NCBI GenBank assembly: GCA_937873695.1
Contig: CALMYL010000012.1
Coordinates: 1 to 64,000 of the forward strand
DNA from: an uncultured Ignavibacteria bacterium
Lineage (GTDB): Bacteria; Bacteroidota; Ignavibacteria; Tepidaquicellales; OLB5
Length of the DNA stretch: 64,000 bases
Reading direction: 5' to 3'
Part shown: one piece after another, positions 1-64,000 of the stretch
Numbering within the stretch: the first letter of the stretch is position 1
How the letters are laid out: each line of letters opens with the position of its first letter
The notes under the pieces: model-generated
Told to the model about the DNA's origin: nothing
Databases searched by the model: none
The model's input: only the letters and a program-made list of their open reading frames with translations
Translations under genes and position numbers: made by a program

Positions 1-130
1 CGCGCGGGGCGTCCTGCTCCTCGACGAGGCGGGCATAGAGCCCGACGGTCTTGGTGGCCTCGGTGTCGCCGACTTCGAGGACGTCGATCCCGGTCTCCTC
101 CTCGAAGGCGGCGATGAGCGCGCGGGTATC
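1..130 (-). CDS. Iron(III) ABC transporter substrate-binding protein, fragment (foreign, GC-rich)
   Basis: Read on the minus strand, these bases give an open frame with the segment AAFEEETGIDV followed by DTEATKTVGL, which is a hallmark of FutA/AfuA-type iron-binding proteins of ABC transporters, close to the N-terminus of the mature protein. The frame runs off the window start and ends abruptly where the AT-rich RluA sequence begins. The base composition and codon choice (GCC, GAG, CTC, ATC) are unlike every other gene in the window. I infer a chimeric join to DNA from another, high-GC organism rather than a real neighbour. The exact junction, between about 120 and 135, cannot be fixed because both reading frames fit that stretch. 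Confidence 0.6.
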
Positions 131-682
131 GTACACCGGCTTGATAAGCATACCTCGGGCATCATGGTAGTTGCCAAGGATGAAGACACCCAGCGTAAGC
201 TTTCAAAGCTATTTAGCAGGCATGATATTGAGCGTGAGTATCATGCAATTGTATGGGGACATTTTAAAACCAAAAAGGGTAGAATCGAAAAGCCGCTTGG
301 CCGGAACCCGAAGGACCGTAAAAAATTTGCTGTGATAGAAACAGGCAAACATGCCGTCACAGATTATGAAGTGATAAAGGAATTTGATTTTACTACACTA
401 GTGAGCTTAAGACTGCACACCGGCCGTACGCACCAGATAAGGGTACATATGAGCTCGATGGGTCACCCCGTATTTGGCGATGTTGATTACGGCGGCACAG
501 AGCCGCACGGTATTCAGTTAAGCTCAAACTTAAAGCACCGCATCAACAATCTGCTTGAATTAATGCCGCGCCAGGCGTTACACGCCAAAGTGCTTGGGTT
601 CACACATCCTATTACAAACAAACCAATCAGATTTGAAAGCGACCTGCCGGAGGATATGAAAGCTTTAATTAAAAAATTGTAA
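125..682 (+). CDS. RluA/RluD-family 23S rRNA pseudouridine synthase, 5'-truncated
   Basis: This enzyme isomerises uridine to pseudouridine in 23S rRNA or tRNA. The frame reads GIVHRLDKHTSGIMVVAKD from about 125, containing the HRLDK motif with the catalytic aspartate (codon 143-145). The family motif LHTGRTHQIRVHM lies further on, then GHPVFGD. Only about 185 residues are present. A full RluD is about 320, so the S4 RNA-binding domain and the first part of the catalytic domain are missing. The first ATG at 164 lies after the catalytic residue, so it is not the true start. The truncation coincides with the composition break at the contig start. The family is certain; which of RluA, RluC or RluD it is cannot be told. 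Confidence 0.88.
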   Translation, partial: GIVHRLDKHTSGIMVVAKDEDTQRKLSKLFSRHDIEREYHAIVWGHFKTKKGRIEKPLGRNPKDRKKFAVIETGKHAVTDYEVIKEFDFTTLVSLRLHTGRTHQIRVHMSSMGHPVFGDVDYGGTEPHGIQLSSNLKHRINNLLELMPRQALHAKVLGFTHPITNKPIRFESDLPEDMKALIKKL

Positions 683-696
683 TTTAGAAGCCAATT

Positions 697-759
697 CCCC
701 GTTGTTGGTCTTGTGACCAACAACCAATTTATTTGTTGGTGACAACACCAACAAAGGGG
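697..759. repeat. Two adjacent perfect 10-bp-stem hairpins inside a CCCC/GGGG pair
   Basis: GTTGTTGGTC-TTGT-GACCAACAAC (701-724) is followed 7 bases later by TTTGTTGGTG-ACAA-CACCAACAAA (732-755). CCCC (697-700) and GGGG (756-759) can close the pair into a three-way junction. The two hairpins share the GTTGGT core, so one may be a copy of the other. The element sits just after the pseudouridine synthase stop and may end its transcript, but no clear T-run follows. Confidence 0.6.
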
Positions 760-804
760 CAAGTTTGCCAACAACTAATATAAGCTATCAGAGTTTGTTA
801 AGAT

Positions 805-1206
805 ATGAATAGAAAGATTTACTGGTATTGTTTTAAACGCCAATGCAGGGAGTTTCACGAACTGCTTAAAGTATATAAGCTTATATCATGCAGTTTAGAT
901 GAATTCATGTCACACTTTACCGGCAAAAAATTTTATGATGATGAGATCAAGATCGGCGCAAAGATTGAATGGTATGGAGATGAGGAATTGCTGGGTGAAA
1001 CAACCCTGTATCTGGCAGAAAAGGGATTCATAGATAAAGAAATGGGCTCATCAAAAGCTTTAAAAGAACACTTTAAGTATGCTGATAAATCAACCTTCAA
1101 AAGTAAGAAATTTCTGATATCTCTTAAGGCAGCATTTCCTGAAACTACAGGCTACAGATGCAAAACAAGACTGTATTATAAGGAAAGAAATAAAAAAAAC
1201 ATTTAA
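805..1206 (+). CDS. Hypothetical protein, 133 aa
   Basis: I do not recognise this gene. It encodes a soluble protein of 133 residues rich in lysine, phenylalanine and tyrosine, with no signal peptide or membrane segment. A central part reads IEWYGDEELLGETTLYLAEK, followed by 'LKEHF' and a basic C-terminus ending KERNKKNI. The order of a tryptophan-containing strand, a leucine-rich helix and a charged helix faintly recalls the C-terminal half of RteC-type proteins of Bacteroides mobile elements, but that is a weak impression only. No strong ribosome-binding site is visible. It stands alone between the double hairpin at 697-759 and a convergent small gene. Confidence 0.55.
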   Translation: MNRKIYWYCFKRQCREFHELLKVYKLISCSLDEFMSHFTGKKFYDDEIKIGAKIEWYGDEELLGETTLYLAEKGFIDKEMGSSKALKEHFKYADKSTFKSKKFLISLKAAFPETTGYRCKTRLYYKERNKKNI

Positions 1207-1273
1207 AATTACACAGTAATTTCAAATTGACGCCGGATTTTTCAACCCGGCAATTAGTTTTCATCATTTACCT

Positions 1274-1483
1274 TTATTTGTTATTCATCATCTTTTGGGC
1301 TTCGTGAAGTTTGCTGTCACGTTTTTCTTTACTTTCATATTTCCATGTTATATCCTGGCCACCTGTGATGGAAAAATTCAGCGTGAAATATTTCCCGTTA
1401 CTGTCATCATAAGTTCCAATTGCTGCAACAAAGTTCAGATTTATGTGCTGAAATTTGGTTTCTGTTTCTGCGGCTAAAAGCAT
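1274..1483 (-). CDS. Small hypothetical protein, 69 aa
   Basis: This short minus-strand frame starts with ATG at 1483, preceded by a good ribosome-binding site (GAAAGGAATAAT, about 1486-1500 on the plus strand). The product is soluble and looks like a small beta-strand domain with a hydrophilic C-terminal helix (KEKRDSKLHEAQKMMNNK). No family was recognised. A competing plus-strand frame (1295-1477) has a less protein-like composition and no ribosome-binding site, so I prefer the minus strand. It converges with the preceding hypothetical gene. Confidence 0.5.
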   Translation of the reverse strand: MLLAAETETKFQHINLNFVAAIGTYDDSNGKYFTLNFSITGGQDITWKYESKEKRDSKLHEAQKMMNNK

Positions 1484-1726
1484 TTTTTATTATTCCTTTC
1501 AGTTTAAATTATTCATCAAATATACATGCAGCATCAATTATTATAAATGAATAAACAGTCCAAATCCACGGAAATAATTTTGTTTTTGTTTCAATTTTTC
1601 GAATCCTGTTTTTCAATTGCGGCCCGGCGACTTGGCAGGAGAGTTAGATAAGTGCTTTAATACGCACCATTCTTCTCCCTTGAATAATTTTCAAATTTTA
1701 GACATATTTGCAGATTATCAGTTTTA

Positions 1727-1800
1727 GCCGGAGTAGCTCAGGTGGTTAGAGCGTCGGAATCATAATCCGCAGGTCGGGGGTTCAAGTCCCTCCTCCGGTA
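1727..1800 (+). tRNA. tRNA-Met (anticodon CAT)
   Basis: A full cloverleaf can be drawn. The acceptor stem pairs GCCGGAG with CTCCGGT (closing pair G-U) plus discriminator A. The D-arm is GCTC...GAGC. The anticodon loop is ATCATAA with CAT at 1761-1763. The T-arm is GGGGGTTCAAGTCCCTC. CCA is not encoded. The paired first base and the absence of three G-C pairs in the anticodon stem argue against an initiator tRNA. It is either elongator Met or the Ile2 tRNA whose C34 becomes lysidine. A near-consensus TAnnTTTG box (CATATTTG, 1703-1710) lies 16 bases upstream. Confidence 0.95.
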
Positions 1801-1989
1801 CAATTAACCAATTTAAATTCTTCGCTTTTTAGGAGAAAAATCGCAGGATTTAGTCCATAATTCCACATTTCGGGCTTTATTAGGAATATTTGCGTATTCG
1901 CACTTGCTGCGTGAATGCTATCATATAAATTGACGCCCACCGGGCTGAAAAATCTATACTATTCCTTTTTCTGCATAAGTCAATACAGC

Positions 1990-2841
1990 ATGGGCAGCGT
2001 TGACTCTAATATTAAGGCTGATCTTCATACACACACACACTTCTCCGATGGTTATCATACGCCGGAAGAACTCATCCAAAGAGCTAATGCAGCCGGTCTA
2101 ACACATCTTTCAATTACCGATCATGATAATGTAGATGCAATCGAAGAAGCAATCCAAACAGCTTCACGATACGATATTGAACTGGTTCCGGGATGTGAGA
2201 TAAGCGCTGAACATAACGGAAAAGAAACCCACATCCTGGCGTATTATATAGACCACAAAAATACCGAGCTTCTTGATTACCTGAAAAATTTCAGGATTGA
2301 GCGCATGCTTCGCGCAGAAAAAATTATTGCAAAACTAAACGAACTTGATCTTGAGATCACCATTGATGATGTGCTTAAGCAGGTAAAAGGAAACGGATCA
2401 GTTGGGAGACCTCACATTGCTCTTGCAATGATAGAATGCGGCCTTGTGAACAATTACTATGACGCCTTTGGCAAGTATATAGGTGATGATAAACCCGCTT
2501 ACGTAAAGAAACCAAACATATCAACCAAGGACGCTATTTCGCTTATTAACAGATGCGGTGGGCTCTCATTTGTAGCGCATCCCGGAAGGTATTTAAGGCA
2601 TAACAATTCACTTTTTGAAATGATAGAATTCGGCGTGGATGGAATTGAAGTTGTTCATCCATCACACTCAGATCATGATATTGAGTATTACCGTGATATT
2701 GCATCACAGTATTTCCTGCTGGAAAGCGGAGGGAGCGATTTTCATGGAGGAAGGATCAACGATGTATCAATACTCGGCAGGTACTATATCTCAGAAAGTA
2801 AGATCACCGCAATGAAAAACAGATTATTTAAAGTTCAGTAA
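1990..2841 (+). CDS. PHP-domain metal-dependent phosphoesterase
   Basis: The protein has the complete PHP (polymerase and histidinol phosphatase) metal-binding pattern: DLHTHTHFSDG at its N-terminus, then ITDHDN, GCEISAEH, HILAYYID, FVAHPGRY and the terminal GSDFHGGR. Stand-alone PHP proteins of this size (about 285 aa) hydrolyse nucleoside 3',5'-bisphosphates or short RNA ends (YciV / TrpH type). I infer such a cytosolic activity but cannot name the substrate. The frame is open back to 1915, but the extra 25 residues look unlike the family. I therefore use the ATG at 1990, ten codons before the first HxH motif. The stop is 1 base from ribH, which suggests one transcript. Confidence 0.85.
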   Translation: MGSVDSNIKADLHTHTHFSDGYHTPEELIQRANAAGLTHLSITDHDNVDAIEEAIQTASRYDIELVPGCEISAEHNGKETHILAYYIDHKNTELLDYLKNFRIERMLRAEKIIAKLNELDLEITIDDVLKQVKGNGSVGRPHIALAMIECGLVNNYYDAFGKYIGDDKPAYVKKPNISTKDAISLINRCGGLSFVAHPGRYLRHNNSLFEMIEFGVDGIEVVHPSHSDHDIEYYRDIASQYFLLESGGSDFHGGRINDVSILGRYYISESKITAMKNRLFKVQ

Positions 2842-2842
2842 A

Positions 2843-3319
2843 ATGGCAAAAGAAAAGAAGAAGAGTTCCGGCAAATCACAAAAAAAAGTTTCGGGCAGAA
2901 TTGCAGTTGTTGTAAGCCGCTTTAACGAAGAAGTTACCGGCGGTTTGCTGCAGGGAGCGTTGAGCATTCTGCGTGAAAATAAATATGCTGATAAAAATGT
3001 TACTGTCATTCACGTTCCGGGTGCATATGAAATCCCCCTGACAGCTAAACACCTCTGTATGAGCGGAAAGTACTGCGGAGTAATCTGTCTTGGTGCCGTG
3101 ATAAAAGGAGAGACAGCGCACTTTGAGTATATCTCAAATGCCGTATCAAACGGTATAATGTCACTTAATCTGGAATACAGCATGCCGGTTTCTTTTGGTG
3201 TACTCACATGTTATACCGATGAGCAGGCATTAAAACGCTCTCAAAACGATGAGCATAACAAAGGACGCGAAGCGGCATCGGCAGTTTTGGATATGATCAG
3301 AATTCTAAAAGAGATATAG
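2843..3319 (+). CDS. ribH: 6,7-dimethyl-8-ribityllumazine synthase
   Basis: RibH condenses 5-amino-6-ribitylaminouracil with 3,4-dihydroxy-2-butanone 4-phosphate, the penultimate step of riboflavin synthesis. The 158-residue length is normal. The sequence contains the substrate-binding VVVSRFNEEVT segment, HVPGAYEIP, the phosphate-binding GAVIKGETAHFEY with the catalytic histidine, PVSFGVLT and a C-terminal NKGREAA. About the first 17 residues are a lysine/serine-rich extension (MAKEKKKSSGKSQKK). No other rib gene and no FMN riboswitch is visible nearby. It lies 1 base after the PHP gene and 10 bases before the flavoprotein gene, which would use FMN derived from riboflavin. Confidence 0.95.
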   Translation: MAKEKKKSSGKSQKKVSGRIAVVVSRFNEEVTGGLLQGALSILRENKYADKNVTVIHVPGAYEIPLTAKHLCMSGKYCGVICLGAVIKGETAHFEYISNAVSNGIMSLNLEYSMPVSFGVLTCYTDEQALKRSQNDEHNKGREAASAVLDMIRILKEI

Positions 3320-3329
3320 ATTATCCACT

Positions 3330-4280
3330 TTGAAACAAACACGTGTAAATACACTTTTCGGAATTGAGCATGCAATCATACAGGCAGGTATGGTATGGAC
3401 CTCAGGATGGAGACTTGCCTCTGCTGCATCTGAAAACGGCTGTCTAGGCTTGATTGGCGCAGGCTCAATGAAACCCGAACTCCTAAGCGAACATATCACA
3501 AAACTCCGCAATTATTTTAAAGAAAAAAATATCACAAAGCCATTTGGCGTGAATCTGCCGCTTATCAGAGGTGATATCGACGAGCTTATTAAGACCATAC
3601 TAAAAGAAGAAGTTAAAATAGTTTTTTCATCTGCCGGGAATCCAAAAGCCTTTTCAAATTTATTCAAAGATAATGGTATTACATGGGTACATGTTGTTGC
3701 GTCGGTTAAACACGCGCTGAAAGCGCAGGAAGCCGGATGTGATGCAGTTGTTGCCGAAGGCTTTGAGGCAGGCGGGCATAACGGTATTGATGAGATTACT
3801 ACTCTATGCCTCGTGCCGCAGGTTGCCGCTGCACTTAATATTCCCGTTATAGCCGCAGGAGGCATTGCAACCGGCGGACAGATCGCTGCTTGTATAGCCA
3901 TGGGTGCCGAAGGCGTACAAATAGGCACACGTTTTGCCGCAACAACTGAAGCATCAAGCAGTGAGGCTTTCAAAAATATAATCGTTGAAGCAAAAGATAG
4001 TGATACTTACCTTATAATGAAAAAACTAAACCCCGTACGTTTGTACAAAAATAAATTCGCAAATGATGTTATCAATGCTGAGAGAAGCGGAGCTTCCGCT
4101 GATGAGCTTAGGGAAATTCTTGGCCGCAAACGCGAAATGAAAGGTATTTTTGAAGGTGACCTTGATGACGGCGAGCTTGAAATGGGGCAGTCAAGCGGAC
4201 TTGTAAACGATATCCTTCCTGTTAAAATTGTTGTCCGGAATCTGTTGAAGGAGTATGAAACCGCAGTTTCTTCATTTTAA
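3330..4280 (+). CDS. Nitronate monooxygenase / FabK-like FMN-dependent oxidoreductase
   Basis: A TIM-barrel FMN enzyme of the 2-nitropropane dioxygenase (NPD) family, 316 aa. Visible motifs are IIQAGMVWTSG at the N-terminus, GVNLPL, the AEGFEAGGHNG loop around residues 144-154, and the phosphate-binding region VIAAGGIATGG followed by GAEGVQIGTRF. The family includes nitronate monooxygenases and the enoyl-ACP reductase FabK. The motif region is FabK-like, but the gene is not beside fatty-acid genes, so I leave the substrate open. Translation appears to begin at a TTG codon, because no ATG occurs before the conserved GIEHAIIQAGM. It follows ribH by 10 bases. Confidence 0.8.
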   Translation: MKQTRVNTLFGIEHAIIQAGMVWTSGWRLASAASENGCLGLIGAGSMKPELLSEHITKLRNYFKEKNITKPFGVNLPLIRGDIDELIKTILKEEVKIVFSSAGNPKAFSNLFKDNGITWVHVVASVKHALKAQEAGCDAVVAEGFEAGGHNGIDEITTLCLVPQVAAALNIPVIAAGGIATGGQIAACIAMGAEGVQIGTRFAATTEASSSEAFKNIIVEAKDSDTYLIMKKLNPVRLYKNKFANDVINAERSGASADELREILGRKREMKGIFEGDLDDGELEMGQSSGLVNDILPVKIVVRNLLKEYETAVSSF

Positions 4281-4429
4281 ATTTTTCTTTAAAATATGAT
4301 TTTTATCCCGTTTAACCCCTTGTATTAGTATTGACTTATAATTTTAAATCAGTTAGTTTTTAACATTCCATCCTATTGGTTTTTGAGAGTTTGAAAAATT
4401 TCCTAAAATAATTGTACAGGAGGTTTCAA

Positions 4430-5890
4430 ATGAAAAAACTATTCTTCATATTTCTTCTATCTGTTATTTCAATTTTATTCATGTTTTTTTCCGGTGATGG
4501 TCCCGGGACGTGGACCCAATCACTCAGCAGTGCCGGGCAGATTTGGGGTGTGGCGGTCGCTCCCTCAAATCCGCAGATCATCTATGCCGCAAGCAATTCT
4601 ACAGGTATGTGGAAAAGCACAAACTCAGGTGTAAATTGGGTGCAGATAAACAGCGGACTAAGCAATCTCATTCTGCAATGCGTTGCTGTCAGCCCAACCA
4701 ACGCCAATGTTGTGATGTGCGGTTCAACTAACACCGGTACAAACCCCGGGGTTTACCGCTCTTCAGATGGCGGAGCAAACTGGACGAGGGTCGTAACAGG
4801 TATCACAGAAACAAACATCAATATACAGGCATTGGCAATAGACCCGGCTAATCCTAACATTGCATATTGTACTGTGTTTGATGGCGCGACAAATTCAGCT
4901 AACGGTCTCTATAAAACTACTGATGCGGGCGCTACATGGGTACCTTCTACCGCTGGAATTGGTACCATAAAAAACTTCCTGGCCGTAGCCGTTAACCCGC
5001 TTAACCCGAATGTTGTTTATGCCGGTACTTCATTTGACCCGCTTACATCAACCGGTCCTTCGAAGGTGTATAAATCAGTCAATGGCGGTAACTCATGGGT
5101 TGAGATCAGCAATGGTTTGCCTTCACTATCCACTGATGTTAAGCCTATCAGGCAAATCAGCATAAGCCGTTCGGATACCAGTATAGTACTTATTGGGCAA
5201 TTCATTAATACAGATACCCTGGGTGGCGGAATGTATGTAACTACCAATGGCGGCGGCTTATGGCAGAAAAGAAACTCAGGATTGCCGGTTGCCGTAGGTT
5301 TACTGCCAAGGTCGTGTCTGGTAAGACCCGGAAGTTCAACGGAATTCTATGTCGGACTTGGTAATTCAACCAATACTACCATAGGAGTTTACGGCAGTAC
5401 AAACCAGGGGTTAAGCTGGCAGGAATTCAATGGCGGGCTAATGGTGAATACCTATACAGTTCGCGGTTTGGATATGAGAGCCGGAACCGATTCAACTTTG
5501 TTTGCTGCTGTTGCTCATACAACACTGCCCGCTGGTCAGGGTGTTTTTGAGTATTCATTACCCCTGGTAGGCATTAGCGATCCCTATCCGATGCCTCCGA
5601 AGTCATACAACCTGTTTCAGAACTATCCGAATCCGTTCAACCCGGTAACAAAAATTTATTACCAGGTGATAAAACCCGGAGTGAATGTGAAGCTGGTTGT
5701 ATATGATGTTAACGGTAAGCAGGTTACCGTGTTAACCGATAAGATCATGCAGTCATTCGGTGAAACTGTTGAATTCAATTCCGCAGGTCTTAGCAGCGGT
5801 ATATACTTTTATACAATTACTGTAACTGACCCCGAATTGGGAAGCGGCGTTATTTACACAGATACTAAAAAAATGATACACGTAAAATAA
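4430..5890 (+). CDS. Secreted BNR/YCF48-like beta-propeller protein with T9SS sorting domain
   Basis: The start is the ATG at 4430, set by a perfect AGGAGGT ribosome-binding site at 4418-4424; an upstream TTG at 4412 would overlap that site. An N-terminal signal peptide (MKKLFFIFLLSVISILFMFF) is followed by repeats of the 'Y.STDGG.NW' type, as in STNSGVNWVQ, SSDGGANWTR, TTDAGATWVP, SVNGGNSWVE and TTNGGGLWQK. These form a sialidase-like or YCF48-like propeller. From about residue 390 the type IX sorting domain begins: FQNYPNPFNPVTKIYY ... LVVYDVNGKQV ... SSGIYFYTI ... DTKKMIHVK. It should be exported to the periplasm and then to the cell surface. No enzymatic role can be assigned. Confidence 0.85.
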   Translation: MKKLFFIFLLSVISILFMFFSGDGPGTWTQSLSSAGQIWGVAVAPSNPQIIYAASNSTGMWKSTNSGVNWVQINSGLSNLILQCVAVSPTNANVVMCGSTNTGTNPGVYRSSDGGANWTRVVTGITETNINIQALAIDPANPNIAYCTVFDGATNSANGLYKTTDAGATWVPSTAGIGTIKNFLAVAVNPLNPNVVYAGTSFDPLTSTGPSKVYKSVNGGNSWVEISNGLPSLSTDVKPIRQISISRSDTSIVLIGQFINTDTLGGGMYVTTNGGGLWQKRNSGLPVAVGLLPRSCLVRPGSSTEFYVGLGNSTNTTIGVYGSTNQGLSWQEFNGGLMVNTYTVRGLDMRAGTDSTLFAAVAHTTLPAGQGVFEYSLPLVGISDPYPMPPKSYNLFQNYPNPFNPVTKIYYQVIKPGVNVKLVVYDVNGKQVTVLTDKIMQSFGETVEFNSAGLSSGIYFYTITVTDPELGSGVIYTDTKKMIHVK

Positions 5891-5920
5891 TTTTGCTTCA
5901 CTGATCACATTTTTTAAACG

Positions 5921-5951
5921 ATCCCCTCTGTATTTAGAGAGGGGATTTTTT
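5921..5951 (+). terminator. Intrinsic terminator after the propeller gene
   Basis: ATCCCCTCT (5921-5929) pairs with AGAGGGGAT (5938-5946) across an 8-base loop, followed by a run of T. It lies about 30 bases after the stop at 5890. Confidence 0.85.
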
Positions 5952-5975
5952 ATTTTATATATCAACTTTTTTAGG

Positions 5976-5983
5976 TAAATTTG
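5976..5983 (+). promoter_or_regulatory. Bacteroidetes-type -7 box (TAAATTTG) upstream of the AtuA-like gene
   Basis: TAAATTTG matches the TAnnTTTG -7 element used by the Bacteroidetes primary sigma factor and lies 41 bases before the start codon, after the preceding terminator. A clear -33 TTTG/TTG is not visible at the expected distance, so the call rests on the one element. Confidence 0.4.
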
Positions 5984-6024
5984 TATAAATTAATCAAAAT
6001 TAACCACTAACAGGAATATTTTTA

Positions 6025-7386
6025 ATGAAAGAAAGTATCAGGATAGCTTCAGGACAGGGATTTTGGGGTGATTTAATTGATGCACCGGTTCACCAGGCCT
6101 CAAAGGGTCCCATTGATTACTTAATGATGGATTATCTTGCAGAAGTGACGATGTCTATATTAATGAAACAGAAATTGAAAAATCCTGCTTTTGGTTATGC
6201 ACGCGATATACCGCCCCTTATGGAAAGATTGCTTCCATTGTTAAAAGAAAAGAAGTTTAAAGTTATTACAAATGGCGGCGGTGTAAATCCGCTTGCCTGC
6301 CGTGACGCGATTTTTGAAGTCGCCAAAAAACTTGGAATCAACGGAATTAAGATAGGCGTTGTGATGGGTGATAATATCCTTGATAACATTGACATTCTGC
6401 TTAAAGAGGGCGTACTGCTTAAGAATATGGAAACCGGCGAGAGTGCCGAAATCATCAAAGATAAAATTCTAAGCGCCAATGTTTACTTTGGCGCTTTGCC
6501 TGTTGTACAGGCTTTACAGCAGGGCGCAGATATCGTCATAACAGGCAGGGTTACAGATACAGGTTTAACTCTTGCCCCGATGATATATGAATTCGGCTGG
6601 GATATGAACGATTATGATAAAATGTCAGCAGGTACAATTGCAGGTCATATTATTGAGTGCGGCGGTCAGGCTTCCGGTGGTAATTTCCTGGGTGATTGGG
6701 AATCAGTGCCCGACCTTGCAAGAATTGGTTTCCCTATCGTTGAAGCACACAAAGATGGTACATTCTACATCACAAAACATGATGGTACTGGCGGACTTGT
6801 ATCAACCGAAACAGTAAGTGAACAGCTTCTGTATGAGATCGGCGATCCAACTGACTACATTACTCCCGATTGCGTAGCTGATTTTACTTCAATTCATCTT
6901 GAGCAGGATGGCAAGGATAGAGTTAAGGTTTTTGGCATCACCGGAAAACCTGCAACGGAATTCTACAAAGTATCAATGTCATATGATGACGGTTTCAGCG
7001 CATTTTCTACACTAACTTACTCAGCCCCCGATGCTTTGAAGAAAGCTGAAGCAGGTGATAAAATTCTGCGCACCAGGCTCAATGACCTTGGGCTGAAATT
7101 TGAAGAAATTCGCACCGAATTCCTTGGATATAACAGCTGCCATGGACCGCTTGTTAAGAGACATGAAGACCTGAGCGAAGTTGTGTTAAGAATTGGCGTT
7201 CGCGCAAAAGATAAAGCAACAATTGAAAGATTCAGCAAGGAAATTGCGCCGCTTATTTTGACTGGTCCGCCAAGCGTTACCGGATTTGCGGGCGGCAGAC
7301 CCAAAGCAAGCGATGTTGTGGCATACTGGCCGGCGCTGATCCCAAAAACAAAAGTAACTCCGCAGGTTGTTGTTGAAGGTATCTGA
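6025..7386 (+). CDS. DUF1446 / AtuA-family protein
   Basis: This 453-residue protein matches the AtuA (acyclic terpene utilisation) / DUF1446 family in length and pattern. It opens with SIRIASGQGFWGD, then has VITNGGGVNPLACRDAI, GADIVITGRVTDTGLTLAP, a CGGQASGGNF loop and a C-terminal FAGGRPKASDVV. Members occur in acyclic terpene, leucine and related branched acyl-CoA catabolism, but the reaction of most is not established. No acyl-CoA carboxylase or dehydrogenase genes are next to it, so a terpene role is not supported by context. The protein is soluble with no signal peptide. The next gene follows after about 30 bases. Confidence 0.8.
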   Translation: MKESIRIASGQGFWGDLIDAPVHQASKGPIDYLMMDYLAEVTMSILMKQKLKNPAFGYARDIPPLMERLLPLLKEKKFKVITNGGGVNPLACRDAIFEVAKKLGINGIKIGVVMGDNILDNIDILLKEGVLLKNMETGESAEIIKDKILSANVYFGALPVVQALQQGADIVITGRVTDTGLTLAPMIYEFGWDMNDYDKMSAGTIAGHIIECGGQASGGNFLGDWESVPDLARIGFPIVEAHKDGTFYITKHDGTGGLVSTETVSEQLLYEIGDPTDYITPDCVADFTSIHLEQDGKDRVKVFGITGKPATEFYKVSMSYDDGFSAFSTLTYSAPDALKKAEAGDKILRTRLNDLGLKFEEIRTEFLGYNSCHGPLVKRHEDLSEVVLRIGVRAKDKATIERFSKEIAPLILTGPPSVTGFAGGRPKASDVVAYWPALIPKTKVTPQVVVEGI

Positions 7387-7415
7387 GTTTAAAGCTTTCT
7401 AAAAGAAATTAATTG

Positions 7416-7823
7416 ATGTCAGAAGATACTAATCCCGGCACTGAGACAAAGATAAATAAGGGCAGGGATACATTGTGGATCATTGGTGCATTTGGGCTCA
7501 TGATAATTGCCATTTTCACAATATGGCAGTTCCTGCTCAAAGGAAAATCCGAAGAAGAACGGTCATTACTGAAAGATACTGTTATTCAGGTTAAAACAGA
7601 TACTGTAAAAGTAAGAGATACTCTTAAAAACACTAAAGTTCAACCAACCCAAACAGATAAGATCGATAATATAGAACAGCAGCATGATTCTTCTAAAACA
7701 AAAAGTAAGCTGAGTGATCTTTCTGAAGAGGATAAAGCTAAGATAAAGGAGAAGTTTGAAGAACTTCCCGAAAATAAACAGGGCAGAATTAAGAAGAAAT
7801 TAAAAACAAGTTTGAGCAAGTGA
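7416..7823 (+). CDS. Small single-pass membrane protein with charged C-terminal domain
   Basis: A 135-residue protein from the ATG at 7416 (a TTG one codon upstream is less likely). Residues of about 20-42 form one transmembrane helix (WIIGAFGLMIIAIFTIWQFL). It is followed by a hydrophilic, lysine- and glutamate-rich region with repeated 'KDT' (SLLKDTVIQVKTDTVKVRDT) and a helical LSEEDKAKIKEKFEELPENK segment. No family was recognised. The last four bases overlap the start of the nucleotidyltransferase gene, so the two are translationally coupled. This is the first of four overlapping genes running to 9435. Confidence 0.6.
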   Translation: MSEDTNPGTETKINKGRDTLWIIGAFGLMIIAIFTIWQFLLKGKSEEERSLLKDTVIQVKTDTVKVRDTLKNTKVQPTQTDKIDNIEQQHDSSKTKSKLSDLSEEDKAKIKEKFEELPENKQGRIKKKLKTSLSK

Positions 7824-8326
7824 GTAGCATCCAGAATAATATTTGGGATTTAATTGAATCATTGACAGCCAATAAAGTTGAGTTTGTTGTTTGCGGAGGA
7901 GTGGCGTGTTTTTTGCATGGTGTTGACAGAGCAACATTTGATCTGGATATTTCAATTTCCATAAGCTCAGAAAATATCAACAAAGTGATCGATACCGCGA
8001 AATTACTCGGTCTAAAGCCCAGAATTCCGGAACCTATTGAAAATCTGTTAGACCCGGTAAAAAGAGAATTGTGGGTCAAAGATAAAGGAGCTTTAGTTTA
8101 TACACTGATTGTTCCTGAATCGATAATACAGCTTGATATATTTCTTACTTATCCTAAATCTTTTGAAGAGTTATTGAAAAATGCGGTTATTATGCACATA
8201 AAAGGAACTGACGTGGCGGTTTCATCGAAGGATGACTTGATATATGCCAAATCACAAGTGAAGCCTCCCAGAAAAAAAGATCAGGATGATATAGCTGAAT
8301 TAAAGAGAATTATTGATAATGAGTAA
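7820..8326 (+). CDS. Pol-beta-fold nucleotidyltransferase (DUF6036/AbiEii-like)
   Basis: This 168-residue protein carries the minimal nucleotidyltransferase signature: GGVACFLHGVDRATFDLDI with the two metal-binding aspartates (DLD), a third acidic residue in IIQLDIFL, and a C-terminal 'KDDLIYAKSQ..PPRKKDQDDIAEL' like the helix of AbiEii and related proteins. Such proteins transfer a nucleotide to RNA or protein, and several are toxins of toxin-antitoxin or abortive-infection pairs. It starts with GTG, overlaps the upstream membrane-protein gene by 4 bases and the small downstream gene by 8. I infer it acts with that small partner. A housekeeping role is not excluded. Confidence 0.75.
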   Translation: MSSIQNNIWDLIESLTANKVEFVVCGGVACFLHGVDRATFDLDISISISSENINKVIDTAKLLGLKPRIPEPIENLLDPVKRELWVKDKGALVYTLIVPESIIQLDIFLTYPKSFEELLKNAVIMHIKGTDVAVSSKDDLIYAKSQVKPPRKKDQDDIAELKRIIDNE

Positions 8327-8495
8327 AAATGTAGAAAAAACGGACCCAATGTTTGACGGTCATTTGGAAAAAAATATTCTGCAAATGACACCAACAGAAA
8401 GAATGGATTATCTATTAATGCTAATTGATCTCCGTGTTTTAGCTAACAGCGCGAAGATCGTAAATAAAGAAAAAATCAAAAAAGAAAATGAGTAA
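8319..8495 (+). CDS. Small partner protein of the nucleotidyltransferase, 58 aa
   Basis: The ATG at 8319 lies inside the end of the nucleotidyltransferase gene. The product is short and hydrophilic, with FDGHLEKNILQMTPTERMDY followed by a leucine-rich helix and a lysine-rich tail. The pattern 'GHL...MTP.ERM..LL.L' resembles small proteins often coded next to this type of nucleotidyltransferase, which may serve as antitoxin or chaperone; that link is my inference. It overlaps the threonine dehydrogenase start by 8 bases, so all four genes from 7416 should be on one transcript. Confidence 0.55.
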   Translation: MSKNVEKTDPMFDGHLEKNILQMTPTERMDYLLMLIDLRVLANSAKIVNKEKIKKENE

Positions 8496-9435
8496 AACTA
8501 TTGTTATCGGAGCATCCGGACAAATTGGCTCTGACTTAACCCTTGAGCTTAGAAAACGTTTCGGAAATGATAATGTAATTGCAAGTGATATTAAAAATGC
8601 GGCTGATGATGTAATGTCATCGGGACCCTTTGAAACACTTGATGTAATGAACGAAAGCGGCGTAGCCGCGGTGTTTAAAAAACACAATATTTCAAAAGTG
8701 TACCTTCTTGCGGCAATGCTGTCGGGAAGCGCTGAGAAAAACCGAAAAAAGGCATGGGATCTTAACATGAAAAGCCTGCTTAGCATACTTGATATGGCTA
8801 AAGAAAGCTTGATAAAAAAAGTATTCTGGCCAAGCTCAATAGCTGTGTTCGGACCCACAACACCAAAAGTAAATACACCGCAGCTTACAATTATGGAACC
8901 CTCTACAGTCTACGGCATTAGCAAGCTTGCCGGTGAAAGATGGTGCGAGTACTACTTCAAAAAGTATGGTGTTGATGTTCGCGGAGTACGTTACCCCGGA
9001 CTTATCAGTTATAAAACTGAAGCCGGAGGCGGTACCACTGATTACGCGGTTGAAATTTACTACGAGGCAATTAAGGCAGGGAAGTATGAGTGTTTCCTCT
9101 CTGAAAACACTTTACTGCCTATGATGTTCATGCCTGATGCCATCAGGGCTACAATTGATCTTGTTGAAGCGCCGCCCGAAAAGGTTAAGATAAGATCAAG
9201 CTATAATTTAAGCGGGATCAGTTTCGACCCCAAAGGTCTTGCCGCTGAAATTAAGAAGCATATTCCGGAATTCACGATTACCTACAAGCCAGATTTCCGC
9301 CAGCAGATAGCTGAATCATGGCCGGGAAGTATTGACGATGCTGAAGCCAGGGCTGACTGGGGATGGAAACATGAATATAATATTTCCAAAATGACAGATA
9401 TTATGTTAAAGGAAATTAAGAAGAAACTATCATAA
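8488..9435 (+). CDS. L-threonine 3-dehydrogenase, epimerase (SDR) type
   Basis: An NAD-binding short-chain dehydrogenase of 315 aa. It begins IVIGASGQIGSDL (Rossmann GxxGxxG), continues with the FWPSSIAVFG strand and the catalytic Tyr-Lys in STVYGISKLAGE, and has the signature of Bacteroidetes threonine dehydrogenases: GGGTTDYAVEIYYEAIKAGK, MMFMPDAIRATIDL, SYNLSGISF and PDFRQQIAESWPGSIDD..AR.DWGW. It oxidises L-threonine to 2-amino-3-ketobutyrate, which a ligase then splits to glycine and acetyl-CoA; no kbl gene is visible. Its start overlaps the small partner gene. The pairing of a metabolic enzyme with a nucleotidyltransferase module is unusual and may be chance. Confidence 0.88.
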   Translation: MSKTIVIGASGQIGSDLTLELRKRFGNDNVIASDIKNAADDVMSSGPFETLDVMNESGVAAVFKKHNISKVYLLAAMLSGSAEKNRKKAWDLNMKSLLSILDMAKESLIKKVFWPSSIAVFGPTTPKVNTPQLTIMEPSTVYGISKLAGERWCEYYFKKYGVDVRGVRYPGLISYKTEAGGGTTDYAVEIYYEAIKAGKYECFLSENTLLPMMFMPDAIRATIDLVEAPPEKVKIRSSYNLSGISFDPKGLAAEIKKHIPEFTITYKPDFRQQIAESWPGSIDDAEARADWGWKHEYNISKMTDIMLKEIKKKLS

Positions 9436-9439
9436 ATTT

Positions 9440-9482
9440 GCGAGCGTAGCGAAGCAATCTTAATCTAAAATGAGATTGCTTC
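9440..9482. repeat. GAAGCAATCT inverted repeat element
   Basis: GAAGCAATCT (9451-9460) pairs perfectly with AGATTGCTTC (9473-9482), preceded by GCGAGCGTAGC. A related half-copy (GCGAGGAGCGAAGC then GAAGCAATCT) occurs at about 24965-24992 upstream of lexA. It lies between the convergent threonine dehydrogenase and hydrolase genes and could act as a shared terminator, though no T-run is present. Confidence 0.55.
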
Positions 9483-9544
9483 CTTCCTCCCGCTATGCGG
9501 GTTTAAGGCGCAGGGTCACTTCGTTCCAAGCAAAGAGTAAAAGG

Positions 9545-10351
9545 CTACCCCTGCTTCTTTTCGTAACTCTTCATAAAATCAAGTATCGCTGCATTGAACT
9601 CGTCGGGATTTTCCATGTTCGGTAAATGACCCGCATTTGAAATTAACTTCAGGTCTGAATTCCTTGTTTTGCCGTAAATAATTTTGCTGAACTCAGGCGG
9701 GGTAAGCTTATCTTCTTTTCCTGCAAGTATCAGCATCCTTATATCAAACTTATCAAGTCCCTCGGTAGTATCAGTCCTGGCCGCAAGCGTTAATAGTGCT
9801 CCTGTGATCGCCTCATTTTTTTGCCAGCTTATCATCTTCTTAAGGAACTCAACCAGTTCGGGCTTTTCATTAATATTGGTTTCACTGATAGCTGCCTTAA
9901 TAAAATTATCTGTGAACTGTTCGCGCTGACCGTTCTTGATCATTTTCATCTGTTCAGCCCTGGCATGTTTGGTTGGATTATTATCGCCTTCAGCTTTGGA
10001 ATCAGCAACAATTGCGCCTTTAAATTTACTTTGGTACAGTTCCAGCGCCCTTAATGTAATGTAGCCTCCCATCGAAAGTCCGCAAACAACCGGTTTTTCC
10101 AGTTTCAAGCTGTCAATTATGGAAATAAGATCGCTTACATGTGAATCAATAGTAAAATGTCCGTCACCTGGCTCGCTGTAGCCAAAGCCGCGCAAGTCAT
10201 ATACTACAACCCGGTATTTATCCTCAAGCGCAGCAACCTGTTTATCCCACATCCTGCTGCACATCGGGAAGGCATGCACGAAAATTATCGCCTGTTTGTT
10301 TTCTTCCCCTGATTCAATTACGTTTAATCCTCTTATATTATGCTTTGTCAT
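9545..10351 (-). CDS. Alpha/beta hydrolase
   Basis: A 268-residue alpha/beta-hydrolase fold protein. It has the oxyanion-side IIFVHAFPMCSRMW, the nucleophile elbow CGLSMGGY (Ser), the acid in GKEDKLTPP and the histidine in NAGHLPNMENPDEF. The order and size fit the proline iminopeptidase, 3-oxoadipate enol-lactonase and esterase-like group, but the substrate cannot be decided. There is no signal peptide, so it is cytosolic. Its start overlaps the end of the kinase-like gene by 14 bases on the same strand, indicating one operon. Confidence 0.85.
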   Translation of the reverse strand: MTKHNIRGLNVIESGEENKQAIIFVHAFPMCSRMWDKQVAALEDKYRVVVYDLRGFGYSEPGDGHFTIDSHVSDLISIIDSLKLEKPVVCGLSMGGYITLRALELYQSKFKGAIVADSKAEGDNNPTKHARAEQMKMIKNGQREQFTDNFIKAAISETNINEKPELVEFLKKMISWQKNEAITGALLTLAARTDTTEGLDKFDIRMLILAGKEDKLTPPEFSKIIYGKTRNSDLKLISNAGHLPNMENPDEFNAAILDFMKSYEKKQG

Positions 10352-11384
10352 TTTCTGTATTATTACCGTTTAATAGTTCGCTGAATATCTGTTTCAAATA
10401 TGGAAGCTCATTTGATGCTGTCCTGCTGCCCAGAATAAAATTTATGTTTTTTAATGCGTACGGAATGCTCTCTAAAAATCTTTTCTTACCCTTCACAATT
10501 CCCAAAAAACCGTACGCTCCCATTGCCTGCAGTATCCTTATCATTGCAAAATACCAGAAGTACTGCTGCATTTTCCCGGTATCAATACTATAATTATGCT
10601 TAAGTTCTTCCAGGTAATATTCAAGCAAATCCTCGCGGATTTGCTGGGGAATATCAGCCTTGGCATCATACAGCAATGATGCGATATCGTAAAGTAAAGC
10701 TCCTTTTCGGCCGGACTGGAAATCGATAAAAATCGGTTCATCGTTTTTTATCATTATGTTCCTTGACTGGAAGTCGCGGTATAAAAAATATTCCCTCGGG
10801 AATTCAAGTATCTTTTCTTTTAAATATGCCAAGTCCTTATCCAGCAGCTCAGTATCAATTTCACCTTTGTGAAAATTTTTCAGAAATCGCTGCTTAAAAT
10901 AATCGAGATCATAATCAACGTTTTCACTTCCGAACTCTTTATACTGGTAGCAGAATGAATAATCTATCCCTTGGCATCCTGTGATCTGGAATTTCGGGAG
11001 CTCGCTTATTACTCTTTTATACAGCTCAACTTTTGCGGAATTAAACTCATCTCCATCAAGTACTCTCTTGAGCAGTGTTTCCTCACCCAGGTCATCAAGT
11101 ATATAGCTGTCTTCCGATGCAGATACTATATGAATTTCCGGCACATTTAAGCCGGATTCTCTGAAATGCCTGCCAAAACTTATAAAAGCCCTGTTTTCTT
11201 CAAGATGGCGGTTTACAATGCCAATTGAACTTGTGCCGTCATCGGCAATCAATCTGATTATCAGTCTTTCTGAACCATGCGAAAGCAGCGGTTCATATTT
11301 CACGACCTGTTTTGAGCACCACTTAACATGCAGGTGCAATAGATTTGTATAATGCGCTTTTAATTCAATTGGAGATAGCTCCAT
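10338..11384 (-). CDS. Aminoglycoside-phosphotransferase-fold small-molecule kinase
   Basis: This 348-residue protein has the APH kinase core: an N-lobe with GSERLIIRLIA, and a C-lobe with the Brenner loop YRDFQSRNIMI (catalytic Asp and metal-binding Asn) and the metal-binding FIDFQSG. The fold phosphorylates sugars, choline or aminoglycosides. In Bacteroidetes and proteobacteria the AmgK branch phosphorylates N-acetylmuramic acid for cell-wall recycling, next to a MurU nucleotidyltransferase. MurU is not next to this gene, so I do not name it AmgK. It overlaps the downstream hydrolase gene by 14 bases and sits about 40 bases from the M1 peptidase gene on the same strand. Confidence 0.75.
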   Translation of the reverse strand: MELSPIELKAHYTNLLHLHVKWCSKQVVKYEPLLSHGSERLIIRLIADDGTSSIGIVNRHLEENRAFISFGRHFRESGLNVPEIHIVSASEDSYILDDLGEETLLKRVLDGDEFNSAKVELYKRVISELPKFQITGCQGIDYSFCYQYKEFGSENVDYDLDYFKQRFLKNFHKGEIDTELLDKDLAYLKEKILEFPREYFLYRDFQSRNIMIKNDEPIFIDFQSGRKGALLYDIASLLYDAKADIPQQIREDLLEYYLEELKHNYSIDTGKMQQYFWYFAMIRILQAMGAYGFLGIVKGKKRFLESIPYALKNINFILGSRTASNELPYLKQIFSELLNGNNTENDKA

Positions 11385-11423
11385 ACTTAAAACACCCTCT
11401 CCATATTTACTGAATTTTCAGCA

Positions 11424-13295
11424 TTATTTCTCGTATGTACCCTTGGCAACTTTTTTAAGTATCCAGCCGTCCTTATCAATCAATACTTCTTTGGGTCTTG
11501 AGTCAACCGTAAGCAATATCGATTGTTCCTTCTGGTCATTAAACACAGTGAATTCTTTGTCGCCTGCTTCGGTAACAACAGTTATCTTAACAGGCATCTT
11601 ATAGACTTCAATCTCTTCTTCTTTCTGAACCTGTTTCAGGTTTAACCTGACTGTATATGCCCCGGATCCCTTTTGTCCCTGGAAATCCTCGAATTTCCAT
11701 GAGTATTCATACTTGGGCCTTCCGGTACCTTTGTAAACCCACTGATTGAAAAAGTATTCAAGGCTTGAACCATGGTACTCTTCCATTATTGCTACCAGTT
11801 CAGAAGTTTCGGCGTTTGAGTACTTGTACTTTTCGTAATATGCTTTAACCGCTGCAAAGAATTTTTCATCGCCCATTATACCGCGCAGCATGTGAATAAC
11901 CCACGCGCCTTTTTGGTATATGGTGGCGTAAATTGCGGGATTATCAATGAACCCCTTGGGGTCATAAACCGTACCGCTGAAATAGCCGTAATCAAAACCC
12001 TTCATGTGTGCGAAGTAAGCTGACATTCCGCCTTTATGCTCCATCCATAATGCTTCACAGTATGATGCGAACCCTTCGTTCAGCCAGATATTCTTCCAGT
12101 CCTTAAGTGTTACCGCATCACCAAACCAGTGATGGGCAAGTTCATGAGCGTTCACAAAATCATACCTGTTATCACCTGTTACAAGCAGGTAACCATATGA
12201 TGTGATTGTCTGGTGCTCCATCGCCCCCGAGGTCCACCCGAACTGAGCAAGTCCGTATTTTTCATCAATAAATGGGTACTCGCCGAATGTTTCGGAGTAA
12301 TACTTTATCATCTCAGGTGTCGGTTTCCAGTCAATTCTTGCCTTCGCGGAATCTTTGGGGAATGCATAATATACCACTGGCATCTGTTTATTCCCGTCAA
12401 GTGATGTATATGTATCTTCCCAATAAACCATTTTACCTACTACTATACTTACCAAATATGTTGCGATAGGGTAGGAGCTGTGCCAGTTGAAAGTGGTCGT
12501 ACCGTCTGAATTCTGTACAGTATCCGTAAGCAGGCCGTTTGAAATTCCTTTCATACCGGTTGGTACATTCAAATGCATTTTCATTGTAGCTTTATCATCA
12601 GGGAAATCCTTTGATGGCCACCAAACGGGTCCCCATGTTGGTTCGCTTAAAGTATACACATACATATTGCCGTAAAGCTCTTTAAATGAAAATGAATCAA
12701 ATCCTTTTTTAACAGGCTTGCCAGAGTATTCAATTTTTAATGCAATGTTATCGCCTTTCATCGGTACATCGCCATCTTTTAATGTCACAATAAGGTAGTT
12801 TGAATTCTGCGTAAAAGTTACATCATACCATTCGGGCATATCCTTAGGCTCACGGTAATTTATTCCCGTGCGCATCATATTCTGAAAACCAACTTTATCT
12901 ACTTTCAGGTTATCATATATATTCACATATATAGTGCGAAGCGTATCGGTTTCCGCACGCATCCTCATATAATTCACACCGCTAATTGATTTGTTCGGTA
13001 TATCGAATGAAAGAGTGAGGTCGTAATCAATAGCGTCATACTGCGCAAGCATTTTCAGTGTCTGCTCAGAATCATCTCTTACATCACCGGCTGAACCCTT
13101 ATAGAACCCATAGAGCTTTTCAACAACGTACATGCCTTTTTCTTTTGAGAGCTCTACAAGCTCTTTGCCGTTTGCGCTTCCGCGCGTTGTTAAAACTGAG
13201 GCACCCAGGAACAACAGTGCTGAAATAAACAGGTTAAAAATTACACCGGCACTGAACAATATAGCGCCTTTTCTGTATTTTTGAGGATTATTCAT
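11424..13295 (-). CDS. M1-family zinc aminopeptidase, membrane-anchored
   Basis: A gluzincin peptidase of 623 aa. The zinc site HELAHHWFGDAV lies near residue 383, followed by the third ligand in LNEGFASYCE. The substrate-recognition motif, normally GAMEN, reads GAMEH here. A hydrophobic segment near residues 10-35 (AILFSAGVIFNLFISALLFLG) is a signal peptide or anchor, so the enzyme should act outside the cytoplasm, trimming N-terminal residues from peptides. There is no T9SS sorting domain. The C-terminal beta domain ends VLIDKDGWILKKV, as in other periplasmic M1 enzymes of this group. The GAMEH variant may alter preference for the substrate N-terminus; that is inference. Confidence 0.92.
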   Translation of the reverse strand: MNNPQKYRKGAILFSAGVIFNLFISALLFLGASVLTTRGSANGKELVELSKEKGMYVVEKLYGFYKGSAGDVRDDSEQTLKMLAQYDAIDYDLTLSFDIPNKSISGVNYMRMRAETDTLRTIYVNIYDNLKVDKVGFQNMMRTGINYREPKDMPEWYDVTFTQNSNYLIVTLKDGDVPMKGDNIALKIEYSGKPVKKGFDSFSFKELYGNMYVYTLSEPTWGPVWWPSKDFPDDKATMKMHLNVPTGMKGISNGLLTDTVQNSDGTTTFNWHSSYPIATYLVSIVVGKMVYWEDTYTSLDGNKQMPVVYYAFPKDSAKARIDWKPTPEMIKYYSETFGEYPFIDEKYGLAQFGWTSGAMEHQTITSYGYLLVTGDNRYDFVNAHELAHHWFGDAVTLKDWKNIWLNEGFASYCEALWMEHKGGMSAYFAHMKGFDYGYFSGTVYDPKGFIDNPAIYATIYQKGAWVIHMLRGIMGDEKFFAAVKAYYEKYKYSNAETSELVAIMEEYHGSSLEYFFNQWVYKGTGRPKYEYSWKFEDFQGQKGSGAYTVRLNLKQVQKEEEIEVYKMPVKITVVTEAGDKEFTVFNDQKEQSILLTVDSRPKEVLIDKDGWILKKVAKGTYEK

Positions 13296-13415
13296 AGTTT
13301 TTTGGTATAAGTTACAATGATAAGCTAAATTTAATTAAAGATAAATTTATTAATTATTGGACTTTATTGTCCTTTATTTAAGGAAATTCCGGCTCAGATT
13401 GTTCCAATAAACCGT

Positions 13416-13443
13416 AAAAAAAACCGGGCTGTTAACCCGGCTT
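13416..13443 (-). terminator. Intrinsic terminator of the aldehyde dehydrogenase gene
   Basis: CCGGG (13424-13428) pairs with CCCGG (13436-13440) around CTGTTAA, and on the minus strand the stem is followed by a run of eight T (A run at 13416-13423). It lies about 30 bases after the dehydrogenase stop codon. Confidence 0.75.
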
Positions 13444-13474
13444 TTATTCCTAATTCCTAATTCGCAATTCCTAA

Positions 13475-14986
13475 TTAATAGTTATCTATCTGCGCTCTTT
13501 GCAGCTTGCCTGAGTAATCAATATAAACTGCCTTCCATTCTGTATAGAAGTCATACACAGTCCAGCCGCCTTCTCTGTGACCGTTACCCGTCTGCTTAAC
13601 TCCGCCAAACGGCATATGCGCTTCCGCGCCAATTGTTGCGCCGTTTACATAAGTAATACCGGCTTTGATATCGCGCACTGCGGTGAATGCATCATTAACA
13701 TTATTTGTGAATATTGATGATGATAAACCGTATTTTGTGTTATTCAGAATGTTTATTGCATCTTCAAGTCCCGTGGTTTTTATTACTGCAAGCACCGGTC
13801 CGAAAATTTCTTCTTTCGCAATTCTCATTTCAGGAGTTACATCAACAAATATTGTTGGTTTGTAGAACCAGCCTTTTGCAAGCGTACCATCGTTTGCAAA
13901 TTCACCGCCCATAACTAGTTTTGCCTTATCTTCGTTCTTACCTATCTGTACATATTCGTTTACGCTGTTACGCTGACTTTCGCTAACACATGGACCCACA
14001 TCAACGCCTTTATCATTACCGTAACCGAGTCTTAACTTACCTGCTTTTGCCACAAGCTTCTTAATAAATTCATCATAGATCTTTTCATGTAATATCAATC
14101 TTGATGTTGCTGTGCATCTCTGACCTGTTGTACCGAAAGCTCCCCATAAAACCGCCTCAAGGGCCAGATCCTGGTTCGCGTCATCCATTACTATCTGCGC
14201 ATTTTTGCCGCCAAGCTCAAGTGATACTCTTTTCAGCGATGCTCCGGCAACCGCATTAATGCGTTTACCTACATCAGTTGAACCTGTGAAAGATATTAAG
14301 TCAATATCTTCATGGTTTGTGATAGCTTCACCAACAACGCTGCCTTTACCGTGTACAAGATTTATCACACCCGGGATATAATCTTTACCCAATACTTCGC
14401 GCATTGCCGCGTCAATTATTTCAACTAAAGTATGCGCTGTTTTCGGAGTAAGCTCAGCCGGTTTAAATACAGCAGTATTTCCGCATACAAGAGCGGGGAA
14501 GAGTTTCCATGTCGGTATCGCCATGGGGAAATTCCACGGGCAAATGAATCCGCCAACACCTATCGGTACGCGGAAGCTCAAATTCATTTTATTGGGTAAT
14601 TCGCTTGGTGCATTCAGACCGAAGAGTCTTCTGCCTTCAGATGCTGCGTAGTATGCTGTATCGATACCTTCCTGTGTATCGCCCTTGGTTTCAGCAAATA
14701 CTTTTCCCATTTCGCGTGTCATTTCAAATGAAATATCATCCTTTTTAGCGAGCATCATATCACCAACAATTTTCAGCACATCGCCGCGCTTTGGCGCGGG
14801 AACCAAACGCCATTTTTCAAATGCAGCTTTAGCTGCGGCTACCGCTTTGTTTACATCTTCTTCTGATGATGCGGGGAATAATCCAATTAGATCATCTTTA
14901 TCCGCGGGATTGCGGTTTTCTATATACTTTCCGGTTGATGGTTCAACCCATTCACCATTAATTAAGTTTAAATATTTTTCTGCCAT
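13475..14986 (-). CDS. NAD(P)-dependent aldehyde dehydrogenase
   Basis: A complete aldehyde dehydrogenase superfamily member, 503 aa. Motifs in order are PWNFPMAIP, GNTAVFKPAELTP, the cofactor loop ISFTGSTDVGKRI, the general base in SLELGGKNAQIV, the catalytic cysteine in GTTGQRCTATSR (around residue 290), EEIFGPVLAV and FGGVKQTGNGHREGG. The C-terminus (FYTEWKAVYIDYSGKLQRAQIDNY) resembles the semialdehyde dehydrogenases that act on alpha-ketoglutaric or aminoadipic semialdehyde. The precise substrate is not clear and no pathway partners are adjacent. It is transcribed alone, with its own terminator. Confidence 0.9.
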   Translation of the reverse strand: MAEKYLNLINGEWVEPSTGKYIENRNPADKDDLIGLFPASSEEDVNKAVAAAKAAFEKWRLVPAPKRGDVLKIVGDMMLAKKDDISFEMTREMGKVFAETKGDTQEGIDTAYYAASEGRRLFGLNAPSELPNKMNLSFRVPIGVGGFICPWNFPMAIPTWKLFPALVCGNTAVFKPAELTPKTAHTLVEIIDAAMREVLGKDYIPGVINLVHGKGSVVGEAITNHEDIDLISFTGSTDVGKRINAVAGASLKRVSLELGGKNAQIVMDDANQDLALEAVLWGAFGTTGQRCTATSRLILHEKIYDEFIKKLVAKAGKLRLGYGNDKGVDVGPCVSESQRNSVNEYVQIGKNEDKAKLVMGGEFANDGTLAKGWFYKPTIFVDVTPEMRIAKEEIFGPVLAVIKTTGLEDAINILNNTKYGLSSSIFTNNVNDAFTAVRDIKAGITYVNGATIGAEAHMPFGGVKQTGNGHREGGWTVYDFYTEWKAVYIDYSGKLQRAQIDNY

Positions 14987-15022
14987 GTATGTATTTTGTT
15001 ATATGGAATTTTAAATTATCTA

Positions 15023-15030
15023 CAAAAATA
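15023..15030 (-). promoter_or_regulatory. TAnnTTTG-type -7 box for the aldehyde dehydrogenase
   Basis: On the minus strand TATTTTTG lies 37 bases before the start codon at 14986. It fits TAnnTTTG, but no -33 element is seen at the right spacing. Confidence 0.35.
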
Positions 15031-15125
15031 CTCAAAATTTACAACTCTTAATATGAATAATTCTTTCTCAAATTACTATTAAATATCACGTTTAAAGCGT
15101 TTAAACTGAATATTGAAATAATACT

Positions 15126-15579
15126 CCCGTGCCACGAATAGAATGTTCGTCCAACTTGGAAAAGTGGATTATTCTTAATTACATGTGAGTACTTTAGAAA
15201 CTAATTTCGTGGAACGAGTAAAAGGATATTGAAAGAATTGTTAAAATTTTCTCGTGCCACGAATACAGTATTCGTAAAGTATGAAAATTATGTTATTTTC
15301 AAAATAAAGGAAAGCTTATTAGAAACTAATTTCGTGGAACGAGGAAAAGGATATTGAAAGAATTGTTAAAATATTCTCGTGCCACGAATACAGTATTCAT
15401 AAAGTATGAAAATTATGTTATTTTCAATATAAAGGAAAGCTTATTAGAAACTAATTTCGTGGAACGAGGAAAAAGGAAAAAAGATATTCGTACCACAAAA
15501 TCAGTACTATGCAGAGTGTACTTAATAAGAAGCAACACCGCTTTATACTGATTATAGAAACCTGTATTTGTGGCACCAA
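15126..15579. repeat. Cluster of four 93-bp elements with 13-bp terminal inverted repeats
   Basis: Four units, each exactly 93 bp, run 15126-15218, 15251-15343, 15376-15468 and 15487-15579. Each begins with a form of CTCGTGCCACGAA and ends with a form of TTCGTGGAACGAG, its reverse complement with one mismatch. Units two and three are almost identical and, with their spacer, form a 125-bp tandem repeat (15224-15348 and 15349-15473). The first and last units are diverged inside but keep both ends and the TAGAAAC segment before the right end. A fifth unit lies at 25311-25405. No open frame is carried. They look like miniature non-autonomous elements or large hairpins. Together with promoters they account for the 670-base spacer between the aldehyde dehydrogenase and dapA. 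Confidence 0.8.
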
Positions 15580-15596
15580 AGCCGTTCCTTTATAAA

Positions 15597-15627
15597 TTGT
15601 TTAAGTACAATTTTAAAACTAAATTTG
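15597..15627 (+). promoter_or_regulatory. Bacteroidetes-type promoter for dapA
   Basis: TTG (15597-15599), 20 bases, then TAAATTTG (15620-15627) matches the -33 TTG/TTTG and -7 TAnnTTTG arrangement of Bacteroidetes promoters. It ends 33 bases before the dapA start. Confidence 0.55.
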
Positions 15628-15660
15628 TAAATTAATTATAAATTATACTTTCTTATTTAT

Positions 15661-16545
15661 ATGGCAAGATTAACAGGTACCGGAACAGCCTTAGTTACTC
15701 CGTTTAAAGCAAACGGAACTATTGATGAAAGATCTCTGCGCGAGCACGTTGATTGGCAGATCAAAAGCAAAGTGGAATTCCTGGTGCCCTGCGGCTCAAC
15801 GGGTGAATCAGCCACAATGACCCGCGAAGAACGCAGAAGGGTGATTGAAATTGTTGTTGACCAGAATGCCGGAAGACTGCCGGTAGTTGCCGGTACGGGT
15901 ACAAACTCCACCGCTGATTCAATTGAGCTTACTAAGGATGCAAAAGAGGTAGGCGCGGATGCCGTTTTGCTCGTCGGACCATATTATAATAAACCAACAC
16001 AGGAAGGCTTCTATCAGCACTTTAAGAAAATTGCTGAAGAGTGCGATATTAAGGCAGTGCTTTATAATGTACCGGGCAGAACAGCTTCAAACATGCTGCC
16101 TGAAACAACATTAAGGCTTGCCGAAGAAGTTGAAAATGTTATCGCCATAAAAGAAGCTTCTAATATCCTTGAGCAGATAATGCAGATAATAAAACATAAG
16201 CCAAAGGATTTTTCCGTACTGAGCGGTGAGGATTCATTAACACTGCCAATAATTACCGCTGGCGGCGATGGCGTAATTGCTGTGATTTCAAACGAAGTGC
16301 CGAAGGAATATGCTGAAATGACAAGAGCTGCACTAAAAGGTGACCTGAAAAAAGCGCAGGAAATTCATTATAAACTGTTTGATCTGATGAAAGCTAACTT
16401 TTACGAATCAAATCCAATACCTGTTAAAACTGCGCTTGCTATGATGGGAAAAATTGAGGAAAGCTTAAGGCTTCCCTTAACAAAAATGTCTAAACTTAAT
16501 AAAGATAAGCTAAGGGAAGTATTGAAAGATTTGAAACTGGTATAA
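15661..16545 (+). CDS. dapA: 4-hydroxy-tetrahydrodipicolinate synthase
   Basis: DapA condenses pyruvate with aspartate semialdehyde, the first committed step toward diaminopimelate and lysine. The 294-residue length is typical. The sequence shows TGTALVTPF at the N-terminus, the pyruvate-binding CGSTGESATM (usually GTTGE, here with Ser), GTGTNSTADSIELT, the catalytic tyrosine in LYNVPGRTASN, the Schiff-base lysine in IAIKEAS, and GGDGVIAVISN. The ATG at 15661 directly precedes ARLTGTGTAL. No other lysine gene and no lysine riboswitch is adjacent. The gene has its own promoter box and a strong downstream hairpin, so it is probably monocistronic. Confidence 0.96.
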   Translation: MARLTGTGTALVTPFKANGTIDERSLREHVDWQIKSKVEFLVPCGSTGESATMTREERRRVIEIVVDQNAGRLPVVAGTGTNSTADSIELTKDAKEVGADAVLLVGPYYNKPTQEGFYQHFKKIAEECDIKAVLYNVPGRTASNMLPETTLRLAEEVENVIAIKEASNILEQIMQIIKHKPKDFSVLSGEDSLTLPIITAGGDGVIAVISNEVPKEYAEMTRAALKGDLKKAQEIHYKLFDLMKANFYESNPIPVKTALAMMGKIEESLRLPLTKMSKLNKDKLREVLKDLKLV

Positions 16546-16554
16546 GTAAATACA

Positions 16555-16631
16555 AAACCTGGCAGGTCTTAAAGACCTGCCAGGTTTATTTGAATTATGA
16601 TTTATCAAACAAGGGGTTCGAACCCCTTGTT
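16555..16631. repeat. Paired hairpins after dapA (first may act as terminator)
   Basis: The first hairpin spans 16555-16587, with 14-bp perfect arms starting AAACCTGGCAGGTC around a TTAAA centre. The second is AACAAGGGGTTC (16608-16619) with its exact complement to 16631. The spacing of 20 bases and the CTTAAAG centre match the two-hairpin units seen at 22026, 23982 and 61016. A short T-rich stretch after the first hairpin could stop dapA transcription. Confidence 0.7.
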
Positions 16632-16799
16632 CTGTTATATACCTATTATCATTCCCTATCCACCCCGACGTACAAGTTTGGGAATGATTTGTAATATTTT
16701 TTTTGCCTTTTGCTTTCTGCCTTTCTGCGCTTTCTGCAACGACTTGCAGAACAGAGTAAAGAAAGGCAGTCCCGCTCTTCTGCTTAGCGGGATGCCTTT

Positions 16800-18869
16800 T
16801 CACTTCACTAAAACCATTCTCTTCGATTCACTAAACTCACCGCTTACCAGCTTATAGAAATACACTCCGCTCGGCAGATTTGAGGCATCATAATCAACTT
16901 CGTATATACCGGGGGAGAGTTCTCCCTCTACCAGTTTGATAACTTCTTTCCCAAGCAGATCGAAAACTCTCAAATTGATTTTTGCGTTTTCACTTTTGCC
17001 TTTTGCCTTTACATCAAATTTTATTTTAGTTACCGGATTAAACGGATTCGGATAGTTTTGATACAGCGAAAATTCCCTGGGAATTTCACTGCCTATCTGC
17101 TGAATCCCGAATACATCCCAATTTTCATAATAGTACAATCCGCCCTTAATGTTGCCAAGTATCAAATCAGGATCAGTATCGCTGTTCAAGTCAACAATAA
17201 CGGGCACCGAATTCTGAAACGCATTTATTCCGGCATAATTTGATGTGACAAAAGTAAATGAAGGTGATGATATTGAACCTGTATTCCTGTAAAAAGCTAT
17301 TTGACCTAATCGGTTACCTACAAGCATATCAAGGTCACCGTCGCCGTCAAGATCACCCAATGTTGGCGAAGCGTCGTTACCGACATTCACCGATGCATAA
17401 TTGTTTGATATGAACTGAAAATTAAACGAAGCCGCGCTTCCGTTATTTTTGTAATAAGTTACTCTTCCGCTTGAATTTCCCGCCAGCAGGTCAAGATCAC
17501 CGTCATTATCAATATCAGCAAGGCAGGGAGCGCTTGCCTGCGAGAGATTCATCGTATCCATTTGCGAAGCGGTAAGCGTGAAGATAGGGTTAGCAATTGT
17601 ACCGGTATTTCTAAAGAATTTTAACCGCGCAAGCGAATAATATCCCAGCACCATATCCTTTTTGCCGTCACCATCAAGATCACCAATCGCAGGAGCGAAA
17701 TTGAAATTTGAAATGGCAAGCGGCAGGCTGTCATCCACTAATGTATATGCAGGTGCTGTTGATGTTCCTGTATTCCTGTAGAATCCCACCGAACGGTCAC
17801 AACCCACGAAAAGGTCTTTATCACCATCGTTATCAATATCCCCAAATGATGGATAACTATATGAACCCAGATCAGCTGATAAAATAAAGTTATCGGTTAT
17901 TTTGGAAAAAGAAGGATTATTCAGAGGACCCATATTTTTGTAGTAAACAAAATTATTGATCGTCTTTGAACCGATAAGCACACCTATAAAAAAATCATTT
18001 CTGCCATCATTATCAATATCATAAATGCCGGGCATATTAAACCCGCCGCTGAAATAATAATTCGGCGGGGGAGAGTTTGTGTCAATAACATTCCACTGGA
18101 AATTCTGTGCTGTACCGGTATTCTTAATGAAATAAATACTGAGCCCGAAAAGGTCACCCCAGAAAAGATCTTTATCATTATCGCCGTCAATATCACCGAA
18201 CATTATTGAACTTGCGCCGTGTTTAGGGTCATCGGCACCGCCGACTATCAGTATATTGGCGAACCTTGCAGTAATGAATTTATAACTAAAGTTCTGCACT
18301 GAACCGATATTTTGATAATAAGTTACTTCACCCGTTGAGCTTCCCGTAAGGAAATCCTGGTCACCATCGCCGTCAATATCAACTATTGTGGGAATACTTG
18401 CTGACTCACTTCCCATGTATTCACCAATATCCGTTTTTACACCATATAATTGCAAAGAAAAAGCTGGATTGGATAACGTACCTGTATTTTTATAATAGCG
18501 CACCCGCTGTGAGTCACCCCCGCAGAAAAGGTCAATATCGCTGTCTCCGTCCAGATCAGCGAACTTAAACCAGTACCTGATGTTCAAACCCTGGTATCTT
18601 GTTGAGTGCAGCCTGAATAGCGGAACAGAAGGCGAACCTTCGTTCTTATAAAAATTTAATGTTGTATCTCTGTCAAAAATAAACAGGTCAACATCGCCGT
18701 CACCATCAATATCCACAAACTGGTAACGGGGAATTTCAATCCCCCCGTTAAACGGATTAACAGAATTATTCCCGTTAATCGTAAAATTAATTCCATCAAA
18801 CCTTTGGTGAAGGTTCTGTGCAAACAATCCTGTTGTTATAAATAGTAATCCTAAAAATATTCTTTTCAT
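16800..18869 (-). CDS. FG-GAP/VCBS-repeat secreted protein with T9SS sorting domain
   Basis: A 689-residue protein with an N-terminal signal peptide (FLGLLFITTGLFAQ). It carries about ten FG-GAP/VCBS repeats with calcium-binding loops such as DIDGDGDVDLF, DLDGDSDIDLF, DIDNDGDKDLF, DLDGDGKKDMV and DLDGDGDLDML, alternating with 'YYKNTGT' strands. This predicts a seven- or eight-bladed calcium-stabilised propeller at the cell surface. The last about 90 residues are the type IX sorting domain (YQNYPNPFNPVTKIKF ... PSGVYFYKL ... SESKRMVLVK). A lysine-rich insert KAKGKSENAKIN inside that domain is encoded by a TTTTGCC-repeat phrase of a kind also found in the spacer at 16695. No substrate is known; integrin-like adhesion is possible. 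Confidence 0.88.
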   Translation of the reverse strand: MKRIFLGLLFITTGLFAQNLHQRFDGINFTINGNNSVNPFNGGIEIPRYQFVDIDGDGDVDLFIFDRDTTLNFYKNEGSPSVPLFRLHSTRYQGLNIRYWFKFADLDGDSDIDLFCGGDSQRVRYYKNTGTLSNPAFSLQLYGVKTDIGEYMGSESASIPTIVDIDGDGDQDFLTGSSTGEVTYYQNIGSVQNFSYKFITARFANILIVGGADDPKHGASSIMFGDIDGDNDKDLFWGDLFGLSIYFIKNTGTAQNFQWNVIDTNSPPPNYYFSGGFNMPGIYDIDNDGRNDFFIGVLIGSKTINNFVYYKNMGPLNNPSFSKITDNFILSADLGSYSYPSFGDIDNDGDKDLFVGCDRSVGFYRNTGTSTAPAYTLVDDSLPLAISNFNFAPAIGDLDGDGKKDMVLGYYSLARLKFFRNTGTIANPIFTLTASQMDTMNLSQASAPCLADIDNDGDLDLLAGNSSGRVTYYKNNGSAASFNFQFISNNYASVNVGNDASPTLGDLDGDGDLDMLVGNRLGQIAFYRNTGSISSPSFTFVTSNYAGINAFQNSVPVIVDLNSDTDPDLILGNIKGGLYYYENWDVFGIQQIGSEIPREFSLYQNYPNPFNPVTKIKFDVKAKGKSENAKINLRVFDLLGKEVIKLVEGELSPGIYEVDYDASNLPSGVYFYKLVSGEFSESKRMVLVK

Positions 18870-18973
18870 ATTATGGCGAAATTATGTCAAAATTTGAATT
18901 GTAACAATCTATATAAAAATATACTGTTCCCTGAATAATTTGATGATATTAACAGGTTTAACATAAGAGTGCA

Positions 18974-19001
18974 TAAAAAAAATCCCGCTTTAACAGCGGG
19001 A
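18974..19001 (-). terminator. Intrinsic terminator of the DUF6600-like gene
   Basis: TCCCGCT (18983-18989) pairs with AGCGGGA (18995-19001) around TTAAC, and on the minus strand is followed by at least eight T. It begins 14 bases after the stop at 19015. Confidence 0.9.
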
Positions 19002-19014
19002 CCAAAATTATAGA

Positions 19015-20052
19015 TTACTTATTTCTGTTTGGAGGGGGCAGATTCCTGTTCTTTTTCTTGCGGATTATCTTCTTCACTTTCTCGCTTTTACGGAATTTAT
19101 CAGGTTTGCCTTTCTGGAATTTGTGACCGCCTGAACGGTCAAAAGTTTCTTTCGCTACTGTTATTTCGTTTTCACCAATAATTGTGTTATTTTTCCCTTT
19201 GGAAAATCTTAATCTCTTACGGTTGAATTTTTTGCCGGTCTTCTCTTCTATCTTATTTACATCCGGACCCCTAGTAATTATCATGTCATCTTCTGCCGTG
19301 ATGCTGGTTATGCCTGTAGAATTCCTTATCAGACCAGAATTTTCGTTCTGTGAACTGATCTTTGCCGGTGTGATATCGCTCACAAAGGTATTGTTATCCG
19401 CAAATATCCAGTCAGCATCTTTGTTGCTGTATGTGTAATTTTTTTCCGTTATACCTGATTCACTTTTCCATTTTGCCTTCGGTGAAAGCGCCACCCAGCC
19501 GACGTGATTGCCGTCATTTGTAACTTTCCATCTAACCCAGGCGGGAGCCCATGTGTAACCGGGCAGCCATACCCATCCGTACTTGGGTGAGTTCCACCAC
19601 CTGCCGTAGTTGTATGTGGAATTGCCCCATTTATCATTTGATACCCAAAGCCAGCCATGATCCGTATATTCCCACTTGCCGTTTGAATACGGCTTCCAGT
19701 TATTTTCAACACTTGGTTTCCAGATGAATAAAAATTCATCATCCTCGTAGTACGCAGATGAATATCTGCCTTCACCTTCGCCGTCACTAAGGTCTTCATC
19801 AATATCTTCTTTTGTGATCTGGATCCACTCACCCATAGGCGAAAGAACATCATAAAAAGACTGGAATGAAACTGTGTTCATATACAGGTTCTCTTCACTG
19901 TCCGGCGGCTCATTTAAAGATATATCAATATCTCTGATCTTTTCCAGCAGGCTATCCTGGTTCTGTGAAAAGGAGGGCACGGTAAATAGGAACAGAGCAA
20001 GAATAGTGAATATACTGCCCTTATATATAGTATTTTTTAGCGCATAATGCAT
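19015..20052 (-). CDS. Secreted tryptophan-rich DUF6600-like protein
   Basis: A 345-residue exported protein with a signal peptide (about residues 8-30, ending FLFTVPSFSQ). The middle is a run of W- and Y-rich strands: WKPYSNGKWEYTDHGWLWVS, YNYGRWW, YGWVWLPGYTWAPAWVRW and HVGWVALSPKAKW. This is the pattern of DUF6600/'YXWGXW' repeat proteins found as periplasmic or lipoprotein-like factors in many Gram-negatives. The C-terminal third is low-complexity, very basic and rich in lysine and arginine, ending KKIIRKKKNRNLPPPNRNK, which may bind nucleic acid or anionic polymers. No function is established. It is transcribed alone, with its own terminator. Confidence 0.75.
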   Translation of the reverse strand: MHYALKNTIYKGSIFTILALFLFTVPSFSQNQDSLLEKIRDIDISLNEPPDSEENLYMNTVSFQSFYDVLSPMGEWIQITKEDIDEDLSDGEGEGRYSSAYYEDDEFLFIWKPSVENNWKPYSNGKWEYTDHGWLWVSNDKWGNSTYNYGRWWNSPKYGWVWLPGYTWAPAWVRWKVTNDGNHVGWVALSPKAKWKSESGITEKNYTYSNKDADWIFADNNTFVSDITPAKISSQNENSGLIRNSTGITSITAEDDMIITRGPDVNKIEEKTGKKFNRKRLRFSKGKNNTIIGENEITVAKETFDRSGGHKFQKGKPDKFRKSEKVKKIIRKKKNRNLPPPNRNK

Positions 20053-20113
20053 GATTTTTGCCTTATTTCGTGTTTTCTATAGGTTAGACAAGCTAAAGTT
20101 GTGAAAGTTTAAT

Positions 20114-20121
20114 CAAATATA
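20114..20121 (-). promoter_or_regulatory. TAnnTTTG -7 box for the DUF6600-like gene
   Basis: On the minus strand TATATTTG lies about 62 bases before the start codon at 20052. A -33 element is not evident. Confidence 0.4.
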
Positions 20122-20172
20122 CAAATAATTCAGGCATTTTGGGATAGGAGAAAGCAGCATGTGGAAGAAGAA

Positions 20173-21147
20173 TCAATTCAGGCGCTTGCGCTTGTTAAGG
20201 TATTCAAGCAGGGCAGTATCAAAAGGCGTTTCAGTGGAAAGTAAAACGTAATCTATGTTGTTCGAAAGGCATGCGGTCTTGTATGTATCAATGAATTCCT
20301 TAACTGCGTCCTGGTAAGAGTTCATTACTGATATCGGCTGCGAGAGCATTTCTTTGCTGGTTTCCATATCTTTAAAAATGGTGGGTGAGTCAATCGCGAA
20401 GCTCAATTCCAGCGGATCAAGAACCTGGAATACTATCACTTCATTTTTCTTGTGGCGAAAATGCTTCAGAGCGTTTACTACAGCTTTCTGGTCATCAAAA
20501 AGATCGCTCAATATTATTATCAAACCCCTGCGCTTTATTCTTTCGGCAACAATGTTCAGTGCAGATGCAGTGTTTGTTTTTCCTGATGGAACAATTGCCG
20601 AAAGCTGGGTCAGTATCTGCTTCAGATTCTGGCTTGTGGCTTTCGGTGGAATAAATGTCCTTATAGCTTCATCATATACAACAAGTCCCGCAGCATCCTT
20701 CTGAAAGTTCATAAGCACCGCCAGCGATGCCGCAACATAAGTTGCGTATTCAAGTTTTGTGATATTGCTTCTATGGGGTGTCCTCTGCGGTTCTTTTCTT
20801 CTGAACAATTTGCCAAACGGTGATCTTGGTGCAAGCGTGCTATCGGATGAACGGAAATGCATGGAGCGGCTTGAGTCAACAATAAGGTATGACTTTAAAT
20901 TCGTTTCTTCTTCAAATTGTTTGATATAATATCGGTCGGTCCTTCCAAGTATCTTCCAGTCAAGGTATTTAAGGTCATCGCCCGGCATATACTGGCGGTG
21001 CTCTGCAAATTCAACACTGAAGCCGTGGTAGGGTGATTTATGCAAACCGGCTATAAAACCTTCCACTACAAACTTGGCTTTAAGCTCAATATTTGCCAGC
21101 TTTGATATTACTGAAGGCTGGAGAAATTTTTTATAGTCGGTCTGCAA
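20173..21147 (-). CDS. DUF58 domain protein (vWA-like), MoxR-associated type
   Basis: A 324-residue DUF58 protein. The diagnostic EFAEHRQYMPGDDLKYLDWK occurs near residue 45, followed by IKQFEEETNLKSYLIVDSSRSM with the DxSxS metal-ion-dependent adhesion motif of von Willebrand A-like domains. Such proteins are usually coded beside a MoxR AAA ATPase and membrane vWA proteins, as in aerotolerance (Bat) loci, and are thought to help mature periplasmic or membrane complexes. None of these partners is next to it in this window. It has no membrane segment. The TPR lipoprotein gene lies about 70 bases upstream in sequence order (lower strand 3' side). Confidence 0.88.
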   Translation of the reverse strand: MQTDYKKFLQPSVISKLANIELKAKFVVEGFIAGLHKSPYHGFSVEFAEHRQYMPGDDLKYLDWKILGRTDRYYIKQFEEETNLKSYLIVDSSRSMHFRSSDSTLAPRSPFGKLFRRKEPQRTPHRSNITKLEYATYVAASLAVLMNFQKDAAGLVVYDEAIRTFIPPKATSQNLKQILTQLSAIVPSGKTNTASALNIVAERIKRRGLIIILSDLFDDQKAVVNALKHFRHKKNEVIVFQVLDPLELSFAIDSPTIFKDMETSKEMLSQPISVMNSYQDAVKEFIDTYKTACLSNNIDYVLLSTETPFDTALLEYLNKRKRLN

Positions 21148-21219
21148 TATTTTTCGGAGTTATTGTATAATATAATATAGTTAACTCCGGTTATCTTTTA
21201 TTTGTTTCCTTTTTTATTA

Positions 21220-21906
21220 TTACGGATTCTTTTTGGTATCGTTGTCTGTCGGATTCCCGTCCGGATCAGTCTCTGTCTTGGGCGCTTCTTTCTTAACTTC
21301 GTCTTTCTTTACGTCTTCCTTTTTGGCGTCATCTTTTTTCGGTGTTTCCTGTTTAACCGAATCCTTGGAAGTGTTCTTGATGATATCTTCAATTGACCTG
21401 TTCTCATCAAGCATCTGCAGCATCATTCTTGCTGATTCACTCATTTTTTCATTGGGGTCTTCGTCTTTGGGATATTTATCCAGGAACTTTTTGTAATTCT
21501 CCTTCGCTTTATCCTTGTTCTTCAGCATCTCATCATATATAAAGGCTACCATGAACATTCCGTATTTTGATTCTTTGGTTGCGGGATGTTTTTGAGTCAG
21601 CTCTTCATAATATTTTATTGCATTGGGATAGTCTCTCAAATTATCCACATAGATCTTGGCAATACTGCTGTATACTTCAGGCGCCTTCTGTGAAGAGGGA
21701 TATTCTGTCAAAAACTTCTTGTACATCTCTACAGCTTCGCCGTATCCTTTTTTAGCCTCTTCAGGTTTGTTCTCCGTATCCAGCTTTTTTGCTTCTTCAA
21801 GTTTGTTTTTAGCTGCCAGCAGAATTGAATCTTCTGATTCCTTTGAACATGCCGTTAACAGCAGCGCGGGAATTAAAATCAGTAACAGGATCTTCAGTTT
21901 TTGCAT
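21220..21906 (-). CDS. TPR lipoprotein (BamD/YbgF-like)
   Basis: A 228-residue lipoprotein. The signal peptide ends in the lipobox LLTAC, giving a lipid-modified Cys at about residue 20. Residues 25-165 are tetratricopeptide-type helices with motifs such as AVEMYKKFLTEYPSSQKAPE, AIKYYEELTQKHPATKES and AKENYKKFLDKYPKDEDP, as in BamD and YbgF/CpoB. The C-terminus is a low-complexity tail of repeated KKDDAKKEDVKKDEVKKE. It should sit in the inner leaflet of the outer membrane or face the periplasm. It could serve envelope assembly, but there is no bam or tol gene beside it. It lies upstream of the DUF58 gene on the same strand. Confidence 0.8.
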   Translation of the reverse strand: MQKLKILLLILIPALLLTACSKESEDSILLAAKNKLEEAKKLDTENKPEEAKKGYGEAVEMYKKFLTEYPSSQKAPEVYSSIAKIYVDNLRDYPNAIKYYEELTQKHPATKESKYGMFMVAFIYDEMLKNKDKAKENYKKFLDKYPKDEDPNEKMSESARMMLQMLDENRSIEDIIKNTSKDSVKQETPKKDDAKKEDVKKDEVKKEAPKTETDPDGNPTDNDTKKNP

Positions 21907-22025
21907 AGTTTTTAAGCGGGTTTAGGTTATTTTTTAATAATTATACAAAACTATCAATATTCATCAAAACTTTCAATGAATGTGTTTTTCCTATAAAATG
22001 ATTGACCTTGGTAATTTGTGATTTG

Positions 22026-22236
22026 CCACGACCTTCAGGTCGTGGATTAAATGCTTATATAAAATGGGGCTTTAGCCCCAGACTATATAAACCCATCAAG
22101 GCTACTTCTTTCACTTCGTTCAATAAGTGAAGAAAACCCGGAGTCTATTTGATTCTCAACCTCCCGTCTAAAGTCCGGGGCTATATACATTAAGTATCAT
22201 TTTTACTTACGTAGTGTCAGGTTTGTAACCTGACAC
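22026..22236. repeat. Spacer with paired palindromes and a GTGTCAGGTT hairpin
   Basis: The 440-base spacer between the lipoprotein and dinB holds no gene. CCACGACCTT..AGGTCGTGG (22026-22045) and TGGGGCTTTAGCCCCA (22065-22080) form one two-hairpin unit. A separate perfect hairpin, GTGTCAGGTT-TGT-AACCTGACAC, lies at 22214-22236; the same GTGTCAGGT stem recurs after clpC at 37855. Confidence 0.7.
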
Positions 22237-22345
22237 ATTTGCGGGGCAAATTGAGCACCTCAATCCGGCTTAAAATTCTGTTTTAGATTATAAACCTGAA
22301 ATTACGAAGGATTTCTTTGCGTCTTTGCGTGAAGTACTTGATGAA

Positions 22346-23665
22346 TCAGCTGTTACCCAGCCCCAGGCGGATTATATTCTCTCCGTATTTATCCTTAAGC
22401 AGGTCAATTTGTTTGTAGGGAATAAGATGGTCACGGTTGAACATATCAAGGTTATATGCTGATACTTTGAAGAGGTCATATACAAAAATGCCGAATGTTC
22501 GGATCTTATGGAACGGGTCAGGCTGCGGAAGGCGTTTGTAAATTTCCATGGCGTTGTGGTAAAGCTCTTTTTCGCTATTGGTCGCGTGGCAAAGCCTGAC
22601 CTTGTCTCCTCGGTAACCAAGATCTTCGTAACGCAATGAAAGCCCTATGTGATCTGCGATCAGATCTTTCGCCCGCATTCTGCGGCAGACATATTCAGTC
22701 ATACGTTTTATTTCAGCCTCGGCTTTATGGTTTTCAAATATAGCGGTCGATAGTGTATGGTTATGGTTAAATGATTTTTCAACCCGCTCGCCGCTTGCGG
22801 CATTAATGCCGCTGGTATCTTCGCCTCTTGCGATCTTGCGCAGTATAACCCCGTTGATTCCAAACTCCTTATGCACCGCATGCAGATTTGAATTCGCCAG
22901 CTCGCCAATTGTGCGGATCCCGAGTGAATGCATCCTTATTTCGTTGCGGTGCCCAATACCCCACATTTTTTTTACGGGCAGGTTATGTATTACATCAATG
23001 TTTTCTTCTCTTACTATAAATAGTCCGTTGGGCTTATTTAGCTTTGTCGCCATTTTGGCATAAGATTTATTAAACGAGAGTCCGATCGAAACCGTAAGAT
23101 TCTCAATTCTTCTGATCATTGTTTTCAGCTTCCATGCGAACTTTGCGGCATCAAAGTAATCCTTAACAACGGGAGTGATATCAAGGAAACATTCATCAAT
23201 GCTGTATTGCTCCACGCAGTCCTCCGGCAGCAGCTCAAGCAGATGCTCAATGATATTCTGTGTAATTGCTTCGTACTTTGTACCGTAAGAGGGAAGCGAA
23301 ATTAGCTCAGGACAGAGCCTTTTCGCATCCACAACCGACATTCCTATTTCAACACCTTTTGCGCGGGCTTCATAACTTGCAGTCATTATGATCCCGCGGT
23401 TACCTTCACCGCCGCCGACCGATACAGGCTTGCCTTTAAGTTTGGGGTTATCCCTTTGTTCGACCTGCGCGAAGAACGCGTCGAGATCAAGATGTATAAA
23501 AAACCTGTTGCGGTTCTTATCAATTTTATGATTGAGATCTTTATGGTGCGGAAAGCAATAAGATGCCATCATCCTTACACGCTTGAACATGTGCGATGGA
23601 CGCGATGCATCCCTTGGGATGAAGAACGAGGAGCTTAATTTTCCGTTATTTTTTGATGTATGCAT
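22346..23665 (-). CDS. dinB: DNA polymerase IV (Y-family translesion polymerase)
   Basis: This Y-family polymerase copies damaged templates with low fidelity. Palm motifs are FIHLDLDAFFAQVEQRDNP, with the first metal-binding Asp, and SIDECFLDIT, with the Asp-Glu pair; KPVSVGGGEG and YEARAKGV lie between. The helix-hairpin region reads KKMWGIGHR, followed by the little-finger domain. Counting from 23665 the protein is 439 aa, about 50 residues longer than usual before the first motif. That extension (MHTSKNNGKLSSSFFIPRDA...) is atypical, so the true start may be an internal ATG, for example near MASYCFPHH. No SOS box is seen upstream. The lexA gene lies 640 bases away on the same strand. Confidence 0.92.
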   Translation of the reverse strand: MHTSKNNGKLSSSFFIPRDASRPSHMFKRVRMMASYCFPHHKDLNHKIDKNRNRFFIHLDLDAFFAQVEQRDNPKLKGKPVSVGGGEGNRGIIMTASYEARAKGVEIGMSVVDAKRLCPELISLPSYGTKYEAITQNIIEHLLELLPEDCVEQYSIDECFLDITPVVKDYFDAAKFAWKLKTMIRRIENLTVSIGLSFNKSYAKMATKLNKPNGLFIVREENIDVIHNLPVKKMWGIGHRNEIRMHSLGIRTIGELANSNLHAVHKEFGINGVILRKIARGEDTSGINAASGERVEKSFNHNHTLSTAIFENHKAEAEIKRMTEYVCRRMRAKDLIADHIGLSLRYEDLGYRGDKVRLCHATNSEKELYHNAMEIYKRLPQPDPFHKIRTFGIFVYDLFKVSAYNLDMFNRDHLIPYKQIDLLKDKYGENIIRLGLGNS

Positions 23666-23746
23666 TTGTAATCCTGAACGAAGTGAAGGGTCCCATTCGG
23701 TTTGCTTCAGGTGCTATCTTGCTAATATAAAATACTGACTTTGTGC

Positions 23747-23805
23747 GACCCCGTTAGGGTCAATTATTCACCTCACCCCCGGCCCCTCTCCTGCAAGGAG
23801 AGGGG
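23747..23805. repeat. GACCC palindrome and CCCCTCTCCT hairpin upstream of dinB
   Basis: GACCC-CGTTA-GGGTC (23747-23761), preceded by TGTGC, is a shortened member of the TGTGCGACCCC family. CCCCTCTCCT-GCA-AGGAGAGGGG (23783-23805) is a perfect 10-bp hairpin related to the one inserted in the T9SS sorting domains at 52107 and 55646. Confidence 0.65.
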
Positions 23806-23882
23806 AGAGGAGAGGAGTCCGAAAACTTATGTATATACTTCATTGTTTGATGATCTTGATGTCTGTTATACATCCCACCCCC

Positions 23883-23909
23883 AAAAACGCACCGGTGGTG
23901 CGTTTTTTT
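23883..23909 (-). terminator. Bidirectional intrinsic terminator
   Basis: AAAAACGCACC (23883-23893) pairs with GGTGCGTTTTT (23897-23907), with T-runs on both strands. On the minus strand it would end the lexA transcript about 400 bases past its stop. Confidence 0.55.
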
Positions 23910-23981
23910 AAGAAGCAGAAATCTTTGCGGGATAATCTTCTGCTGCTTTAGCGGGGTGAAAAAATAATTTATGAGATAGTC

Positions 23982-24158
23982 CACGACTTCAGCCGTGAAT
24001 GAAAGAATCGATATTTAATCAAAACCGTTTTAACGGTTTCATGGAGTTTATGATTTTCGTTCTGCCTGTAATTATTGTGGCTCTCTTTGTGCGACCCCTC
24101 AGGGGTCGTGAATAAATTACAGATTCATTTCTATAAATATGTGACCCCTACGGGGTCA
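23982..24158. repeat. Two two-hairpin units downstream of lexA
   Basis: The first unit is an imperfect CACGACTTCAGCCGTG (23982-23997) plus AAACCGTTTTAACGGTTT (24022-24039). The second is CGACCCCTCAGGGGTCG (24092-24108) plus TGACCCCTACGGGGTCA (24142-24158), joined by a linker ending CTATAAATATG. The second unit has the same design as those flanking the transposase at 47-48 kb. Together with the neighbouring hairpins they fill the 640-base dinB-lexA spacer; no gene is visible there. Confidence 0.75.
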
Positions 24159-24304
24159 ATTATACGCTTCTCATAATCTTTCTTTTGCATTTTTTTCTAT
24201 TCACTTCATGTAGCTTTCAAACAATATGCTCTTCTGAAAGTTGAATATATGAAATCCATATTTACTAATTTGGCATTTGGATTTTGTCATTTGACATTTT
24301 GCTT

Positions 24305-24925
24305 TTACAAAGCCGTAAAATCTCTCGTCAATCCCACCACTATACCAAGTATCTTAAACGGCCTGTGTATCGGATCATACTTATTATTTGCCGGCTGGAG
24401 GTAGGGCTTTCCGCCGCCTGTTTTAAATACCTTAACGGTTACTTCATCATCAAGCAGGGCTACTACAATTTCGCCGTCGTTGGCGGTATTTTGTTTGCGG
24501 ACGATCAGCTTATCGCGCTCAACAATTTTTTTATCGGTCATACTGTCACCGCGCACTGTAACGGCGAACAATTCACCTGCGGAGCGTTTAGGTCTATCAA
24601 CTGTAATATATCCCTCAATATTATTATCAGCAAAAATGGGCTCGCCGGCAGCTACGCTGCCATATAATGGAATGGTAATCATAGCCGTACTGCCGTGAAT
24701 TATTTCCGCATCTGGGGCGGATTTTATCCTCAACCCCCGCGCAATACCTTCGGAGCGTTCAAGGGCATCCTTCTTTATAAGCGCTGTGACTGTCTGCTGA
24801 ATAGCGTTAACATTCACGCCAAAATGCTCCGCAATTTCTTTGTAGGTTGGGGAGTATAAATGTTCCTTAGTGAAGCGGCTTATAAAATCCGCCACCTTCT
24901 GCTGGTTTTTAGTGAGCTTTTTCAT
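24305..24925 (-). CDS. lexA: LexA repressor (SOS regulator)
   Basis: LexA represses DNA-damage genes and cleaves itself when stimulated by RecA filaments. The 206-residue protein starts MKKLTKNQQKVADFI, with a winged helix including SPTYKEIAEHFGVNVNAIQQ. The C-terminal peptidase domain has the Ala-Gly cleavage site in GSVAAGEP, the nucleophile in VRGDSMTD and the general-base lysine in DEVTVKVF. An operator-like palindrome lies 116 bases upstream, so autoregulation is likely. The recognition helix is close enough to the E. coli type to fit the CTGT-ACAG operator found here, though Bacteroidetes LexA sites vary; that match is inference. dinB lies downstream on the same strand. Confidence 0.93.
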   Translation of the reverse strand: MKKLTKNQQKVADFISRFTKEHLYSPTYKEIAEHFGVNVNAIQQTVTALIKKDALERSEGIARGLRIKSAPDAEIIHGSTAMITIPLYGSVAAGEPIFADNNIEGYITVDRPKRSAGELFAVTVRGDSMTDKKIVERDKLIVRKQNTANDGEIVVALLDDEVTVKVFKTGGGKPYLQPANNKYDPIHRPFKILGIVVGLTRDFTAL

Positions 24926-25024
24926 TTAATATCTTCTCCCGATATCCTGGATAAACGCACCTTTGCGAGGAGCGAAGCGACGAAGCAATCTTATTGTAAA
25001 TGCCATTTTTTTGATGTTAATTTA

Positions 25025-25058
25025 TACTGTATATAATTACACTGTATAAATATACAGT
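25025..25058. promoter_or_regulatory. SOS (LexA) box, with an adjacent half site
   Basis: ACTGTATAAATATACAGT (25041-25058) is nearly the E. coli SOS consensus CTGT-N8-ACAG with an AT-rich centre. TACTGTATAT (25025-25034) is a perfect left half-site next to it. The site lies between lexA (minus strand, start 24925) and the small gene at 25492 (plus strand), so it could control either. Confidence 0.75.
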
Positions 25059-25160
25059 ATTTTTAAGGAGAAGTCAAGCAAAAAATAATAGAATTTTTTG
25101 CAGGGAATTTACAGGGTAATTTTGAGCGGAAGAAGGAGATTCCAATATTATATTTAAGTT

Positions 25161-25264
25161 CGACCCCTAAAGGGGTCATGATTTAGCTGCGAATTTTTTT
25201 CTATAAATATGTGACCCCTCCGGGGTCAGGTAATTCACAATTAGCCCACGGCTTCAGCCGTGGG
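25161..25264. repeat. GACCCC two-hairpin unit and a CCCACGGC hairpin
   Basis: GACCCCTAAAGGGGTC (25162-25177) and TGACCCCTCCGGGGTCA (25212-25228), with a linker containing CTATAAATATG, repeat the design of 24092-24158. CCCACGGC-TTCA-GCCGTGGG (25245-25264) follows and belongs to the CTTNAG-centred family. Confidence 0.75.
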
Positions 25265-25310
25265 AATGAAATATTGTTATGATAATTTAAATTGACTTGG
25301 TCAAAAGATA

Positions 25311-25405
25311 CTCGTTCCACGAAACCGGCTGCATTAATATTCACTGAATCCCTGAGTCTTCGACTTTCTGGTAAACATTATAGATACTATTATTCGTGGT
25401 ACGAG
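25311..25405. repeat. Fifth terminal-inverted-repeat element, 95 bp
   Basis: The ends CTCGTTCCACGAA (25311-25323) and TTCGTGGTACGAG (25393-25405) match those of the 93-bp elements at 15.1-15.6 kb, and TATAGATAC precedes the right end. The interior differs. Just downstream (25420-25475) is a short AT-rich run repeating ATTACTCATT. Confidence 0.75.
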
Positions 25406-25491
25406 AGTAAAACTTATTATTAATTACTCATTATTCATTGCTCATTACTCATTACTCATTACTCATTGTTAATTGTTATTTGATAATTGTT

Positions 25492-25758
25492 ATGGCTTAC
25501 ACACAAACACAGGTTTTTGAAGCTATCGAGGTTATTTCGCATTTTCACAATTCCAAAGTGGATATACTGAAATTCAAATGGAATAACCGCACGTACAAAG
25601 TTACCAAAATAGCCAACATCTGGCGGCTGCCGGATAACGAGGAGGGCTTTAAATCTCATTTTACTGTGATTTGCGAAGATGCGGGAATATTATGCGAGCT
25701 GGCATTTTACCATAAATGCCTGAAGTGGGAATTGATACAGTACGATTCGCTGGACTGA
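25492..25758 (+). CDS. Small DUF6504-like protein, 88 aa
   Basis: The ATG at 25492 opens an 88-residue soluble protein. Its core, VDILKFKWNNRTYKVTKIANIWRL followed by HFTVICEDAGILCELAFYHKCLKWEL, follows the pattern of the small DUF6504 domain ('.FRWRGR.Y.V..V...W......YDL.......W.L'). In Actinobacteria that domain often accompanies Y-family polymerase genes in SOS mutagenesis cassettes. Here dinB and lexA are within 3.2 kb and an SOS box is 430 bases upstream, so a damage-response role is plausible but inferred. The match is by eye and could be a chance likeness of small beta domains. Confidence 0.6.
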   Translation: MAYTQTQVFEAIEVISHFHNSKVDILKFKWNNRTYKVTKIANIWRLPDNEEGFKSHFTVICEDAGILCELAFYHKCLKWELIQYDSLD

Positions 25759-25782
25759 GAATGCAGTCTTGTATCTTTTATA

Positions 25783-27234
25783 TTACTCTGTGGCTACAAC
25801 AAAGTGATCTGCTTCATTTTTTATGACCTTAAAATTCTTCAAAAGAAAATCTAATCTGTCTGTAGAATTATTCCTTTCAAATATAATTTTTTCCCCGGTA
25901 ATGAATTTTGCCCCTTCTTTTCTGCGTTGTGCAATATAATTGCTATCCATCTGCTCGGGCATTGCTGTCCAACCGAAACGGTGGGCGTGGTAAAGATAAA
26001 CCGGATTCCCATCGCCAATAGTAATAATTTTATCCTGCGGATTTGAAACGGACTGAATATCCCGGCCAATTTTTAGTACAGGTGAATTCTGATTTTCGCC
26101 ATTATAAAATCTTGCAATCCTTAAATAACTTAAAACACAAACAAGCATTATGCAAAGCAGTGCAAAGTATGATCTGTATTTGTATCTGCTTAACGCAGCT
26201 TTGAAATCTGCAAGGGGCAGATATTTTGCCAGGAACTTTCCAATGTAAACCGCTGCGGCAATATTAAATGGTAATGTATAATACTCCTGTGCGCGGTGCG
26301 CCTGTGCTGCAATAAAAATAAAAATAAGAACGGCAATCAGCCATATATCGAACAATCTTGCCCGCTCTGAGCTTCGTTTAATGAAGAGTCCCCAAATGAA
26401 TAAAATAAAACCGGGATATGTCAAATGTCTTTCGGCTATGCTTTTAAAGAAAATATCATTGTACCAGGCCGGGTCAATAAGTAATGAAAACATTCCCCAT
26501 TTATCCTGACCGTAGGTCCATATACCAAAGGATGAACCCCCATTCAGAAATATTTGATGCGCATGGTAGTACCATAAAATAGCAGGTAACAGAATCATTG
26601 CTGCAAGTGAGTATAAGTGCAAATTTTTAAATAACGACCAGCGGTATTTATGGAAAGCAAGGTAAAGCAATGGGAGTCCGATATAGAGAGTCGGCAGTTT
26701 CATGAGTACTGCAAGTGCTATAAATATCCATGCTGAAAAGAAATACTTCAATTTATTTTTATCAAGCCACTCCGAAAAAAAGTATATTCCGTAAACCGAA
26801 CACATCAGCATTGCTGCATCGGGCATAAATGCCCTGCCGTAAAAAATATTAAGCGGAAGTATAGCATAGATCAAAGCGGACCATAAGGCAGTATCATCAT
26901 TGATGATCTTTCTGACGAGAAGATAAAGTCCATACACAGTAAGCAGTGAAAAGAATACCGAAAGTATTCTGCCAAATATATCATGAAATCCGAAAACTGC
27001 ATATAATATAGAAACAATAAAAGGGTAGACCTGAAATTCAGATTCAACATAGCCTGTGCCAATACCGCCCCAGTTAATCATCGGATATAGAATGTTATGG
27101 CCATTTTCGTAAAAATTCCGGGCAATACTTGCAGTATCAGACTGCCGCCATGAATGCCACCCGATAATTGGTGCAGAAATATCAATAACCCGGATAATTG
27201 CTGCCAGTAAAAGTATGATGTAGATTTTCTTCAT
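25783..27234 (-). CDS. GT39/ArnT-like multi-pass membrane glycosyltransferase
   Basis: A polytopic membrane protein of 483 residues from the ATG at 27234. The frame is open back to 27354, but the extra 40 residues are hydrophilic and lie before the first natural membrane helix (KKIYIILLLAAIIRVIDI). The first periplasmic loop has GWHSWRQSDTASIARNFYENG, the acidic loop typical of dolichyl- or undecaprenyl-phosphate-sugar mannosyltransferases (GT39, ArnT). About ten further helices follow, with a soluble C-terminal part. It probably transfers a sugar from a lipid carrier to protein or lipid on the periplasmic side. No other glycan genes are adjacent. It diverges from pckG. Confidence 0.75.
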   Translation of the reverse strand: MKKIYIILLLAAIIRVIDISAPIIGWHSWRQSDTASIARNFYENGHNILYPMINWGGIGTGYVESEFQVYPFIVSILYAVFGFHDIFGRILSVFFSLLTVYGLYLLVRKIINDDTALWSALIYAILPLNIFYGRAFMPDAAMLMCSVYGIYFFSEWLDKNKLKYFFSAWIFIALAVLMKLPTLYIGLPLLYLAFHKYRWSLFKNLHLYSLAAMILLPAILWYYHAHQIFLNGGSSFGIWTYGQDKWGMFSLLIDPAWYNDIFFKSIAERHLTYPGFILFIWGLFIKRSSERARLFDIWLIAVLIFIFIAAQAHRAQEYYTLPFNIAAAVYIGKFLAKYLPLADFKAALSRYKYRSYFALLCIMLVCVLSYLRIARFYNGENQNSPVLKIGRDIQSVSNPQDKIITIGDGNPVYLYHAHRFGWTAMPEQMDSNYIAQRRKEGAKFITGEKIIFERNNSTDRLDFLLKNFKVIKNEADHFVVATE

Positions 27235-27441
27235 AGAATACTCAAAAATACCTAATAATCTCTTAAAATGCCTTACTCCACAACTTTCTAAATTGAAAAA
27301 AACATCAAAATTGCGTATTTTAGCTTTTTGGTATACCAAAAAATCTGTAAACAATGAAATGCTTGGATGAGGAAGTGGGCTAAATTCATTATTTACACTT
27401 TCAAAGCTGCGGTAAAAATTCTAACTTAATGTTGAGGAAAA

Positions 27442-29220
27442 ATGACAAACAATCAAAAGCTTAAAGACTGGGTTAAGGAAATGGCGGAGCTGTGCCAGCC
27501 TGATTCAGTTCACTGGTGTGACGGCTCTGAAGAAGAGAATAAGATGCTCCTCGAACAGTGCGTAAAGAGCGGTCAGTTTAAACCCCTTAAAAAAAGAGAG
27601 AACAGCTATTGGGTAACTTCTGATCCAAGTGATGTTGCAAGAGTTGAAGATAAAACCTTTATCTGTTCCAAAAAGAAAGAAGATGCCGGCCCCACAAATA
27701 ACTGGATGGATCCGGATGAAATGAAATCCATTCTCAAAGGCTTGTTTGCCGGTTGCATGAAAGGCAGAACGATGTACGTTATTCCATTCAGCATGGGTCC
27801 GCTTGGTTCAAAGATTGCACACATTGGTATCGAGATCACAGATTCACCCTACGTTGTAGTTAACATGAGAATTATGACACGCATCGGACAGAAAGTGCTT
27901 GATGTCCTTGGCAATGGTGAATTCGTTCCCGCAATGCACTCAGTCGGCTACCCGCTTGGTGACGGTAAAAAAGATATTACATGGCCATGCAGTGATACAA
28001 AGTACATCGTACATTTCCCTGAAGAAAAAGCTATTTGGTCATATGGCAGCGGTTACGGCGGAAACGCGTTACTCGGCAAGAAATGTTTCGCGCTCAGAAT
28101 AGCTTCCGTGCTTGCGCGTGAGCAGGGCTGGATGGCTGAACATATGCTTATACTGGGAGTCACTCCTCCGGGCGGCGAGAAAAAATATATTGCTGCTGCT
28201 TTTCCTTCAGCATGCGGAAAAACAAATCTCGCAATGCTTACTCCATCGCTTCCGGGGTGGAAAGTTGAAACAGTTGGTGATGATATCGCATGGATGAAAA
28301 TTGGTGATGACGGCAGGCTTTACGCTATCAATCCCGAAAACGGGTTCTTCGGTGTTGCGCCCGGCACTTCAATGAAAACAAATGCCAATGCAATGCTTTC
28401 AATGACGAAAAATTCAATTTTTACAAACGTTGCGTATACTGATGACGGCGATGTTTGGTGGGAAGGCATGACTGACGAAAAACCGGCTCACTTAATTGAC
28501 TGGCATAAAAAAGACTGGACACCCGAGAGCAAAGAGCTTTCTTCACATCCCAATTCACGCTTCACCGCACCTGCATCACAGTGTCCCGTTATTGATCCCG
28601 CATGGGAAGATCCCAAAGGTGTGCCAATTTCAGCATTCCTTTTTGGCGGGCGCAGAGCATCATTTGTTCCGTTAATTACCGAGGCATATGACTGGAATCA
28701 CGGCGTGTTCATGGGTTCATCTTGCTCAAGCGAAATGACAGCAGCAGCAGCCGGTACAGTTGGCAAGCTTCGCCATGACCCGTTTGCAATGTTACCGTTC
28801 TGCGGATATAATATGGGCGACTACTTCGGTCACTGGATAAATATGGGCAAAAATAACGACAGCGAAAAAATGCCGAAGATATTTTATGTTAATTGGTTCC
28901 GCAAAGATGAGAATGGCAAATTCATGTGGCCCGGTTACGGTGATAATATCCGCGCGATAAAATGGGCTATTGAGCGTGTTAACGGAACAGCGAAAGCGGT
29001 TGATGCGCCTATAGGCAGATTGCCTTTGGTTGAAGAATTTGATGTAACAGGACTTGATATATCAAAAGAAAACCTCGAAAAGCTCTTTACGGTTGATAAA
29101 GAGCACGGCATAGATGAAGTGAACGAAATGCGCGAGTATTACAAAATATTCGGTAATACTCTGCCCAAAGAATTAAGCGCAGAAGCTGATAAGGCCGAAG
29201 AAAGATATAAGAAATCATAA
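27442..29220 (+). CDS. pckG: Phosphoenolpyruvate carboxykinase (GTP)
   Basis: This enzyme converts oxaloacetate and GTP to phosphoenolpyruvate, GDP and CO2 in gluconeogenesis. The 592-residue size is that of the GTP class, not the ~530-residue ATP class. The kinase P-loop with its reactive cysteine, [15 protein letters not shown], lies near residue 255, followed by [13 protein letters not shown] (metal site). [18 protein letters not shown] and [12 protein letters not shown], a GTP-class signature, come later. A ribosome-binding site, TTGAGGAAAA, precedes the ATG. The gene stands alone, followed by a strong terminator. Confidence 0.97.
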
Positions 29221-29421
29221 GATAAACCTATTTAGCAGTGCCGGGCTGAAAGTCTTTAGATCTGAACCCGACACCACAATTGGTTTTATAAAATTCAAAG
29301 TGATGTCAGATTAATACCCTGGCATCACATTTTAAAAAGCTGCTTACACATTAAGGTTATAATGATATTTTTACTGTAAAATGAACCTTTTATCATCAAA
29401 ATATTACTGATACATTTTTTA

Positions 29422-29448
29422 TTCCCGCTTAAGGCGGGAATTTTTTTT
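29422..29448 (+). terminator. Intrinsic terminator downstream of pckG
   Basis: TTCCCGC (29422-29428) pairs with GCGGGAA (29434-29440) around TTAAG, followed by eight T. Confidence 0.9.
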
Positions 29449-29470
29449 ATTTTAAACTTACTGTAAGATA

Positions 29471-30919
29471 ATGATAACGCGAATAATAATAATATCCCTT
29501 TTCTGTATGGCAATTATTGCCGCAGGCATTATTGGAATGAGGAAAACCAGATCATTTAATGATTACTTTCTTGGTGGCGGAAAAATAGGCGCATGGATGA
29601 CCGCTTTTACTTACGGCACCGCGTATTTTTCCGCGGTACTGTTTATCGGATTTGCCGGACAGGTCGGATGGAATTTCGGCTTCTCAGGTTTATGGATAGC
29701 CCTGTTTAATTCACTTATAGGAGTGCTTGGTGTATGGTGGCTTATGGGTCACCGCATTAAACAAATGTCAATTGAATATAAAGTCTCAACCCTGCCGGAA
29801 TATTTTGAAAAGCGGTATAACAGCAGGGGACTCAAACTCTATTCCTCAATTGCGATATTTTTTCTGTTCATTCCGTATTCAGCAGCGGTATTTATCGGGC
29901 TCTCATACTTATTCAAAGTTACATTCAATATAGATTACACTGTTGCGCTTATTTTCATGGGCGGATTCACCGGCCTGTACCTTGTGCTAGGCGGTTACAA
30001 TTCCATGACAATGATAGATGTTGTCTTCGGGATAATTATGATAATCGGCTGCGCGGTGCTTTCATATACTACTGTAAATGCTGCAGGGGGATTTGAGGAA
30101 CTTACCGCGAAACTATCAGCACAGGATCCCAGGCTTGTAACATGGCTCGGACCCGCAGGGTTTTGGAATTTATTCTACCTAACATTCTTAACATCAGTTG
30201 CGCCGTTTGCTATGCCGCAGCTTATACAGAAATTCTACGCAGTCAGAGATAAGAAGGCCATCAGAACAGGAATGATTGCGTCAACATTATTTTCCGTAAT
30301 TATCGCATCTGTTGCGTATTTCGTAGGCTCTACTTCACGTGTCTTTTTGACCCCTGAAAATGCACCGAATGCTTTTAACAATGGAAAGCCTGTGTTTGAT
30401 TCACTGATGCCGGATCTGCTGAATAAAATTATACCCGAATACCTGTTTGTACTTATGCTCCTGCTGATACTATCGGCATCCATGTCAACCCTTGCCGCGA
30501 TAATTTTAATTTCAAGCTCATCGGTGGTAAAGGATTTCTACTCAGGCTTTGTAAACAAAACCGCTCCCGATAAAACACTTACGAATCTAATGAGGGCCTC
30601 AGCGCTGTTATTTATTATCATTTCAGTTATACTGGCGTACTTTAAGCCGGCAAGTATTGTTATTATACTTGGCATTTCGTGGGGCGCCATAGGCGCCGCG
30701 TTCCTGGGTCCGTTCTTCTGGGGACTCATGTGGAAGCGTACATCATTAACAGGGGCATTTTTATCATCAGTTATCGGACTCGGTACATGCCTGGTACTCT
30801 ACTTCACAGGTTCATCGTCACCGCAGGCAGGAACAATCGGCATGCTGCTATCATTTATACTGTGTCCGTTGATAAGCTTTATGGCTCCGGCCAGAAATGT
30901 GTTAACGGCGGGATCATAA
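29471..30919 (+). CDS. Sodium:solute symporter (SSS family)
   Basis: A polytopic transporter of 482 residues with about 13 predicted helices. The N-terminal pattern FNDYFLGGGKIGAWMTAFTYGTAYFSA is characteristic of the sodium:solute symporter family (PutP/PanF/SGLT). The later YKVSTLPEYFEKRY and a central GGYNSMTMIDVVFGIIMIIG also fit. It imports a small organic solute with Na+; the substrate cannot be read from sequence. It follows the pckG terminator and ends at its own terminator. It belongs to a different branch from the symporter at 48233. Confidence 0.9.
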   Translation: MITRIIIISLFCMAIIAAGIIGMRKTRSFNDYFLGGGKIGAWMTAFTYGTAYFSAVLFIGFAGQVGWNFGFSGLWIALFNSLIGVLGVWWLMGHRIKQMSIEYKVSTLPEYFEKRYNSRGLKLYSSIAIFFLFIPYSAAVFIGLSYLFKVTFNIDYTVALIFMGGFTGLYLVLGGYNSMTMIDVVFGIIMIIGCAVLSYTTVNAAGGFEELTAKLSAQDPRLVTWLGPAGFWNLFYLTFLTSVAPFAMPQLIQKFYAVRDKKAIRTGMIASTLFSVIIASVAYFVGSTSRVFLTPENAPNAFNNGKPVFDSLMPDLLNKIIPEYLFVLMLLLILSASMSTLAAIILISSSSVVKDFYSGFVNKTAPDKTLTNLMRASALLFIIISVILAYFKPASIVIILGISWGAIGAAFLGPFFWGLMWKRTSLTGAFLSSVIGLGTCLVLYFTGSSSPQAGTIGMLLSFILCPLISFMAPARNVLTAGS

Positions 30920-30920
30920 C

Positions 30921-30996
30921 CAACTTCGGAAGTCTTAAAAGACATCGGAAGTTTCATAATTTTCCCCCTCTACTCAAAAATGGAGGGGATTTTTTA
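30921..30996 (+). terminator. Symporter terminator with an adjacent AACTTC hairpin
   Basis: CCCCTC pairs with GAGGGG (about 30964-30988) and is followed by TTTTTTATTTTT. Just before it, from 30921, AACTTCGGAAGTCTT faces AAGACATCGGAAGTT; a related hairpin lies at about 31574-31611. Confidence 0.7.
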
Positions 30997-31046
30997 TTTT
31001 TAAAAGTAAAATTAAATAGATATATTCAATAAATAAATTAAAGAAA

Positions 31047-31238
31047 ATGGAAAGCATAAACATAAAAGAATCTGTAAAAGAGCTGATTGACAGGCTTCCG
31101 GATGATTCAAATTATGAAGATATAATAGCCGGGATATATTTTAAGCAGCAGGTTGAAGAGGGATTGACCGAATTAGATAACGGAAAAGGTATTTCACACA
31201 ACGAGGTTAAGAAGATACTTGAAAAGTGGCTGAAGTAA
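31047..31238 (+). CDS. Antitoxin-like small protein of a RelE/ParE system
   Basis: A 63-residue acidic protein. It has the make-up of antitoxins paired with ParE/RelE toxins: an N-terminal helix SVKELIDRLPDDSNYEDIIAGIYFKQQVEEGLTEL and the C-terminal segment NGKGISHNEVKKILEKWLK, close to the 'G...S.EEV...L..WL' ending of many RelB/ParD-like antitoxins. The last 13 bases overlap the toxin reading frame, the normal arrangement for such pairs. It should bind and repress its own promoter together with toxin. Here the toxin frame is broken, so it may persist only as an orphan antitoxin. Confidence 0.7.
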   Translation: MESINIKESVKELIDRLPDDSNYEDIIAGIYFKQQVEEGLTELDNGKGISHNEVKKILEKWLK

Positions 31239-31513
31239 AGATTGAATGATCTCCCAAATCCATTAAAAATTTAGAAGAAATTGCTGAATACATAGCTCAG
31301 GATTCACCGTTATATGCACCGGTTTTCATCCGAAAAATTATTAATTCTGTAGAAAGATTACTGGATTTTCCTTTTTCGGGCAGAATTGTTCCCGAATTTA
31401 AGACAGAATCAATTCGTGAGGTAATATTTCACAACTATAGAATTGTTTACAGGATCAAGAATAGTTCTATTGAAATAGTTCTGGTAACCCACGGCGCAAA
31501 ATTGATTAATTGA
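31226..31513 (+). pseudogene. RelE/ParE-family toxin, interrupted by an in-frame TGA
   Basis: From GTG at 31226 the frame reads VAEVKIE, then TGA at 31247-31249, then SPKSIKNLEEIAEYIAQDSP and on through FPFSGRIVPEF, IREVIFHNYRIVYRI and LVTHGAKLIN to a TGA at 31511-31513. This is a complete 95-residue RelE/ParE toxin apart from one codon. In the family the stopped position is usually tryptophan (IxWSPxA), so a single G-to-A change (TGG to TGA) explains it. No later ATG exists in the frame. The rest is intact, so the mutation is recent or is a sequencing error. Such toxins cut ribosome-bound mRNA or poison gyrase. Confidence 0.85.
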
Positions 31514-32224
31514 GCATTAATGCTATGACCCTTTAAGCTAAATAATATGTTATCATAGATCAGAAGTGCAGTATTATAACTACCTTCGGAAGTCTGAAAG
31601 ACTTCTAAAGTTTTATAATATTTGAGGGATTCCATTAAAAGTAGCACAGACATTTGTGTAACATCTGTGTAAAATCCCGGGTCCCTTTTTTTTTATTGGA
31701 CAAAAGCAAAATCAAAACACAAAGCAGCCACTAAGGCACAAAGACTCAAAGGGTCACAAAGTTGATTTGTCTTGCCGTTCCGCTTGCGCGCCTTACTGCA
31801 CACAGAGGAGGAAGGTCATACCTGATTTACCCCTTTGGGGCGAAAGCCCTTCTTCCACTCTGTGGATTAAGGCGTAGCGCCAAGACGCAAAGCAAAAATA
31901 TTATGTTCTCCGTGTACTCTGTGCCTCTGTGTTTAGTAGCCTTTGTTTTTTTCCGTGTAAATCCGTTAAATCCGTGTTTTCCGTGTTTAATTTATTTTCA
32001 GCTTCGCTTCATTTTCCCCCTGCTTTAAGCAGGTCTTTGGCTTGCAAGCACTGCTTCGCAGTATTTGACTTATTGATTGACTTGACAATGCAATTAGCAT
32101 ATAGTATATTACACTTAGTATGCAGAAAGCATATTAATTCTTAATTTATCCTTTATTCCATATGACCATACCTGTTTCAGCCGGAATATTTTTCTCAACA
32201 CGAATATTTTGCCCGTTTTTCAGT
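31514..32224. other. Gene-free spacer with degenerate CCGTGT/ATCCGT phrases
   Basis: No credible gene is seen. The stretch holds a hairpin near 31563-31615 (arms GAAGTC/GACTTC), a run of A/C-rich phrases such as CACTAAGGCACAAAGAC (31730-31745), and the repeated phrase ATCCGT/CCGTGT (31952-31990) that recurs at 32630-32665. These look like decayed intergenic repeats. Open frames at 31762-32144 translate to unlikely proteins. Confidence 0.5.
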
Positions 32225-32425
32225 ATTCATCTTGAGAATGTTATTCTCATTTATACGCTGTTTTTCTGCTTTCTCACTATGATTAATCATCGTGAGAATG
32301 GATTCTCAACATGAATTATTCATAATGAGAATGATTTTTCCGAGGAAAAGCTGCGATTAAAGCCCGTAATCGGCATTCTCAAAATGAAATCCCTCAAAAA
32401 AAAATAATCGATTCATCGTGAGAAT
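32225..32425. repeat. Seven copies of a 15-bp motif ATTCATnnTGAGAAT
   Basis: Forward copies start at 32225, 32285, 32318 and 32411. Reverse-complement copies start at 32243, 32302 and 32375. The best copies read ATTCATCGTGAGAAT and ATTCATAATGAGAAT. Copies 1-2 and 3-4 face each other as inverted pairs separated by 2-3 bases. The cluster covers 200 bases with no gene in it. It looks like an operator cluster or a decayed palindromic repeat. The next genes are mscL (its 3' side) and the broken toxin, so any regulated gene is not obvious. Confidence 0.7.
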
Positions 32426-32683
32426 TTGATGTAGTAAACGAAATCACCTTACCGCATCGAGTGAAGGAGGTATGATCCCGCTTTCAGCGGGACTTCGATA
32501 ACACTTCCATCCTTCGCTCCGCGAATTAAGGCGAGGCGTGTTATCTTGAAGTCAATCGCACCACCGGTGCGAATGACAAGAGGGGGTCTAAAACAGGTGT
32601 CTTAACTCCCGGAAAGTATTTGATGCTTCCGTGTAAATCCGTTTCATCCGTGTCATCTGTGTTCGGTTTTTACGAAGATTGAC

Positions 32684-32715
32684 AAAAAAAAGCGGCCGGT
32701 CTTGCGACCAGCCGC
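32684..32715 (-). terminator. Intrinsic terminator of mscL
   Basis: GCGGCCGGTC (32692-32701) pairs with GACCAGCCGC (32706-32715) with one mismatch, and on the minus strand is followed by eight T. Confidence 0.92.
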
Positions 32716-32741
32716 CATAACAACCTAATTTATCGTACAAA

Positions 32742-33155
32742 TTAACTTTTCTTCGCCAAAAGGTCCCGTATCTCTGTCAATAACTTTTCTTCATTTGTGG
32801 GCGGAGCCGGAGGGGGAGCTTCTTCTTTACGTTTCATGGAATTGAATGCTTTTACAAAAATAAATATCGCAGCAGCTATGATAACAAAATCAATACCCGT
32901 TTGAATAAAATTACCGTAGTTTATTGATACCGCTTCAACAATTTTTCCAGTGGGATCGGTTGATGCTTCCTTTAAAATAATTCTTAATGAAGAAAAATTC
33001 ATTCCGCCAAGCAGCACACCGATAGGCGGCATGATGATATCATCTACAACTGAAGAAACAATTTTGCCGAAGGCCGCGCCGATAATTACACCCACGGCAA
33101 GATCAACAACATTGCCGCGTGAGATAAATTCTTTGAATTCTTTAAACAGTCCCAT
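32742..33155 (-). CDS. mscL: Large-conductance mechanosensitive channel
   Basis: MscL forms a pentameric pore that opens under membrane tension and releases solutes during osmotic downshock. The 137-residue length is typical. The N-terminal amphipathic helix ([20 protein letters not shown]) is followed by the pore helix [26 protein letters not shown], with the small-residue packing motif. The second helix is [25 protein letters not shown] proline-rich linker (PPPAPP) and the C-terminal bundle [12 protein letters not shown] complete it. It is a single gene with its own terminator and diverges from the sensor kinase. Confidence 0.97.
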
Positions 33156-33269
33156 AAAAATGCCTCCATTTATTGATAATTTCTTAAAAATAGCGAAAAA
33201 ATATTAAAAAAATCAATCTCTTTTATAGCTATAGAATTTTATTAAAATAAATATTAATATGCATCCGGT

Positions 33270-35156
33270 ATGAAAAAAGAACCTTTTAAGCAGAAGAACG
33301 CACCTGAGGAGGAAATAGCTTCCCTTAAAAAAAGGATAGCCGAGCTTGAAAAACAGCTTGAAACATATGATTTTTCCTTGTACGGTTATCCCAAAGTAGT
33401 TGAAAACGCTCCCATTGCGTTCACCCGGATATTACAGGATACACAAGGATATGCCCTTGCCAATAAAGAATTCACAAGGCAATCAGGTTACACCCGCGAA
33501 GAGTTTAACTCACTAAGCGATAAGGAAATACTCTCAAGCATCCACAAAGATGACCTTGACGGTTTTTTGAAAGCGCATGCTGAGTGGTGTGATAACAATT
33601 TTAAGGATGTTTTCCGTTATATGTACCGCATCATTAACCGCGAGGGCAAAACCCTGTGGCTTGATGTGTACTATTACCCCGAGCTTGACGATAAAGGCGT
33701 GCCCTATGCCATTGACCAGATACATGTTGATATCACAGACCGCATTAACGCCGAAAAACTTCTTCGTGAGAGCGAAGATAAATACCGCAGGCTCACCGAA
33801 TCTATACCGGCAGCGATATTTATATATTCAGACAATAAGTTCATTTACGGCAATGAATACTCAGCTAAGATAACCGGCTACACCGTTAAGGAAATGCTCG
33901 GCAAAAATTTCTGGGAACTGGTTCACCCTGATTACCGTGAAACGGCAAAGCAGCGCGGTCTTGACAGGGTAAGCGGAAAACAGGGGGTTCCCGCCCGTTA
34001 CGAAGTTAAAATTATAGATAAGAACGGCACTGAAAGATGGCTTGATTACAATGCTTCCATGATAAATTTTGAAGGGAAGCCTGCCGTTTTGGGAATTGCA
34101 TACGATATTACCGAGCTGAAACGCACCCAGGATGCCCTGGTAGACAGCGAACTGAAATACAGAACTGTAGTGGAAAATATGAGCGAAGTGATACTTTACG
34201 TTGATAATAATGACAGGATAATTTTTGCCAATGATAACGCAATTGGTATGTTTGGTTACGCCAAAAATGAATTGATCGGGCAGGCTGCGGGCGAGTTTCT
34301 GGCTGCGGATGAATACAGGGATTTCCTGAAAGACAGAATAAAACTGCGCCGGCACGGCTTCACAGACAGGTACGAAGTGCAGATGAAAAAAAGATCCGGC
34401 GAGAGCATCTGGGTTGAAGTTTCAAGCGCTCCCCTTAAAGATACAGAAGGAAAGATCATAGGATCTATCGGTATTCACAGCGATATTACTGACAGGAAAA
34501 AGAACGAGAATACCATCGAAACATCGCTGAAGCAGAAGGATATGCTGCTGAAGGAAATTCACCACCGGGTCAAAAATAACCTGCAGATAATTTCAAGCCT
34601 TATAAAGCTGCAATCTGCGCATGTTAAAGATAAAGAGATCCACAGCCTGTTTGCTGAAAGCCAGAACCGCATAAAAACAATGGCTCTCATACACGAAAAG
34701 CTGTACCGTTCTACTGATATATCAGTCATCGAGTTCTATGATTATATCAAAAACCTGGTAAACAGTCTGTATACATCGTATGGAATCAGTATCGATAGAG
34801 TCAAGCCGGTTATTGAGTTCCGAAGCATTTATCTTGATATTGATACCGCAATTCCGTGCGGACTGATAATAAATGAGTTGATAAGTAATTGCCTCAAATA
34901 CGCCTACCCGGATCTGAGGAAAGGGATAATTACTATTGATCTTAAAGAACTCAATGATTTCGATTATACTTTAATCATTAAGGATGACGGAATTGGAATT
35001 CCCGAAAATATTGATTTTGCCACTACTGCCTCGCTGGGATTAAAATTGGTGAAGATCCTCTCCGAGCAGCTTGGCGGGGCAGTTGAGCTCATTCGCAATA
35101 ACGGGTCAGAATTCCGTATTTCCTTCAAAAGATCAAATTATTTAAGAAGGAACTGA
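33270..35156 (+). CDS. Cytosolic multi-PAS sensor histidine kinase (HisKA_2 type)
   Basis: A 628-residue kinase with no membrane segment or signal peptide. An N-terminal coiled coil (EEIASLKKRIAELEKQLE) is followed by three PAS domains (about residues 40-155, 165-285 and 290-410), each with a PAC end such as WLDVYYYPELDDKG, WLDYNASMINFEGKPAVLGI and WVEVSSAPLKDTEGK. The phosphoacceptor region KDMLLKEIHHRVKNNLQIISSLI is of the HisKA_2/HWE-like class. The ATPase domain has the N-box (INELISNCLKYA), DDGIGIP and LGLKLVKILSEQLGG. It should sense a cytoplasmic signal. No response regulator is adjacent, so its partner is unknown. Confidence 0.9.
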   Translation: MKKEPFKQKNAPEEEIASLKKRIAELEKQLETYDFSLYGYPKVVENAPIAFTRILQDTQGYALANKEFTRQSGYTREEFNSLSDKEILSSIHKDDLDGFLKAHAEWCDNNFKDVFRYMYRIINREGKTLWLDVYYYPELDDKGVPYAIDQIHVDITDRINAEKLLRESEDKYRRLTESIPAAIFIYSDNKFIYGNEYSAKITGYTVKEMLGKNFWELVHPDYRETAKQRGLDRVSGKQGVPARYEVKIIDKNGTERWLDYNASMINFEGKPAVLGIAYDITELKRTQDALVDSELKYRTVVENMSEVILYVDNNDRIIFANDNAIGMFGYAKNELIGQAAGEFLAADEYRDFLKDRIKLRRHGFTDRYEVQMKKRSGESIWVEVSSAPLKDTEGKIIGSIGIHSDITDRKKNENTIETSLKQKDMLLKEIHHRVKNNLQIISSLIKLQSAHVKDKEIHSLFAESQNRIKTMALIHEKLYRSTDISVIEFYDYIKNLVNSLYTSYGISIDRVKPVIEFRSIYLDIDTAIPCGLIINELISNCLKYAYPDLRKGIITIDLKELNDFDYTLIIKDDGIGIPENIDFATTASLGLKLVKILSEQLGGAVELIRNNGSEFRISFKRSNYLRRN

Positions 35157-35329
35157 TAAATATGCCCTTAGGGCTTATTTTGCAGTGAATTGGCTCTCGT
35201 TTAACAGAAAATACCGCGCAATGTATAATACCGCTCATTGCAAATCTTTGAATTAAAGCGTAATTTTAGCATAAGGAAACTAAATTTTAACGTAAAATGT
35301 TGAATTTAGTAAATAACAGGAAATAATAT

Positions 35330-37828
35330 ATGGACAGCAATTTTTCAAACAGAGTTCAGGATGTGATTAGGTTAAGCAGGGAAGAAGCCATTCGCCTGGG
35401 GCACGATTACATCGGCACTGAGCACCTCCTCCTCGGTATAATCCGTGAAGGAGAAGGGATTGCGATCAAGATCTTCAGGAACCTTGGCAAAGATATTGGC
35501 AAAATAAAGAAAACTATTGAAGATACGGTAAGGCAATCAGGCGCCACGTTAACGGTCGGAAATATCCCGCTCACAAAACAGGCTGAAAAAGTCCTGAAGA
35601 TAACTTATCTGGAAGCAAAAATATTTAAATCAGATGTCATTGGCACAGAACATCTGCTGCTTTCAATATTAAGGGAAGATGATAATCTTGCTTCCCAAAT
35701 ACTGCAGCAGTTCGGCATTACTTACGAAGTTGTAAAAGAGGAACTCTCAGCAATATTAAGCGGCAAATCATCACAGCAGCCGCAGCAGAAATCAGCCGCT
35801 GCAGAAAAGAAACCCGAGCGTACTAAAACTCCCGTGCTGGATAACTTTGGCCGTGACCTGACCAAGCTTGCAATGGATGATAAACTAGACCCGATTGTTG
35901 GCAGGGAAAAAGAAATTGAGCGCGTTGCGCAGGTTTTAAGCCGCAGGAAAAAGAACAATCCCGTACTGATAGGTGAGCCGGGCGTTGGTAAAACTGCTAT
36001 AGCTGAAGGACTTGCAATTAGAATTGTAGAGAAAAAAGTATCACGCGTATTGCACGATAAACGCGTTGTAACGCTTGATCTTGCTTCGCTGGTTGCAGGC
36101 ACAAAGTACCGCGGTCAGTTTGAAGAGCGTATGAAAGCTGTTATGAATGAGCTTGAAAAAGCCAAGGATGTAATACTCTTCATAGATGAGCTTCATACAA
36201 TAGTTGGTGCAGGCGGCGCTTCCGGGTCACTTGATGCATCGAACATATTCAAACCCGCGCTTGCAAGGGGAGACCTGCAGTGCATAGGCGCAACAACACT
36301 TGATGAATACAGGCAGTATATAGAAAAAGACGGCGCGCTTGACAGGCGCTTCCAGAAGATCATTGTGGATCCCACAACAGAAGAGGAAACCATGCAGATC
36401 TTATCGAACATCAAGCATAAGTACGAAGAGCATCACAATGTTAAGTATGCCGATAAAGCAATTGAAGCGGCTGTTAAGCTGAGCTCAAGGTATATCACAG
36501 ACCGTTACCTGCCCGATAAGGCAATTGACGTAATGGATGAAGCCGGCTCCAGGGTACATCTTGCAAATATTGTTGTCCCCGAAAATATTGTTGCGCTTGA
36601 AAACGATATCGCGAATATTAAAACCAAAAAGAACCAGGTTGTAAAGAACCAGAATTTCGAAGAAGCAGCTAAGCTGCGTGATGAAGAGAAACATCTGCTT
36701 AACGACCTTGAACAGGCTAAGCTTGATTGGGAAGTTAAATCACAGAGCATAGTTCACGAAGTAACCGAAGAGAATGTTGCTGATGTAGTTTCAATGATGA
36801 CAGGCATCCCGGTTAACCGCGTGGCGCAGTCAGAAAGTGACAAGCTGGTTAAGATGGAAGATGAGCTGAAGAAATATATCATTGGACAGGATGAGGCAAT
36901 AGTAAAGCTTTCCAAAGCTATCCGCAGAACAAGGGCGGGATTGAAGGATCCTAACAGGCCCATTGGTTCATTTATCTTTACAGGACCCACGGGTGTTGGT
37001 AAAACTGAAATGGCTAAAGTACTTTCAAGATTCCTTTTTGACAGCGAAGAGAATTTGATAAGAATTGATATGAGTGAGTATATGGAAAAATTCAATGTAT
37101 CGCGTCTGGTGGGTGCACCTCCGGGATATGTTGGGTATGAAGAAGGCGGTCAGCTAACAGAAAAGGTAAGGCGTAAACCTTACTCAGTGGTACTGCTTGA
37201 TGAAATAGAAAAAGCGCACCCGGATATTTTTAATATCCTGCTGCAGGTACTTGATGAAGGTATGTTAACTGATAGTCTTGGCAGAAAGGTCGATTTCAAA
37301 AATACCATAATGATAATGACATCCAATATCGGTACACGCGATATTAAGTCAATTGGCGGTATGGGCTTTGGCGACCCCAACCAGACAGATAAACATGATA
37401 AGATGAAAACACAGATAGAAGAATCGGTAAGGCGTGTATTCAGTCCGGAGTTTATTAACAGAATAGATGACCTGATAACATTTAAACAGCTTGCCAAAGA
37501 AGATATATTCAGGATTATCGATATTTCAACAAGGCAGCTGCTCAAGAGGATCCAGGCTCTTGGCATTACATTTGAATTTGACGATGCAGCCAAGACATTC
37601 CTTTCTGAAAAAGGGTATGACCCCAAGTACGGCGCAAGACCGCTGAGAAGGGCAATACAGAAATATGTCGAGGACCCTGTATCAGAAGAAGTGCTTAAGG
37701 GTTCATTCAAAGAAGGCTCGCATGTAATGGTATCATACAAAGATGGAGCCGATGAGCTTGTGTTTGTGGATATATCGCAGAGCAAGCTCCCGGAAAAGAT
37801 CGAGCCGGAGTCTATCCAGGAAAATTAA
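35330..37828 (+). CDS. clpC: Clp protease ATP-binding subunit ClpC
   Basis: ClpC is a Hsp100 unfoldase that feeds proteins to ClpP. The 832-residue protein has two N-terminal Clp repeats (HDYIGTEHLLLGIIREGEG and VIGTEHLLLSILRED), AAA domain one with Walker A GEPGVGKTA and Walker B FIDELHT, and a coiled-coil middle region with the UVR-like NFEEAAKLRDEEKHL. AAA domain two has GPTGVGKTE and LLDEIEKAHPDIF, and the ClpP-facing loop follows (GMGFGDP). The C-terminal sequence is the usual D2-small domain (YGARPLRRAIQKYVEDPVSE). No clpP, mcsA or ctsR gene is adjacent. A strong hairpin terminator follows. Confidence 0.96.
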   Translation: MDSNFSNRVQDVIRLSREEAIRLGHDYIGTEHLLLGIIREGEGIAIKIFRNLGKDIGKIKKTIEDTVRQSGATLTVGNIPLTKQAEKVLKITYLEAKIFKSDVIGTEHLLLSILREDDNLASQILQQFGITYEVVKEELSAILSGKSSQQPQQKSAAAEKKPERTKTPVLDNFGRDLTKLAMDDKLDPIVGREKEIERVAQVLSRRKKNNPVLIGEPGVGKTAIAEGLAIRIVEKKVSRVLHDKRVVTLDLASLVAGTKYRGQFEERMKAVMNELEKAKDVILFIDELHTIVGAGGASGSLDASNIFKPALARGDLQCIGATTLDEYRQYIEKDGALDRRFQKIIVDPTTEEETMQILSNIKHKYEEHHNVKYADKAIEAAVKLSSRYITDRYLPDKAIDVMDEAGSRVHLANIVVPENIVALENDIANIKTKKNQVVKNQNFEEAAKLRDEEKHLLNDLEQAKLDWEVKSQSIVHEVTEENVADVVSMMTGIPVNRVAQSESDKLVKMEDELKKYIIGQDEAIVKLSKAIRRTRAGLKDPNRPIGSFIFTGPTGVGKTEMAKVLSRFLFDSEENLIRIDMSEYMEKFNVSRLVGAPPGYVGYEEGGQLTEKVRRKPYSVVLLDEIEKAHPDIFNILLQVLDEGMLTDSLGRKVDFKNTIMIMTSNIGTRDIKSIGGMGFGDPNQTDKHDKMKTQIEESVRRVFSPEFINRIDDLITFKQLAKEDIFRIIDISTRQLLKRIQALGITFEFDDAAKTFLSEKGYDPKYGARPLRRAIQKYVEDPVSEEVLKGSFKEGSHVMVSYKDGADELVFVDISQSKLPEKIEPESIQEN

Positions 37829-37852
37829 GGATAAAAAAATAGTTTCAATTCA

Positions 37853-37886
37853 GTGGTGTCAGGTATAAACCTGACACCACTTTTTT
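37853..37886 (+). terminator. Terminator of clpC
   Basis: GTGGTGTCAGGT (37853-37864) pairs exactly with ACCTGACACCAC (37869-37880) around ATAA, followed by six T. The GTGTCAGGT arm is shared with the hairpin at 22214, so a repeat element seems to have been recruited as terminator. Confidence 0.9.
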
Positions 37887-37898
37887 GTGGTCCTGGAG

Positions 37899-38077
37899 TG
37901 CATCAACTGTGTGAGCCTGCCACAGGCACGGTTGATGCACCTGACACCCAATCCGCCCAGGCGGATCAGTTTGGGTGACGTATAAATGAGATTGATTCCT
38001 TTCTTCCACTTTGTGTCAGCAAGGTACAGCGCTTCGCTCGCAATGGGTTTTGAGTTGCCACGACCTTTAGGTCGTGG
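37899..38077. repeat. Three palindromes between clpC and hemW
   Basis: GTGCATCAAC (37899-37908) pairs with GTTGATGCAC (37931-37940) around an inner GCCTGCCACAGGC stem. ATCCGCC-CA-GGCGGAT follows (37951-37966). CCACGACC-TTTA-GGTCGTGG (38058-38077) belongs to the CTTNAG-centred family and is followed by a GGGGCTT...AAGCCCC arm pair (38097-38133). No gene is present in the 366-base spacer. Confidence 0.65.
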
Positions 38078-38194
38078 TATAAGTTATAAAGAGATGAGGG
38101 GCTTTCTCCGAAGGAGTGCCTTTGGCAAGCCCCAGATAAAGGCATAGCTCCCCTAATGAGATTCTTCGTTCAATCCGGCTTTGCCGGATTTCAC

Positions 38195-39316
38195 TCAGAA
38201 TAAGGTGGCCACTATCTCATCGCACACCGCGTAACCTTTACGGGTGAGTGAAATTGATTGTGCATCCTTAACGGCGTAGCCGTTGGTGATTAATGTTTCA
38301 ATAGGGGTTGTATAAGTAGATTCAAAATCAATGTTATGTTTCCTGCGAAAGTCTTCGAAGTTTACGCCAACACTCCTTAGACCCAGCATGATATGCTCTG
38401 TGATAGAAGTATCCCTATCGATTGTTTCGATGAAATCATGCGCCGGTTTACCGGAATCAATAAGCTCAATATACCTGCCGATATTTTTAATGTTTGTCCA
38501 CCGCTTGCTGCCAATGTATGATGATGCCGAGGGACCGAATGATATATATTCCTCAAGTGTCCAGTATTTCAGGTTATGGCGGGACTCATACCCGGGTTTG
38601 GCGTAATTGGATATTTCATACTGCCTGTAACCCGCATCCGTAAGTGTCTGCATAGTGTATTCATACATTTCCTGTTCAAGCTCAATATCGGCATTCTGCA
38701 CTTGTCCTTTATCGCGCATGCTGTATAACAAGGTTCCTTTTTCAAATATCAGTGAGTATGCCGAAATATGTTTAGTGTCAAGTTTTATCGCTTCATCAAG
38801 GTTATACTTCCAGCTATCCATGGTCTGCCCCGGCAGGGCGAAGATCATATCAAGATTCACATTATCAAATCCCGCGGCTTTAGCCGCAAGGATTGATTCC
38901 TTAGCCTGTTTAGCTGAGTGTATCCTTGTTAAAAACTGCAGCTCGCTATCAATGAACGACTGCACCCCGAAACTTAATCTGTTAATGGGTAATTTCTTAA
39001 ATACTTCGAGCTTCTCCAAATCAAGTGTGCCCGGATTTGCTTCTATGGTAATTTCAGTATCACTTGAAATATTGTATTTGCTGTATAGCTCATCAAATAT
39101 AGCGGTGAATTCATCATAACTCAACAGCGATGGTGTCCCGCCGCCAAAGAAAATGGAATCGAATTTTCTATCTGCCAGATGATTAGAATAATACTCAATC
39201 TCTTTTTTTATCGAGCTGAGGAACTCAGCTTTTTTAGAGTGATTTGTAATGGAGTAAAAATCGCAGTAAATGCATTTGGTATCACAAAAGGGGATATGTA
39301 GGTAGATTCCTGCCAT
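38195..39316 (-). CDS. hemW: Radical SAM heme chaperone HemW
   Basis: The 373-residue protein starts MAGIYLHIPFCDTKCIYCDF, with the radical-SAM cysteines at residues 11, 15 and 18 (CX3CX2C). FFGGGTPSLL, the HemN/HemW signature for S-adenosylmethionine binding, follows, then VQSF and a C-terminal winged-helix region (LGLRSVGVNFEDFRRKH). HemW proteins bind heme and deliver it to respiratory enzymes; they lack the extra N-terminal residues of true HemN. It ends a row of minus-strand genes containing the three signal peptidases and lepA, as also seen in other bacteria where hemW, lepA and lepB are close. Confidence 0.92.
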   Translation of the reverse strand: MAGIYLHIPFCDTKCIYCDFYSITNHSKKAEFLSSIKKEIEYYSNHLADRKFDSIFFGGGTPSLLSYDEFTAIFDELYSKYNISSDTEITIEANPGTLDLEKLEVFKKLPINRLSFGVQSFIDSELQFLTRIHSAKQAKESILAAKAAGFDNVNLDMIFALPGQTMDSWKYNLDEAIKLDTKHISAYSLIFEKGTLLYSMRDKGQVQNADIELEQEMYEYTMQTLTDAGYRQYEISNYAKPGYESRHNLKYWTLEEYISFGPSASSYIGSKRWTNIKNIGRYIELIDSGKPAHDFIETIDRDTSITEHIMLGLRSVGVNFEDFRRKHNIDFESTYTTPIETLITNGYAVKDAQSISLTRKGYAVCDEIVATLF

Positions 39317-39330
39317 TGGTTAAATTATCT

Positions 39331-39414
39331 CCGTCCCAAACTCCAGTTTGGGACGGCAAGATTACATTTATGGTGTTTTGATGATGTTAGCTTCCCAAAC
39401 TGGAGTTTGGGAAG
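39331..39414. repeat. Pair of related hairpins with CCCAAACT arms
   Basis: CCGTCCCAAACT (39331-39342) pairs with its exact complement ending at 39356. CTTCCCAAACT (39391-39401) pairs with AGTTTGGGAAG (39404-39414). The two stems share the CCCAAACT core, differ at their bases with matching changes on both sides, and have opposite two-base loops (CC, GG). They lie between hemW and the first signal peptidase gene. Confidence 0.75.
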
Positions 39415-39446
39415 CAGGATGTCTAGCCAGAACAAATGGTTATCAA

Positions 39447-40559
39447 CTACTTTATCGGCATGCCGATCCTATCCCAGCGGATAGAACCCAATAGCTTACC
39501 GAAATCACCGAATGGAATTTCTGAATTCCATGAGAAATAAGTGAACCATGCCTTACCGACTATTGCTTCGCGTTTAACAAATCCCCAGAACCTGCTATCA
39601 AGCGAATTATGTCGGTTATCGCCCATCATAAAATAATAATTATTCTCTACGGTATACTTGTCTGTTTCTTTGCCGTCAATTAATACTTTGTCTCTACCTC
39701 TTAGTTCAATAGTATGACCTTCACGTTTGATGAAAGTATCCCATTCAGCATAATTATCTTTAGTTACTGTCACAACATCGCCCTTAACGGGCACGCGCAG
39801 CGGACCATAGTTATCCCTGTTCCAGAGTTTATCTTTCGGGAAGATTTCCTTATCAGGCCGGGATTTAGGCTGTACCAGAATTTCACATGACTTCACATAA
39901 GGCAGCTTTCTGAATTCTTCTACTTTGAAGTTTGGCAAAGGTACCACGGTATAAGTACGCAATGAATCATCTTTCTCATCGCGAACCTGCCTGAGATCCG
40001 TTATTTCAAACTTTTCCTGAAACTCAGCAGTCTGTATTACTCCGCGGAACTGAATATATTTCATTTTTGTGGTATCCAGCTTCACTTTGTATGAATACTG
40101 CATGGCAGTCGCTTCGGGAAATCTGATACCATTCACATACAAAATCGCATCCTTTATCATTATAGTATCACCCGGCTCTCCGACACATCTTTTTAGGTAC
40201 TGAACTTTCATTGAGGCGTCAACTTCCTCGCGGTTACCGGGGAACTCGAAATTTATGATATCGCCCTTACGCGGATCGCGAATTGCTGGAAGCTGGATGT
40301 AGGGAAGCCTGATTTCGGTAAACGGAATATTCCTCGGCGTTGAGCCGCCATATAAAAATTGATTGAAGAACATTTTATCACCAATCAATATAGTGTTAAG
40401 CATTGAGCCCGTTGGCGTGCTGTAACCCTGAATAAAAAAGGACTGAATGAACAATACCACTATCAGTGTTAACACCAGCGAGCCAAAGCTCTTGGCTTTT
40501 TCTTCAATTGAGCTGGTCTGTTTCTTCTTTTGTGTTTTTTTACCTAATGTACTTGCCAT
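39447..40559 (-). CDS. lepB: Signal peptidase I, paralogue 3 of 3
   Basis: Signal peptidase I cleaves signal peptides of exported proteins at the outer face of the inner membrane. This 370-residue paralogue has a lysine-rich N-terminus, one membrane helix (about residues 27-45), the nucleophile Ser-52 in STPTGSMLNTILIGD, the general-base lysine in YLKRCVGEPGD, and the complete box MGDNRHNSLDSRFWGF. It carries the longest middle insert of the three (about 60 residues with AEFQEKFEITDLRQ...). All catalytic residues are present. It follows paralogue 2 by 6 bases on the minus strand, so the two are cotranscribed. Confidence 0.93.
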   Translation of the reverse strand: MASTLGKKTQKKKQTSSIEEKAKSFGSLVLTLIVVLFIQSFFIQGYSTPTGSMLNTILIGDKMFFNQFLYGGSTPRNIPFTEIRLPYIQLPAIRDPRKGDIINFEFPGNREEVDASMKVQYLKRCVGEPGDTIMIKDAILYVNGIRFPEATAMQYSYKVKLDTTKMKYIQFRGVIQTAEFQEKFEITDLRQVRDEKDDSLRTYTVVPLPNFKVEEFRKLPYVKSCEILVQPKSRPDKEIFPKDKLWNRDNYGPLRVPVKGDVVTVTKDNYAEWDTFIKREGHTIELRGRDKVLIDGKETDKYTVENNYYFMMGDNRHNSLDSRFWGFVKREAIVGKAWFTYFSWNSEIPFGDFGKLLGSIRWDRIGMPIK

Positions 40560-40565
40560 AAAATT

Positions 40566-41714
40566 TTATTCTATCATTTTGCCGATACGCTCCCAGCGTA
40601 TCGATCTTAATTTTGCGCCAATATCTTTTAAAGGAATATCTCTATTCCATGAAAAATATATCATTGTTATTTTTGAAGCTATATCATTTTCATTTACAAA
40701 GCCAAAATGCCTGCTATCAAGGGAGTTATACCAGTTATCGCCAATCATGAAATAATAATTATCCTTAAATGTATAACTGTATTTTTCGATGTCATTTATG
40801 AATATGCGGTCTTTAATTATCTCCAGTTTGCTGCCTTCATCCCTGATTATTCTTTTCCACATATTAATGCTGGAAGTATCAAAACTTACTTTATCGCCGG
40901 CTTTTGGCACCTTTATGGGTCCATAATTGTCAGCATTCCAATTGTTTCCTTTGGGGAATATCCATGGATCAGGCAGTACTCTTTTGAAATTGAGCTTTTC
41001 ATCAAATCGTAAATGAGGATAAAACTTGTACAACTCATCATTTAGATAGATATCCCTGTTTTTTATTACAAATGAATCTCCGGGTACTGCTAAAATCCTT
41101 TTAAAATAATACGTTGTTTCCTCTGGCGGAGCTTCGTCAGGCAATCCATGGTATCTGAAATTGACAATATCACCAGCCTGAGGTCTATTGTATATTACTG
41201 CGTATTTACCCGAAAAAGGATTCTTTATGCCATAATAAAGATCATTATCAAAGAACTTATCGCCCGGCAATACTGTATTGAGCATACTTTCTGTCGGTGT
41301 TGAGAATCTGCCCGGAGCAAAAATATCTTCTATAGGTCCGGCGAAGTAAACAGACGTTATTATTATTGCTATATAATACTTTGCTTTATTATATGATTGC
41401 AGTATATACTTGTCTTTTCTTACAGCTATTATTATAGATTCTATTAAAATATACAGTCCAATCGGAATTTCTATAATAACTGCAGCAGAAACAAATGTGA
41501 GAACAGGGAAAAACTTGATCAAAGCAAAAAAAGCAGTGTTAAAAACAGAAAAGATCAAAAACCAAATGAAACCGCGCTTTACTTCACCGCAGTAGAAGTG
41601 ACCCAAACCCGGTACTAGAAGTGTAAAGAGAGCTGCTGCTATTGGCGAGCGCTTTTTGATCCTTACTTCAGATTCTTTGCCGGAATTTTCTAGAGCCTTA
41701 ATTTCAGAATTCAT
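40566..41714 (-). CDS. Signal peptidase I-like protein with N-terminal membrane domain, paralogue 2 of 3
   Basis: A 382-residue relative of the flanking signal peptidases. It differs by an added N-terminal domain of about 125 residues with four hydrophobic helices, starting with LVPGLGHFYCGEVKRGF, a TM2/DUF5683-like 'P G x G h f Y' motif. The nucleophile Ser-143 (STPTESMLNTVLPGD) and the lysine (YYFKRILAVPGD) are kept. The third box reads GDNWYNSLDSRHFGF, with Trp in place of the usual Arg of GDNRxNSxDSR. It is probably still active or specialised. It lies between the other two paralogues, 6 bases from one and 30 from the other. Confidence 0.85.
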   Translation of the reverse strand: MNSEIKALENSGKESEVRIKKRSPIAAALFTLLVPGLGHFYCGEVKRGFIWFLIFSVFNTAFFALIKFFPVLTFVSAAVIIEIPIGLYILIESIIIAVRKDKYILQSYNKAKYYIAIIITSVYFAGPIEDIFAPGRFSTPTESMLNTVLPGDKFFDNDLYYGIKNPFSGKYAVIYNRPQAGDIVNFRYHGLPDEAPPEETTYYFKRILAVPGDSFVIKNRDIYLNDELYKFYPHLRFDEKLNFKRVLPDPWIFPKGNNWNADNYGPIKVPKAGDKVSFDTSSINMWKRIIRDEGSKLEIIKDRIFINDIEKYSYTFKDNYYFMIGDNWYNSLDSRHFGFVNENDIASKITMIYFSWNRDIPLKDIGAKLRSIRWERIGKMIE

Positions 41715-41744
41715 TATTTCAGGATTAATGAATCAAAACGTTCT

Positions 41745-42779
41745 TTAATGTATTATCTTTGCAATCCTGTTCCACCGTATTGAATCAAACAGTCTGCCGA
41801 ACTCGGCAAACGGGATATCGGGATTCCATGACCAGTAAATTATCATAGCTTCGCCGATCACATTTTCGGCGGGCATAAATCCCCACACCCGGCTATCGGA
41901 GCTGTTATTTCTGTTATCTCCCATCATAAAATAGTAATTCTTTTCAACTTTATAAGTTGAATTTTCCGTCTCATCAATAAAGATCTTGTTATCAGCAGCA
42001 AGCCTTATACTGTGTCCTTCACGTTTGATAAAGGTCTTCCAGTCATCAATGTTATCGGGAGTTATAGTAATAACATCACCCTGTTTGGGTACAACTATTG
42101 GACCATAATTATCGTCATTCCACTGCCTGCCGCGCGGGAATATATCTGTGTATGATCCCCGTGAAACGCTTTCGCTGAACTTGGCATCGGGCGGATTGGG
42201 AAATACAACTGAATTTACAAATAACGTCTTATTAACAATCTTTATAGTATCACCGGGTTTACCAATAAGCCGCTTGATGTAATTGGTAACTTCAGGTGCG
42301 GAAAGCTCATTCGCATTCCCCGGGAAATCGAACACAACTACATCACCGCGATCCGGTTCCTTCAACGCCGGGAGGCGGAAATAGGGGATACGTGTATGCG
42401 TGAACGGAATATTTCTAGGTGTCGTTGCTCCGTAAATGAATTTATTTACCAGCAGAAAATCACCGACAAGCAAAGTATTTTCCATCGAGCTGGATGGTAT
42501 CCTGTACGCTTCAACAAAAATTATCTTGAGTATCAATGCAACAACGCCTGCGAAAAGCAGCGCGTCGAAATATTCTTTTAGCTTTGATGGCGGCTTTGGT
42601 GAATGCACAATATGCTCAACCGTATCTTCAGGATGAGAGTCATTTGTTTTATCAGTTAACGGTGCTGAGGGAACTGATCCCACTGAAGACTCAATTGGCT
42701 CCTTAGGTTTGTCCGTCGTTTTATCCGGTTTATCAACCGGTCTATCATCAGGTATAATTGGTTTGTCTTTTTCCGGCAT
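41745..42779 (-). CDS. lepB: Signal peptidase I, paralogue 1 of 3
   Basis: A 344-residue signal peptidase I. The cytoplasmic N-terminus is a 65-residue proline-, lysine- and aspartate-rich tail. One membrane helix (about residues 70-90) leads to the nucleophile Ser-98 in RIPSSSMENTLLVGD. The lysine base is in YIKRLIGKPGD, and the substrate box is MGDNRNNSSDSRVWGF. The start is 9 bases from the end of lepA, matching the lepA-lepB arrangement of many bacteria, so this is likely the ancestral copy from which the two downstream paralogues arose. Confidence 0.94.
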   Translation of the reverse strand: MPEKDKPIIPDDRPVDKPDKTTDKPKEPIESSVGSVPSAPLTDKTNDSHPEDTVEHIVHSPKPPSKLKEYFDALLFAGVVALILKIIFVEAYRIPSSSMENTLLVGDFLLVNKFIYGATTPRNIPFTHTRIPYFRLPALKEPDRGDVVVFDFPGNANELSAPEVTNYIKRLIGKPGDTIKIVNKTLFVNSVVFPNPPDAKFSESVSRGSYTDIFPRGRQWNDDNYGPIVVPKQGDVITITPDNIDDWKTFIKREGHSIRLAADNKIFIDETENSTYKVEKNYYFMMGDNRNNSSDSRVWGFMPAENVIGEAMIIYWSWNPDIPFAEFGRLFDSIRWNRIAKIIH

Positions 42780-42788
42780 TAACCCTCG

Positions 42789-44585
42789 TTATTCATCAAT
42801 TGAAAGTACTGCAAGGAATGCTTCCTGGGGAAGCTGAACTGAACCTACCTGCTTCATTCGTTTCTTGCCTTCTTTCTGCTTTTCCAGCAGCTTGCGTTTA
42901 CGTGATATATCGCCGCCGTAACACTTTGCTATAACGTTCTTGCGCAGCGCTTTTACGGTTTCACGTGAAATTATCTTCGCGCCAATTGCGCCCTGTATAA
43001 CAATCTCAAACATCTGCCGTGGAATCAGCTGCTTTAGTTTGGTGCACAGCTTTCTGCCGTACTCAAATGATTTTGAGCGGTGCACAATTGAAGAAAGCGC
43101 GTCAACCGGCTCGGCATTCAAAAGAATATCAAGTTTAACCAGGTCAGACTTTCTGTAATCCAGGAATTCATAATCCAGCGAAGCGTAACCTTTGGATATT
43201 GATTTCATTTTGTCATGGAAATCAAATATGATCTCACTCAAAGGGAATTCGAAAATAAGATCAACCTTGGTAGTGGATAAATAATTCGTTGAGACAAATA
43301 TACCGCGTCTGTCATTGGCAAGCTTCATAATGTTACCCATGTACTCGGTAGGAGTAATTATCTGCGCCTTAATATACGGCTCGGTAATGTAATCAATATT
43401 TCCAAGTGGCGGCATTTGTGAAGGATTATCAACAAGCACCATTGTGCCATCGGTTTTATGAACCTGGTACTCTACGTTAGGTACAGTTGTAATAATTGTC
43501 TGATTGTATTCCCTGTCAAGTCTTTCCTGAGTTATTTCCATATGCAGCAGTCCAAGGAAACCGCAGCGGAATCCAAATCCGAGTGCCGAAGATGTCTCAG
43601 GCTCAAATATCAGGGAGGCGTCGTTTGTTTTAAGTTTGATAAGTGATTCCCGCAGGTCTTCGAAATCATCGCTTGATGCGGGATAAATACCCGAAAAGAC
43701 CATTGGCTTAATTTTCTTGTAGCCGCCAAGAGGTTCACTTGCGGGATTTGCAAAATTAATAATTGTATCGCCAACAAGCAGCTCTGCTGCTGTTTTAATT
43801 CCCGTAACCATATACCCAACATCACCTGAACGCAGCACATCTTTTACAACACGGTTCATTCTTAATATGCCAACTTCTTCAGCATCACTGGGAATTTCTG
43901 TAGCGAAAAATCTTACTTTGTCGCCTTTTTTCAGCTGTCCGTCAACTACTCTTAAATATACAATTATTCCGCGGTATGCGTCAAAAGTTGAGTCAAACAC
44001 CAGCGCTCTTAGAGGCGCATCTTCCTTAATTTCAGGCGCGGGTATTCTGTTCACAATTGCTTCGAGAATATCTTCAGTTCCTATATTCGCTTTTGCGCTT
44101 GCGAGAATAATTTCGCTTTCATCGCAGCCAAGCATTTCTATGATCTGTTTCTTCACACCTTCTACATTAGCGCTGGGCAGATCTACTTTGTTTATTACGG
44201 GAATAATAGTCAGGTTAGCGTCAATCGCCAAATACAGGTTACTTACAGTCTGCGCCTCAATGCCCTGTGAAGCGTCAACCACAAGCAGCGCGCCTTCGCA
44301 TGCTGCAAGCGAGCGTGAAACTTCATAGGAAAAATCAACATGCCCGGGTGTATCAATAAGGTTAAGTGTATATAACTCGTTATCCTTGGCTTTGTACTGA
44401 AGCTGTATTGCATGCAGTTTTATTGTTATACCGCGTTCCTGCTCAAGGTCCATATCATCAAGTACCTGTTTTATCATATCGCGGTGAGCTATTGTATGTG
44501 TCTCTTCAAGTAAACGGTCCGCAAGGGTTGATTTACCGTGATCAATATGCGCAATAATACAAAAATTTCTTAATTTAGATTTCAT
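42789..44585 (-). CDS. lepA: Elongation factor 4 (LepA)
   Basis: LepA is a ribosome-binding GTPase that back-translocates or helps stalled ribosomes. The 598-residue protein has G1 [16 protein letters not shown], the switch region ITIKL, G3 DTPGHVDF and G4 NKVDLPSA. The EF-G-like domains are then followed by the LepA-specific C-terminus ([32 protein letters not shown]). Ribosome-binding site GGAG lies just before the ATG at 44585. It heads the operon lepA, three signal peptidases and perhaps hemW. The 238-base region upstream holds no other feature that I can recognise. Confidence 0.97.
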
Positions 44586-44823
44586 CTGCTCCGGGCCTGT
44601 AATAATACTTTGATATCATTGATGTTCATATATGTAAATGTTAAATCTGTGGTTTTAATTCCCTTAAATGGCTTGTAATGTAATATAAATAAAAATAAGT
44701 AGCAATTTAATCCGAAAGTAAAAAAACCTCCGTTTAAACCGCTACTTAAAGAATTTTTGAAAAAATCGTTCCTTCGCTATATACCCAGTCGCAACAATCC
44801 CGGTTTGAATATACCCCGTAAAA

Positions 44824-45021
44824 CTATGATGCAGGAGCTGAAGATTTCCTATCCTGCCTGATAGTCTGGATCTCGTTTCTCATTTCCTGGCATTTCTTTC
44901 TCACTTCATTCAATGATTTTCTTAAGCGTGTGCCTGCGGAGTTCTGACCTTTTGAGTAAAACTTCTCGAGGTCTTTGCCCATATCATCAAGCATTGCTTT
45001 GATTTCGTTGATTTTTTCCAT
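44824..45021 (-). CDS. Histone H1-like (Hc1-type) small protein
   Basis: A 65-residue helical, lysine-rich protein with a strong ribosome-binding site (AAGGAG). The sequence EIKAMLDDMGKDLEKFYSKGQNSAGTRLRKSLNEVRKKCQEMRNEI matches the short 'Hc1' domain proteins of Bacteroidetes and Chlorobi, whose core is FYxKGxxAAGTRxRKxMQDLK. These are presumed DNA-compacting proteins, named for likeness to chlamydial Hc1, without proof in most species. It lies 49 bases after sdhD on the same strand and may be cotranscribed. Its neighbours do not explain a chromatin role. Confidence 0.75.
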   Translation of the reverse strand: MEKINEIKAMLDDMGKDLEKFYSKGQNSAGTRLRKSLNEVRKKCQEMRNEIQTIRQDRKSSAPAS

Positions 45022-45069
45022 TTGTTTTCTCCTTTTTGATTGAAAAAAGTTATTTAATGGTACTGCAAT

Positions 45070-45453
45070 TTACAGAAGCTCGCTTGTGGAAGTTTGCACA
45101 TACGGAATATCAAGAATTGTCTTAACACCCCATAAAGTGAATGCCAAACCAAATACTATCAATAAGCTCATTATTGTGATCGTTTGCCAGGGTTTCAGTT
45201 TGTAATCCCTGAATATTCCCCAGACACCATTCAGACCGTGATACATGCCAAGTACTAGAAAAGTGAGATCCAGCACCCTGTACCAGTTACTTTGCATTCT
45301 TGAAAGTACTGCATCGTATGTATGACCTGATTCAGGGGTGTAATGCATTAATATGTAATGACCTATCATTACTACAACAAGTATTAAACCTGTTACACGC
45401 TGGAAAACCCAGCTGAATGATCCTGAACCTTGTGAATTTTGGTGTTTATACAA
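45070..45453 (-). CDS. sdhD: Succinate dehydrogenase membrane anchor subunit SdhD
   Basis: A 127-residue three-helix protein. Helix one (WVFQRVTGLILVVVMIGHYIL) contains the R..TG and H of b-type SdhC/SdhD anchors. Helix two has GMYHGLNGVWGIFRDY, the heme/quinone-side GxHGxxG motif. Helix three is IMSLLIVFGLAFTLWGV. It anchors the succinate dehydrogenase catalytic subunits to the inner membrane and binds quinone and heme. sdhA and sdhB are not in the window. It follows sdhC by 23 bases. Confidence 0.85.
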   Translation of the reverse strand: MYKHQNSQGSGSFSWVFQRVTGLILVVVMIGHYILMHYTPESGHTYDAVLSRMQSNWYRVLDLTFLVLGMYHGLNGVWGIFRDYKLKPWQTITIMSLLIVFGLAFTLWGVKTILDIPYVQTSTSELL

Positions 45454-45476
45454 CTCTTAACCTGTTATGATTATGC

Positions 45477-45887
45477 TTATTTGAATAAATTGTGAATTTC
45501 GTGTGAAAACATAACGTAACCCATTGCAAAAAACATAACCAAACCAATTACAATGGAATACCTGTACAAGGCCCTGTGGTATTTTGCACCATCAGCCCAG
45601 TCAACCAAAACAATTCTCACGCCGTTAAGCGAGTGAAATAAAACAAATGCGAATAAGATCCACTCCAATGCCATGAAAAACGGAGTAGTATAGTGAGACA
45701 TAAATTCATTAAATGCAGCTCTTCCCTGTGAAAGTGGAGAAAGGGAAAATATATGCATAAAAAGATAAGCGATCAGAGCAATTCCGGTAATTCTGTGCAA
45801 TATCCACGCCCAGCTTCCGGAATCTTTCTTATAATTTAAATTGGTTTTTACCCAATTTTTCTGGTCAAATTTTTTGAATTCTGACAT
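45477..45887 (-). CDS. sdhC: Succinate dehydrogenase cytochrome b subunit SdhC
   Basis: A 136-residue membrane protein starting with a charged N-terminus and the first helix SWAWILHRITGIALIAYLFMHIFSL (SxxxxxHRxTG, heme/quinone site). Helix two holds FVLFHSLNGVRIVLVDWA, and helix three is YSIVIGLVMFFAMGYVMF. With sdhD it forms the membrane domain of succinate:quinone oxidoreductase in the TCA cycle and respiratory chain. In most relatives sdhCDAB or sdhCAB are one operon. Here the next gene is an Hc1-like protein, so the catalytic subunits must be elsewhere. Confidence 0.85.
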   Translation of the reverse strand: MSEFKKFDQKNWVKTNLNYKKDSGSWAWILHRITGIALIAYLFMHIFSLSPLSQGRAAFNEFMSHYTTPFFMALEWILFAFVLFHSLNGVRIVLVDWADGAKYHRALYRYSIVIGLVMFFAMGYVMFSHEIHNLFK

Positions 45888-45986
45888 TTCTATACAAAAG
45901 TAGTTAAAAATGTAAGAAAATGCAATATCTGAAAAAAATATTTGTTTTTTGAACGTTTTCGGTATGAAGGCATACTAGAATCAGTT

Positions 45987-46856
45987 TTAAGCTATTTTCA
46001 GGAATCTCCGTATAGATATCGCGCTGCCTAAAGTGCCCAATAGTGTACCAAATATTACCAGTAATATCAGGAACTTAGTATCAATTATGGAGAAATTGAA
46101 ATCATTGTTGGTATATGTTGAGTAAAAATAGCCAAGGAAGATCTGAAGTATAATTACTGCCAGAAGACTGCCTGCAAGTCCCTGAAAAAATCCTTCCATA
46201 ATAAACGGTGTGCGGATAGTCTCCTTTGTTGCTCCAATGAGTTTCATTATTTCAATAGTATCCTTTTTAGCCACAATCATAAGTCTTATGGTATTGCCTA
46301 TCAAAAATATTGAGGAAAAAGTAATTATTATTAACAGACTTAAATTCAGGAAAACAAGCGATTGTGAGTTCCTTTCGATTATTTCAAGGTTTTTCTGTGC
46401 ATATACAATATCGGCAATTTCAGGATTTTTTTGAAGCTCCAGCTTAATTTTTTCTATCCTGTCAATTGTTTTGTATTCATCATAAAGATTTATCTTTAAT
46501 GAAGGCGGCAGGGGATTATAATCAAATACTTCAAGTATATCCTGTCCGAATTCTTCCGCGAATATTTTTGCGGCTTCTTCCTTTGAAATATATGTGACAT
46601 TTTTAACTCCGCCTATTGTTTTGATTGAAGCTGTCAGCTTGCTGATATCACCGGGCTGAATGCTGTCATGCAAATAAGCGTCAATTTCAACTTTATCTCG
46701 TATTAACTTAAGCAATTTTACTGAATTGATGGAAATGGTCAAATATATGCCAAGTAAAAGCACTGCAAGTGCAATTACAATTGTTGAACTGATAACAGCC
46801 GATTTGGCTGTTTTCAGATACCGCATAAATTCAGTAAAATAGTATGATGGATTCAA
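45987..46856 (-). CDS. ftsX: Cell division protein FtsX
   Basis: FtsX is the membrane part of the FtsEX complex that activates cell-wall hydrolases during division. The 289-residue protein shows a first helix (AVISSTIVIALAVLLLGIYL), an extracytoplasmic domain of about 110 residues with VEIDAYLHD...VTYISKEEAAKIFAEEFG and NPLPPSLKI, and then three helices of the FtsX/MacB fold, with NTIRLMIVAKKDTIEIMKLIGATKE between helices two and three. ftsE is not adjacent in the window. The gene is flanked downstream by sdhC and upstream by the hairpin block around the transposase. Confidence 0.9.
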   Translation of the reverse strand: MNPSYYFTEFMRYLKTAKSAVISSTIVIALAVLLLGIYLTISINSVKLLKLIRDKVEIDAYLHDSIQPGDISKLTASIKTIGGVKNVTYISKEEAAKIFAEEFGQDILEVFDYNPLPPSLKINLYDEYKTIDRIEKIKLELQKNPEIADIVYAQKNLEIIERNSQSLVFLNLSLLIIITFSSIFLIGNTIRLMIVAKKDTIEIMKLIGATKETIRTPFIMEGFFQGLAGSLLAVIILQIFLGYFYSTYTNNDFNFSIIDTKFLILLVIFGTLLGTLGSAISIRRFLKIA

Positions 46857-46955
46857 ATCTATCTGTAATTATCAATGAGTATTGTGCAATAATAATGGTT
46901 ATAGTGTTAAAAAATTAGTCAATTTGAAGGTTTGTTGAATCTACAAGTTGTTAGT

Positions 46956-47317
46956 ATGTGCGATCTCTCAGGGGTCGGGTAGATCATTGAAAGTTAGTTA
47001 TAAATGTGTGACGCCTACGGCGTCAGGTTTTATTGAAAATCAAAAACCATATATGTGCGACCCCTACGGGGTCGGGTAGATTTTCTAAATTTGTGGTTAT
47101 AAACATGTGACTCCTACGGAGTCAAAAACTTAAAAAACCTGTGAATCATAGCATATAGTTACAATTTTCTACATCCTTCTGCGACAAGGTTCTTTAAGGC
47201 GAGTTCAAAGTTAACAATTAAGAAAATTATGAATATATGATTTTTTTGATGCCGGAGGCATCACACATTTATAGCTAATAATGTTAGAGGAAACCCGACC
47301 CCAGAGGGGTCGCACGT
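46956..47317. repeat. Left hairpin block (three two-hairpin units)
   Basis: Unit 1 pairs an imperfect hairpin (46961-46977) with TGACGCCTACGGCGTCA (47009-47025). Unit 2 has CGACCCCTACGGGGTCG (47058-47074) and TGACTCCTACGGAGTCA (47108-47124). Unit 3 is in reverse orientation: TGATGCCGGAGGCATCA (47247-47263) then CGACCCCAGAGGGGTCG (47296-47312). Each linker carries TATAAA-rATGTG next to the second hairpin. The block repeats, with changes, at 47808-48211 on the far side of the transposase. Confidence 0.85.
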
Positions 47318-47329
47318 TATCATAAAGAA

Positions 47330-47794
47330 TCAATCTTCAATCCATTCAAACAAATATTTCTCATCGTATTCAACTTCATATTTTCTCAACAGCTCAATAT
47401 ATTCTTCCTTAAAAGTCCTTTTCCTGTGATGTTCTTTCTGATTAATGATATAATTAATAACTTTGTCCAGTTGTGAGAGACTCACAGAAAATGCACCGAA
47501 GCCTGATTGCCAATTAAAACTATATTTTGTTAACCCTTCTTCTTTGATATAACTTGAGGATGATTTCTTAACTTCTCTAACTAAAACAGATATAGCGATG
47601 TCCGGTTTTAAACCTATCAAAAAATGAATATGATCAGGCATTCCGTTTATTCGCAGCATTTTTTGTCCCATTTTTTGTACTGTGCCTGTAATGTATTTGT
47701 AGAGTTTATCTTCCCATGATCGGTTTATGAGTGCATTTCTGCTTTTTACAGCAAAAACAATGTGAATATATAACTGTGTGAATGTATTTGGCAT
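47330..47794 (-). CDS. IS200/IS605-family Y1 transposase (RAYT-like)
   Basis: A 154-residue HUH endonuclease-type transposase. It has the strand YIHIVFAVKSRNALI, the HUH metal site GMPDHIHFLIGL (His-Ile-His) around residue 56, and a C-terminal YIINQKEHHRKRTF with the catalytic tyrosine and glutamine (YxxxQ). A tail EEYIELLRKYEVEYDEKYLFEW follows, as in Bacteroidetes family members. It nicks single-stranded DNA at hairpins. The length is complete and no frameshift is present, so it may be active. Both sides carry hairpin blocks. There is no accessory tnpB gene. Confidence 0.92.
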   Translation of the reverse strand: MPNTFTQLYIHIVFAVKSRNALINRSWEDKLYKYITGTVQKMGQKMLRINGMPDHIHFLIGLKPDIAISVLVREVKKSSSSYIKEEGLTKYSFNWQSGFGAFSVSLSQLDKVINYIINQKEHHRKRTFKEEYIELLRKYEVEYDEKYLFEWIED

Positions 47795-47807
47795 TTTTAA
47801 AGTTAAT

Positions 47808-48211
47808 ATGTGCGACCCCTACGGGGTCGGTCCGATTATTGAAAGTTTGTTATAAATGAGTGACGCCTCTGGCGTCATGTTTGTATTAAAATCAAAAAAC
47901 ATATATGCGCGACCCCTTCGGGGTCGGTTTGAACATAAAATATCAACTATAAATGTTCGACCACTACAGAGGTCGATTATATTATTAATTTATTGGCCAT
48001 AAACATATCTGTGCTACGAAGTCAAAAAATAAAAAAAACCTGTAAACCATAATGTTGCAAATGACTACATCCTTCCGTGACAAAGTTCTTTAAAGCGAGC
48101 TCAAGTTAACAATTAAGAATATTATGATATATGATTTTTTGATGCCGTAGGCATCAAACATTTATAGCTGCGAATGTCAGAAGAATCTACGACCCCGTAG
48201 GGGTCGCACGT
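47808..48211. repeat. Right hairpin block (three two-hairpin units)
   Basis: Unit 1 has CGACCCCTACGGGGTCG (47813-47829) and TGACGCCTCTGGCGTCA (47861-47877). Unit 2 has CGACCCCTTCGGGGTCG (47910-47926), a diverged hairpin with GACC/GGTC arms (47959-47975) and a decayed one near 48010. The reversed unit has TGATGCCGTAGGCATCA (48140-48156) and CGACCCCGTAGGGGTCG (48190-48206). Outside the hairpins, segments such as GACTACATCCTTC and TTAACAATTAAGAA are shared with the left block. Confidence 0.85.
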
Positions 48212-48232
48212 ACATAATCCAACAAAAACACA

Positions 48233-50011
48233 TCACTTCTTTTTCACAACTTCATCCCAGCCGAGGTAATTAACATGCTTTAAGATTATCCATCCTGCAA
48301 TTGTGCCAAGCGCAATATATATAGCGCCTGCACCGGGATTACCTAAAATTATTTTTCCTATTCCGAATAAATACATATATACCAATATTATCCCAAGCAT
48401 CCAGTCAATAAACAGTACTGCATAACCGCGGTCAGCCCTTATGTGCGGGTGTTTGGCCGCATATTTTTTCCAGCCAAAACCCCCCGGATGTACGCGCATA
48501 TAAAAGATCGAGAGCTTTTCATCGCTTACCGGTTTGGTCATGAATACTGTCGCCAGCCACGCCAATGTTGTTACCGGTACAATTATAAATAATGTTTCAG
48601 GGAATTTAATGCCAAAATCACCAAAATACAAAACTGCGTAAACAACAAATGGCGTTACTGTTGCCACAATTTCAGAAATTGCGTTAATGCGCCACCAGTA
48701 CCATCTTAAGATCAGAATTAATCCAAGCCCGGCGCCGCACTCAATTACAAATGCCCATACACCTGAAATTGTTGTCATGAACATTGTAACAACCACAGAA
48801 ATTATCATAAAAGCAATAGTCGCTATCCTTGATACTGCAACGTAAGTCTTTTCTGTTTTACCCGGAGATATGAATCGTTTGTAGAAATCATTAACGAAGT
48901 ATGAAGTGCCCCAGTTAAGGTGGGTTGCTATGGTTGACATGTATGCCGCAATGAATGCTGCAAGAAGCAATCCCTTTAATCCCATCGGCAGGAAGTCATT
49001 CATTGCTTTAACATAGCCAAGACCCTTATCTGCCATTGATAGCTCAGGATAGAGCACAATAGCTGAGAGTCCGACAAGTATCCATGGCCACGGCCTTATA
49101 CAATAGTGGGCTACTTGAAAGAATAACGTTGCAAGTAGTGAGTTTTTCTCGTCTTTGGCGGACATTATTCTTTGCGCTATATAACCACCGCCACCCGGTT
49201 CCGCGCCTGGATACCAGCTAGCCCACCATTGAATTCCGATAAATGCCAAAAATGTAGATACTGTCATCATTAAAATGCCGCCGGTGCCTGTAGAAGTTCC
49301 CGTTTCGCCGCCTATTTGCGGAGTAAATCTCAAAGCCCAATCCGGCAGTTTATCCTGCAAACCACTGATGCCGCCTATCTGGGGAGAGTTAACTACTATT
49401 ATAGCGAGTATTATACATCCCGCCATTGCAAGTATGAACTGGAATGCATCTGTGACCGCCACGCCCCACAGACCGGATATTGCGGAATATACCGCTGTTA
49501 TGAACATTCCAGCCGCTAAAAAATATATTACATTCCCATTATTTACAAATTCGGGGAACATACCAAGCAGTATCTTGCCCATCGCGAGATTTACCCAGCC
49601 CATAATTATACAATTCATAAATATGCCCAGATACAACGCTTTGAATCCGCGCAGGAATGAAGCTGATTTACCGGAGTATCTTAATTCAATGAATTCAACA
49701 TCAGTCAGTATGCCTGCCCTGCGCCAAAGTTTGGCGAAGAAAAACACAGTAAGCATTCCGCCAATCAGCATATTCCACCAGAGCCAGTTGCCGGCGATTC
49801 CGTTTTGTCCGACAAGCTCCGCAACCGCAAGCGGCGTATCAGCCGCAAAAGTTGTAGCAACCATACTCAGACCCGCAAGCCACCAAGGCAGCTTTCTGCC
49901 TGAGAGGAAAAAATCTTCTGTGTTGCCGCTTGCTTTTTTATAGTAGTATAAACCTATTGCAAGGCTGATGATGAAATATAACGCAATTATGATCCAGTCA
50001 ATTAAATGCAT
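48233..50011 (-). CDS. Sodium:solute symporter (SSS family), long form
   Basis: A 592-residue transporter with about 14 membrane helices. The opening IIALYFIISLAIGLYYYKKASGNTEDFFLSGRKLPWWLAGLSMVATT is the SSS signature, including the 'DFFLSGR.LPWW' segment and the sodium-site helix. TDVEFIELRYSGKSA and GVAVTDAFQFILAMAGCII follow. The cytoplasmic segment between late helices (SIFYMRVHPGGFGWKKYAAKHPH) is longer than in the symporter at 29471. This group in Bacteroidetes is annotated as Na+:solute or Na+:galactoside transporters; the solute here is unknown. The ATG at 50011 is on the opposite strand from the T9SS row. Confidence 0.9.
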   Translation of the reverse strand: MHLIDWIIIALYFIISLAIGLYYYKKASGNTEDFFLSGRKLPWWLAGLSMVATTFAADTPLAVAELVGQNGIAGNWLWWNMLIGGMLTVFFFAKLWRRAGILTDVEFIELRYSGKSASFLRGFKALYLGIFMNCIIMGWVNLAMGKILLGMFPEFVNNGNVIYFLAAGMFITAVYSAISGLWGVAVTDAFQFILAMAGCIILAIIVVNSPQIGGISGLQDKLPDWALRFTPQIGGETGTSTGTGGILMMTVSTFLAFIGIQWWASWYPGAEPGGGGYIAQRIMSAKDEKNSLLATLFFQVAHYCIRPWPWILVGLSAIVLYPELSMADKGLGYVKAMNDFLPMGLKGLLLAAFIAAYMSTIATHLNWGTSYFVNDFYKRFISPGKTEKTYVAVSRIATIAFMIISVVVTMFMTTISGVWAFVIECGAGLGLILILRWYWWRINAISEIVATVTPFVVYAVLYFGDFGIKFPETLFIIVPVTTLAWLATVFMTKPVSDEKLSIFYMRVHPGGFGWKKYAAKHPHIRADRGYAVLFIDWMLGIILVYMYLFGIGKIILGNPGAGAIYIALGTIAGWIILKHVNYLGWDEVVKKK

Positions 50012-50127
50012 AATGTTTTAGGCATAACAAAGTTATTAAATATGAAACAAAAATAACGTAATTGCTTTATAATTGCAATTTTTAAAGGAATGTAAATAAT
50101 TAAATTACAATTCGGGATTTTGTTGAT

Positions 50128-50135
50128 TATATTTG
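50128..50135 (+). promoter_or_regulatory. TAnnTTTG -7 box for the YCF48-like row
   Basis: TATATTTG ends 22 bases before the ATG at 50158, with a good ribosome-binding site GGAGG (50149-50153) between them. It probably drives at least the first two genes, which overlap. Confidence 0.45.
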
Positions 50136-50157
50136 TGTAACTTAAACCGGAGGACAA

Positions 50158-52329
50158 ATGAGATCCTTGTTTTTACTTTTATTCCTTCTTCCATCCATAT
50201 TAATATCTCAAAATTCAGATTGGGCTTACCGCAATCCATATCCGCAAAATGATTTCTATGCAATAAAATTTTTCAACCAAAATACCGGTTACGTAATTGG
50301 TTCAAATGGAATATTCATGAAGAATACTACAGGTTCAAATAACTGGATAAATATTCCAACGAATACAACTAACGATCTTTATGCAATGCATTTTTTTAAT
50401 GTAAATACAGGCTACATTGCAGGTGCTGGCGGTTTAATATTGTATACTTCGACAGGAGGATCGTCTTGGACTTCTGTGGCAACCAGTAACGGGTTTGCTT
50501 TGAGATCAATTGTTTTTATTAACAATAACACGGGATTTGCCGCCGGCGATCACGGAGAATTGTATAAAACCACTTCGGGTATAACAGGATGGCTTTCTAC
50601 GCCTGTTACGGCAACAAACCTGAGGAGTATATATTTTTATGACTCATTAAAGGGATTTGTATGCGGCGATAGCGGCAAGTTCTTTAAAACTACCAACTGC
50701 GGGGTAAACTGGAGCGTACAAACTGTAGGGACAGAAAATCTTTATAGTGTAAACTTTATCAATTCTCTAACGGGATTTTTGACTGCAAGACTTGGCTCAA
50801 TGAAATCAACTGATGGCGGAAATACCTGGAGTAATTTTCAGGTCGGGTACTCTGGTGAGGAGAATATTGTTAAATTTGTTAACGCGAATACAGGTTATGT
50901 TTGCGGTAAGAATGGACCAATATCCAGAACTACAAACGGAGGCGCGGTATGGCAGCCGTGGTGTTCTTATCAGCTTTTCTTTGGAAACAAATTCAATGAT
51001 ATCAGTATAGTTGATTCCGCAGCCGGTTATGTTTGCGGAGAGCAGGGATGGATAGTTAAATGCTACTTCACTGATCAGCAGAACCAAACAGCATATAACC
51101 TGGGGGGCTCTCTGGCAAATTTAAGCAGGATCTCGTTTACAAGCGCTACTACCGGCGCAATGATGGGAGATGGCTCATTATTGTTCACCACCAGTACCGG
51201 CGGTGATAAATGGGATATCACATTTAGCGGAAGCAACAGCTGGTTTGAAGGTACAACATGGCTTACAAAGCTTTGGGTTTACTCGCCAAACAGCTGGTAC
51301 AGGGAATTATATTTCCCGGGAGTTGGTGGATTTCCATCCTTTTCAATACAGCAATCAACAGATATGGGCTTAACTTGGACTGGGCCCAGAAATTTTGGAT
51401 CAATGGGTTACGGAGTCGGCGATGTTTTCGAATCAGGCGGTGTGACATATCTTTCTAGCAGCCTGGAGGTGAAAAAAAATTCAGGGTCCGGCTGGAGCAC
51501 GGTTTATACAGGTTCAACACCCGGAAAAATTCATTTTGCTGATGCAAATACAGGATTTGTTTCTACATATACAAGCGGTCTGAAATCAATTTTGTATACT
51601 TCAAACGGCGGAACAAACTGGATCACTTATTCAACCGGTTCAACCAAAAGTATTGAATCAGTCTATTTAAGAACTTCAGGGCTTGGCTTTATTGGATGCG
51701 ATTCATCACTTCTGCTTAGGACAACAAATTTTGGTGCGAACTGGACGCAAGTTACCGTGCCAAATAACCTCCGTGTCCAGAATATCAGGTTTTCAAGTGA
51801 GATAATCGGTTGGTTTTTAGGCACTGAGCGCAACTCACCATATACTGGCAGACTTCTTGTTACCAATAACGGCGGTACAACTTTTCAGCAGATGATGTCA
51901 CTTGAGAATTTTAATGTAACGGGATATTCATTTGTTGATGCTCAAAATGGATTTGTTTGCGGTGATTCAGGTAAAGTGTTAAAAACTACCAACGGCGGAT
52001 TAACATTCGTATCACAAAACGGAGAGTTGTATCCTGAAAAATATTCACTATCCCAAAACTATCCAAATCCGTTCAACCCGGTTACAAATATTAGTTTTTC
52101 AATTCCCCTCTCGAGAGGGGTGACCGCCGAAGGCGGGCGGGGTGTGTTTGTAAAACTTATTATTTATGACTTGCTCGGCAGAGAAGTTACTTCTCTCGTA
52201 AATCAACAAATGCAGCCGGGTAGTTATAATGTGGATTGGGACGCGTCAAATTATCCGAGCGGGGTGTATTTTTATAAACTTGAATCAAATGATTACTCGG
52301 AATCCAGAAGGATGGTGCTGGTAAAATGA
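50158..52329 (+). CDS. YCF48-like propeller protein with T9SS sorting domain, tandem copy 1
   Basis: A 723-residue secreted protein. Signal peptide SLFLLLFLLPSILIS is followed by repeated blades of the YCF48/sialidase kind: 'FFNQNTGYVIG', 'NTGYIAGAGGLILYTSTGGSSW', 'NTGFAAGDHGELYKTTSG', 'GFVCGDSGKFFKTTNCGVNW' and similar to about residue 620. The sorting domain begins SQNYPNPFNPVTNISF. Inside it lies an in-frame insert PLSRGVTAEGGRGVF, made by a palindromic DNA element (see 52107), before VKLIIYDLLGREV. It ends SESRRMVLVK. It should be displayed on the cell surface by T9SS. The stop overlaps the next gene by 4 bases. Function unknown; adhesion or polymer binding is possible. Confidence 0.87.
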   Translation: MRSLFLLLFLLPSILISQNSDWAYRNPYPQNDFYAIKFFNQNTGYVIGSNGIFMKNTTGSNNWINIPTNTTNDLYAMHFFNVNTGYIAGAGGLILYTSTGGSSWTSVATSNGFALRSIVFINNNTGFAAGDHGELYKTTSGITGWLSTPVTATNLRSIYFYDSLKGFVCGDSGKFFKTTNCGVNWSVQTVGTENLYSVNFINSLTGFLTARLGSMKSTDGGNTWSNFQVGYSGEENIVKFVNANTGYVCGKNGPISRTTNGGAVWQPWCSYQLFFGNKFNDISIVDSAAGYVCGEQGWIVKCYFTDQQNQTAYNLGGSLANLSRISFTSATTGAMMGDGSLLFTTSTGGDKWDITFSGSNSWFEGTTWLTKLWVYSPNSWYRELYFPGVGGFPSFSIQQSTDMGLTWTGPRNFGSMGYGVGDVFESGGVTYLSSSLEVKKNSGSGWSTVYTGSTPGKIHFADANTGFVSTYTSGLKSILYTSNGGTNWITYSTGSTKSIESVYLRTSGLGFIGCDSSLLLRTTNFGANWTQVTVPNNLRVQNIRFSSEIIGWFLGTERNSPYTGRLLVTNNGGTTFQQMMSLENFNVTGYSFVDAQNGFVCGDSGKVLKTTNGGLTFVSQNGELYPEKYSLSQNYPNPFNPVTNISFSIPLSRGVTAEGGRGVFVKLIIYDLLGREVTSLVNQQMQPGSYNVDWDASNYPSGVYFYKLESNDYSESRRMVLVK
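52107..52147. repeat. Palindromic element inserted in frame in a T9SS sorting domain
   Basis: CCCCTCTCGAGAGGGG is a 16-base perfect palindrome, followed by an imperfect CCGCC-GAAG-GCGG stem and GGGGTG. Together they add about ten codons (RGVTAEGGRG) relative to sibling domains that go straight from FDIPKSGLVK. The same insert, with one base changed, is at 55646-55687. A relative lies in the spacer at 23783. Confidence 0.75.
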
Positions 52330-54521
52330 AAACTAAAATATTTATATTGCTGATCCTGTTGTTTGAATCATTTTCATATTCGCAGCAGTCGGGATGGATA
52401 TGGCAAACCCCTTCATATACAAATATGGGAATATCAGATATCAGTATTATTAATTCAACTACTGCTTATGCCATTGGAGGATTAAGCACTTTCATTAAAA
52501 CGACAAACGCCGGTTTAACATGGAGCAATGGCATAACATCATCAGAATTTACAGGAATAACCCCTGAAAGGTTGTTTGGTATTTTCTTTATAAATCAAAA
52601 TACAGGCTGGGTTGTGGGTTACAACAATGCTCAGCCGCCATTACGGATTTTTAAAACAACGAATGCAGGTGCAGCATGGTTCAGACAGGGTGAAAATCTG
52701 GTTAACGGTTATCTGCAGGATATTTTTTTTATTAATGAAAATACAGGATGGATCGCGGGTAATAACAAGATATTAAAAACTACTGACAGCGGGAACGAAT
52801 GGATTGAGATCCCTTTGCCAAATAATAGCCAGATGTACGCTGTTTATTTCCAGAATGAGAACACTGGATTTCTGACAGGTGAATACTGGACATATCGCAG
52901 TACCAATGGCGGATTGAACTGGACCACCAGTTACACTTACGTAAACTCAATGCTATATAGTATTAAATTCATTGATCAAAATACGGGATTTCTTTGTGGA
53001 TATCAGTCAAATAAGGCCAGGGTAATAAAAACAACTAACGGCGGAATTAACTGGCAGGTGAAATATGCGGCGAACTCAGATCAGTTGAATGCATTGCACA
53101 TATTTTCTGCCGGTGAAATTATTGCAGTAGGCGGTAAATATGATGGTGCTGAAAAAATTGTATATTCTAATGATGGAGGTGAAGTTTGGAATGATATTTA
53201 CACTGATATACCTAATAAGGAAATTTTAATAACCACGGCATTTTTTGATCAAAATACAGGTATTGCAGCCGGCTATGACGGAAAAATGATCAGAACTACC
53301 AATAAAGGTATGAACTGGAGTGAAGTAAATCCGCAAGATTACAGATTGAGAAGTACATCTGTTCATTTTGATAACAGCCAAAATGGAATGGTAGCAACTG
53401 AAAATGGTAAAGTGTTTAAAACATCTAATGGTGGGTTGAGCTGGGATAGTTTAATTTCACCTACAAATGAAAGCATAGTTAATTGCTATAATTTTGGTAA
53501 CAAAATTTATCTTATAGGTTTTAACTCCTTTTACAAGAGCCTAGATAATGGAAGTAACTGGCAAAATTATCCGTTAGGCAGGAATGTGTATTGTTCTGAA
53601 TTTATAGATCAGAACAATGGTTTTATTTTTGGAAACATAACAGGCCAATACTGGAGCTTTAATACTTTTTTCAGAACTTCAAATGGAGGATCAAGCTGGG
53701 ATTCAGTTTCAATACAGGACTTTCCATATGCCATGAAATTTATTAACTCCCAAACGGGCTATATAGCCGGAGGTAATTCAGGTTATAATACATACATATC
53801 AAAAACTACAAACAGCGGAATAAACTGGACCAAACACAATGTGAGCGGTATTTACAGAAAAGCTAAGAGCATTTCTTTTATTAACGAAAATACCGGATGG
53901 ATTGGTTGTGACGAAAATGTTCTGATAAAAACTACAAATGGCGGATTAAATTTCCAGGTACTGAATTTCGGAAGACCGCAATCGTGGACAACTCCGGAAG
54001 TATTCTTCAGAGATGAGTATAACGGATGGGCTGCAGTAAATAATCCTTCGGGTCAAATGCTAAATACTACTAATGGTGGTTTGAACTGGCACATACAGTT
54101 TGATTGCGGAACAGCGGGGATCAGTTCATTCCATTTTATTGATAACAATACCGGTTGGTGCGCAGGGTACGGGTATATTCTCAAAACTACTAATAGCGGA
54201 AATTTTATAACAGGACTTATCAAAAACGAAGAACTGATACCTGATATATACGGCCTCTCCCAAAACTATCCAAACCCGTTCAATCCGGTTACGAATATCA
54301 AGTTTGATATTCCAAAGTCAGGTTTAGTGAAAATTACGGTCTATGATCTGCTCGGCAGAGAAGTAACTACACTTGTCAATGAATCAATGCAGCCGGGAAG
54401 TTATAATGTTGATTGGGATGCGTCAAATTATCCGAGCGGGGTGTATTTTTATAAATTGTCAGTAGAGACGTCCCAGCGGGACGTCTTTACAGAATCAAAG
54501 AAAATGGTATTGGTAAAATAA
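52326..54521 (+). CDS. YCF48-like propeller protein with T9SS sorting domain, tandem copy 2
   Basis: A 731-residue paralogue of copy 1, starting within the last bases of that gene (ATGA overlap). Signal peptide IFILLILLFESFSYS precedes blades such as 'INQNTGWVVGYNN', 'INENTGWIAGNNKILKTTDSGNEW', 'NENTGFLTGEYWTYRSTNGGLNW' and 'INSQTGYIAGGNSG'. The sorting domain is FPLSQNYPNPFNPVTNIKF-like with the standard IPKSGLVKITVYDLLGREV. Near its end an in-frame palindrome (54466-54486) adds ETSQRDVF before TESKKMVLVK, so the last strand is longer than in siblings. Surface display by T9SS is predicted; no function is known. Confidence 0.87.
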   Translation: MKTKIFILLILLFESFSYSQQSGWIWQTPSYTNMGISDISIINSTTAYAIGGLSTFIKTTNAGLTWSNGITSSEFTGITPERLFGIFFINQNTGWVVGYNNAQPPLRIFKTTNAGAAWFRQGENLVNGYLQDIFFINENTGWIAGNNKILKTTDSGNEWIEIPLPNNSQMYAVYFQNENTGFLTGEYWTYRSTNGGLNWTTSYTYVNSMLYSIKFIDQNTGFLCGYQSNKARVIKTTNGGINWQVKYAANSDQLNALHIFSAGEIIAVGGKYDGAEKIVYSNDGGEVWNDIYTDIPNKEILITTAFFDQNTGIAAGYDGKMIRTTNKGMNWSEVNPQDYRLRSTSVHFDNSQNGMVATENGKVFKTSNGGLSWDSLISPTNESIVNCYNFGNKIYLIGFNSFYKSLDNGSNWQNYPLGRNVYCSEFIDQNNGFIFGNITGQYWSFNTFFRTSNGGSSWDSVSIQDFPYAMKFINSQTGYIAGGNSGYNTYISKTTNSGINWTKHNVSGIYRKAKSISFINENTGWIGCDENVLIKTTNGGLNFQVLNFGRPQSWTTPEVFFRDEYNGWAAVNNPSGQMLNTTNGGLNWHIQFDCGTAGISSFHFIDNNTGWCAGYGYILKTTNSGNFITGLIKNEELIPDIYGLSQNYPNPFNPVTNIKFDIPKSGLVKITVYDLLGREVTTLVNESMQPGSYNVDWDASNYPSGVYFYKLSVETSQRDVFTESKKMVLVK
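54466..54486. repeat. AGACGTCCC palindrome within the coding sequence
   Basis: AGACGTCCC (54466-54474) pairs exactly with GGGACGTCT (54478-54486) around AGC. It lies in frame in the final part of the sorting domain, where sibling proteins have no such residues. The frame is kept. Confidence 0.75.
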
Positions 54522-54542
54522 CATTTTATTATCAGTTGCCAA

Positions 54543-55868
54543 ATGAAAAAAATAATTGTATCATTAATTTTTTTTACAACTGTAAGTCTGGCGCAGGGCA
54601 GCTGGATAGAGCAGATCTCAGGGGTAAGTGTATCTCTGAACAGTGCGGTATCATCAAATTGGCTTAACCATGCCTGGGTTTGCGGCAATAACGGCACAGT
54701 TTTAAGAACTGTGAATCTCGGGACTAACTGGATAAATGTTTCAGGTAACGGAATTCCGGCCAATATAAATCTTGATGTCATTTCAGCATCACAGACTAAT
54801 TCTGCCGGCGCTTTTGTATGCGGTGTAAAGAATGATACAGCGATCGTATATAGGACATCCAACAACGGCGCCAACTGGAATGTGGTATTCAGGCAGTTCA
54901 ACGGCAGAATAAACGGGATCAAGATTGGTTATCAATATGGTTTTTTGTGCGGTAACCCGGTTGGCGGCAGGTGGTCTGTCTGGAAATCCACTAACGATGG
55001 ACTTACATGGGATTCTGCAGGATTATATATACAGCAAAATAATAGTGAATCAGGCTGGAAAAATTCATTTGCCTATACTACTGATAACATATTTTTCGGG
55101 ACTAATAATAACAGGATGTATATTTCTACCAATGGCGGTGTAAACTGGACCTATAAAACATTCAGCAATCTGCAGTCAATAACTGCAATGAGTTTTTCAT
55201 CTTACAGTCCGGGTATTTATAATGGTTATATAGCCGGGCCGGGCAGGATATTCTTTACAAGCAACAGCGGCAGTACATGGGTTTCGGATTCATTAATGCC
55301 GGGTTCAGGTAATGTGAACGGAATTATAAACCAACCGCTGCCGGTTGATCTTCTCGGATATTATAATTTGTTTATTACCAGGGGCGATAACAAGATCAAT
55401 TTTCTCAGTACTACTTCGGGCAATTGGCAATTAAGCTACACGGCCCCATCAGGGAACTATAACCATCTTTCAAACGGTATGCCCTTTGATTATTTCGCAG
55501 TACGTGATAATGGCGGTATTTCCTATTGCGGTTGTCACATAATTGGCATAGTACAAACAGAAAATGGAATTCCCCTGGATTACGGCCTCTCCCAAAACTA
55601 TCCGAACCCGTTCAATCCGGTAACAAACATTAGTTTTTCAATTCCCCTCTTGAGAGGGGTGACCGCCGAAGGCGGGCGGGGTGTGTTTGTAAAACTTATT
55701 ATTTATGACTTGCTCGGCAGAGAAGTTACTTCTCTCGTAAATCAACAAATGCAGCCGGGAAGTTATAATGTGGATTGGGATGCCTCGAACTATCCCAGCG
55801 GTGTGTATCTTTATAAGATAGAAGCGGGTGATTTTGTTGAATCAAAAAAAATGATTTTACTAAAATAA
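54543..55868 (+). CDS. YCF48-like propeller protein with T9SS sorting domain, tandem copy 3 (short)
   Basis: A 441-residue, shorter paralogue. Signal peptide IIVSLIFFTTVSLAQG is followed by fewer blades (such as 'NHAWVCGNNGTVLRTVNLGTNW', 'GGRWSVWKSTNDGLTW', 'YISTNGGVNWTY'). The sorting domain begins SQNYPNPFNPVTNISF and contains the same palindrome-coded insert as copy 1. About 150 bases around the insert differ from copy 1 at only two positions, while the rest of the genes are diverged, so the module was copied recently. It ends VESKKMILLK. It is 21 bases from copy 2 and likely belongs to the same transcript. Confidence 0.86.
   Translation: MKKIIVSLIFFTTVSLAQGSWIEQISGVSVSLNSAVSSNWLNHAWVCGNNGTVLRTVNLGTNWINVSGNGIPANINLDVISASQTNSAGAFVCGVKNDTAIVYRTSNNGANWNVVFRQFNGRINGIKIGYQYGFLCGNPVGGRWSVWKSTNDGLTWDSAGLYIQQNNSESGWKNSFAYTTDNIFFGTNNNRMYISTNGGVNWTYKTFSNLQSITAMSFSSYSPGIYNGYIAGPGRIFFTSNSGSTWVSDSLMPGSGNVNGIINQPLPVDLLGYYNLFITRGDNKINFLSTTSGNWQLSYTAPSGNYNHLSNGMPFDYFAVRDNGGISYCGCHIIGIVQTENGIPLDYGLSQNYPNPFNPVTNISFSIPLLRGVTAEGGRGVFVKLIIYDLLGREVTSLVNQQMQPGSYNVDWDASNYPSGVYLYKIEAGDFVESKKMILLK
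55646..55687. repeat. Second copy of the in-frame palindromic insert
   Basis: CCCCTCTTGAGAGGGG with the same following CCGCC/GGCGG stem as at 52107. The single T for C change sits in the centre of the palindrome. Confidence 0.75.
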
Positions 55869-55940
55869 AATAAGTTCATAAAATATTTAACAAATAAAGT
55901 ATATTAAAGTTTAAAAATTTAATTATTAAAGGGAAGACAT

Positions 55941-58115
55941 ATGAAACACTTGTTTCTTATCTGTCTCCTTCTTCCATCCGTGTTATTATCCCAGCCCAAC
56001 TGGCAGTACAAACAGCCGGTTCATATCAAGGACTTTTTCGCAGTAAAATTTTTCGATGAATTTACAGGTATTGCGGCAGGCAGTGACGGATTTATGATTA
56101 AAACTTACGATGGCGGAAATTACTGGCAGGAAGTGAAAACTGCTGACGGTAACAGGATCAACTCATTTTGTTTTTTAAATTCAACCAACGGTCTGGCTGC
56201 CTGTGATAACGGCGCTATTCTGTTCACCACAAACCGGGGCAGCAGCTGGATACGGCGGAACTCTTCTACCGGCAATAATATAAATTTTATAGCAGAAGTA
56301 TCCTTTAATTATCTTATAGGGGCATGCGCAAACGGGGTATTGATAAAATCAACAAACGGCGGATTAAGCTGGAGCTCACAGAATTTAGCCGGTTTTAACC
56401 TTAAAAATATTTATATAATAAACCAGAATGCATGGATAGCTTCAGGGGACAGCATTGTGATTCTGAAAACAACAAATTCAGGCACATCATGGCAAAGATA
56501 TATTGTTGTTGAAAGCGGTTATTCAAGTGCAGTTAAAGGAATACATTTTGGCGATATTATGAATGGCTGCATGTTGCTTGATAAAGATTTTTACAATACA
56601 ACCAATGGCGGCATAAACTGGTATCCTGTTTCAAACTATATAGGCGGCGGTGAAAAAATGATATTTTTGAACACCACAACCGGATATGGTTTTCCTCATA
56701 ATACCTGGATTACAAAAGGACCAATTTACAAAACAACAAATTGCGGACTTAACTGGAGTATTTTTTCTTCTGAAAAAATTAAAGTTTGCTCATTACCTTC
56801 AAATGGTGTTGATGTTATTGGCAACAGCATAATTTATTTATGCGGAGATGACGGTGTAATTTTAAGATCTTCTGACCAATGTACTTCATTTACACATATT
56901 GGTTCAGTTACAGGAAATTTCAATACTTTTTGGTTTAATGACCATATAAACGGAATTGCAGCCTGCAGTGAAAATCTGTTGAAGACAGGTAACGGCGCAG
57001 ATTCATGGAAAATAGATGCATATGGGCATTATATTTGGTCTTACTGGACTTCGGTATCTTTCAATAAAATTAAATCCTCTGATCTTGACAATTTAATATC
57101 AGTACGCGGGACCGGCGGTGAAATAGAGCTTAATAAGGAAACTGTTTTGCGTTCAAGCGACGGCGGAAATACTTTCTATGGTGAGCTGAGCGCGTTCCCG
57201 TTTGTATCTGATACAGAAATAGATGTAATTGGAGATACTTATTTTACTGTTGGGAATTTTTCATTTTCAAAAGAAGGACCTCAATTCTTTAAAGCAGCAG
57301 GTACAGATGACTGGCAGCTTTTTTATACTTTTAAGGACTCAACATTTATACATACTCTTTCCTTTGCAAATGTTAATACAGGGATAGCAGCAGGATATGA
57401 TCATGAAACCGGACTGAATTTTTATGCTTTAACAACTAACAGCGGTGTAAACTGGCTGATAAACAATTTACCTCAAACCAATGATGTAAAAAAAGCCTGT
57501 ATGTTAAATGACGGATACGGCTATATTTTGTGCGATTCAGGCATGATATTGAAATCAACTAATTTCGGAACAAACTGGTTTATACATAATCCTTCAAATG
57601 AAAATGATTACAAAACCATATTTTTCCTTGATAATTTGAGAGGTTATGCAATTACTTCTTCGGATATGCTGGCTGCAACATCAAACGGGGGAGAAAACTG
57701 GTCTTTACATGATGTTTGTATTCCAACGCGCAAACTGAATGAAGTGCAGTTTATTGATCCGATTACCGGATTCATAAGCGGTGATGGAGTTTTTATGAAA
57801 ACAACCAATGGCGGTCTGACTTTTTTTAATTCCCATGAAATTTTGAATCCTGAAAAATTCCGGCTGTTTCAAAACTATCCAAATCCGTTCAATCCGGTAA
57901 CGAATATTAAGTTTGATATTCCCAAATCCGGTTTAGTGAAAATTACGGTCTTTGACATGTTGGGCAGGGAAGTAACTTCTCTTATAAACCAGCAAATGCA
58001 GCCGGGCAGTTCTTCGGTAGATTGGGATGCGTCAAATTATCCGAGCGGTGTGTATTTTTATAAATTAGAAACAGAGAGCTTCGCTGAATCGAAGAAAATG
58101 GTATTGGTAAAATGA
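55941..58115 (+). CDS. YCF48-like propeller protein with T9SS sorting domain, tandem copy 4
   Basis: A 724-residue paralogue with signal peptide HLFLICLLLPSVLLSQ and blades such as 'FDEFTGIAAGSDGFMIKTYDGGNYW', 'STNGLAACDNGAILFTTNRGSSW' and 'DPITGFISGDGVFMKTTNGG'. It is closest in layout to copy 1, sharing the N-terminal 'PNWQYKQP....DFFAVKFF' pattern (copy 1 has WAYRNPYPQNDFYAIKFF). The sorting domain is uninterrupted (FQNYPNPFNPVTNIKFDIPKSGLVKITVFDMLGREV) and ends AESKKMVLVK. A GGGAAG ribosome-binding site precedes the ATG. The stop overlaps the barrel gene by 4 bases, so they are coupled. No function is known. Confidence 0.87.
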   Translation: MKHLFLICLLLPSVLLSQPNWQYKQPVHIKDFFAVKFFDEFTGIAAGSDGFMIKTYDGGNYWQEVKTADGNRINSFCFLNSTNGLAACDNGAILFTTNRGSSWIRRNSSTGNNINFIAEVSFNYLIGACANGVLIKSTNGGLSWSSQNLAGFNLKNIYIINQNAWIASGDSIVILKTTNSGTSWQRYIVVESGYSSAVKGIHFGDIMNGCMLLDKDFYNTTNGGINWYPVSNYIGGGEKMIFLNTTTGYGFPHNTWITKGPIYKTTNCGLNWSIFSSEKIKVCSLPSNGVDVIGNSIIYLCGDDGVILRSSDQCTSFTHIGSVTGNFNTFWFNDHINGIAACSENLLKTGNGADSWKIDAYGHYIWSYWTSVSFNKIKSSDLDNLISVRGTGGEIELNKETVLRSSDGGNTFYGELSAFPFVSDTEIDVIGDTYFTVGNFSFSKEGPQFFKAAGTDDWQLFYTFKDSTFIHTLSFANVNTGIAAGYDHETGLNFYALTTNSGVNWLINNLPQTNDVKKACMLNDGYGYILCDSGMILKSTNFGTNWFIHNPSNENDYKTIFFLDNLRGYAITSSDMLAATSNGGENWSLHDVCIPTRKLNEVQFIDPITGFISGDGVFMKTTNGGLTFFNSHEILNPEKFRLFQNYPNPFNPVTNIKFDIPKSGLVKITVFDMLGREVTSLINQQMQPGSSSVDWDASNYPSGVYFYKLETESFAESKKMVLVK

Positions 58116-58726
58116 AATCAGGCAGGCCTGTTCTGCTGATTTTGCTGTTGCTTCTGCCGGTTTTGGTACATGCGCAGGTTAACAAGCATTTCAGGAATGG
58201 TCCGATAATTTCCGTGAAAGCAGGGTATCATACAAAAGACGGAAAAGATGAGTATAATATGTTTCCCTACGATAACGGTGTACCGGCCGGTTTTTGTATT
58301 GATGCTACCGCCGAGATACCTACCGGCAGAGGCTGGTACATTGGACTGAACTATGACCTCTCGTTTGGCAATGAATCCAGGTTTGACACATTCGAAAATT
58401 CTGATGTTATCAGAAGCATGACAATGTTCAATTTTTCTCCCTTAGTTAAGTACAGGTTTATCAGCGGCGATGTTTCTGTTAATCTTGGGCTTGGCATCGG
58501 AAGCAGTAAGGTAGTATTCGAATACGATAGAGGCTCATTAAAAGAAACTAAAGCAACAATGGCGAATTTTAACTTCAGGTTCGGCTCTGATTATGCCCTC
58601 ACTAACCACATTCTCGTATCGGTAGAGGGTGTTTATTACGGTATGCAGGAGCTTTCTTTTGACGGAGGCGGCAGAAGTAACTCAATCTTCCAGATAAAAG
58701 CCGGTTTAGGGTTTGTTTTTAAGTAG
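58112..58726 (+). CDS. Outer-membrane beta-barrel protein
   Basis: A 204-residue exported protein. Signal peptide VLLILLLLLPVLVHAQ is followed by alternating hydrophobic strands of an 8-stranded OmpA/OprF-type barrel: ISVKAGYHTK, GFCIDATAEIPTGRGWYIGLNYDL, FNFSPLVKYRFISGDVSVNLGLGIG, FNFRFGSDYALTNHILVSVEGVYYG, ending FQIKAGLGFVFK with a C-terminal aromatic-containing strand (F-K). It has no sorting domain, so it should insert in the outer membrane through the Bam route. It overlaps copy 4 of the propeller proteins by 4 bases, which suggests that the two work together at the surface; that is inference. Confidence 0.82.
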   Translation: MKSGRPVLLILLLLLPVLVHAQVNKHFRNGPIISVKAGYHTKDGKDEYNMFPYDNGVPAGFCIDATAEIPTGRGWYIGLNYDLSFGNESRFDTFENSDVIRSMTMFNFSPLVKYRFISGDVSVNLGLGIGSSKVVFEYDRGSLKETKATMANFNFRFGSDYALTNHILVSVEGVYYGMQELSFDGGGRSNSIFQIKAGLGFVFK

Positions 58727-58804
58727 TTTAGAAAGAACATTCTTTACGCTCAATTATCATTGAAACTAATGATATATATCATAACTTTTCCATGATTTCA
58801 GAGA

Positions 58805-58812
58805 TATATTTG
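58805..58812 (+). promoter_or_regulatory. TAnnTTTG -7 box for the M28 peptidase
   Basis: TATATTTG lies about 66 bases before the ATG at 58879. A weak -33 is not certain. Confidence 0.4.
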
Positions 58813-58878
58813 TAGTATTCAATACTGCATGTTCAGGCTTCATTCCGCGTTCATCCATCCCCAAACATTTAACAATCT

Positions 58879-60447
58879 ATGTCAATTAATCCAATGAAAA
58901 CAATATATACAGCTATTGTTACCCTGTTTCTGGTTTGCGCGAATCTTTTTTCGCAGGTAGGATACAGTCCCCGCATCGATTCAATTTCAAATCTTGTAAC
59001 CCTGCAAACGCTTTCCAAATTGAACAGGGAACTGTGCGGTGATACTTCTACTATAATTGGCGGGGTGCCTTATACAATTGTTTCACGCCATTCATCGACT
59101 GTTCATAATCCAAAAGCTGCGCAGTTTATTTTTGAAAGATTTCAGAGTTATGGACTTACAGCCCGGTATATGAATTACCGAACAAACGGATCAAATGTTA
59201 TTGCCACTAAACCGGGATCAAAATACCCGAACCAATATTATATTATATGCGGACATTATGACGATATGCCGTCAGGTTCGCTTGCGCCGGGTGCAGATGA
59301 TAACGCCTCAGGCACATGTGCTGTGATGGAAGCTGCAAGACTGCTTGCACCGTTCACTTTTGATTATACGCTCATATTTGTTGCATTTGATGAAGAAGAG
59401 CAGGGCCTGATAGGCAGCCGCGCTTATGCTGATTCATCATATAACCGCGGTGATTCCATCCGCGGTGTGCTGAATTTTGATATGATTGCATGGGATGGAA
59501 ATAACGACTATAAACTTAATCTCTTTACAAACTCTGCCTCGGTAAATTTTACAAATATTACCAAAGTAACCTACAACATTTACCAGCCGATACTTGATCC
59601 TGTTGTATCAGTAGGCAATATGTCTTCAAGCGACCATTATTACTTCTGGCAGCGGGGATACAATGCTTATTGCGGTATTGAGCTGATGAGCGACTTTCAC
59701 CCATACTACCATACAATTAATGATAATTTCGCGAATGTAAAAATGCCATACTTCCTTAAATTCACTCAAGCCTCACTTGCTGCATTAATGACTTACGGGT
59801 GGAACTATACGATCAATTTTAACCACACCCCAATTGTTGCCTCAAGTGATACGGGGCCGAGGTCTGCGGTAGTTACAATAAACTCACCGTATGCAATCAA
59901 GAAAATTACCTATGGTCCGCGGCTGTATTACAGGGTGAACGGCGGCGCGTTCACATCACTGAACTATGTGTACAGTAACCTGGATACATTCAGGTTCACT
60001 ATTCCGGGACAGAGCGTTGGAAGTGTAGTAGATTACTATTTCGCCGCGCAGGACTCAATGGCTAATTTTGTTGGGACACTCCCCGTTGGTGGTAGAGGAT
60101 TGAATCCTCCGGGTTCGGTTGCACCGGCAGCTTTCCTGCAATATACCGTGCTTACAGGCATTGCATCAAATAATGAGCCCGTTGAATTCAGCCTTGGGCA
60201 AAATTTTCCCAATCCGTTTAATCCTGCAACCAACATAGAATTTTCTGTGGGAAAATTCAGCAGGGTTAAAATTACTGTTTCCGATCTGCTGGGCAGGGAA
60301 GTAGCGGAGCTTGTTGACGTTCAGTACACACCGGGCACCTACAATGCGGTATTTGAAGGGAAGAAATATCCTTCCGGTATTTACTTCTATACAATGTATA
60401 TTGATGGCTTGGTTAAAGAAACAAAAAAAATGATGTTGATAAAATAA
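58879..60447 (+). CDS. M28-family zinc peptidase with T9SS sorting domain
   Basis: A 522-residue secreted aminopeptidase. Signal peptide (IYTAIVTLFLVCANLFSQ) begins at the ATG at 58879 or at the next ATG at 58894. The co-catalytic zinc site is complete: GHYDDMPSG, GADDNASGT (bridging Asp), FDEEEQGLIGS (general base Glu and Glu ligand), NFDMIAWDG, and the last His in YHTINDNF. A beta-rich domain (residues 310-430) follows. The C-terminal sorting domain has GQNFPNPFNPATNIEF ... VSDLLGREVAELV ... PSGIYFYTM ... KKMMLIK. The enzyme should be exposed on the surface or released, degrading peptides outside the cell for nutrition. Confidence 0.92.
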   Translation: MSINPMKTIYTAIVTLFLVCANLFSQVGYSPRIDSISNLVTLQTLSKLNRELCGDTSTIIGGVPYTIVSRHSSTVHNPKAAQFIFERFQSYGLTARYMNYRTNGSNVIATKPGSKYPNQYYIICGHYDDMPSGSLAPGADDNASGTCAVMEAARLLAPFTFDYTLIFVAFDEEEQGLIGSRAYADSSYNRGDSIRGVLNFDMIAWDGNNDYKLNLFTNSASVNFTNITKVTYNIYQPILDPVVSVGNMSSSDHYYFWQRGYNAYCGIELMSDFHPYYHTINDNFANVKMPYFLKFTQASLAALMTYGWNYTINFNHTPIVASSDTGPRSAVVTINSPYAIKKITYGPRLYYRVNGGAFTSLNYVYSNLDTFRFTIPGQSVGSVVDYYFAAQDSMANFVGTLPVGGRGLNPPGSVAPAAFLQYTVLTGIASNNEPVEFSLGQNFPNPFNPATNIEFSVGKFSRVKITVSDLLGREVAELVDVQYTPGTYNAVFEGKKYPSGIYFYTMYIDGLVKETKKMMLIK

Positions 60448-60493
60448 CGCAGTTATTTGCGTTTATACTCTGCTTGAGTTTATTCTTCAAATA

Positions 60494-60519
60494 AAAAAGC
60501 CTGCATTTGCAGGCTTTTT
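60494..60519. terminator. Bidirectional terminator between the peptidase and the convergent small gene
   Basis: AAAAAGCCTGCA (60494-60505) pairs exactly with TGCAGGCTTTTT (60508-60519), with T-runs in both directions. It serves the M28 gene on the plus strand and the small gene at 60538 on the minus strand. Confidence 0.92.
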
Positions 60520-60537
60520 GTTTGCTTCGCTAAACTT

Positions 60538-60894
60538 TTACTTGGAAAAAGCTACAAAAACCGAATCACTTCCGCCGCACTCAACCTTTTGTTTGGTAAC
60601 ATAAATAATAGCCTTAGGGTCAATGTAGTCAGGGTCCTGGTATTCTACTTTCACCTTTATGCGTTTGCCCTGGTCATTGGCAAGATTTATTGTGTATGTC
60701 TTGCTTTTCCCAACCAGCAAATTGCCTGAAGGGAAGCCATCGATTGTTAAATTTATTTCAAACAATGAGTTATTTGAAACATATATAAAAGCATCGCAAT
60801 TTGCCTTGCCTGCATCAGCGTTAGCGGCCGAAAAGCCTATGTATAAAATTGAGATTGCTGCGATAATTGAAAATGATTTAATGATATTTTTCAT
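60538..60894 (-). CDS. Small secreted hypothetical protein, 118 aa
   Basis: Signal peptide IIKSFSIIAAISILYIGFSAANA is followed by a mature domain of about 90 residues with strands 'FIYVSNNSLFEINLTIDGFPSGNLLVGKSKTYTINL' and 'RIKVKVEYQDPDYIDPKAIIYVTKQKVECGG'. The pattern is a small immunoglobulin-like beta sandwich with one conserved-looking pair of cysteines (residues near 33 and 107). No family was recognised. It is convergent with the M28 gene and shares its terminator. Confidence 0.6.
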   Translation of the reverse strand: MKNIIKSFSIIAAISILYIGFSAANADAGKANCDAFIYVSNNSLFEINLTIDGFPSGNLLVGKSKTYTINLANDQGKRIKVKVEYQDPDYIDPKAIIYVTKQKVECGGSDSVFVAFSK

Positions 60895-61015
60895 TTGTAT
60901 AATCCTTTCACTTCACAAATTTAAGCAACAATTAATCAATTTAAAATCATAATCCAAGTGATTTTTTATTAAAACAATCATACCAATGAATCGGTTTTAG
61001 GATGTGCAACAAAAA

Positions 61016-61077
61016 TAGCCCACGACTTAAGTCGTGGGCTATAAACAAGATGTTAATTTGTAACCACTTAAGTGGTT
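61016..61077. repeat. Two-hairpin unit downstream of feoB
   Basis: TAGCCCACGACTT (61016-61028) pairs exactly with AAGTCGTGGGCTA (61029-61041), centred on CTTAAG. AACCACTT-AAGTGGTT (61062-61077) follows 20 bases later, also centred on CTTAAG. On the minus strand it is about 50 bases beyond the feoB stop and could end its transcript. It matches the two-hairpin units at 16555, 22026 and 23982. Confidence 0.75.
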
Positions 61078-61129
61078 TATTAACTATAAAGATTGCTCAC
61101 AATCACCTAAATGAAAAATTATTCTTAAA

Positions 61130-63199
61130 TCACTGCACACCCAGCAGATTCAGCCCGCGGTATGTAACAAATGCCAGCACATATGCCATAACGGTGTAAA
61201 TGCCTATCTGCAATAGGGGAATCTTCCATGAGCCCGTTTCCTTGCGGGCTACCGCGACTGTCGATAGGCATTGCATTGCGAACATAAAATAGATTATCAA
61301 TGCAATCGTGGAAGCTGTTGTAAACAGCGGTTTAGTGCCGTCAGGAGATCTTGCCTCACGCATTGAGCCTAATATTGACTGCTGGAAATTATCTTCATCA
61401 TCTTCACTTTCGGTAATGTTAAATGTAATAGCCATCGCGCTTACAAATATCTCGCGGGCGGCAAATGCTGATATCAGCGATACTCCAATGCGCCAATCCC
61501 ACCCAAGCGGTTTTAATACAGGTTCAAATACATTCTTGCCAACCATTGCGGCATATGATGTGTTCAGCCTTTCGGATTCCACAAGATGCGATACCTGCTC
61601 ATCACTAAGCCCTGCGGTTCTTTCAGCAGGCAGAACAGGATCAACGTTAGGGAAGTAAGTCAATGCCCATAACAATAGCGAAAATAATATGATAATTGGT
61701 CCCGCCTGCTTAACATACACCAAAGCTTTGTAATATGTATTCTTAAAAATATGCCTGAATACGGGAACGCGGTAGGGGGGAAGCTCAAGCATAAAAGTTG
61801 ATTTTTCTTCAGTCTTTTTGAATTTACTTATAATACCCGCTGTTACTGCTCCGGATATCAAGCTGAATAAATACAGCGCCCCCAATCCAATACCCGCAAT
61901 CCAGGGTTTATCCGGGGGAACTACAAACGCCAGCAGCATCGCGTAAACAGGCAGTCTTGCGCTGCAGCTCATAAGCGGGATTATCATAATTGTAAGGAAG
62001 CGCTCACGCCTGTTGGAAATCGTTCTGGCTGCCATCATTGCCGGTATTGCACAGGCGTAACCTGAGAGCATCGGTATAAATGACCTGCCGTTGAGCCCGA
62101 ATTTACTCAGTGGTTTATCTATCAGCATTGCAGCTCTTGCAAGGTAACCGGTATCTTCAAGGAGTCCAAGTAAAATAAATAATATCACAATTTGCGGGAC
62201 AAATATCATTACAGAACCGAAGCCGTTTATTATGCCGTTTGTAATAAGACTGTTATACCATGTATCAGCCGGCAGTGATTCAGATACCAGCGCGGATAGG
62301 CTGCTGAAACCTGCATCAATAAGATCCATTAAAGGCTGCGCTATCCAGAAGATCGAAGTGAATATCACACCCATCGAAATGATAAATATTAATATTCCCC
62401 ACAAAGGATGGAGAAATACCTTATCCAGTTTCATGGAATTTCTATCCGGAGTTCTTGAAAGTGAGTGGAAATTCTTTTTATTGATTTCATCAAGATCAAG
62501 CTTATTGTTCTTATGTTCAATTACTTCGCGCTCAGTAGTTTCAGTGTAGTCATATAACTGAGCTACTTCTTCAATTGAAGGGATCTCGGGTTTATGAATA
62601 GAAGATTTAAATCCCGCTGACTTATCAGAAAAATAAAGTTCCTGAGAAAAGCTGATGAGAGCATCGATACCAAGTTTTGCCGCGCTGTTAATTTTTACAA
62701 CAGGAGTGTTAAGAATTCCCAAAAGTTTTTCTGCATTTACTTCAAGTTCTTTCTTATCCAGCAGATCATTCATAGTTAATGCAACAATTGCCTTAAAGCC
62801 CGCATTTATAACCTGCTTCACAAGGAACAGCTGTCTGGAAAGCTGCGTGGCATCACAGCTTACAATGACCACGTCGGGAATCCCGAATTTCGGGTGATTA
62901 AAAATGCCGTCAACTGTTACATCTTCATCAGGTGAGCCGGGGTTTAGACTGATAATGCCGGGTGAATCCATAACATAAGCCGCAAAATTGTACTTGTTAA
63001 CAAGTCTGCCTATTGAGTACTCAACTGTTGCGCCGGGATAGTTGGATGTTTTAAAATTTGAGCCGGTTAAGGTATTAAACAGAGTTGTTTTGCCTGAATT
63101 AGGCATACCAACCAGCGCTATTACAGGTAAATTATTTTCTTTAGATATATCCTTAAGGGAATCTGTATGACAATCTTTTTCTTTAACGGTTAAAGCCAT
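61130..63199 (-). CDS. feoB: Ferrous iron transporter FeoB
   Basis: FeoB imports Fe2+ through the inner membrane. The 689-residue protein has an N-terminal G domain with G1 GMPNSGKTTLFN, G3 DSPGI and a G4 position that reads ALTMNDLLD, where most have NMxD (Thr instead of Asn). The GDI-like helical region follows. The membrane domain contains two Gate segments (GFGSVMIFVPQIVILFILLGLLEDTGYLARAA and ISAFAAREIFVSAMA) and the cysteine pair region SGYACAIPAMMAAR and MSCSARLPVYAML. The start is 3 bases from feoA, so they form an operon; no FeoC is visible. It should be induced by iron shortage or anaerobic conditions; no regulator site is evident. Confidence 0.96.
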   Translation of the reverse strand: MALTVKEKDCHTDSLKDISKENNLPVIALVGMPNSGKTTLFNTLTGSNFKTSNYPGATVEYSIGRLVNKYNFAAYVMDSPGIISLNPGSPDEDVTVDGIFNHPKFGIPDVVIVSCDATQLSRQLFLVKQVINAGFKAIVALTMNDLLDKKELEVNAEKLLGILNTPVVKINSAAKLGIDALISFSQELYFSDKSAGFKSSIHKPEIPSIEEVAQLYDYTETTEREVIEHKNNKLDLDEINKKNFHSLSRTPDRNSMKLDKVFLHPLWGILIFIISMGVIFTSIFWIAQPLMDLIDAGFSSLSALVSESLPADTWYNSLITNGIINGFGSVMIFVPQIVILFILLGLLEDTGYLARAAMLIDKPLSKFGLNGRSFIPMLSGYACAIPAMMAARTISNRRERFLTIMIIPLMSCSARLPVYAMLLAFVVPPDKPWIAGIGLGALYLFSLISGAVTAGIISKFKKTEEKSTFMLELPPYRVPVFRHIFKNTYYKALVYVKQAGPIIILFSLLLWALTYFPNVDPVLPAERTAGLSDEQVSHLVESERLNTSYAAMVGKNVFEPVLKPLGWDWRIGVSLISAFAAREIFVSAMAITFNITESEDDEDNFQQSILGSMREARSPDGTKPLFTTASTIALIIYFMFAMQCLSTVAVARKETGSWKIPLLQIGIYTVMAYVLAFVTYRGLNLLGVQ

Positions 63200-63202
63200 T
63201 TA

Positions 63203-63463
63203 TCAGTTTATCTTAATACATTCCGCTTCGCTTTTTCTTAAAGCAATTATTGTACCGCGCACAGAAACCGCAACGGGATCTTTAAAAGGCGACTTTGCCA
63301 TAACTGTTACTTCCTGCCCGGGTGTAAAACCCAGTTCCATAAGCCTTAAGCAATGGCAATGCACGTCAAGGCAGTCATCACCTACTGATGTGATAAGAGC
63401 TGTATCGCCGATCTTCATATCGGCCACTGACTTAATGTTTTCTGAAATTTCCGGCTGTATCAA
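63203..63463 (-). CDS. feoA: Ferrous iron transport protein FeoA
   Basis: FeoA is a small SH3-like cytosolic protein needed for FeoB function. The 86-residue sequence has the family pattern MKIGDTALITSVG, CLRLMELGFTPGQEVTVMAKSPFKDPVAVSVRGTIIALRKSEAECI. An unusual HCHC cluster (DVHCHCLRL) sits in the second segment and could bind metal; that is inference. It immediately precedes feoB on the minus strand (3 bases). Upstream, the 63567-63590 terminator belongs to the preceding gene. Confidence 0.93.
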   Translation of the reverse strand: MIQPEISENIKSVADMKIGDTALITSVGDDCLDVHCHCLRLMELGFTPGQEVTVMAKSPFKDPVAVSVRGTIIALRKSEAECIKIN

Positions 63464-63564
63464 TCTGTATTTCTAAAATTAAATAAGACCAAATATGTCC
63501 AATATTTAGGAAATATTCAATGCAAATAACATGCAATATACTGAAAAAATCCAACATAATTAAT

Positions 63565-63590
63565 AAAAAACCCCGGCTTTAGACCGGGGT
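63565..63590 (-). terminator. Terminator of the partial T9SS gene
   Basis: ACCCCGG (63570-63576) pairs with CCGGGGT (63584-63590) around CTTTAGA, followed by a run of T on the minus strand. It shares the CTTTAG loop of the dispersed palindromes. Confidence 0.88.
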
Positions 63591-63616
63591 TAGTAAAACA
63601 GAAATTAATTTATTGA

Positions 63617-64000
63617 TTACTTAATCAATATCATTTTCTTTGAATCAACGAAATCACCGGCCTCTATTCTGTAATAGTAAATACCGCTTGGGAGCCTTGA
63701 AGCGTCAAATTCATAATTATAATAGCCTTCAGTTCTTATTTCGTTATTTATCAATACTGCTGTTTCTCTGCCTAAAGCATCATAAACTTTCAGTGTTACC
63801 GCCGATTTCTTCGGAAGTGCAAAGCTTAAGATTGTAACGGGGTTGAACGGATTCGGGAAATTCTGTGATAACCCGAATTCAACCGGTGTTCCGTTCTGGT
63901 TTGGCTGAATACCTATAGATGCCGTGATAGTGAAATTAGCATTTGACATATCAAAGAAGATATTATCAATTGCTTCAATCTTTATTCTTGCAGTAGTGTT
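63617..64000 (-). CDS. C-terminus of a T9SS-exported protein (runs off the window)
   Basis: The frame is open to the window edge, so only the last about 127 residues are present. The first visible part (ARIKIEAIDNIFFDMSNANFTITA) is the end of a domain found at the C-terminal side of many secreted metallopeptidases and similar proteins; that identification is tentative. Then comes the sorting domain: FGLSQNFPNPFNPVTILSF ... LKVYDALGRETAVLI ... PSGIYYYRIEAGDF ... DSKKMILIK. The internal ATG at 63949 is not the true start. A terminator follows the stop. Confidence 0.85.
   Translation of the reverse strand, partial: NTTARIKIEAIDNIFFDMSNANFTITASIGIQPNQNGTPVEFGLSQNFPNPFNPVTILSFALPKKSAVTLKVYDALGRETAVLINNEIRTEGYYNYEFDASRLPSGIYYYRIEAGDFVDSKKMILIK

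Follow-up and report, generated by a model that had tools for sequence, protein, structure and literature searches.

The fixed-length elements in the window (the whole stretch of DNA that was analysed, 64,000 nucleotides) are most likely REPINs, i.e. non-autonomous doublets copied in trans by the product of a single-copy RAYT gene at G000:C6:97449-98024, a reading to which we assign a probability of about 0.88. An enzyme that recognises the ends of the elements is very probably involved. As REPINs, the elements would each consist of two inverted REP-like ends, both palindromic, and would be moved by a RAYT (TnpAREP, Y1/HUH). G000 is the genome carrying the window (3.78 Mb, 30 contigs); the comparison set comprised 59 genomes including G000, with 13 members of the same genus and 46 others.

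An earlier note on this DNA had listed five elements, four of 93 bases and one of 95, and all five were recovered where it had placed them by a covariance model of the unit. Unit 1 (15126..15218, plus strand, 93 bp, E 2.3e-11) has the left end CCCGTGCCACGAA with one mismatch (CCCGTG...) and the right end TTCGTGGAACGAG; G011, G009 and G008 carry orthologues at this position, and G002 an array. Units 2 (15251..15343, plus strand, E 4.0e-15) and 3 (15376..15468, plus strand, E 5.8e-15) are 93 bp with perfect ends, and form a tandem duplication with 97% identity and a period of 125 bases. Unit 4 (15487..15579, minus-strand match, E 1.9e-6) is decayed, with three and four mismatches in its ends TTCGTACCACAAA / TTTGTGGCACCAA, and is still 93 bp long. 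Unit 5 (25311..25405, 95 bp, minus-strand match, E 2.2e-10) is bounded by the variants CTCGTTCCACGAA / TTCGTGGTACGAG; the model gives its best fit to this unit when it is read in reverse, and the conserved tail GTATCTTTTGA comes after its right end on the minus strand. The site of unit 5 is decayed in G011 and has no recognisable element in G002, G004, G001 or G006. The ends quoted in the note are exact in units 2 and 3 only, those of units 1, 4 and 5 being mismatched or variant. With at most one mismatch allowed, the end motif occurs 11 times in the window, compared to 1.8 expected from shuffles, a count reached in none of 100 shuffles.

Other repeats were seen close to unit 5. A stretch of 30-33 bases at 24962-24994 has numerous copies with 90-100% identity in several genomes of the genus and is another dispersed repeat family, and two kinds of short hairpin at 25140-25260 (GACCCC..GGGGTC and CCCACGGCTTCAGCCGTGGG) recur in intergenic DNA of the relatives.

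A search of the whole G000 genome found 19 perfect pairs TCGTNCCACGAA...TTCGTGGNACGA. Counted from TCGT to ACGA, each is 90-95 bases long, and their interiors are for the most part unrelated. A reversed-pattern control over the same genome gave no pairs. A broad length range and a mostly unpaired motif had been named beforehand as patterns that would speak against the family, and the opposite was found in both cases. The 73 distinct pairs of the genus span 88-95 bases under a pattern that allowed 67-97 (3, 5, 8, 22, 16, 17, 1 and 1 pairs, from 88 to 95 bases), and 38 of the 45 exact motif copies in G000 lie within the 19 pairs, three more being paired with a decayed end and four partnerless. 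Such pairs are present in 10 of the 13 genus members and in none of the 46 other genomes. The constant length with a free interior, which the note had considered unusual, is real, genome-wide and maintained in evolution. Of 58 elements, 47 do not overlap an ORF of at least 100 aa by more than 20 bases, and 11 do, by a crude finder that also counts spurious ORFs. REPIN doublets in tail-to-tail arrangement, separated by about 30 bases, were observed at several loci (L087, L045 and L032) and are inherited between species.

Constant ends, a variable interior and the tandem array in the window are also features of captured-spacer arrays, whether CRISPR-like or similar to tandem guide-RNA arrays. 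This explanation is extremely improbable, given that the units are mostly dispersed, that their interiors are inherited at orthologous loci and that the associated gene is a RAYT. Tandem guide-RNA (TIGR) arrays, as presented in the part of PMC12045711 consulted, were set aside because the units are dispersed.

The anatomy of the REPINs was derived from 55 non-redundant elements after removal of 18 near-copies from the 73. The left and right end consensus sequences are TCGTGCCACGAATA and CTRATTTCGTGGMACGA, and the information content between them is close to background; ten fixed bases per end are given by the search pattern, and AATA, CTRATT and the flanks are independent of it. Each end is a short palindrome, TCGT-NCC-ACGA, with a foot that is mostly RATT and lacks the GT[AG]G tetranucleotide of canonical REPs. 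The base to the left of the element is C in 47 of 73 cases, and the right side carries a tail, RTATCTTYT, in which the second base is T in 69, the third A in 69 and the fifth C in 46 of the 73, so that a C-T step is present at both borders. Since a conserved tail is found only past the right end, the element is directional and reaches beyond its right palindrome. Base covariation between right foot and tail was assessed as a tally only. End-to-end pairing was seen in all ten folds printed, and the whole doublet is predicted to be able to form a hairpin. A hairpin-forming interior was ruled out, as the interiors of the 73 elements fold no better than dinucleotide shuffles (mean z -0.20, s.e. 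0.13).

The same features bear on two further explanations. A structured RNA family with one transcript per unit would agree with ends that could pair in RNA and with the success of a covariance model of the unit. It is highly improbable: none of the elements has an Rfam match that attains the gathering score (a tRNA is the single match of this kind in the window), the relaxed matches to RNA-OUT and mir-263 were far under threshold, the interiors lack folding beyond shuffles, and the model matches most places on both strands. The short inverted ends, together with the lack in the window of a transposase with such ends, would suit a MITE of an extinct DDE-type insertion sequence with 13-bp terminal inverted repeats; palindromic ends, the extra conserved tail at the right end, and the position of elements on both sides of a Y1 transposase gene in three species make this very unlikely.

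The observation that no transposase with matching ends is present holds for the window, but not for the genome, where a RAYT-like Y1/HUH protein of 192 aa (G000:C6:97449-98024) is encoded between two elements (C6:97336-97426 and C6:98035-98127). The protein matches NCBIfam REP_Tyr_transpos with E 1e-12 and 48 bits, below the curated cut-off of 80, and no Pfam family at E 0.001. REP_Tyr_transpos was matched by all 17 RAYTs scanned among the aligned relatives, and a profile of these 17 had the TnpAREP structure 4er8 as its sole match in the PDB (E 2e-4). G002 and G008 have orthologues with 80% and 76% identity at the same locus, likewise with elements around them; in all three genomes the gene follows a comM/YifB-like gene, the protein contains PNHFH and YIHQNP, and it is present in single copy, other matches being less than 50% identical. 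Tyr123 is its predicted catalytic residue. The RAYT, which occupies one locus in the three species, is vertically inherited, and it is under purifying selection, with dN of 0.11 and dS of about 2 between G000 and G002 and dS saturated in the two other comparisons. A tblastn search of plasmids with the RAYT gave matches that were all below 60% identity, the five listed being below 30%.

Other transposase genes were considered. The IS200/IS605 transposase gene in the window (47330-47794) shares the Y1/HUH superfamily with the RAYT and differs from it by a transpos_IS200 match above cut-off; it was rejected as the RAYT, and no ends of the REPIN family were found near it in the window. RAYT paralogues with 38-49% identity were found in G002:C12, G008:C239, G003:C293, G010:C40 and G012:C128, none of the five with an exact end motif of the REPIN family nearby. 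Two of these paralogues, L104 (G008:C239) and L105 (G002:C12), are flanked by a different palindrome, of the TCATCCGATGA family, and these palindromes with their RAYT paralogues apparently represent a second REP system. One palindrome of the TCATCCGATGA family is located in G002:C6, at the site of the C13 element of G000.

The distribution of the RAYT follows that of the elements. G000, G002 and G008 contain 19, 25 and 17 perfect pairs, compared to 0-2 in each of the ten other genus members, and an orthologue of the RAYT is present in 3/3 of the former and 0/10 of the latter (Fisher p 0.0035). The best matches in those ten were at most 48% identical, with none at E 1e-4 in four of them; for G001 and G007 the absence is weak, because these genomes are 75% and 64% complete. 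At the RAYT locus of G011, the left REPIN is kept, with a decayed right end and an interior that shares 95% identity with that in G000, and the RAYT is gone. End fragments remain at this locus in G005 and G009, only an end-like stretch, CTCGCGCCACGAAA, in G006, and no such end was seen there in G010, G012, G003 or G004.

The RAYT-less relatives keep relics of the elements. At model E 0.01, 43 distinct places, counted by hand, were detected in them (G001 3, G003 2, G005 1, G006 10, G009 4, G010 14, G011 5, G012 4, G004 0 and G007 0), 12 with perfect pairs. By comparison, 25 places were detected in G000 (19 perfect) and 31 in G008 (17 perfect), G002 being outside this count; the share of perfect pairs is therefore 36/56 in these two RAYT genomes vs 12/43 in the RAYT-less ones (p 5e-4). 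G011 is closer to G000 than G002 is (89 vs 82%, 88 vs 80% and 85 vs 79% in three regions). Elements are present in both G000 and G002 at 11 sites, i.e. ten pairs and the array between aldehyde dehydrogenase and dapA (counted once), and G011 counterparts were recognised at three of them (C4, RAYT-left and the array); its further hits are C129, which is unplaced, and C109, at a site not shared with G002. In G005 and G003 (L195 and L198), a long ORF, whose product we take to be an apparently secreted protein carrying a sorting domain at its C-terminus, lies between aldehyde dehydrogenase and dapA where others carry REPINs. A drop in REPIN numbers after RAYT loss has already been discussed in the field; here, three RAYT species with intact element populations and RAYT-less relatives with relics provide a natural experiment.

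Orthologous sites allow a direct test of why the length of REPINs is fixed, since spacer substitutions can be set against spacer indels site by site. In ten orthologous element pairs of G000 and G002, 25-26 of the 26 end bases are identical and the lengths differ by 0-1. Ungapped interior identity is 63-72% at five pairs and 36-48% at the other five (lowest at C7/C1, 36%, C27b, 36%, and RAYT-right, 42%), the latter interiors being mostly indistinguishable from shuffles (p 0.02-0.54). The RAYT and two genes next to it, comM and one for an ABC permease, show a synonymous difference of about 0.70 between the two genomes. Both ends and a length within one base are thus kept in the ten pairs at saturated synonymous divergence, even where the interior is at chance level. 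Interiors that evolve faster than their flanks, or that are swapped, were considered and not adopted: the non-coding flanks near these elements likewise show little conservation, synonymous change has reached saturation, and drift therefore explains the chance-level interiors, at which a swap may have occurred. Gap runs number 5 in nine interior windows vs 44 in eighteen 60-base flanks in the nine clearly homologous comparisons (summed by hand, with a tenth, non-independent comparison excluded and some flanks coding), a contrast biased towards ungapped interiors because homology was judged without gaps. Substitutions are tolerated; indels and changes in the ends mostly are not.

The orthologous pairs were located via intact G002 elements, an ascertainment that favours conserved ends and cannot yield ten such pairs under drift. 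Among the 19 exact G000 elements, ten have exact counterparts in G002, units 2-3 have as their counterpart an array that contains intact units, three have no recognisable counterpart and four are without assignment (C3, C6:30913, C8:125198 and C8:228534); even if these four are counted as decayed in G002, the ends are kept far beyond drift. A tentative suggestion, which we consider possible and rather doubtful, is that single REPIN sites are long maintained as RAYT-dependent functional modules, with the two ends as a docking site and the length as a molecular ruler. It draws on the ends and lengths kept at orthologous sites despite saturated synonymous divergence, and on the closer but RAYT-less G011, where only three of the eleven shared sites have a recognised counterpart.

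This conservation of ends and length while interiors drift, and the palindromic nature of each end, would also be expected of host-selected, non-mobile sites, such as paired operators or docking sites for a nucleoid protein about 80 bp apart from centre to centre. Such sites are unlikely, however, since the elements lie around the RAYT and reach high numbers only in genomes that carry it, copies that share an interior sit in unrelated surroundings, presence at one gene junction varies between species, and the 88-95 range exceeds half a helical turn.

Mobility, as required of REPINs, is supported by copies with common interiors in unrelated flanks. Two copies in G002, 289 bases apart, have 93% identical interiors, unrelated flanks and the common right tail GTATCTTTTT; a second G002 pair has 82% identical interiors, unrelated flanks and the common right tail GTATCTTTTAAGT. 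The same interior with different flanks in G002 indicates copying within the genome. A pair in G008, on different contigs, has 88% identical interiors, related left flanks and unrelated right flanks. At three gene junctions, moreover, only one of G000 and G002 carries an element: the one at G002:C13:676353-676446 is absent from the corresponding junction of the window (3319..3331), and those at G000:C21:44835 and G000:C13:100372 are absent in G002, where the counterpart of the latter site holds a different palindrome. None of these three junctions is a clean empty site with resolvable borders, because the species are too diverged, and no target-site duplication is demonstrable; to our knowledge, none is expected for Y1/HUH transposases. 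The points against the REPIN reading are a RAYT below the curated cut-off, the lack of a GT[AG]G foot, interiors that fold no better than shuffles and the lack of a clean empty site.

A mechanism can be proposed from the sequences. The two ends would fold and pair into one hairpin while the DNA is single-stranded, probably as the lagging-strand template. The RAYT would bind the ends and cut at the C-T step immediately beyond the left end (YC|TCGTG), then again about 5 bases past the right end (GTATC|TT), cuts that are placed at the borders because C-T steps occur there and TnpAREP is reported to cleave C|T next to a hairpin in the available part of PMC8266576. The copy would then be joined elsewhere in the genome. 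If recognition involves only the ends, the right tail and the distance between them, interior substitutions would drift, and indels and end mutations would be purged. The enzyme may itself measure the distance, one of the two possibilities raised in the note. The strand, the cut sites, the copying step and the cause of the length limit are all inferred.

Other RAYT loci point in the same direction. The best 80 of 414 RAYT loci found, mostly from Bacteroidota, were compared. Repeated inverted pairs lie within 700 bases of the gene in 36 of these 80 named loci, vs 3 of 80 in shuffles. Under a stricter definition, the same end pair occurs both upstream and downstream in 15 of the 80, vs none in three shuffled runs; both searches used default gene coordinates for most loci. 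Spans differ by at most 2 bases in 9 of the 15 (e.g. 91/91, 76/76, 66/65 and 98/100) and by 9-64 in the other 6, and the end sequences differ from taxon to taxon. From these matched gene flanks, fixed length seems to be characteristic of the group, at a value that differs from system to system. Both motifs were located in 71 of the 80 relatives, as PNHFH in 71 and YIH[QN]NP in 62, and the HuH-Y distance is 69 in the G000 RAYT and 62-120 (median 78) in those 71.

By these motifs the RAYT appears nearest to TnpAREP subclass 2.6 (Bertels group 5). It shares with the subclass, as described in the consulted part of PMC6006769, the YIH[QN]NP motif, relatives mostly in Bacteroidetes, and gene flanks with atypical non-GT[AG]G structures that recur at other genomic positions; it differs in having NHFH rather than NH[LIV]H and a HuH-Y distance of 69 rather than a median of 82. 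That source reports the atypical non-GT[AG]G structures of subclass 2.6 mostly from Bacteroidetes, and in the literature searched, supplementary files excluded, neither the anatomy nor the length of these elements was found described.

Variable REPIN spacers and the importance of their length are already published. The spacer is described as short and highly diverse in the part of PMC8049555 consulted, where RAYT loss is left as an extension of the model. In Pseudomonas fluorescens SBW25, REPINs are doublets at a fixed distance, 71 or 110 bp, and what seems critical is how long the spacer is and whether a hairpin can form (Bertels and Rainey 2011, PMC3116915, in the sections consulted). According to the same sections, the present elements resemble SBW25 REPINs in their inverted REP ends, less conserved spacer, tandem clusters that include flanks, and clusters beside the RAYT. 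They differ in their tens rather than hundreds of copies, the lack of a GTAG foot, asymmetric ends with a conserved right tail, and a spacer without folding beyond chance, whereas Pseudomonas spacers are reported there to form hairpins. With BIMEs or REP-iREP pairs of E. coli they share inverted REP pairs and a variable linker; unlike in the E. coli TnpAREP system, as far as covered by the consulted part of PMC8266576, cleavage is inferred here and a guide GTAG is lacking. The end anatomy with its conserved right tail, the natural experiment of RAYT loss, and the pairs of matched length next to the RAYTs of other genomes, most of them Bacteroidota, are new. The REPIN-RAYT work cited concerns chiefly gammaproteobacteria, and the elements described here, from another genus, represent an unusually clear case within a known system, in one of its branches that has received little study.

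Follow-up and report, generated by a model that had tools for sequence, protein, structure and literature searches.

Results

The transposase locus

The window, a 64,000-nt stretch of contig CALMYL010000012.1 from an uncultured Ignavibacteria bacterium (genome of 3.78 Mb on 30 contigs), contains a transposase locus bounded by ftsX (45987-46856, minus strand) and a sodium:solute symporter gene (48233-50011, minus strand). The transposase is encoded by an intact ORF of 154 amino acids on the minus strand (47330-47794), which matched Pfam Y1_Tnp with a score of 96 bits. It is flanked by block 1 (46956-47318, plus strand) and block 2 (47807-48212, plus strand), which according to sequence comparison are homologous and identically oriented. 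The main segments of the two blocks are 81-86% identical. These data confirm the preliminary description of the locus as an intact Y1/HUH transposase between two related blocks.

The blocks are composed of units of ~66 nt, each consisting of a hairpin A, a linker of ~31 nt and a hairpin B in the same orientation as A. We built a covariance model, R1, solely from 23 units of this genome. R1 scored the six units at the locus at 61-81 bits; five of these are among the training units and that at 47904-47978 is not. Block 1 comprises two forward units, at 46955-47028 (A 46961-46977, imperfect; B 47009-47025; 71 bits) and 47052-47127 (A 47058-47074; B 47108-47124; 81 bits), and, after a spacer of ~115 nt, a reverse unit at the transposase stop (47244-47318, minus strand; A 47296-47312; B 47247-47263; 78 bits). 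Block 2 repeats this order. Its forward units are located at the transposase start (47807-47880; A 47813-47829; B 47861-47877; 74 bits) and at 47904-47978 (A 47910-47926; imperfect B at about 47957-47976; 61 bits), and its reverse unit at 48137-48212 (minus strand; A 48190-48206; B 48140-48156; 80 bits). The counterpart of the second B hairpin of block 1 has decayed in block 2 (about 48001-48024), and the B-like hairpin at 47957-47976 is an addition. Because the two blocks have the same orientation, the reversed unit is outermost in block 2 only. The proposed order of direct, direct and reversed at the outer end is therefore correct for block 2 but not for block 1, in which the reversed unit is the inner one and adjoins the stop codon of the transposase gene. 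An Rfam scan of the window identified a single tRNA and no family matching the unit.

Comparison with genomes of the same genus revealed that the arrangement of the locus is variable. In G003, G005 and G008, the syntenic locus has units on both sides of the gene, in varying numbers. The G002 locus has one block and no transposase, as compared with the block-gene-block arrangement of the present genome (G000). A remnant B hairpin is present in G011, and G004, G006 and G010 have no block. The duplicated flanking blocks, originally singled out together with the two-hairpin unit as the novelty, are thus lineage-specific, and we rejected them as the key feature of the system.

The transposase resembles IS200-type proteins

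The transposase contains the motifs DHIH, WQ and YIINQKEHH, followed by a C-terminal extension. The pattern Y---Q--HH was present in 80 of 83 homologues. By its sequence, the protein is of the TnpAY1 subclass 1.2 type, which is characterized by Y---Q--HH, DH[IV]H, WQ and the C-terminal extension. It passed the NCBIfam model for the IS200 transposase (72.7 bits, cut-off 55) and failed that for the REP-associated tyrosine transposase, or RAYT (29.9 bits, cut-off 80). The RAYT motif Y---NP was not matched, the transposase having YIINQKEHH. The nearest solved sequences and folds are those of IS608 and ISDra2. More specifically, the predicted structure (mean pLDDT 90) was closest to ISDra2 and IS608 TnpA, including their complexes with left- and right-end DNA. 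The REP-associated transposase structure 4er8 ranked 30th against the predicted fold. Together with the lack of a GTAG or GTGG foot, described below, these results led us to reject a RAYT identity. Of the earlier proposal of a REP/RAYT-type system, the REP-like character with dispersed cognate hairpins is retained, but the protein is no RAYT.

G003 and G005 each have an orthologue of 91% identity in the same position between ftsX and the symporter gene, a locus also shared by G008. At this syntenic locus, dN/dS among G000, G003 and G005 was 0.026-0.049. Judged from these substitution rates, the transposase gene is under strong purifying selection. The shared locus and the low dN/dS suggest that the gene is kept by selection and for the most part does not move.

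We also scanned multi-copy genomes for recent transposition, which yielded one informative case. In G316, two transposase cassettes with near hairpins are located in different places (L273 and L274) and are 94% identical over 677 bp. On one side the identity falls at a B hairpin, and on the other just past an A hairpin. This pair of cassettes could equally stem from transposition of a cassette or from gene conversion between older copies. The two cassettes are the best starting point for defining the ends of the element.

The stems of the two-hairpin unit covary

In this genome, the consensus of hairpin A is CGACCCC nnn GGGGTCG and that of hairpin B is TGACnCC nnn GGnGTCA. The linker ends in TTATAAA or CTATAAA plus yATGTG (also written CTATAAAyAT), and a GTG-like foot lies 5' of A and of B. 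The preliminary description held that the stems vary yet stay paired, and the 23 units support this claim: 98.1% of stem cells were paired, and 9 of 14 base pairs had changed on both sides. The covariation score was 0.475 versus 0.157 in shuffles, none of 500 of which reached the observed value. The signal was lost when the partners were slid by 1-3 columns. Hairpin A at 46961-46977 is imperfect, GATCTC facing GGGGTC with G-T pairs. When 35 units from the whole phylum were aligned, two-sided changes were present in 12 of 14 pairs, again with 0 of 500 shuffles reaching the observed value. The covariation, present in this genome and across the phylum, substantiates the proposed two-hairpin unit with pairing under selection.

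We further evaluated folding as single-stranded DNA using six sequences, representing both strands of two units and one strand of two more. Five of the six had z-scores of -4.0 to -5.2. The sixth, from the unit with the imperfect hairpin A (46955-47028), had a z-score of -2.8.

Units are dispersed in the genome

A search of the genome with R1 identified the further copies anticipated by the preliminary description: 30 strong copies on nine contigs, comprising the 23 training units and additional new ones. Two of the dispersed copies lie elsewhere in the window, at 24086-24161 (plus strand; A 24092-24108; B 24142-24158; 80 bits) and 25155-25231 (plus strand; A about 25161-25178; B 25212-25228; 59 bits). 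Nearly all units are intergenic and outside long ORFs; two seeming exceptions close to the end of a contig are due to an off-centre locus. An inverted neighbour pair accommodates 23 of the 30 units, each arm of which is itself a direct two-hairpin unit. The junctions among the 30 units are convergent in six cases, divergent in six and tandem in two, the tandem ones being confined to the blocks.

Three loci share an inverted pair of units, 163 bp long. Within the pair these loci are 82-83% identical, whereas in the unrelated 150-bp flanks the value drops to 20-49%, the break lying at the outer margins of the B hairpins. In sequence terms, this is what a dispersed element with defined ends at B would look like. 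For four clusters of units, we aligned the orthologous intergenic sequence with that of same-genus relatives and found no exact empty site with its target; intergenic regions within the genus are too diverged for an exact target site to be drawn. Orthologous clusters of units expand and contract in the manner of recombining repeats.

The two-hairpin architecture recurs across Bacteroidota and Ignavibacteria

A protein scan of named genomes yielded 80 transposase loci in Bacteroidota and Ignavibacteria, and inspection of their flanks revealed that the two-hairpin architecture recurs at gene after gene. We applied a mechanical finder, defined by the box, two hairpins and fixed spacing, to the loci and to five dinucleotide-shuffled copies. 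Two earlier finders, constrained more tightly by stem length or GC, had detected units at 33 loci and at 33 of 70 loci, the latter because AATCCC stems have 50% GC; the finder was then relaxed and the shuffle control retained. It yielded 163 units across the transposase loci and none in the five shuffled sets of all loci. Among the 70 eligible loci, in which both flanks were present, 46 had a unit within 400 bp of the transposase and 24 had none by this strict finder. Unit density fell with distance from the gene, from 3.36/kb in the first 150 bp to 0.77 between 150 and 400 bp, 0.24 between 400 and 1000 bp and 0.124 at 1-3 kb. Units are thus 27-fold denser beside the transposase than 1-3 kb away. 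The check for orientation bias suggested in the preliminary description revealed an excess of outward over inward units, 31:6 upstream and 28:14 downstream of the transposase.

The centres of A and B are 46-57 nt apart, with a peak at 50-51 nt. Across the phylum, the two hairpins differ systematically in two respects, the base at the outer end of the stem and the box ahead of B, which is CTATAAA or CTACAAA. The feet are of the ATGTG, ACAT or ACAGG types; neither GTAG nor GTGG occurs directly 5' of the hairpins, and the feet did not match known guide/cleavage pairs. At many Bacteroidota loci the order is B-A-B, with one A apparently common to two inverted B hairpins. If A is shared in this way, the piece that moves may at some loci be something other than the A-B pair. 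In Psychroflexus curvus (L116, 3455-4235), a unit recurs beside the transposase with a period of about 165 bp.

The units are associated with the transposase

We searched 296 genomes of the phylum that were at least 90% complete using a phylum-level model, R2. R2 matched 44 genomes, 133 had the transposase and 40 had both, corresponding to an odds ratio of 17 and a Fisher p of 7e-12, which is optimistic because related genomes are not independent. Units occurred in 40 of the 133 genomes with the transposase versus 4 of the 163 without it, a comparison of the kind proposed in the preliminary description, and are rare where the transposase is absent. None of the outcomes that the preliminary description named as refuting it (no further copies, equal numbers without the transposase, stems that fail to covary) was obtained. 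The 93 transposase-bearing genomes that R2 did not match are to be seen in light of the model, which represents the GACnCC type only; other genomes carry a GCTCC hairpin type with CTACAAACAGG ahead of B.

The feet of A and B agreed at 5.0 of 10 positions within a locus versus 3.9 across loci (0 of 2000 shuffles), part of this agreement reflecting two broad types. On the transposase tree, a quick one with many weak branches, the B-foot type changed 2 times versus 11 with shuffled labels, and the A type 5 times versus 15 expected.

The other subclass 1.2 genes of this genome, on C20 and C23 and including a broken one on C23, each have different hairpins beside them, and one of these hairpin families occupies 15 sites in the genome. 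This family, CCCACGG..CCGTGGG, flanks the transposase at 134 kb of C23 (L041). The window itself contains perfect hairpins at 25245-25264 and also at 22026-22045 and 38058-38077 (CCCACGG..CCGTGGG and CCACGACC..GGTCGTGG). The C20 transposase (L040, G000:C20:26000-30000, 1100-2600) has on both sides long tandem arrays of TCACCGCTTCGCGGTT with a period of about 50 nt, together with inverted copies of a related hairpin. The broken transposase (L042, G000:C23:51500-55500, 1589-2400) retains its own hairpin pairs, CGATGGGC..GCCCATCG.

Discussion

The transposase and its units share properties with several known systems. Subclass 1.2, as described in the survey of Quentin et al. 2018 (PMC6006769), has the same motifs Y---Q--HH, DHIH and WQ, a short core with a conserved C-terminal extension, low copy number and an occurrence in Bacteroidota. 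For this subclass, the survey gives 'no' under REPs and records no typical IS ends, whereas two-hairpin repeats flank most members examined here (46 of 70 loci). REPtrons and REPINs (PMC3116915, PMC3733652, PMC8266576) likewise consist of a single low-copy transposase gene with cognate repeats on both sides and hairpin repeats dispersed between genes, often as inverted pairs. By contrast, the present protein falls outside the RAYT model, its hairpins have no GTAG/GTGG foot and its unit consists of two unlike hairpins in direct order at fixed spacing. The IS200/IS605 elements IS608 and ISDra2 are closest in sequence and fold. In the IS200/IS605 family, a hairpin stands at each end together with a 5' guide by which the cleavage site is chosen (reviewed in PMC8266576), and A and B, two direct hairpins each with a foot in the guide position, resemble such ends. 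Unlike in these elements, the hairpins here are separated by about 50 nt and enclose no gene, copies are few and the gene is mostly stationary, flanked by outward units. Finally, the PATEs of haloarchaea resemble the units as short, gene-free elements with two near-terminal palindromes akin to IS605-type ends; those of Haloquadratum include some with direct repeats and 52-bp forms of the termini only (PMC3119063). PATEs are linked to archaeal IS605-type elements, and the passages of that report considered here describe no phylum-wide partnership with a dedicated, mostly stationary TnpA.

Overall, we favour a REP-like system on the IS200 side, whose transposase mostly stays where it is and disperses minimal two-hairpin elements, a reading we consider reasonably probable. 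The transposase has probably spread the units among which it lies. An ordinary REP/RAYT system, in which single-hairpin REPs stand in tandem by chance and move singly or as inverted REPINs, would render the A-B pair meaningless. Such a system would account for the REPIN-like inversion of neighbouring units, the similarity of A and B as REPs with related feet, and the B-A-B order at many Bacteroidota loci. It would not account for the fixed spacing of A and B or their systematic, phylum-wide differences, and the RAYT model and GTAG foot are lacking; this explanation seems unlikely. The host could instead be served by the units as terminators, determinants of RNA stability or nucleoid sites, the transposase being linked to them only through a neighbourhood that tolerates hairpins. 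Intergenic placement and strong folding are compatible with such roles. However, the density of units beside the transposase and their outward orientation, their absence from most transposase-free genomes and a foot type that tracks the transposase tree render this explanation very improbable.

The units might also be PATE-like remnants, that is, core-deleted and decayed IS200/IS605 elements multiplied by recombination and vertical descent and not by an active transposase. The Haloquadratum PATEs described above provide a precedent, and both the growth and shrinkage of orthologous clusters and the single block of G002, as compared with the block-gene-block locus of G000, are in keeping with such a history. 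Phylum-wide covariation and fixed spacing nevertheless argue for continuing use, as do strong selection on the transposase, cognate matching of the feet and co-occurrence, and we consider decayed remnants decidedly unlikely.

By analogy with IS200/IS605, a mechanism may be proposed for the favoured IS200-side system. Pairing, dispersal and cognate matching of the units, their link with the transposase and the conservation of its gene were observed, whereas joint binding of both hairpins, guidance by the feet, cutting and single-strand transposition belong to the proposal. In their direct order and their 5' feet, A and B are reminiscent of the two ends of such an element, left and right, joined without the gene. 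When the region is single-stranded, as in the lagging-strand template, a transposase dimer would bind A and B on one strand, with the feet serving as guides that choose the cleavage sites. Either a single unit or two units in inverted orientation would then be cut and excised or copied through single-strand transposition, and pasted elsewhere, mostly between genes. The transposase gene would mostly stay in place under selection, surrounded by outward-facing units as in a REPtron.

As far as our incomplete search of the open literature extends, the double-hairpin unit is a widespread and previously unassigned partner of subclass 1.2 transposases. A subclass described as partnerless would thereby gain a repeat partner, and the REPs a new kind of unit, in which two different hairpins with related feet stand in direct order. 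The fixed A-B geometry leads to concrete predictions on how one dimer might read two hairpins. The system also offers a natural setting in which to study how insertion sequences become domesticated genes that tend populations of non-coding repeats. More tentatively, these systems may represent a second, independent origin of REPs, in which subclass 1.2 IS200-type transposases stopped moving their own gene and instead maintain gene-less left-end/right-end elements in much of Bacteroidota. If this possibility is correct, they would represent an extant form intermediate between insertion sequences and REP/RAYT systems.
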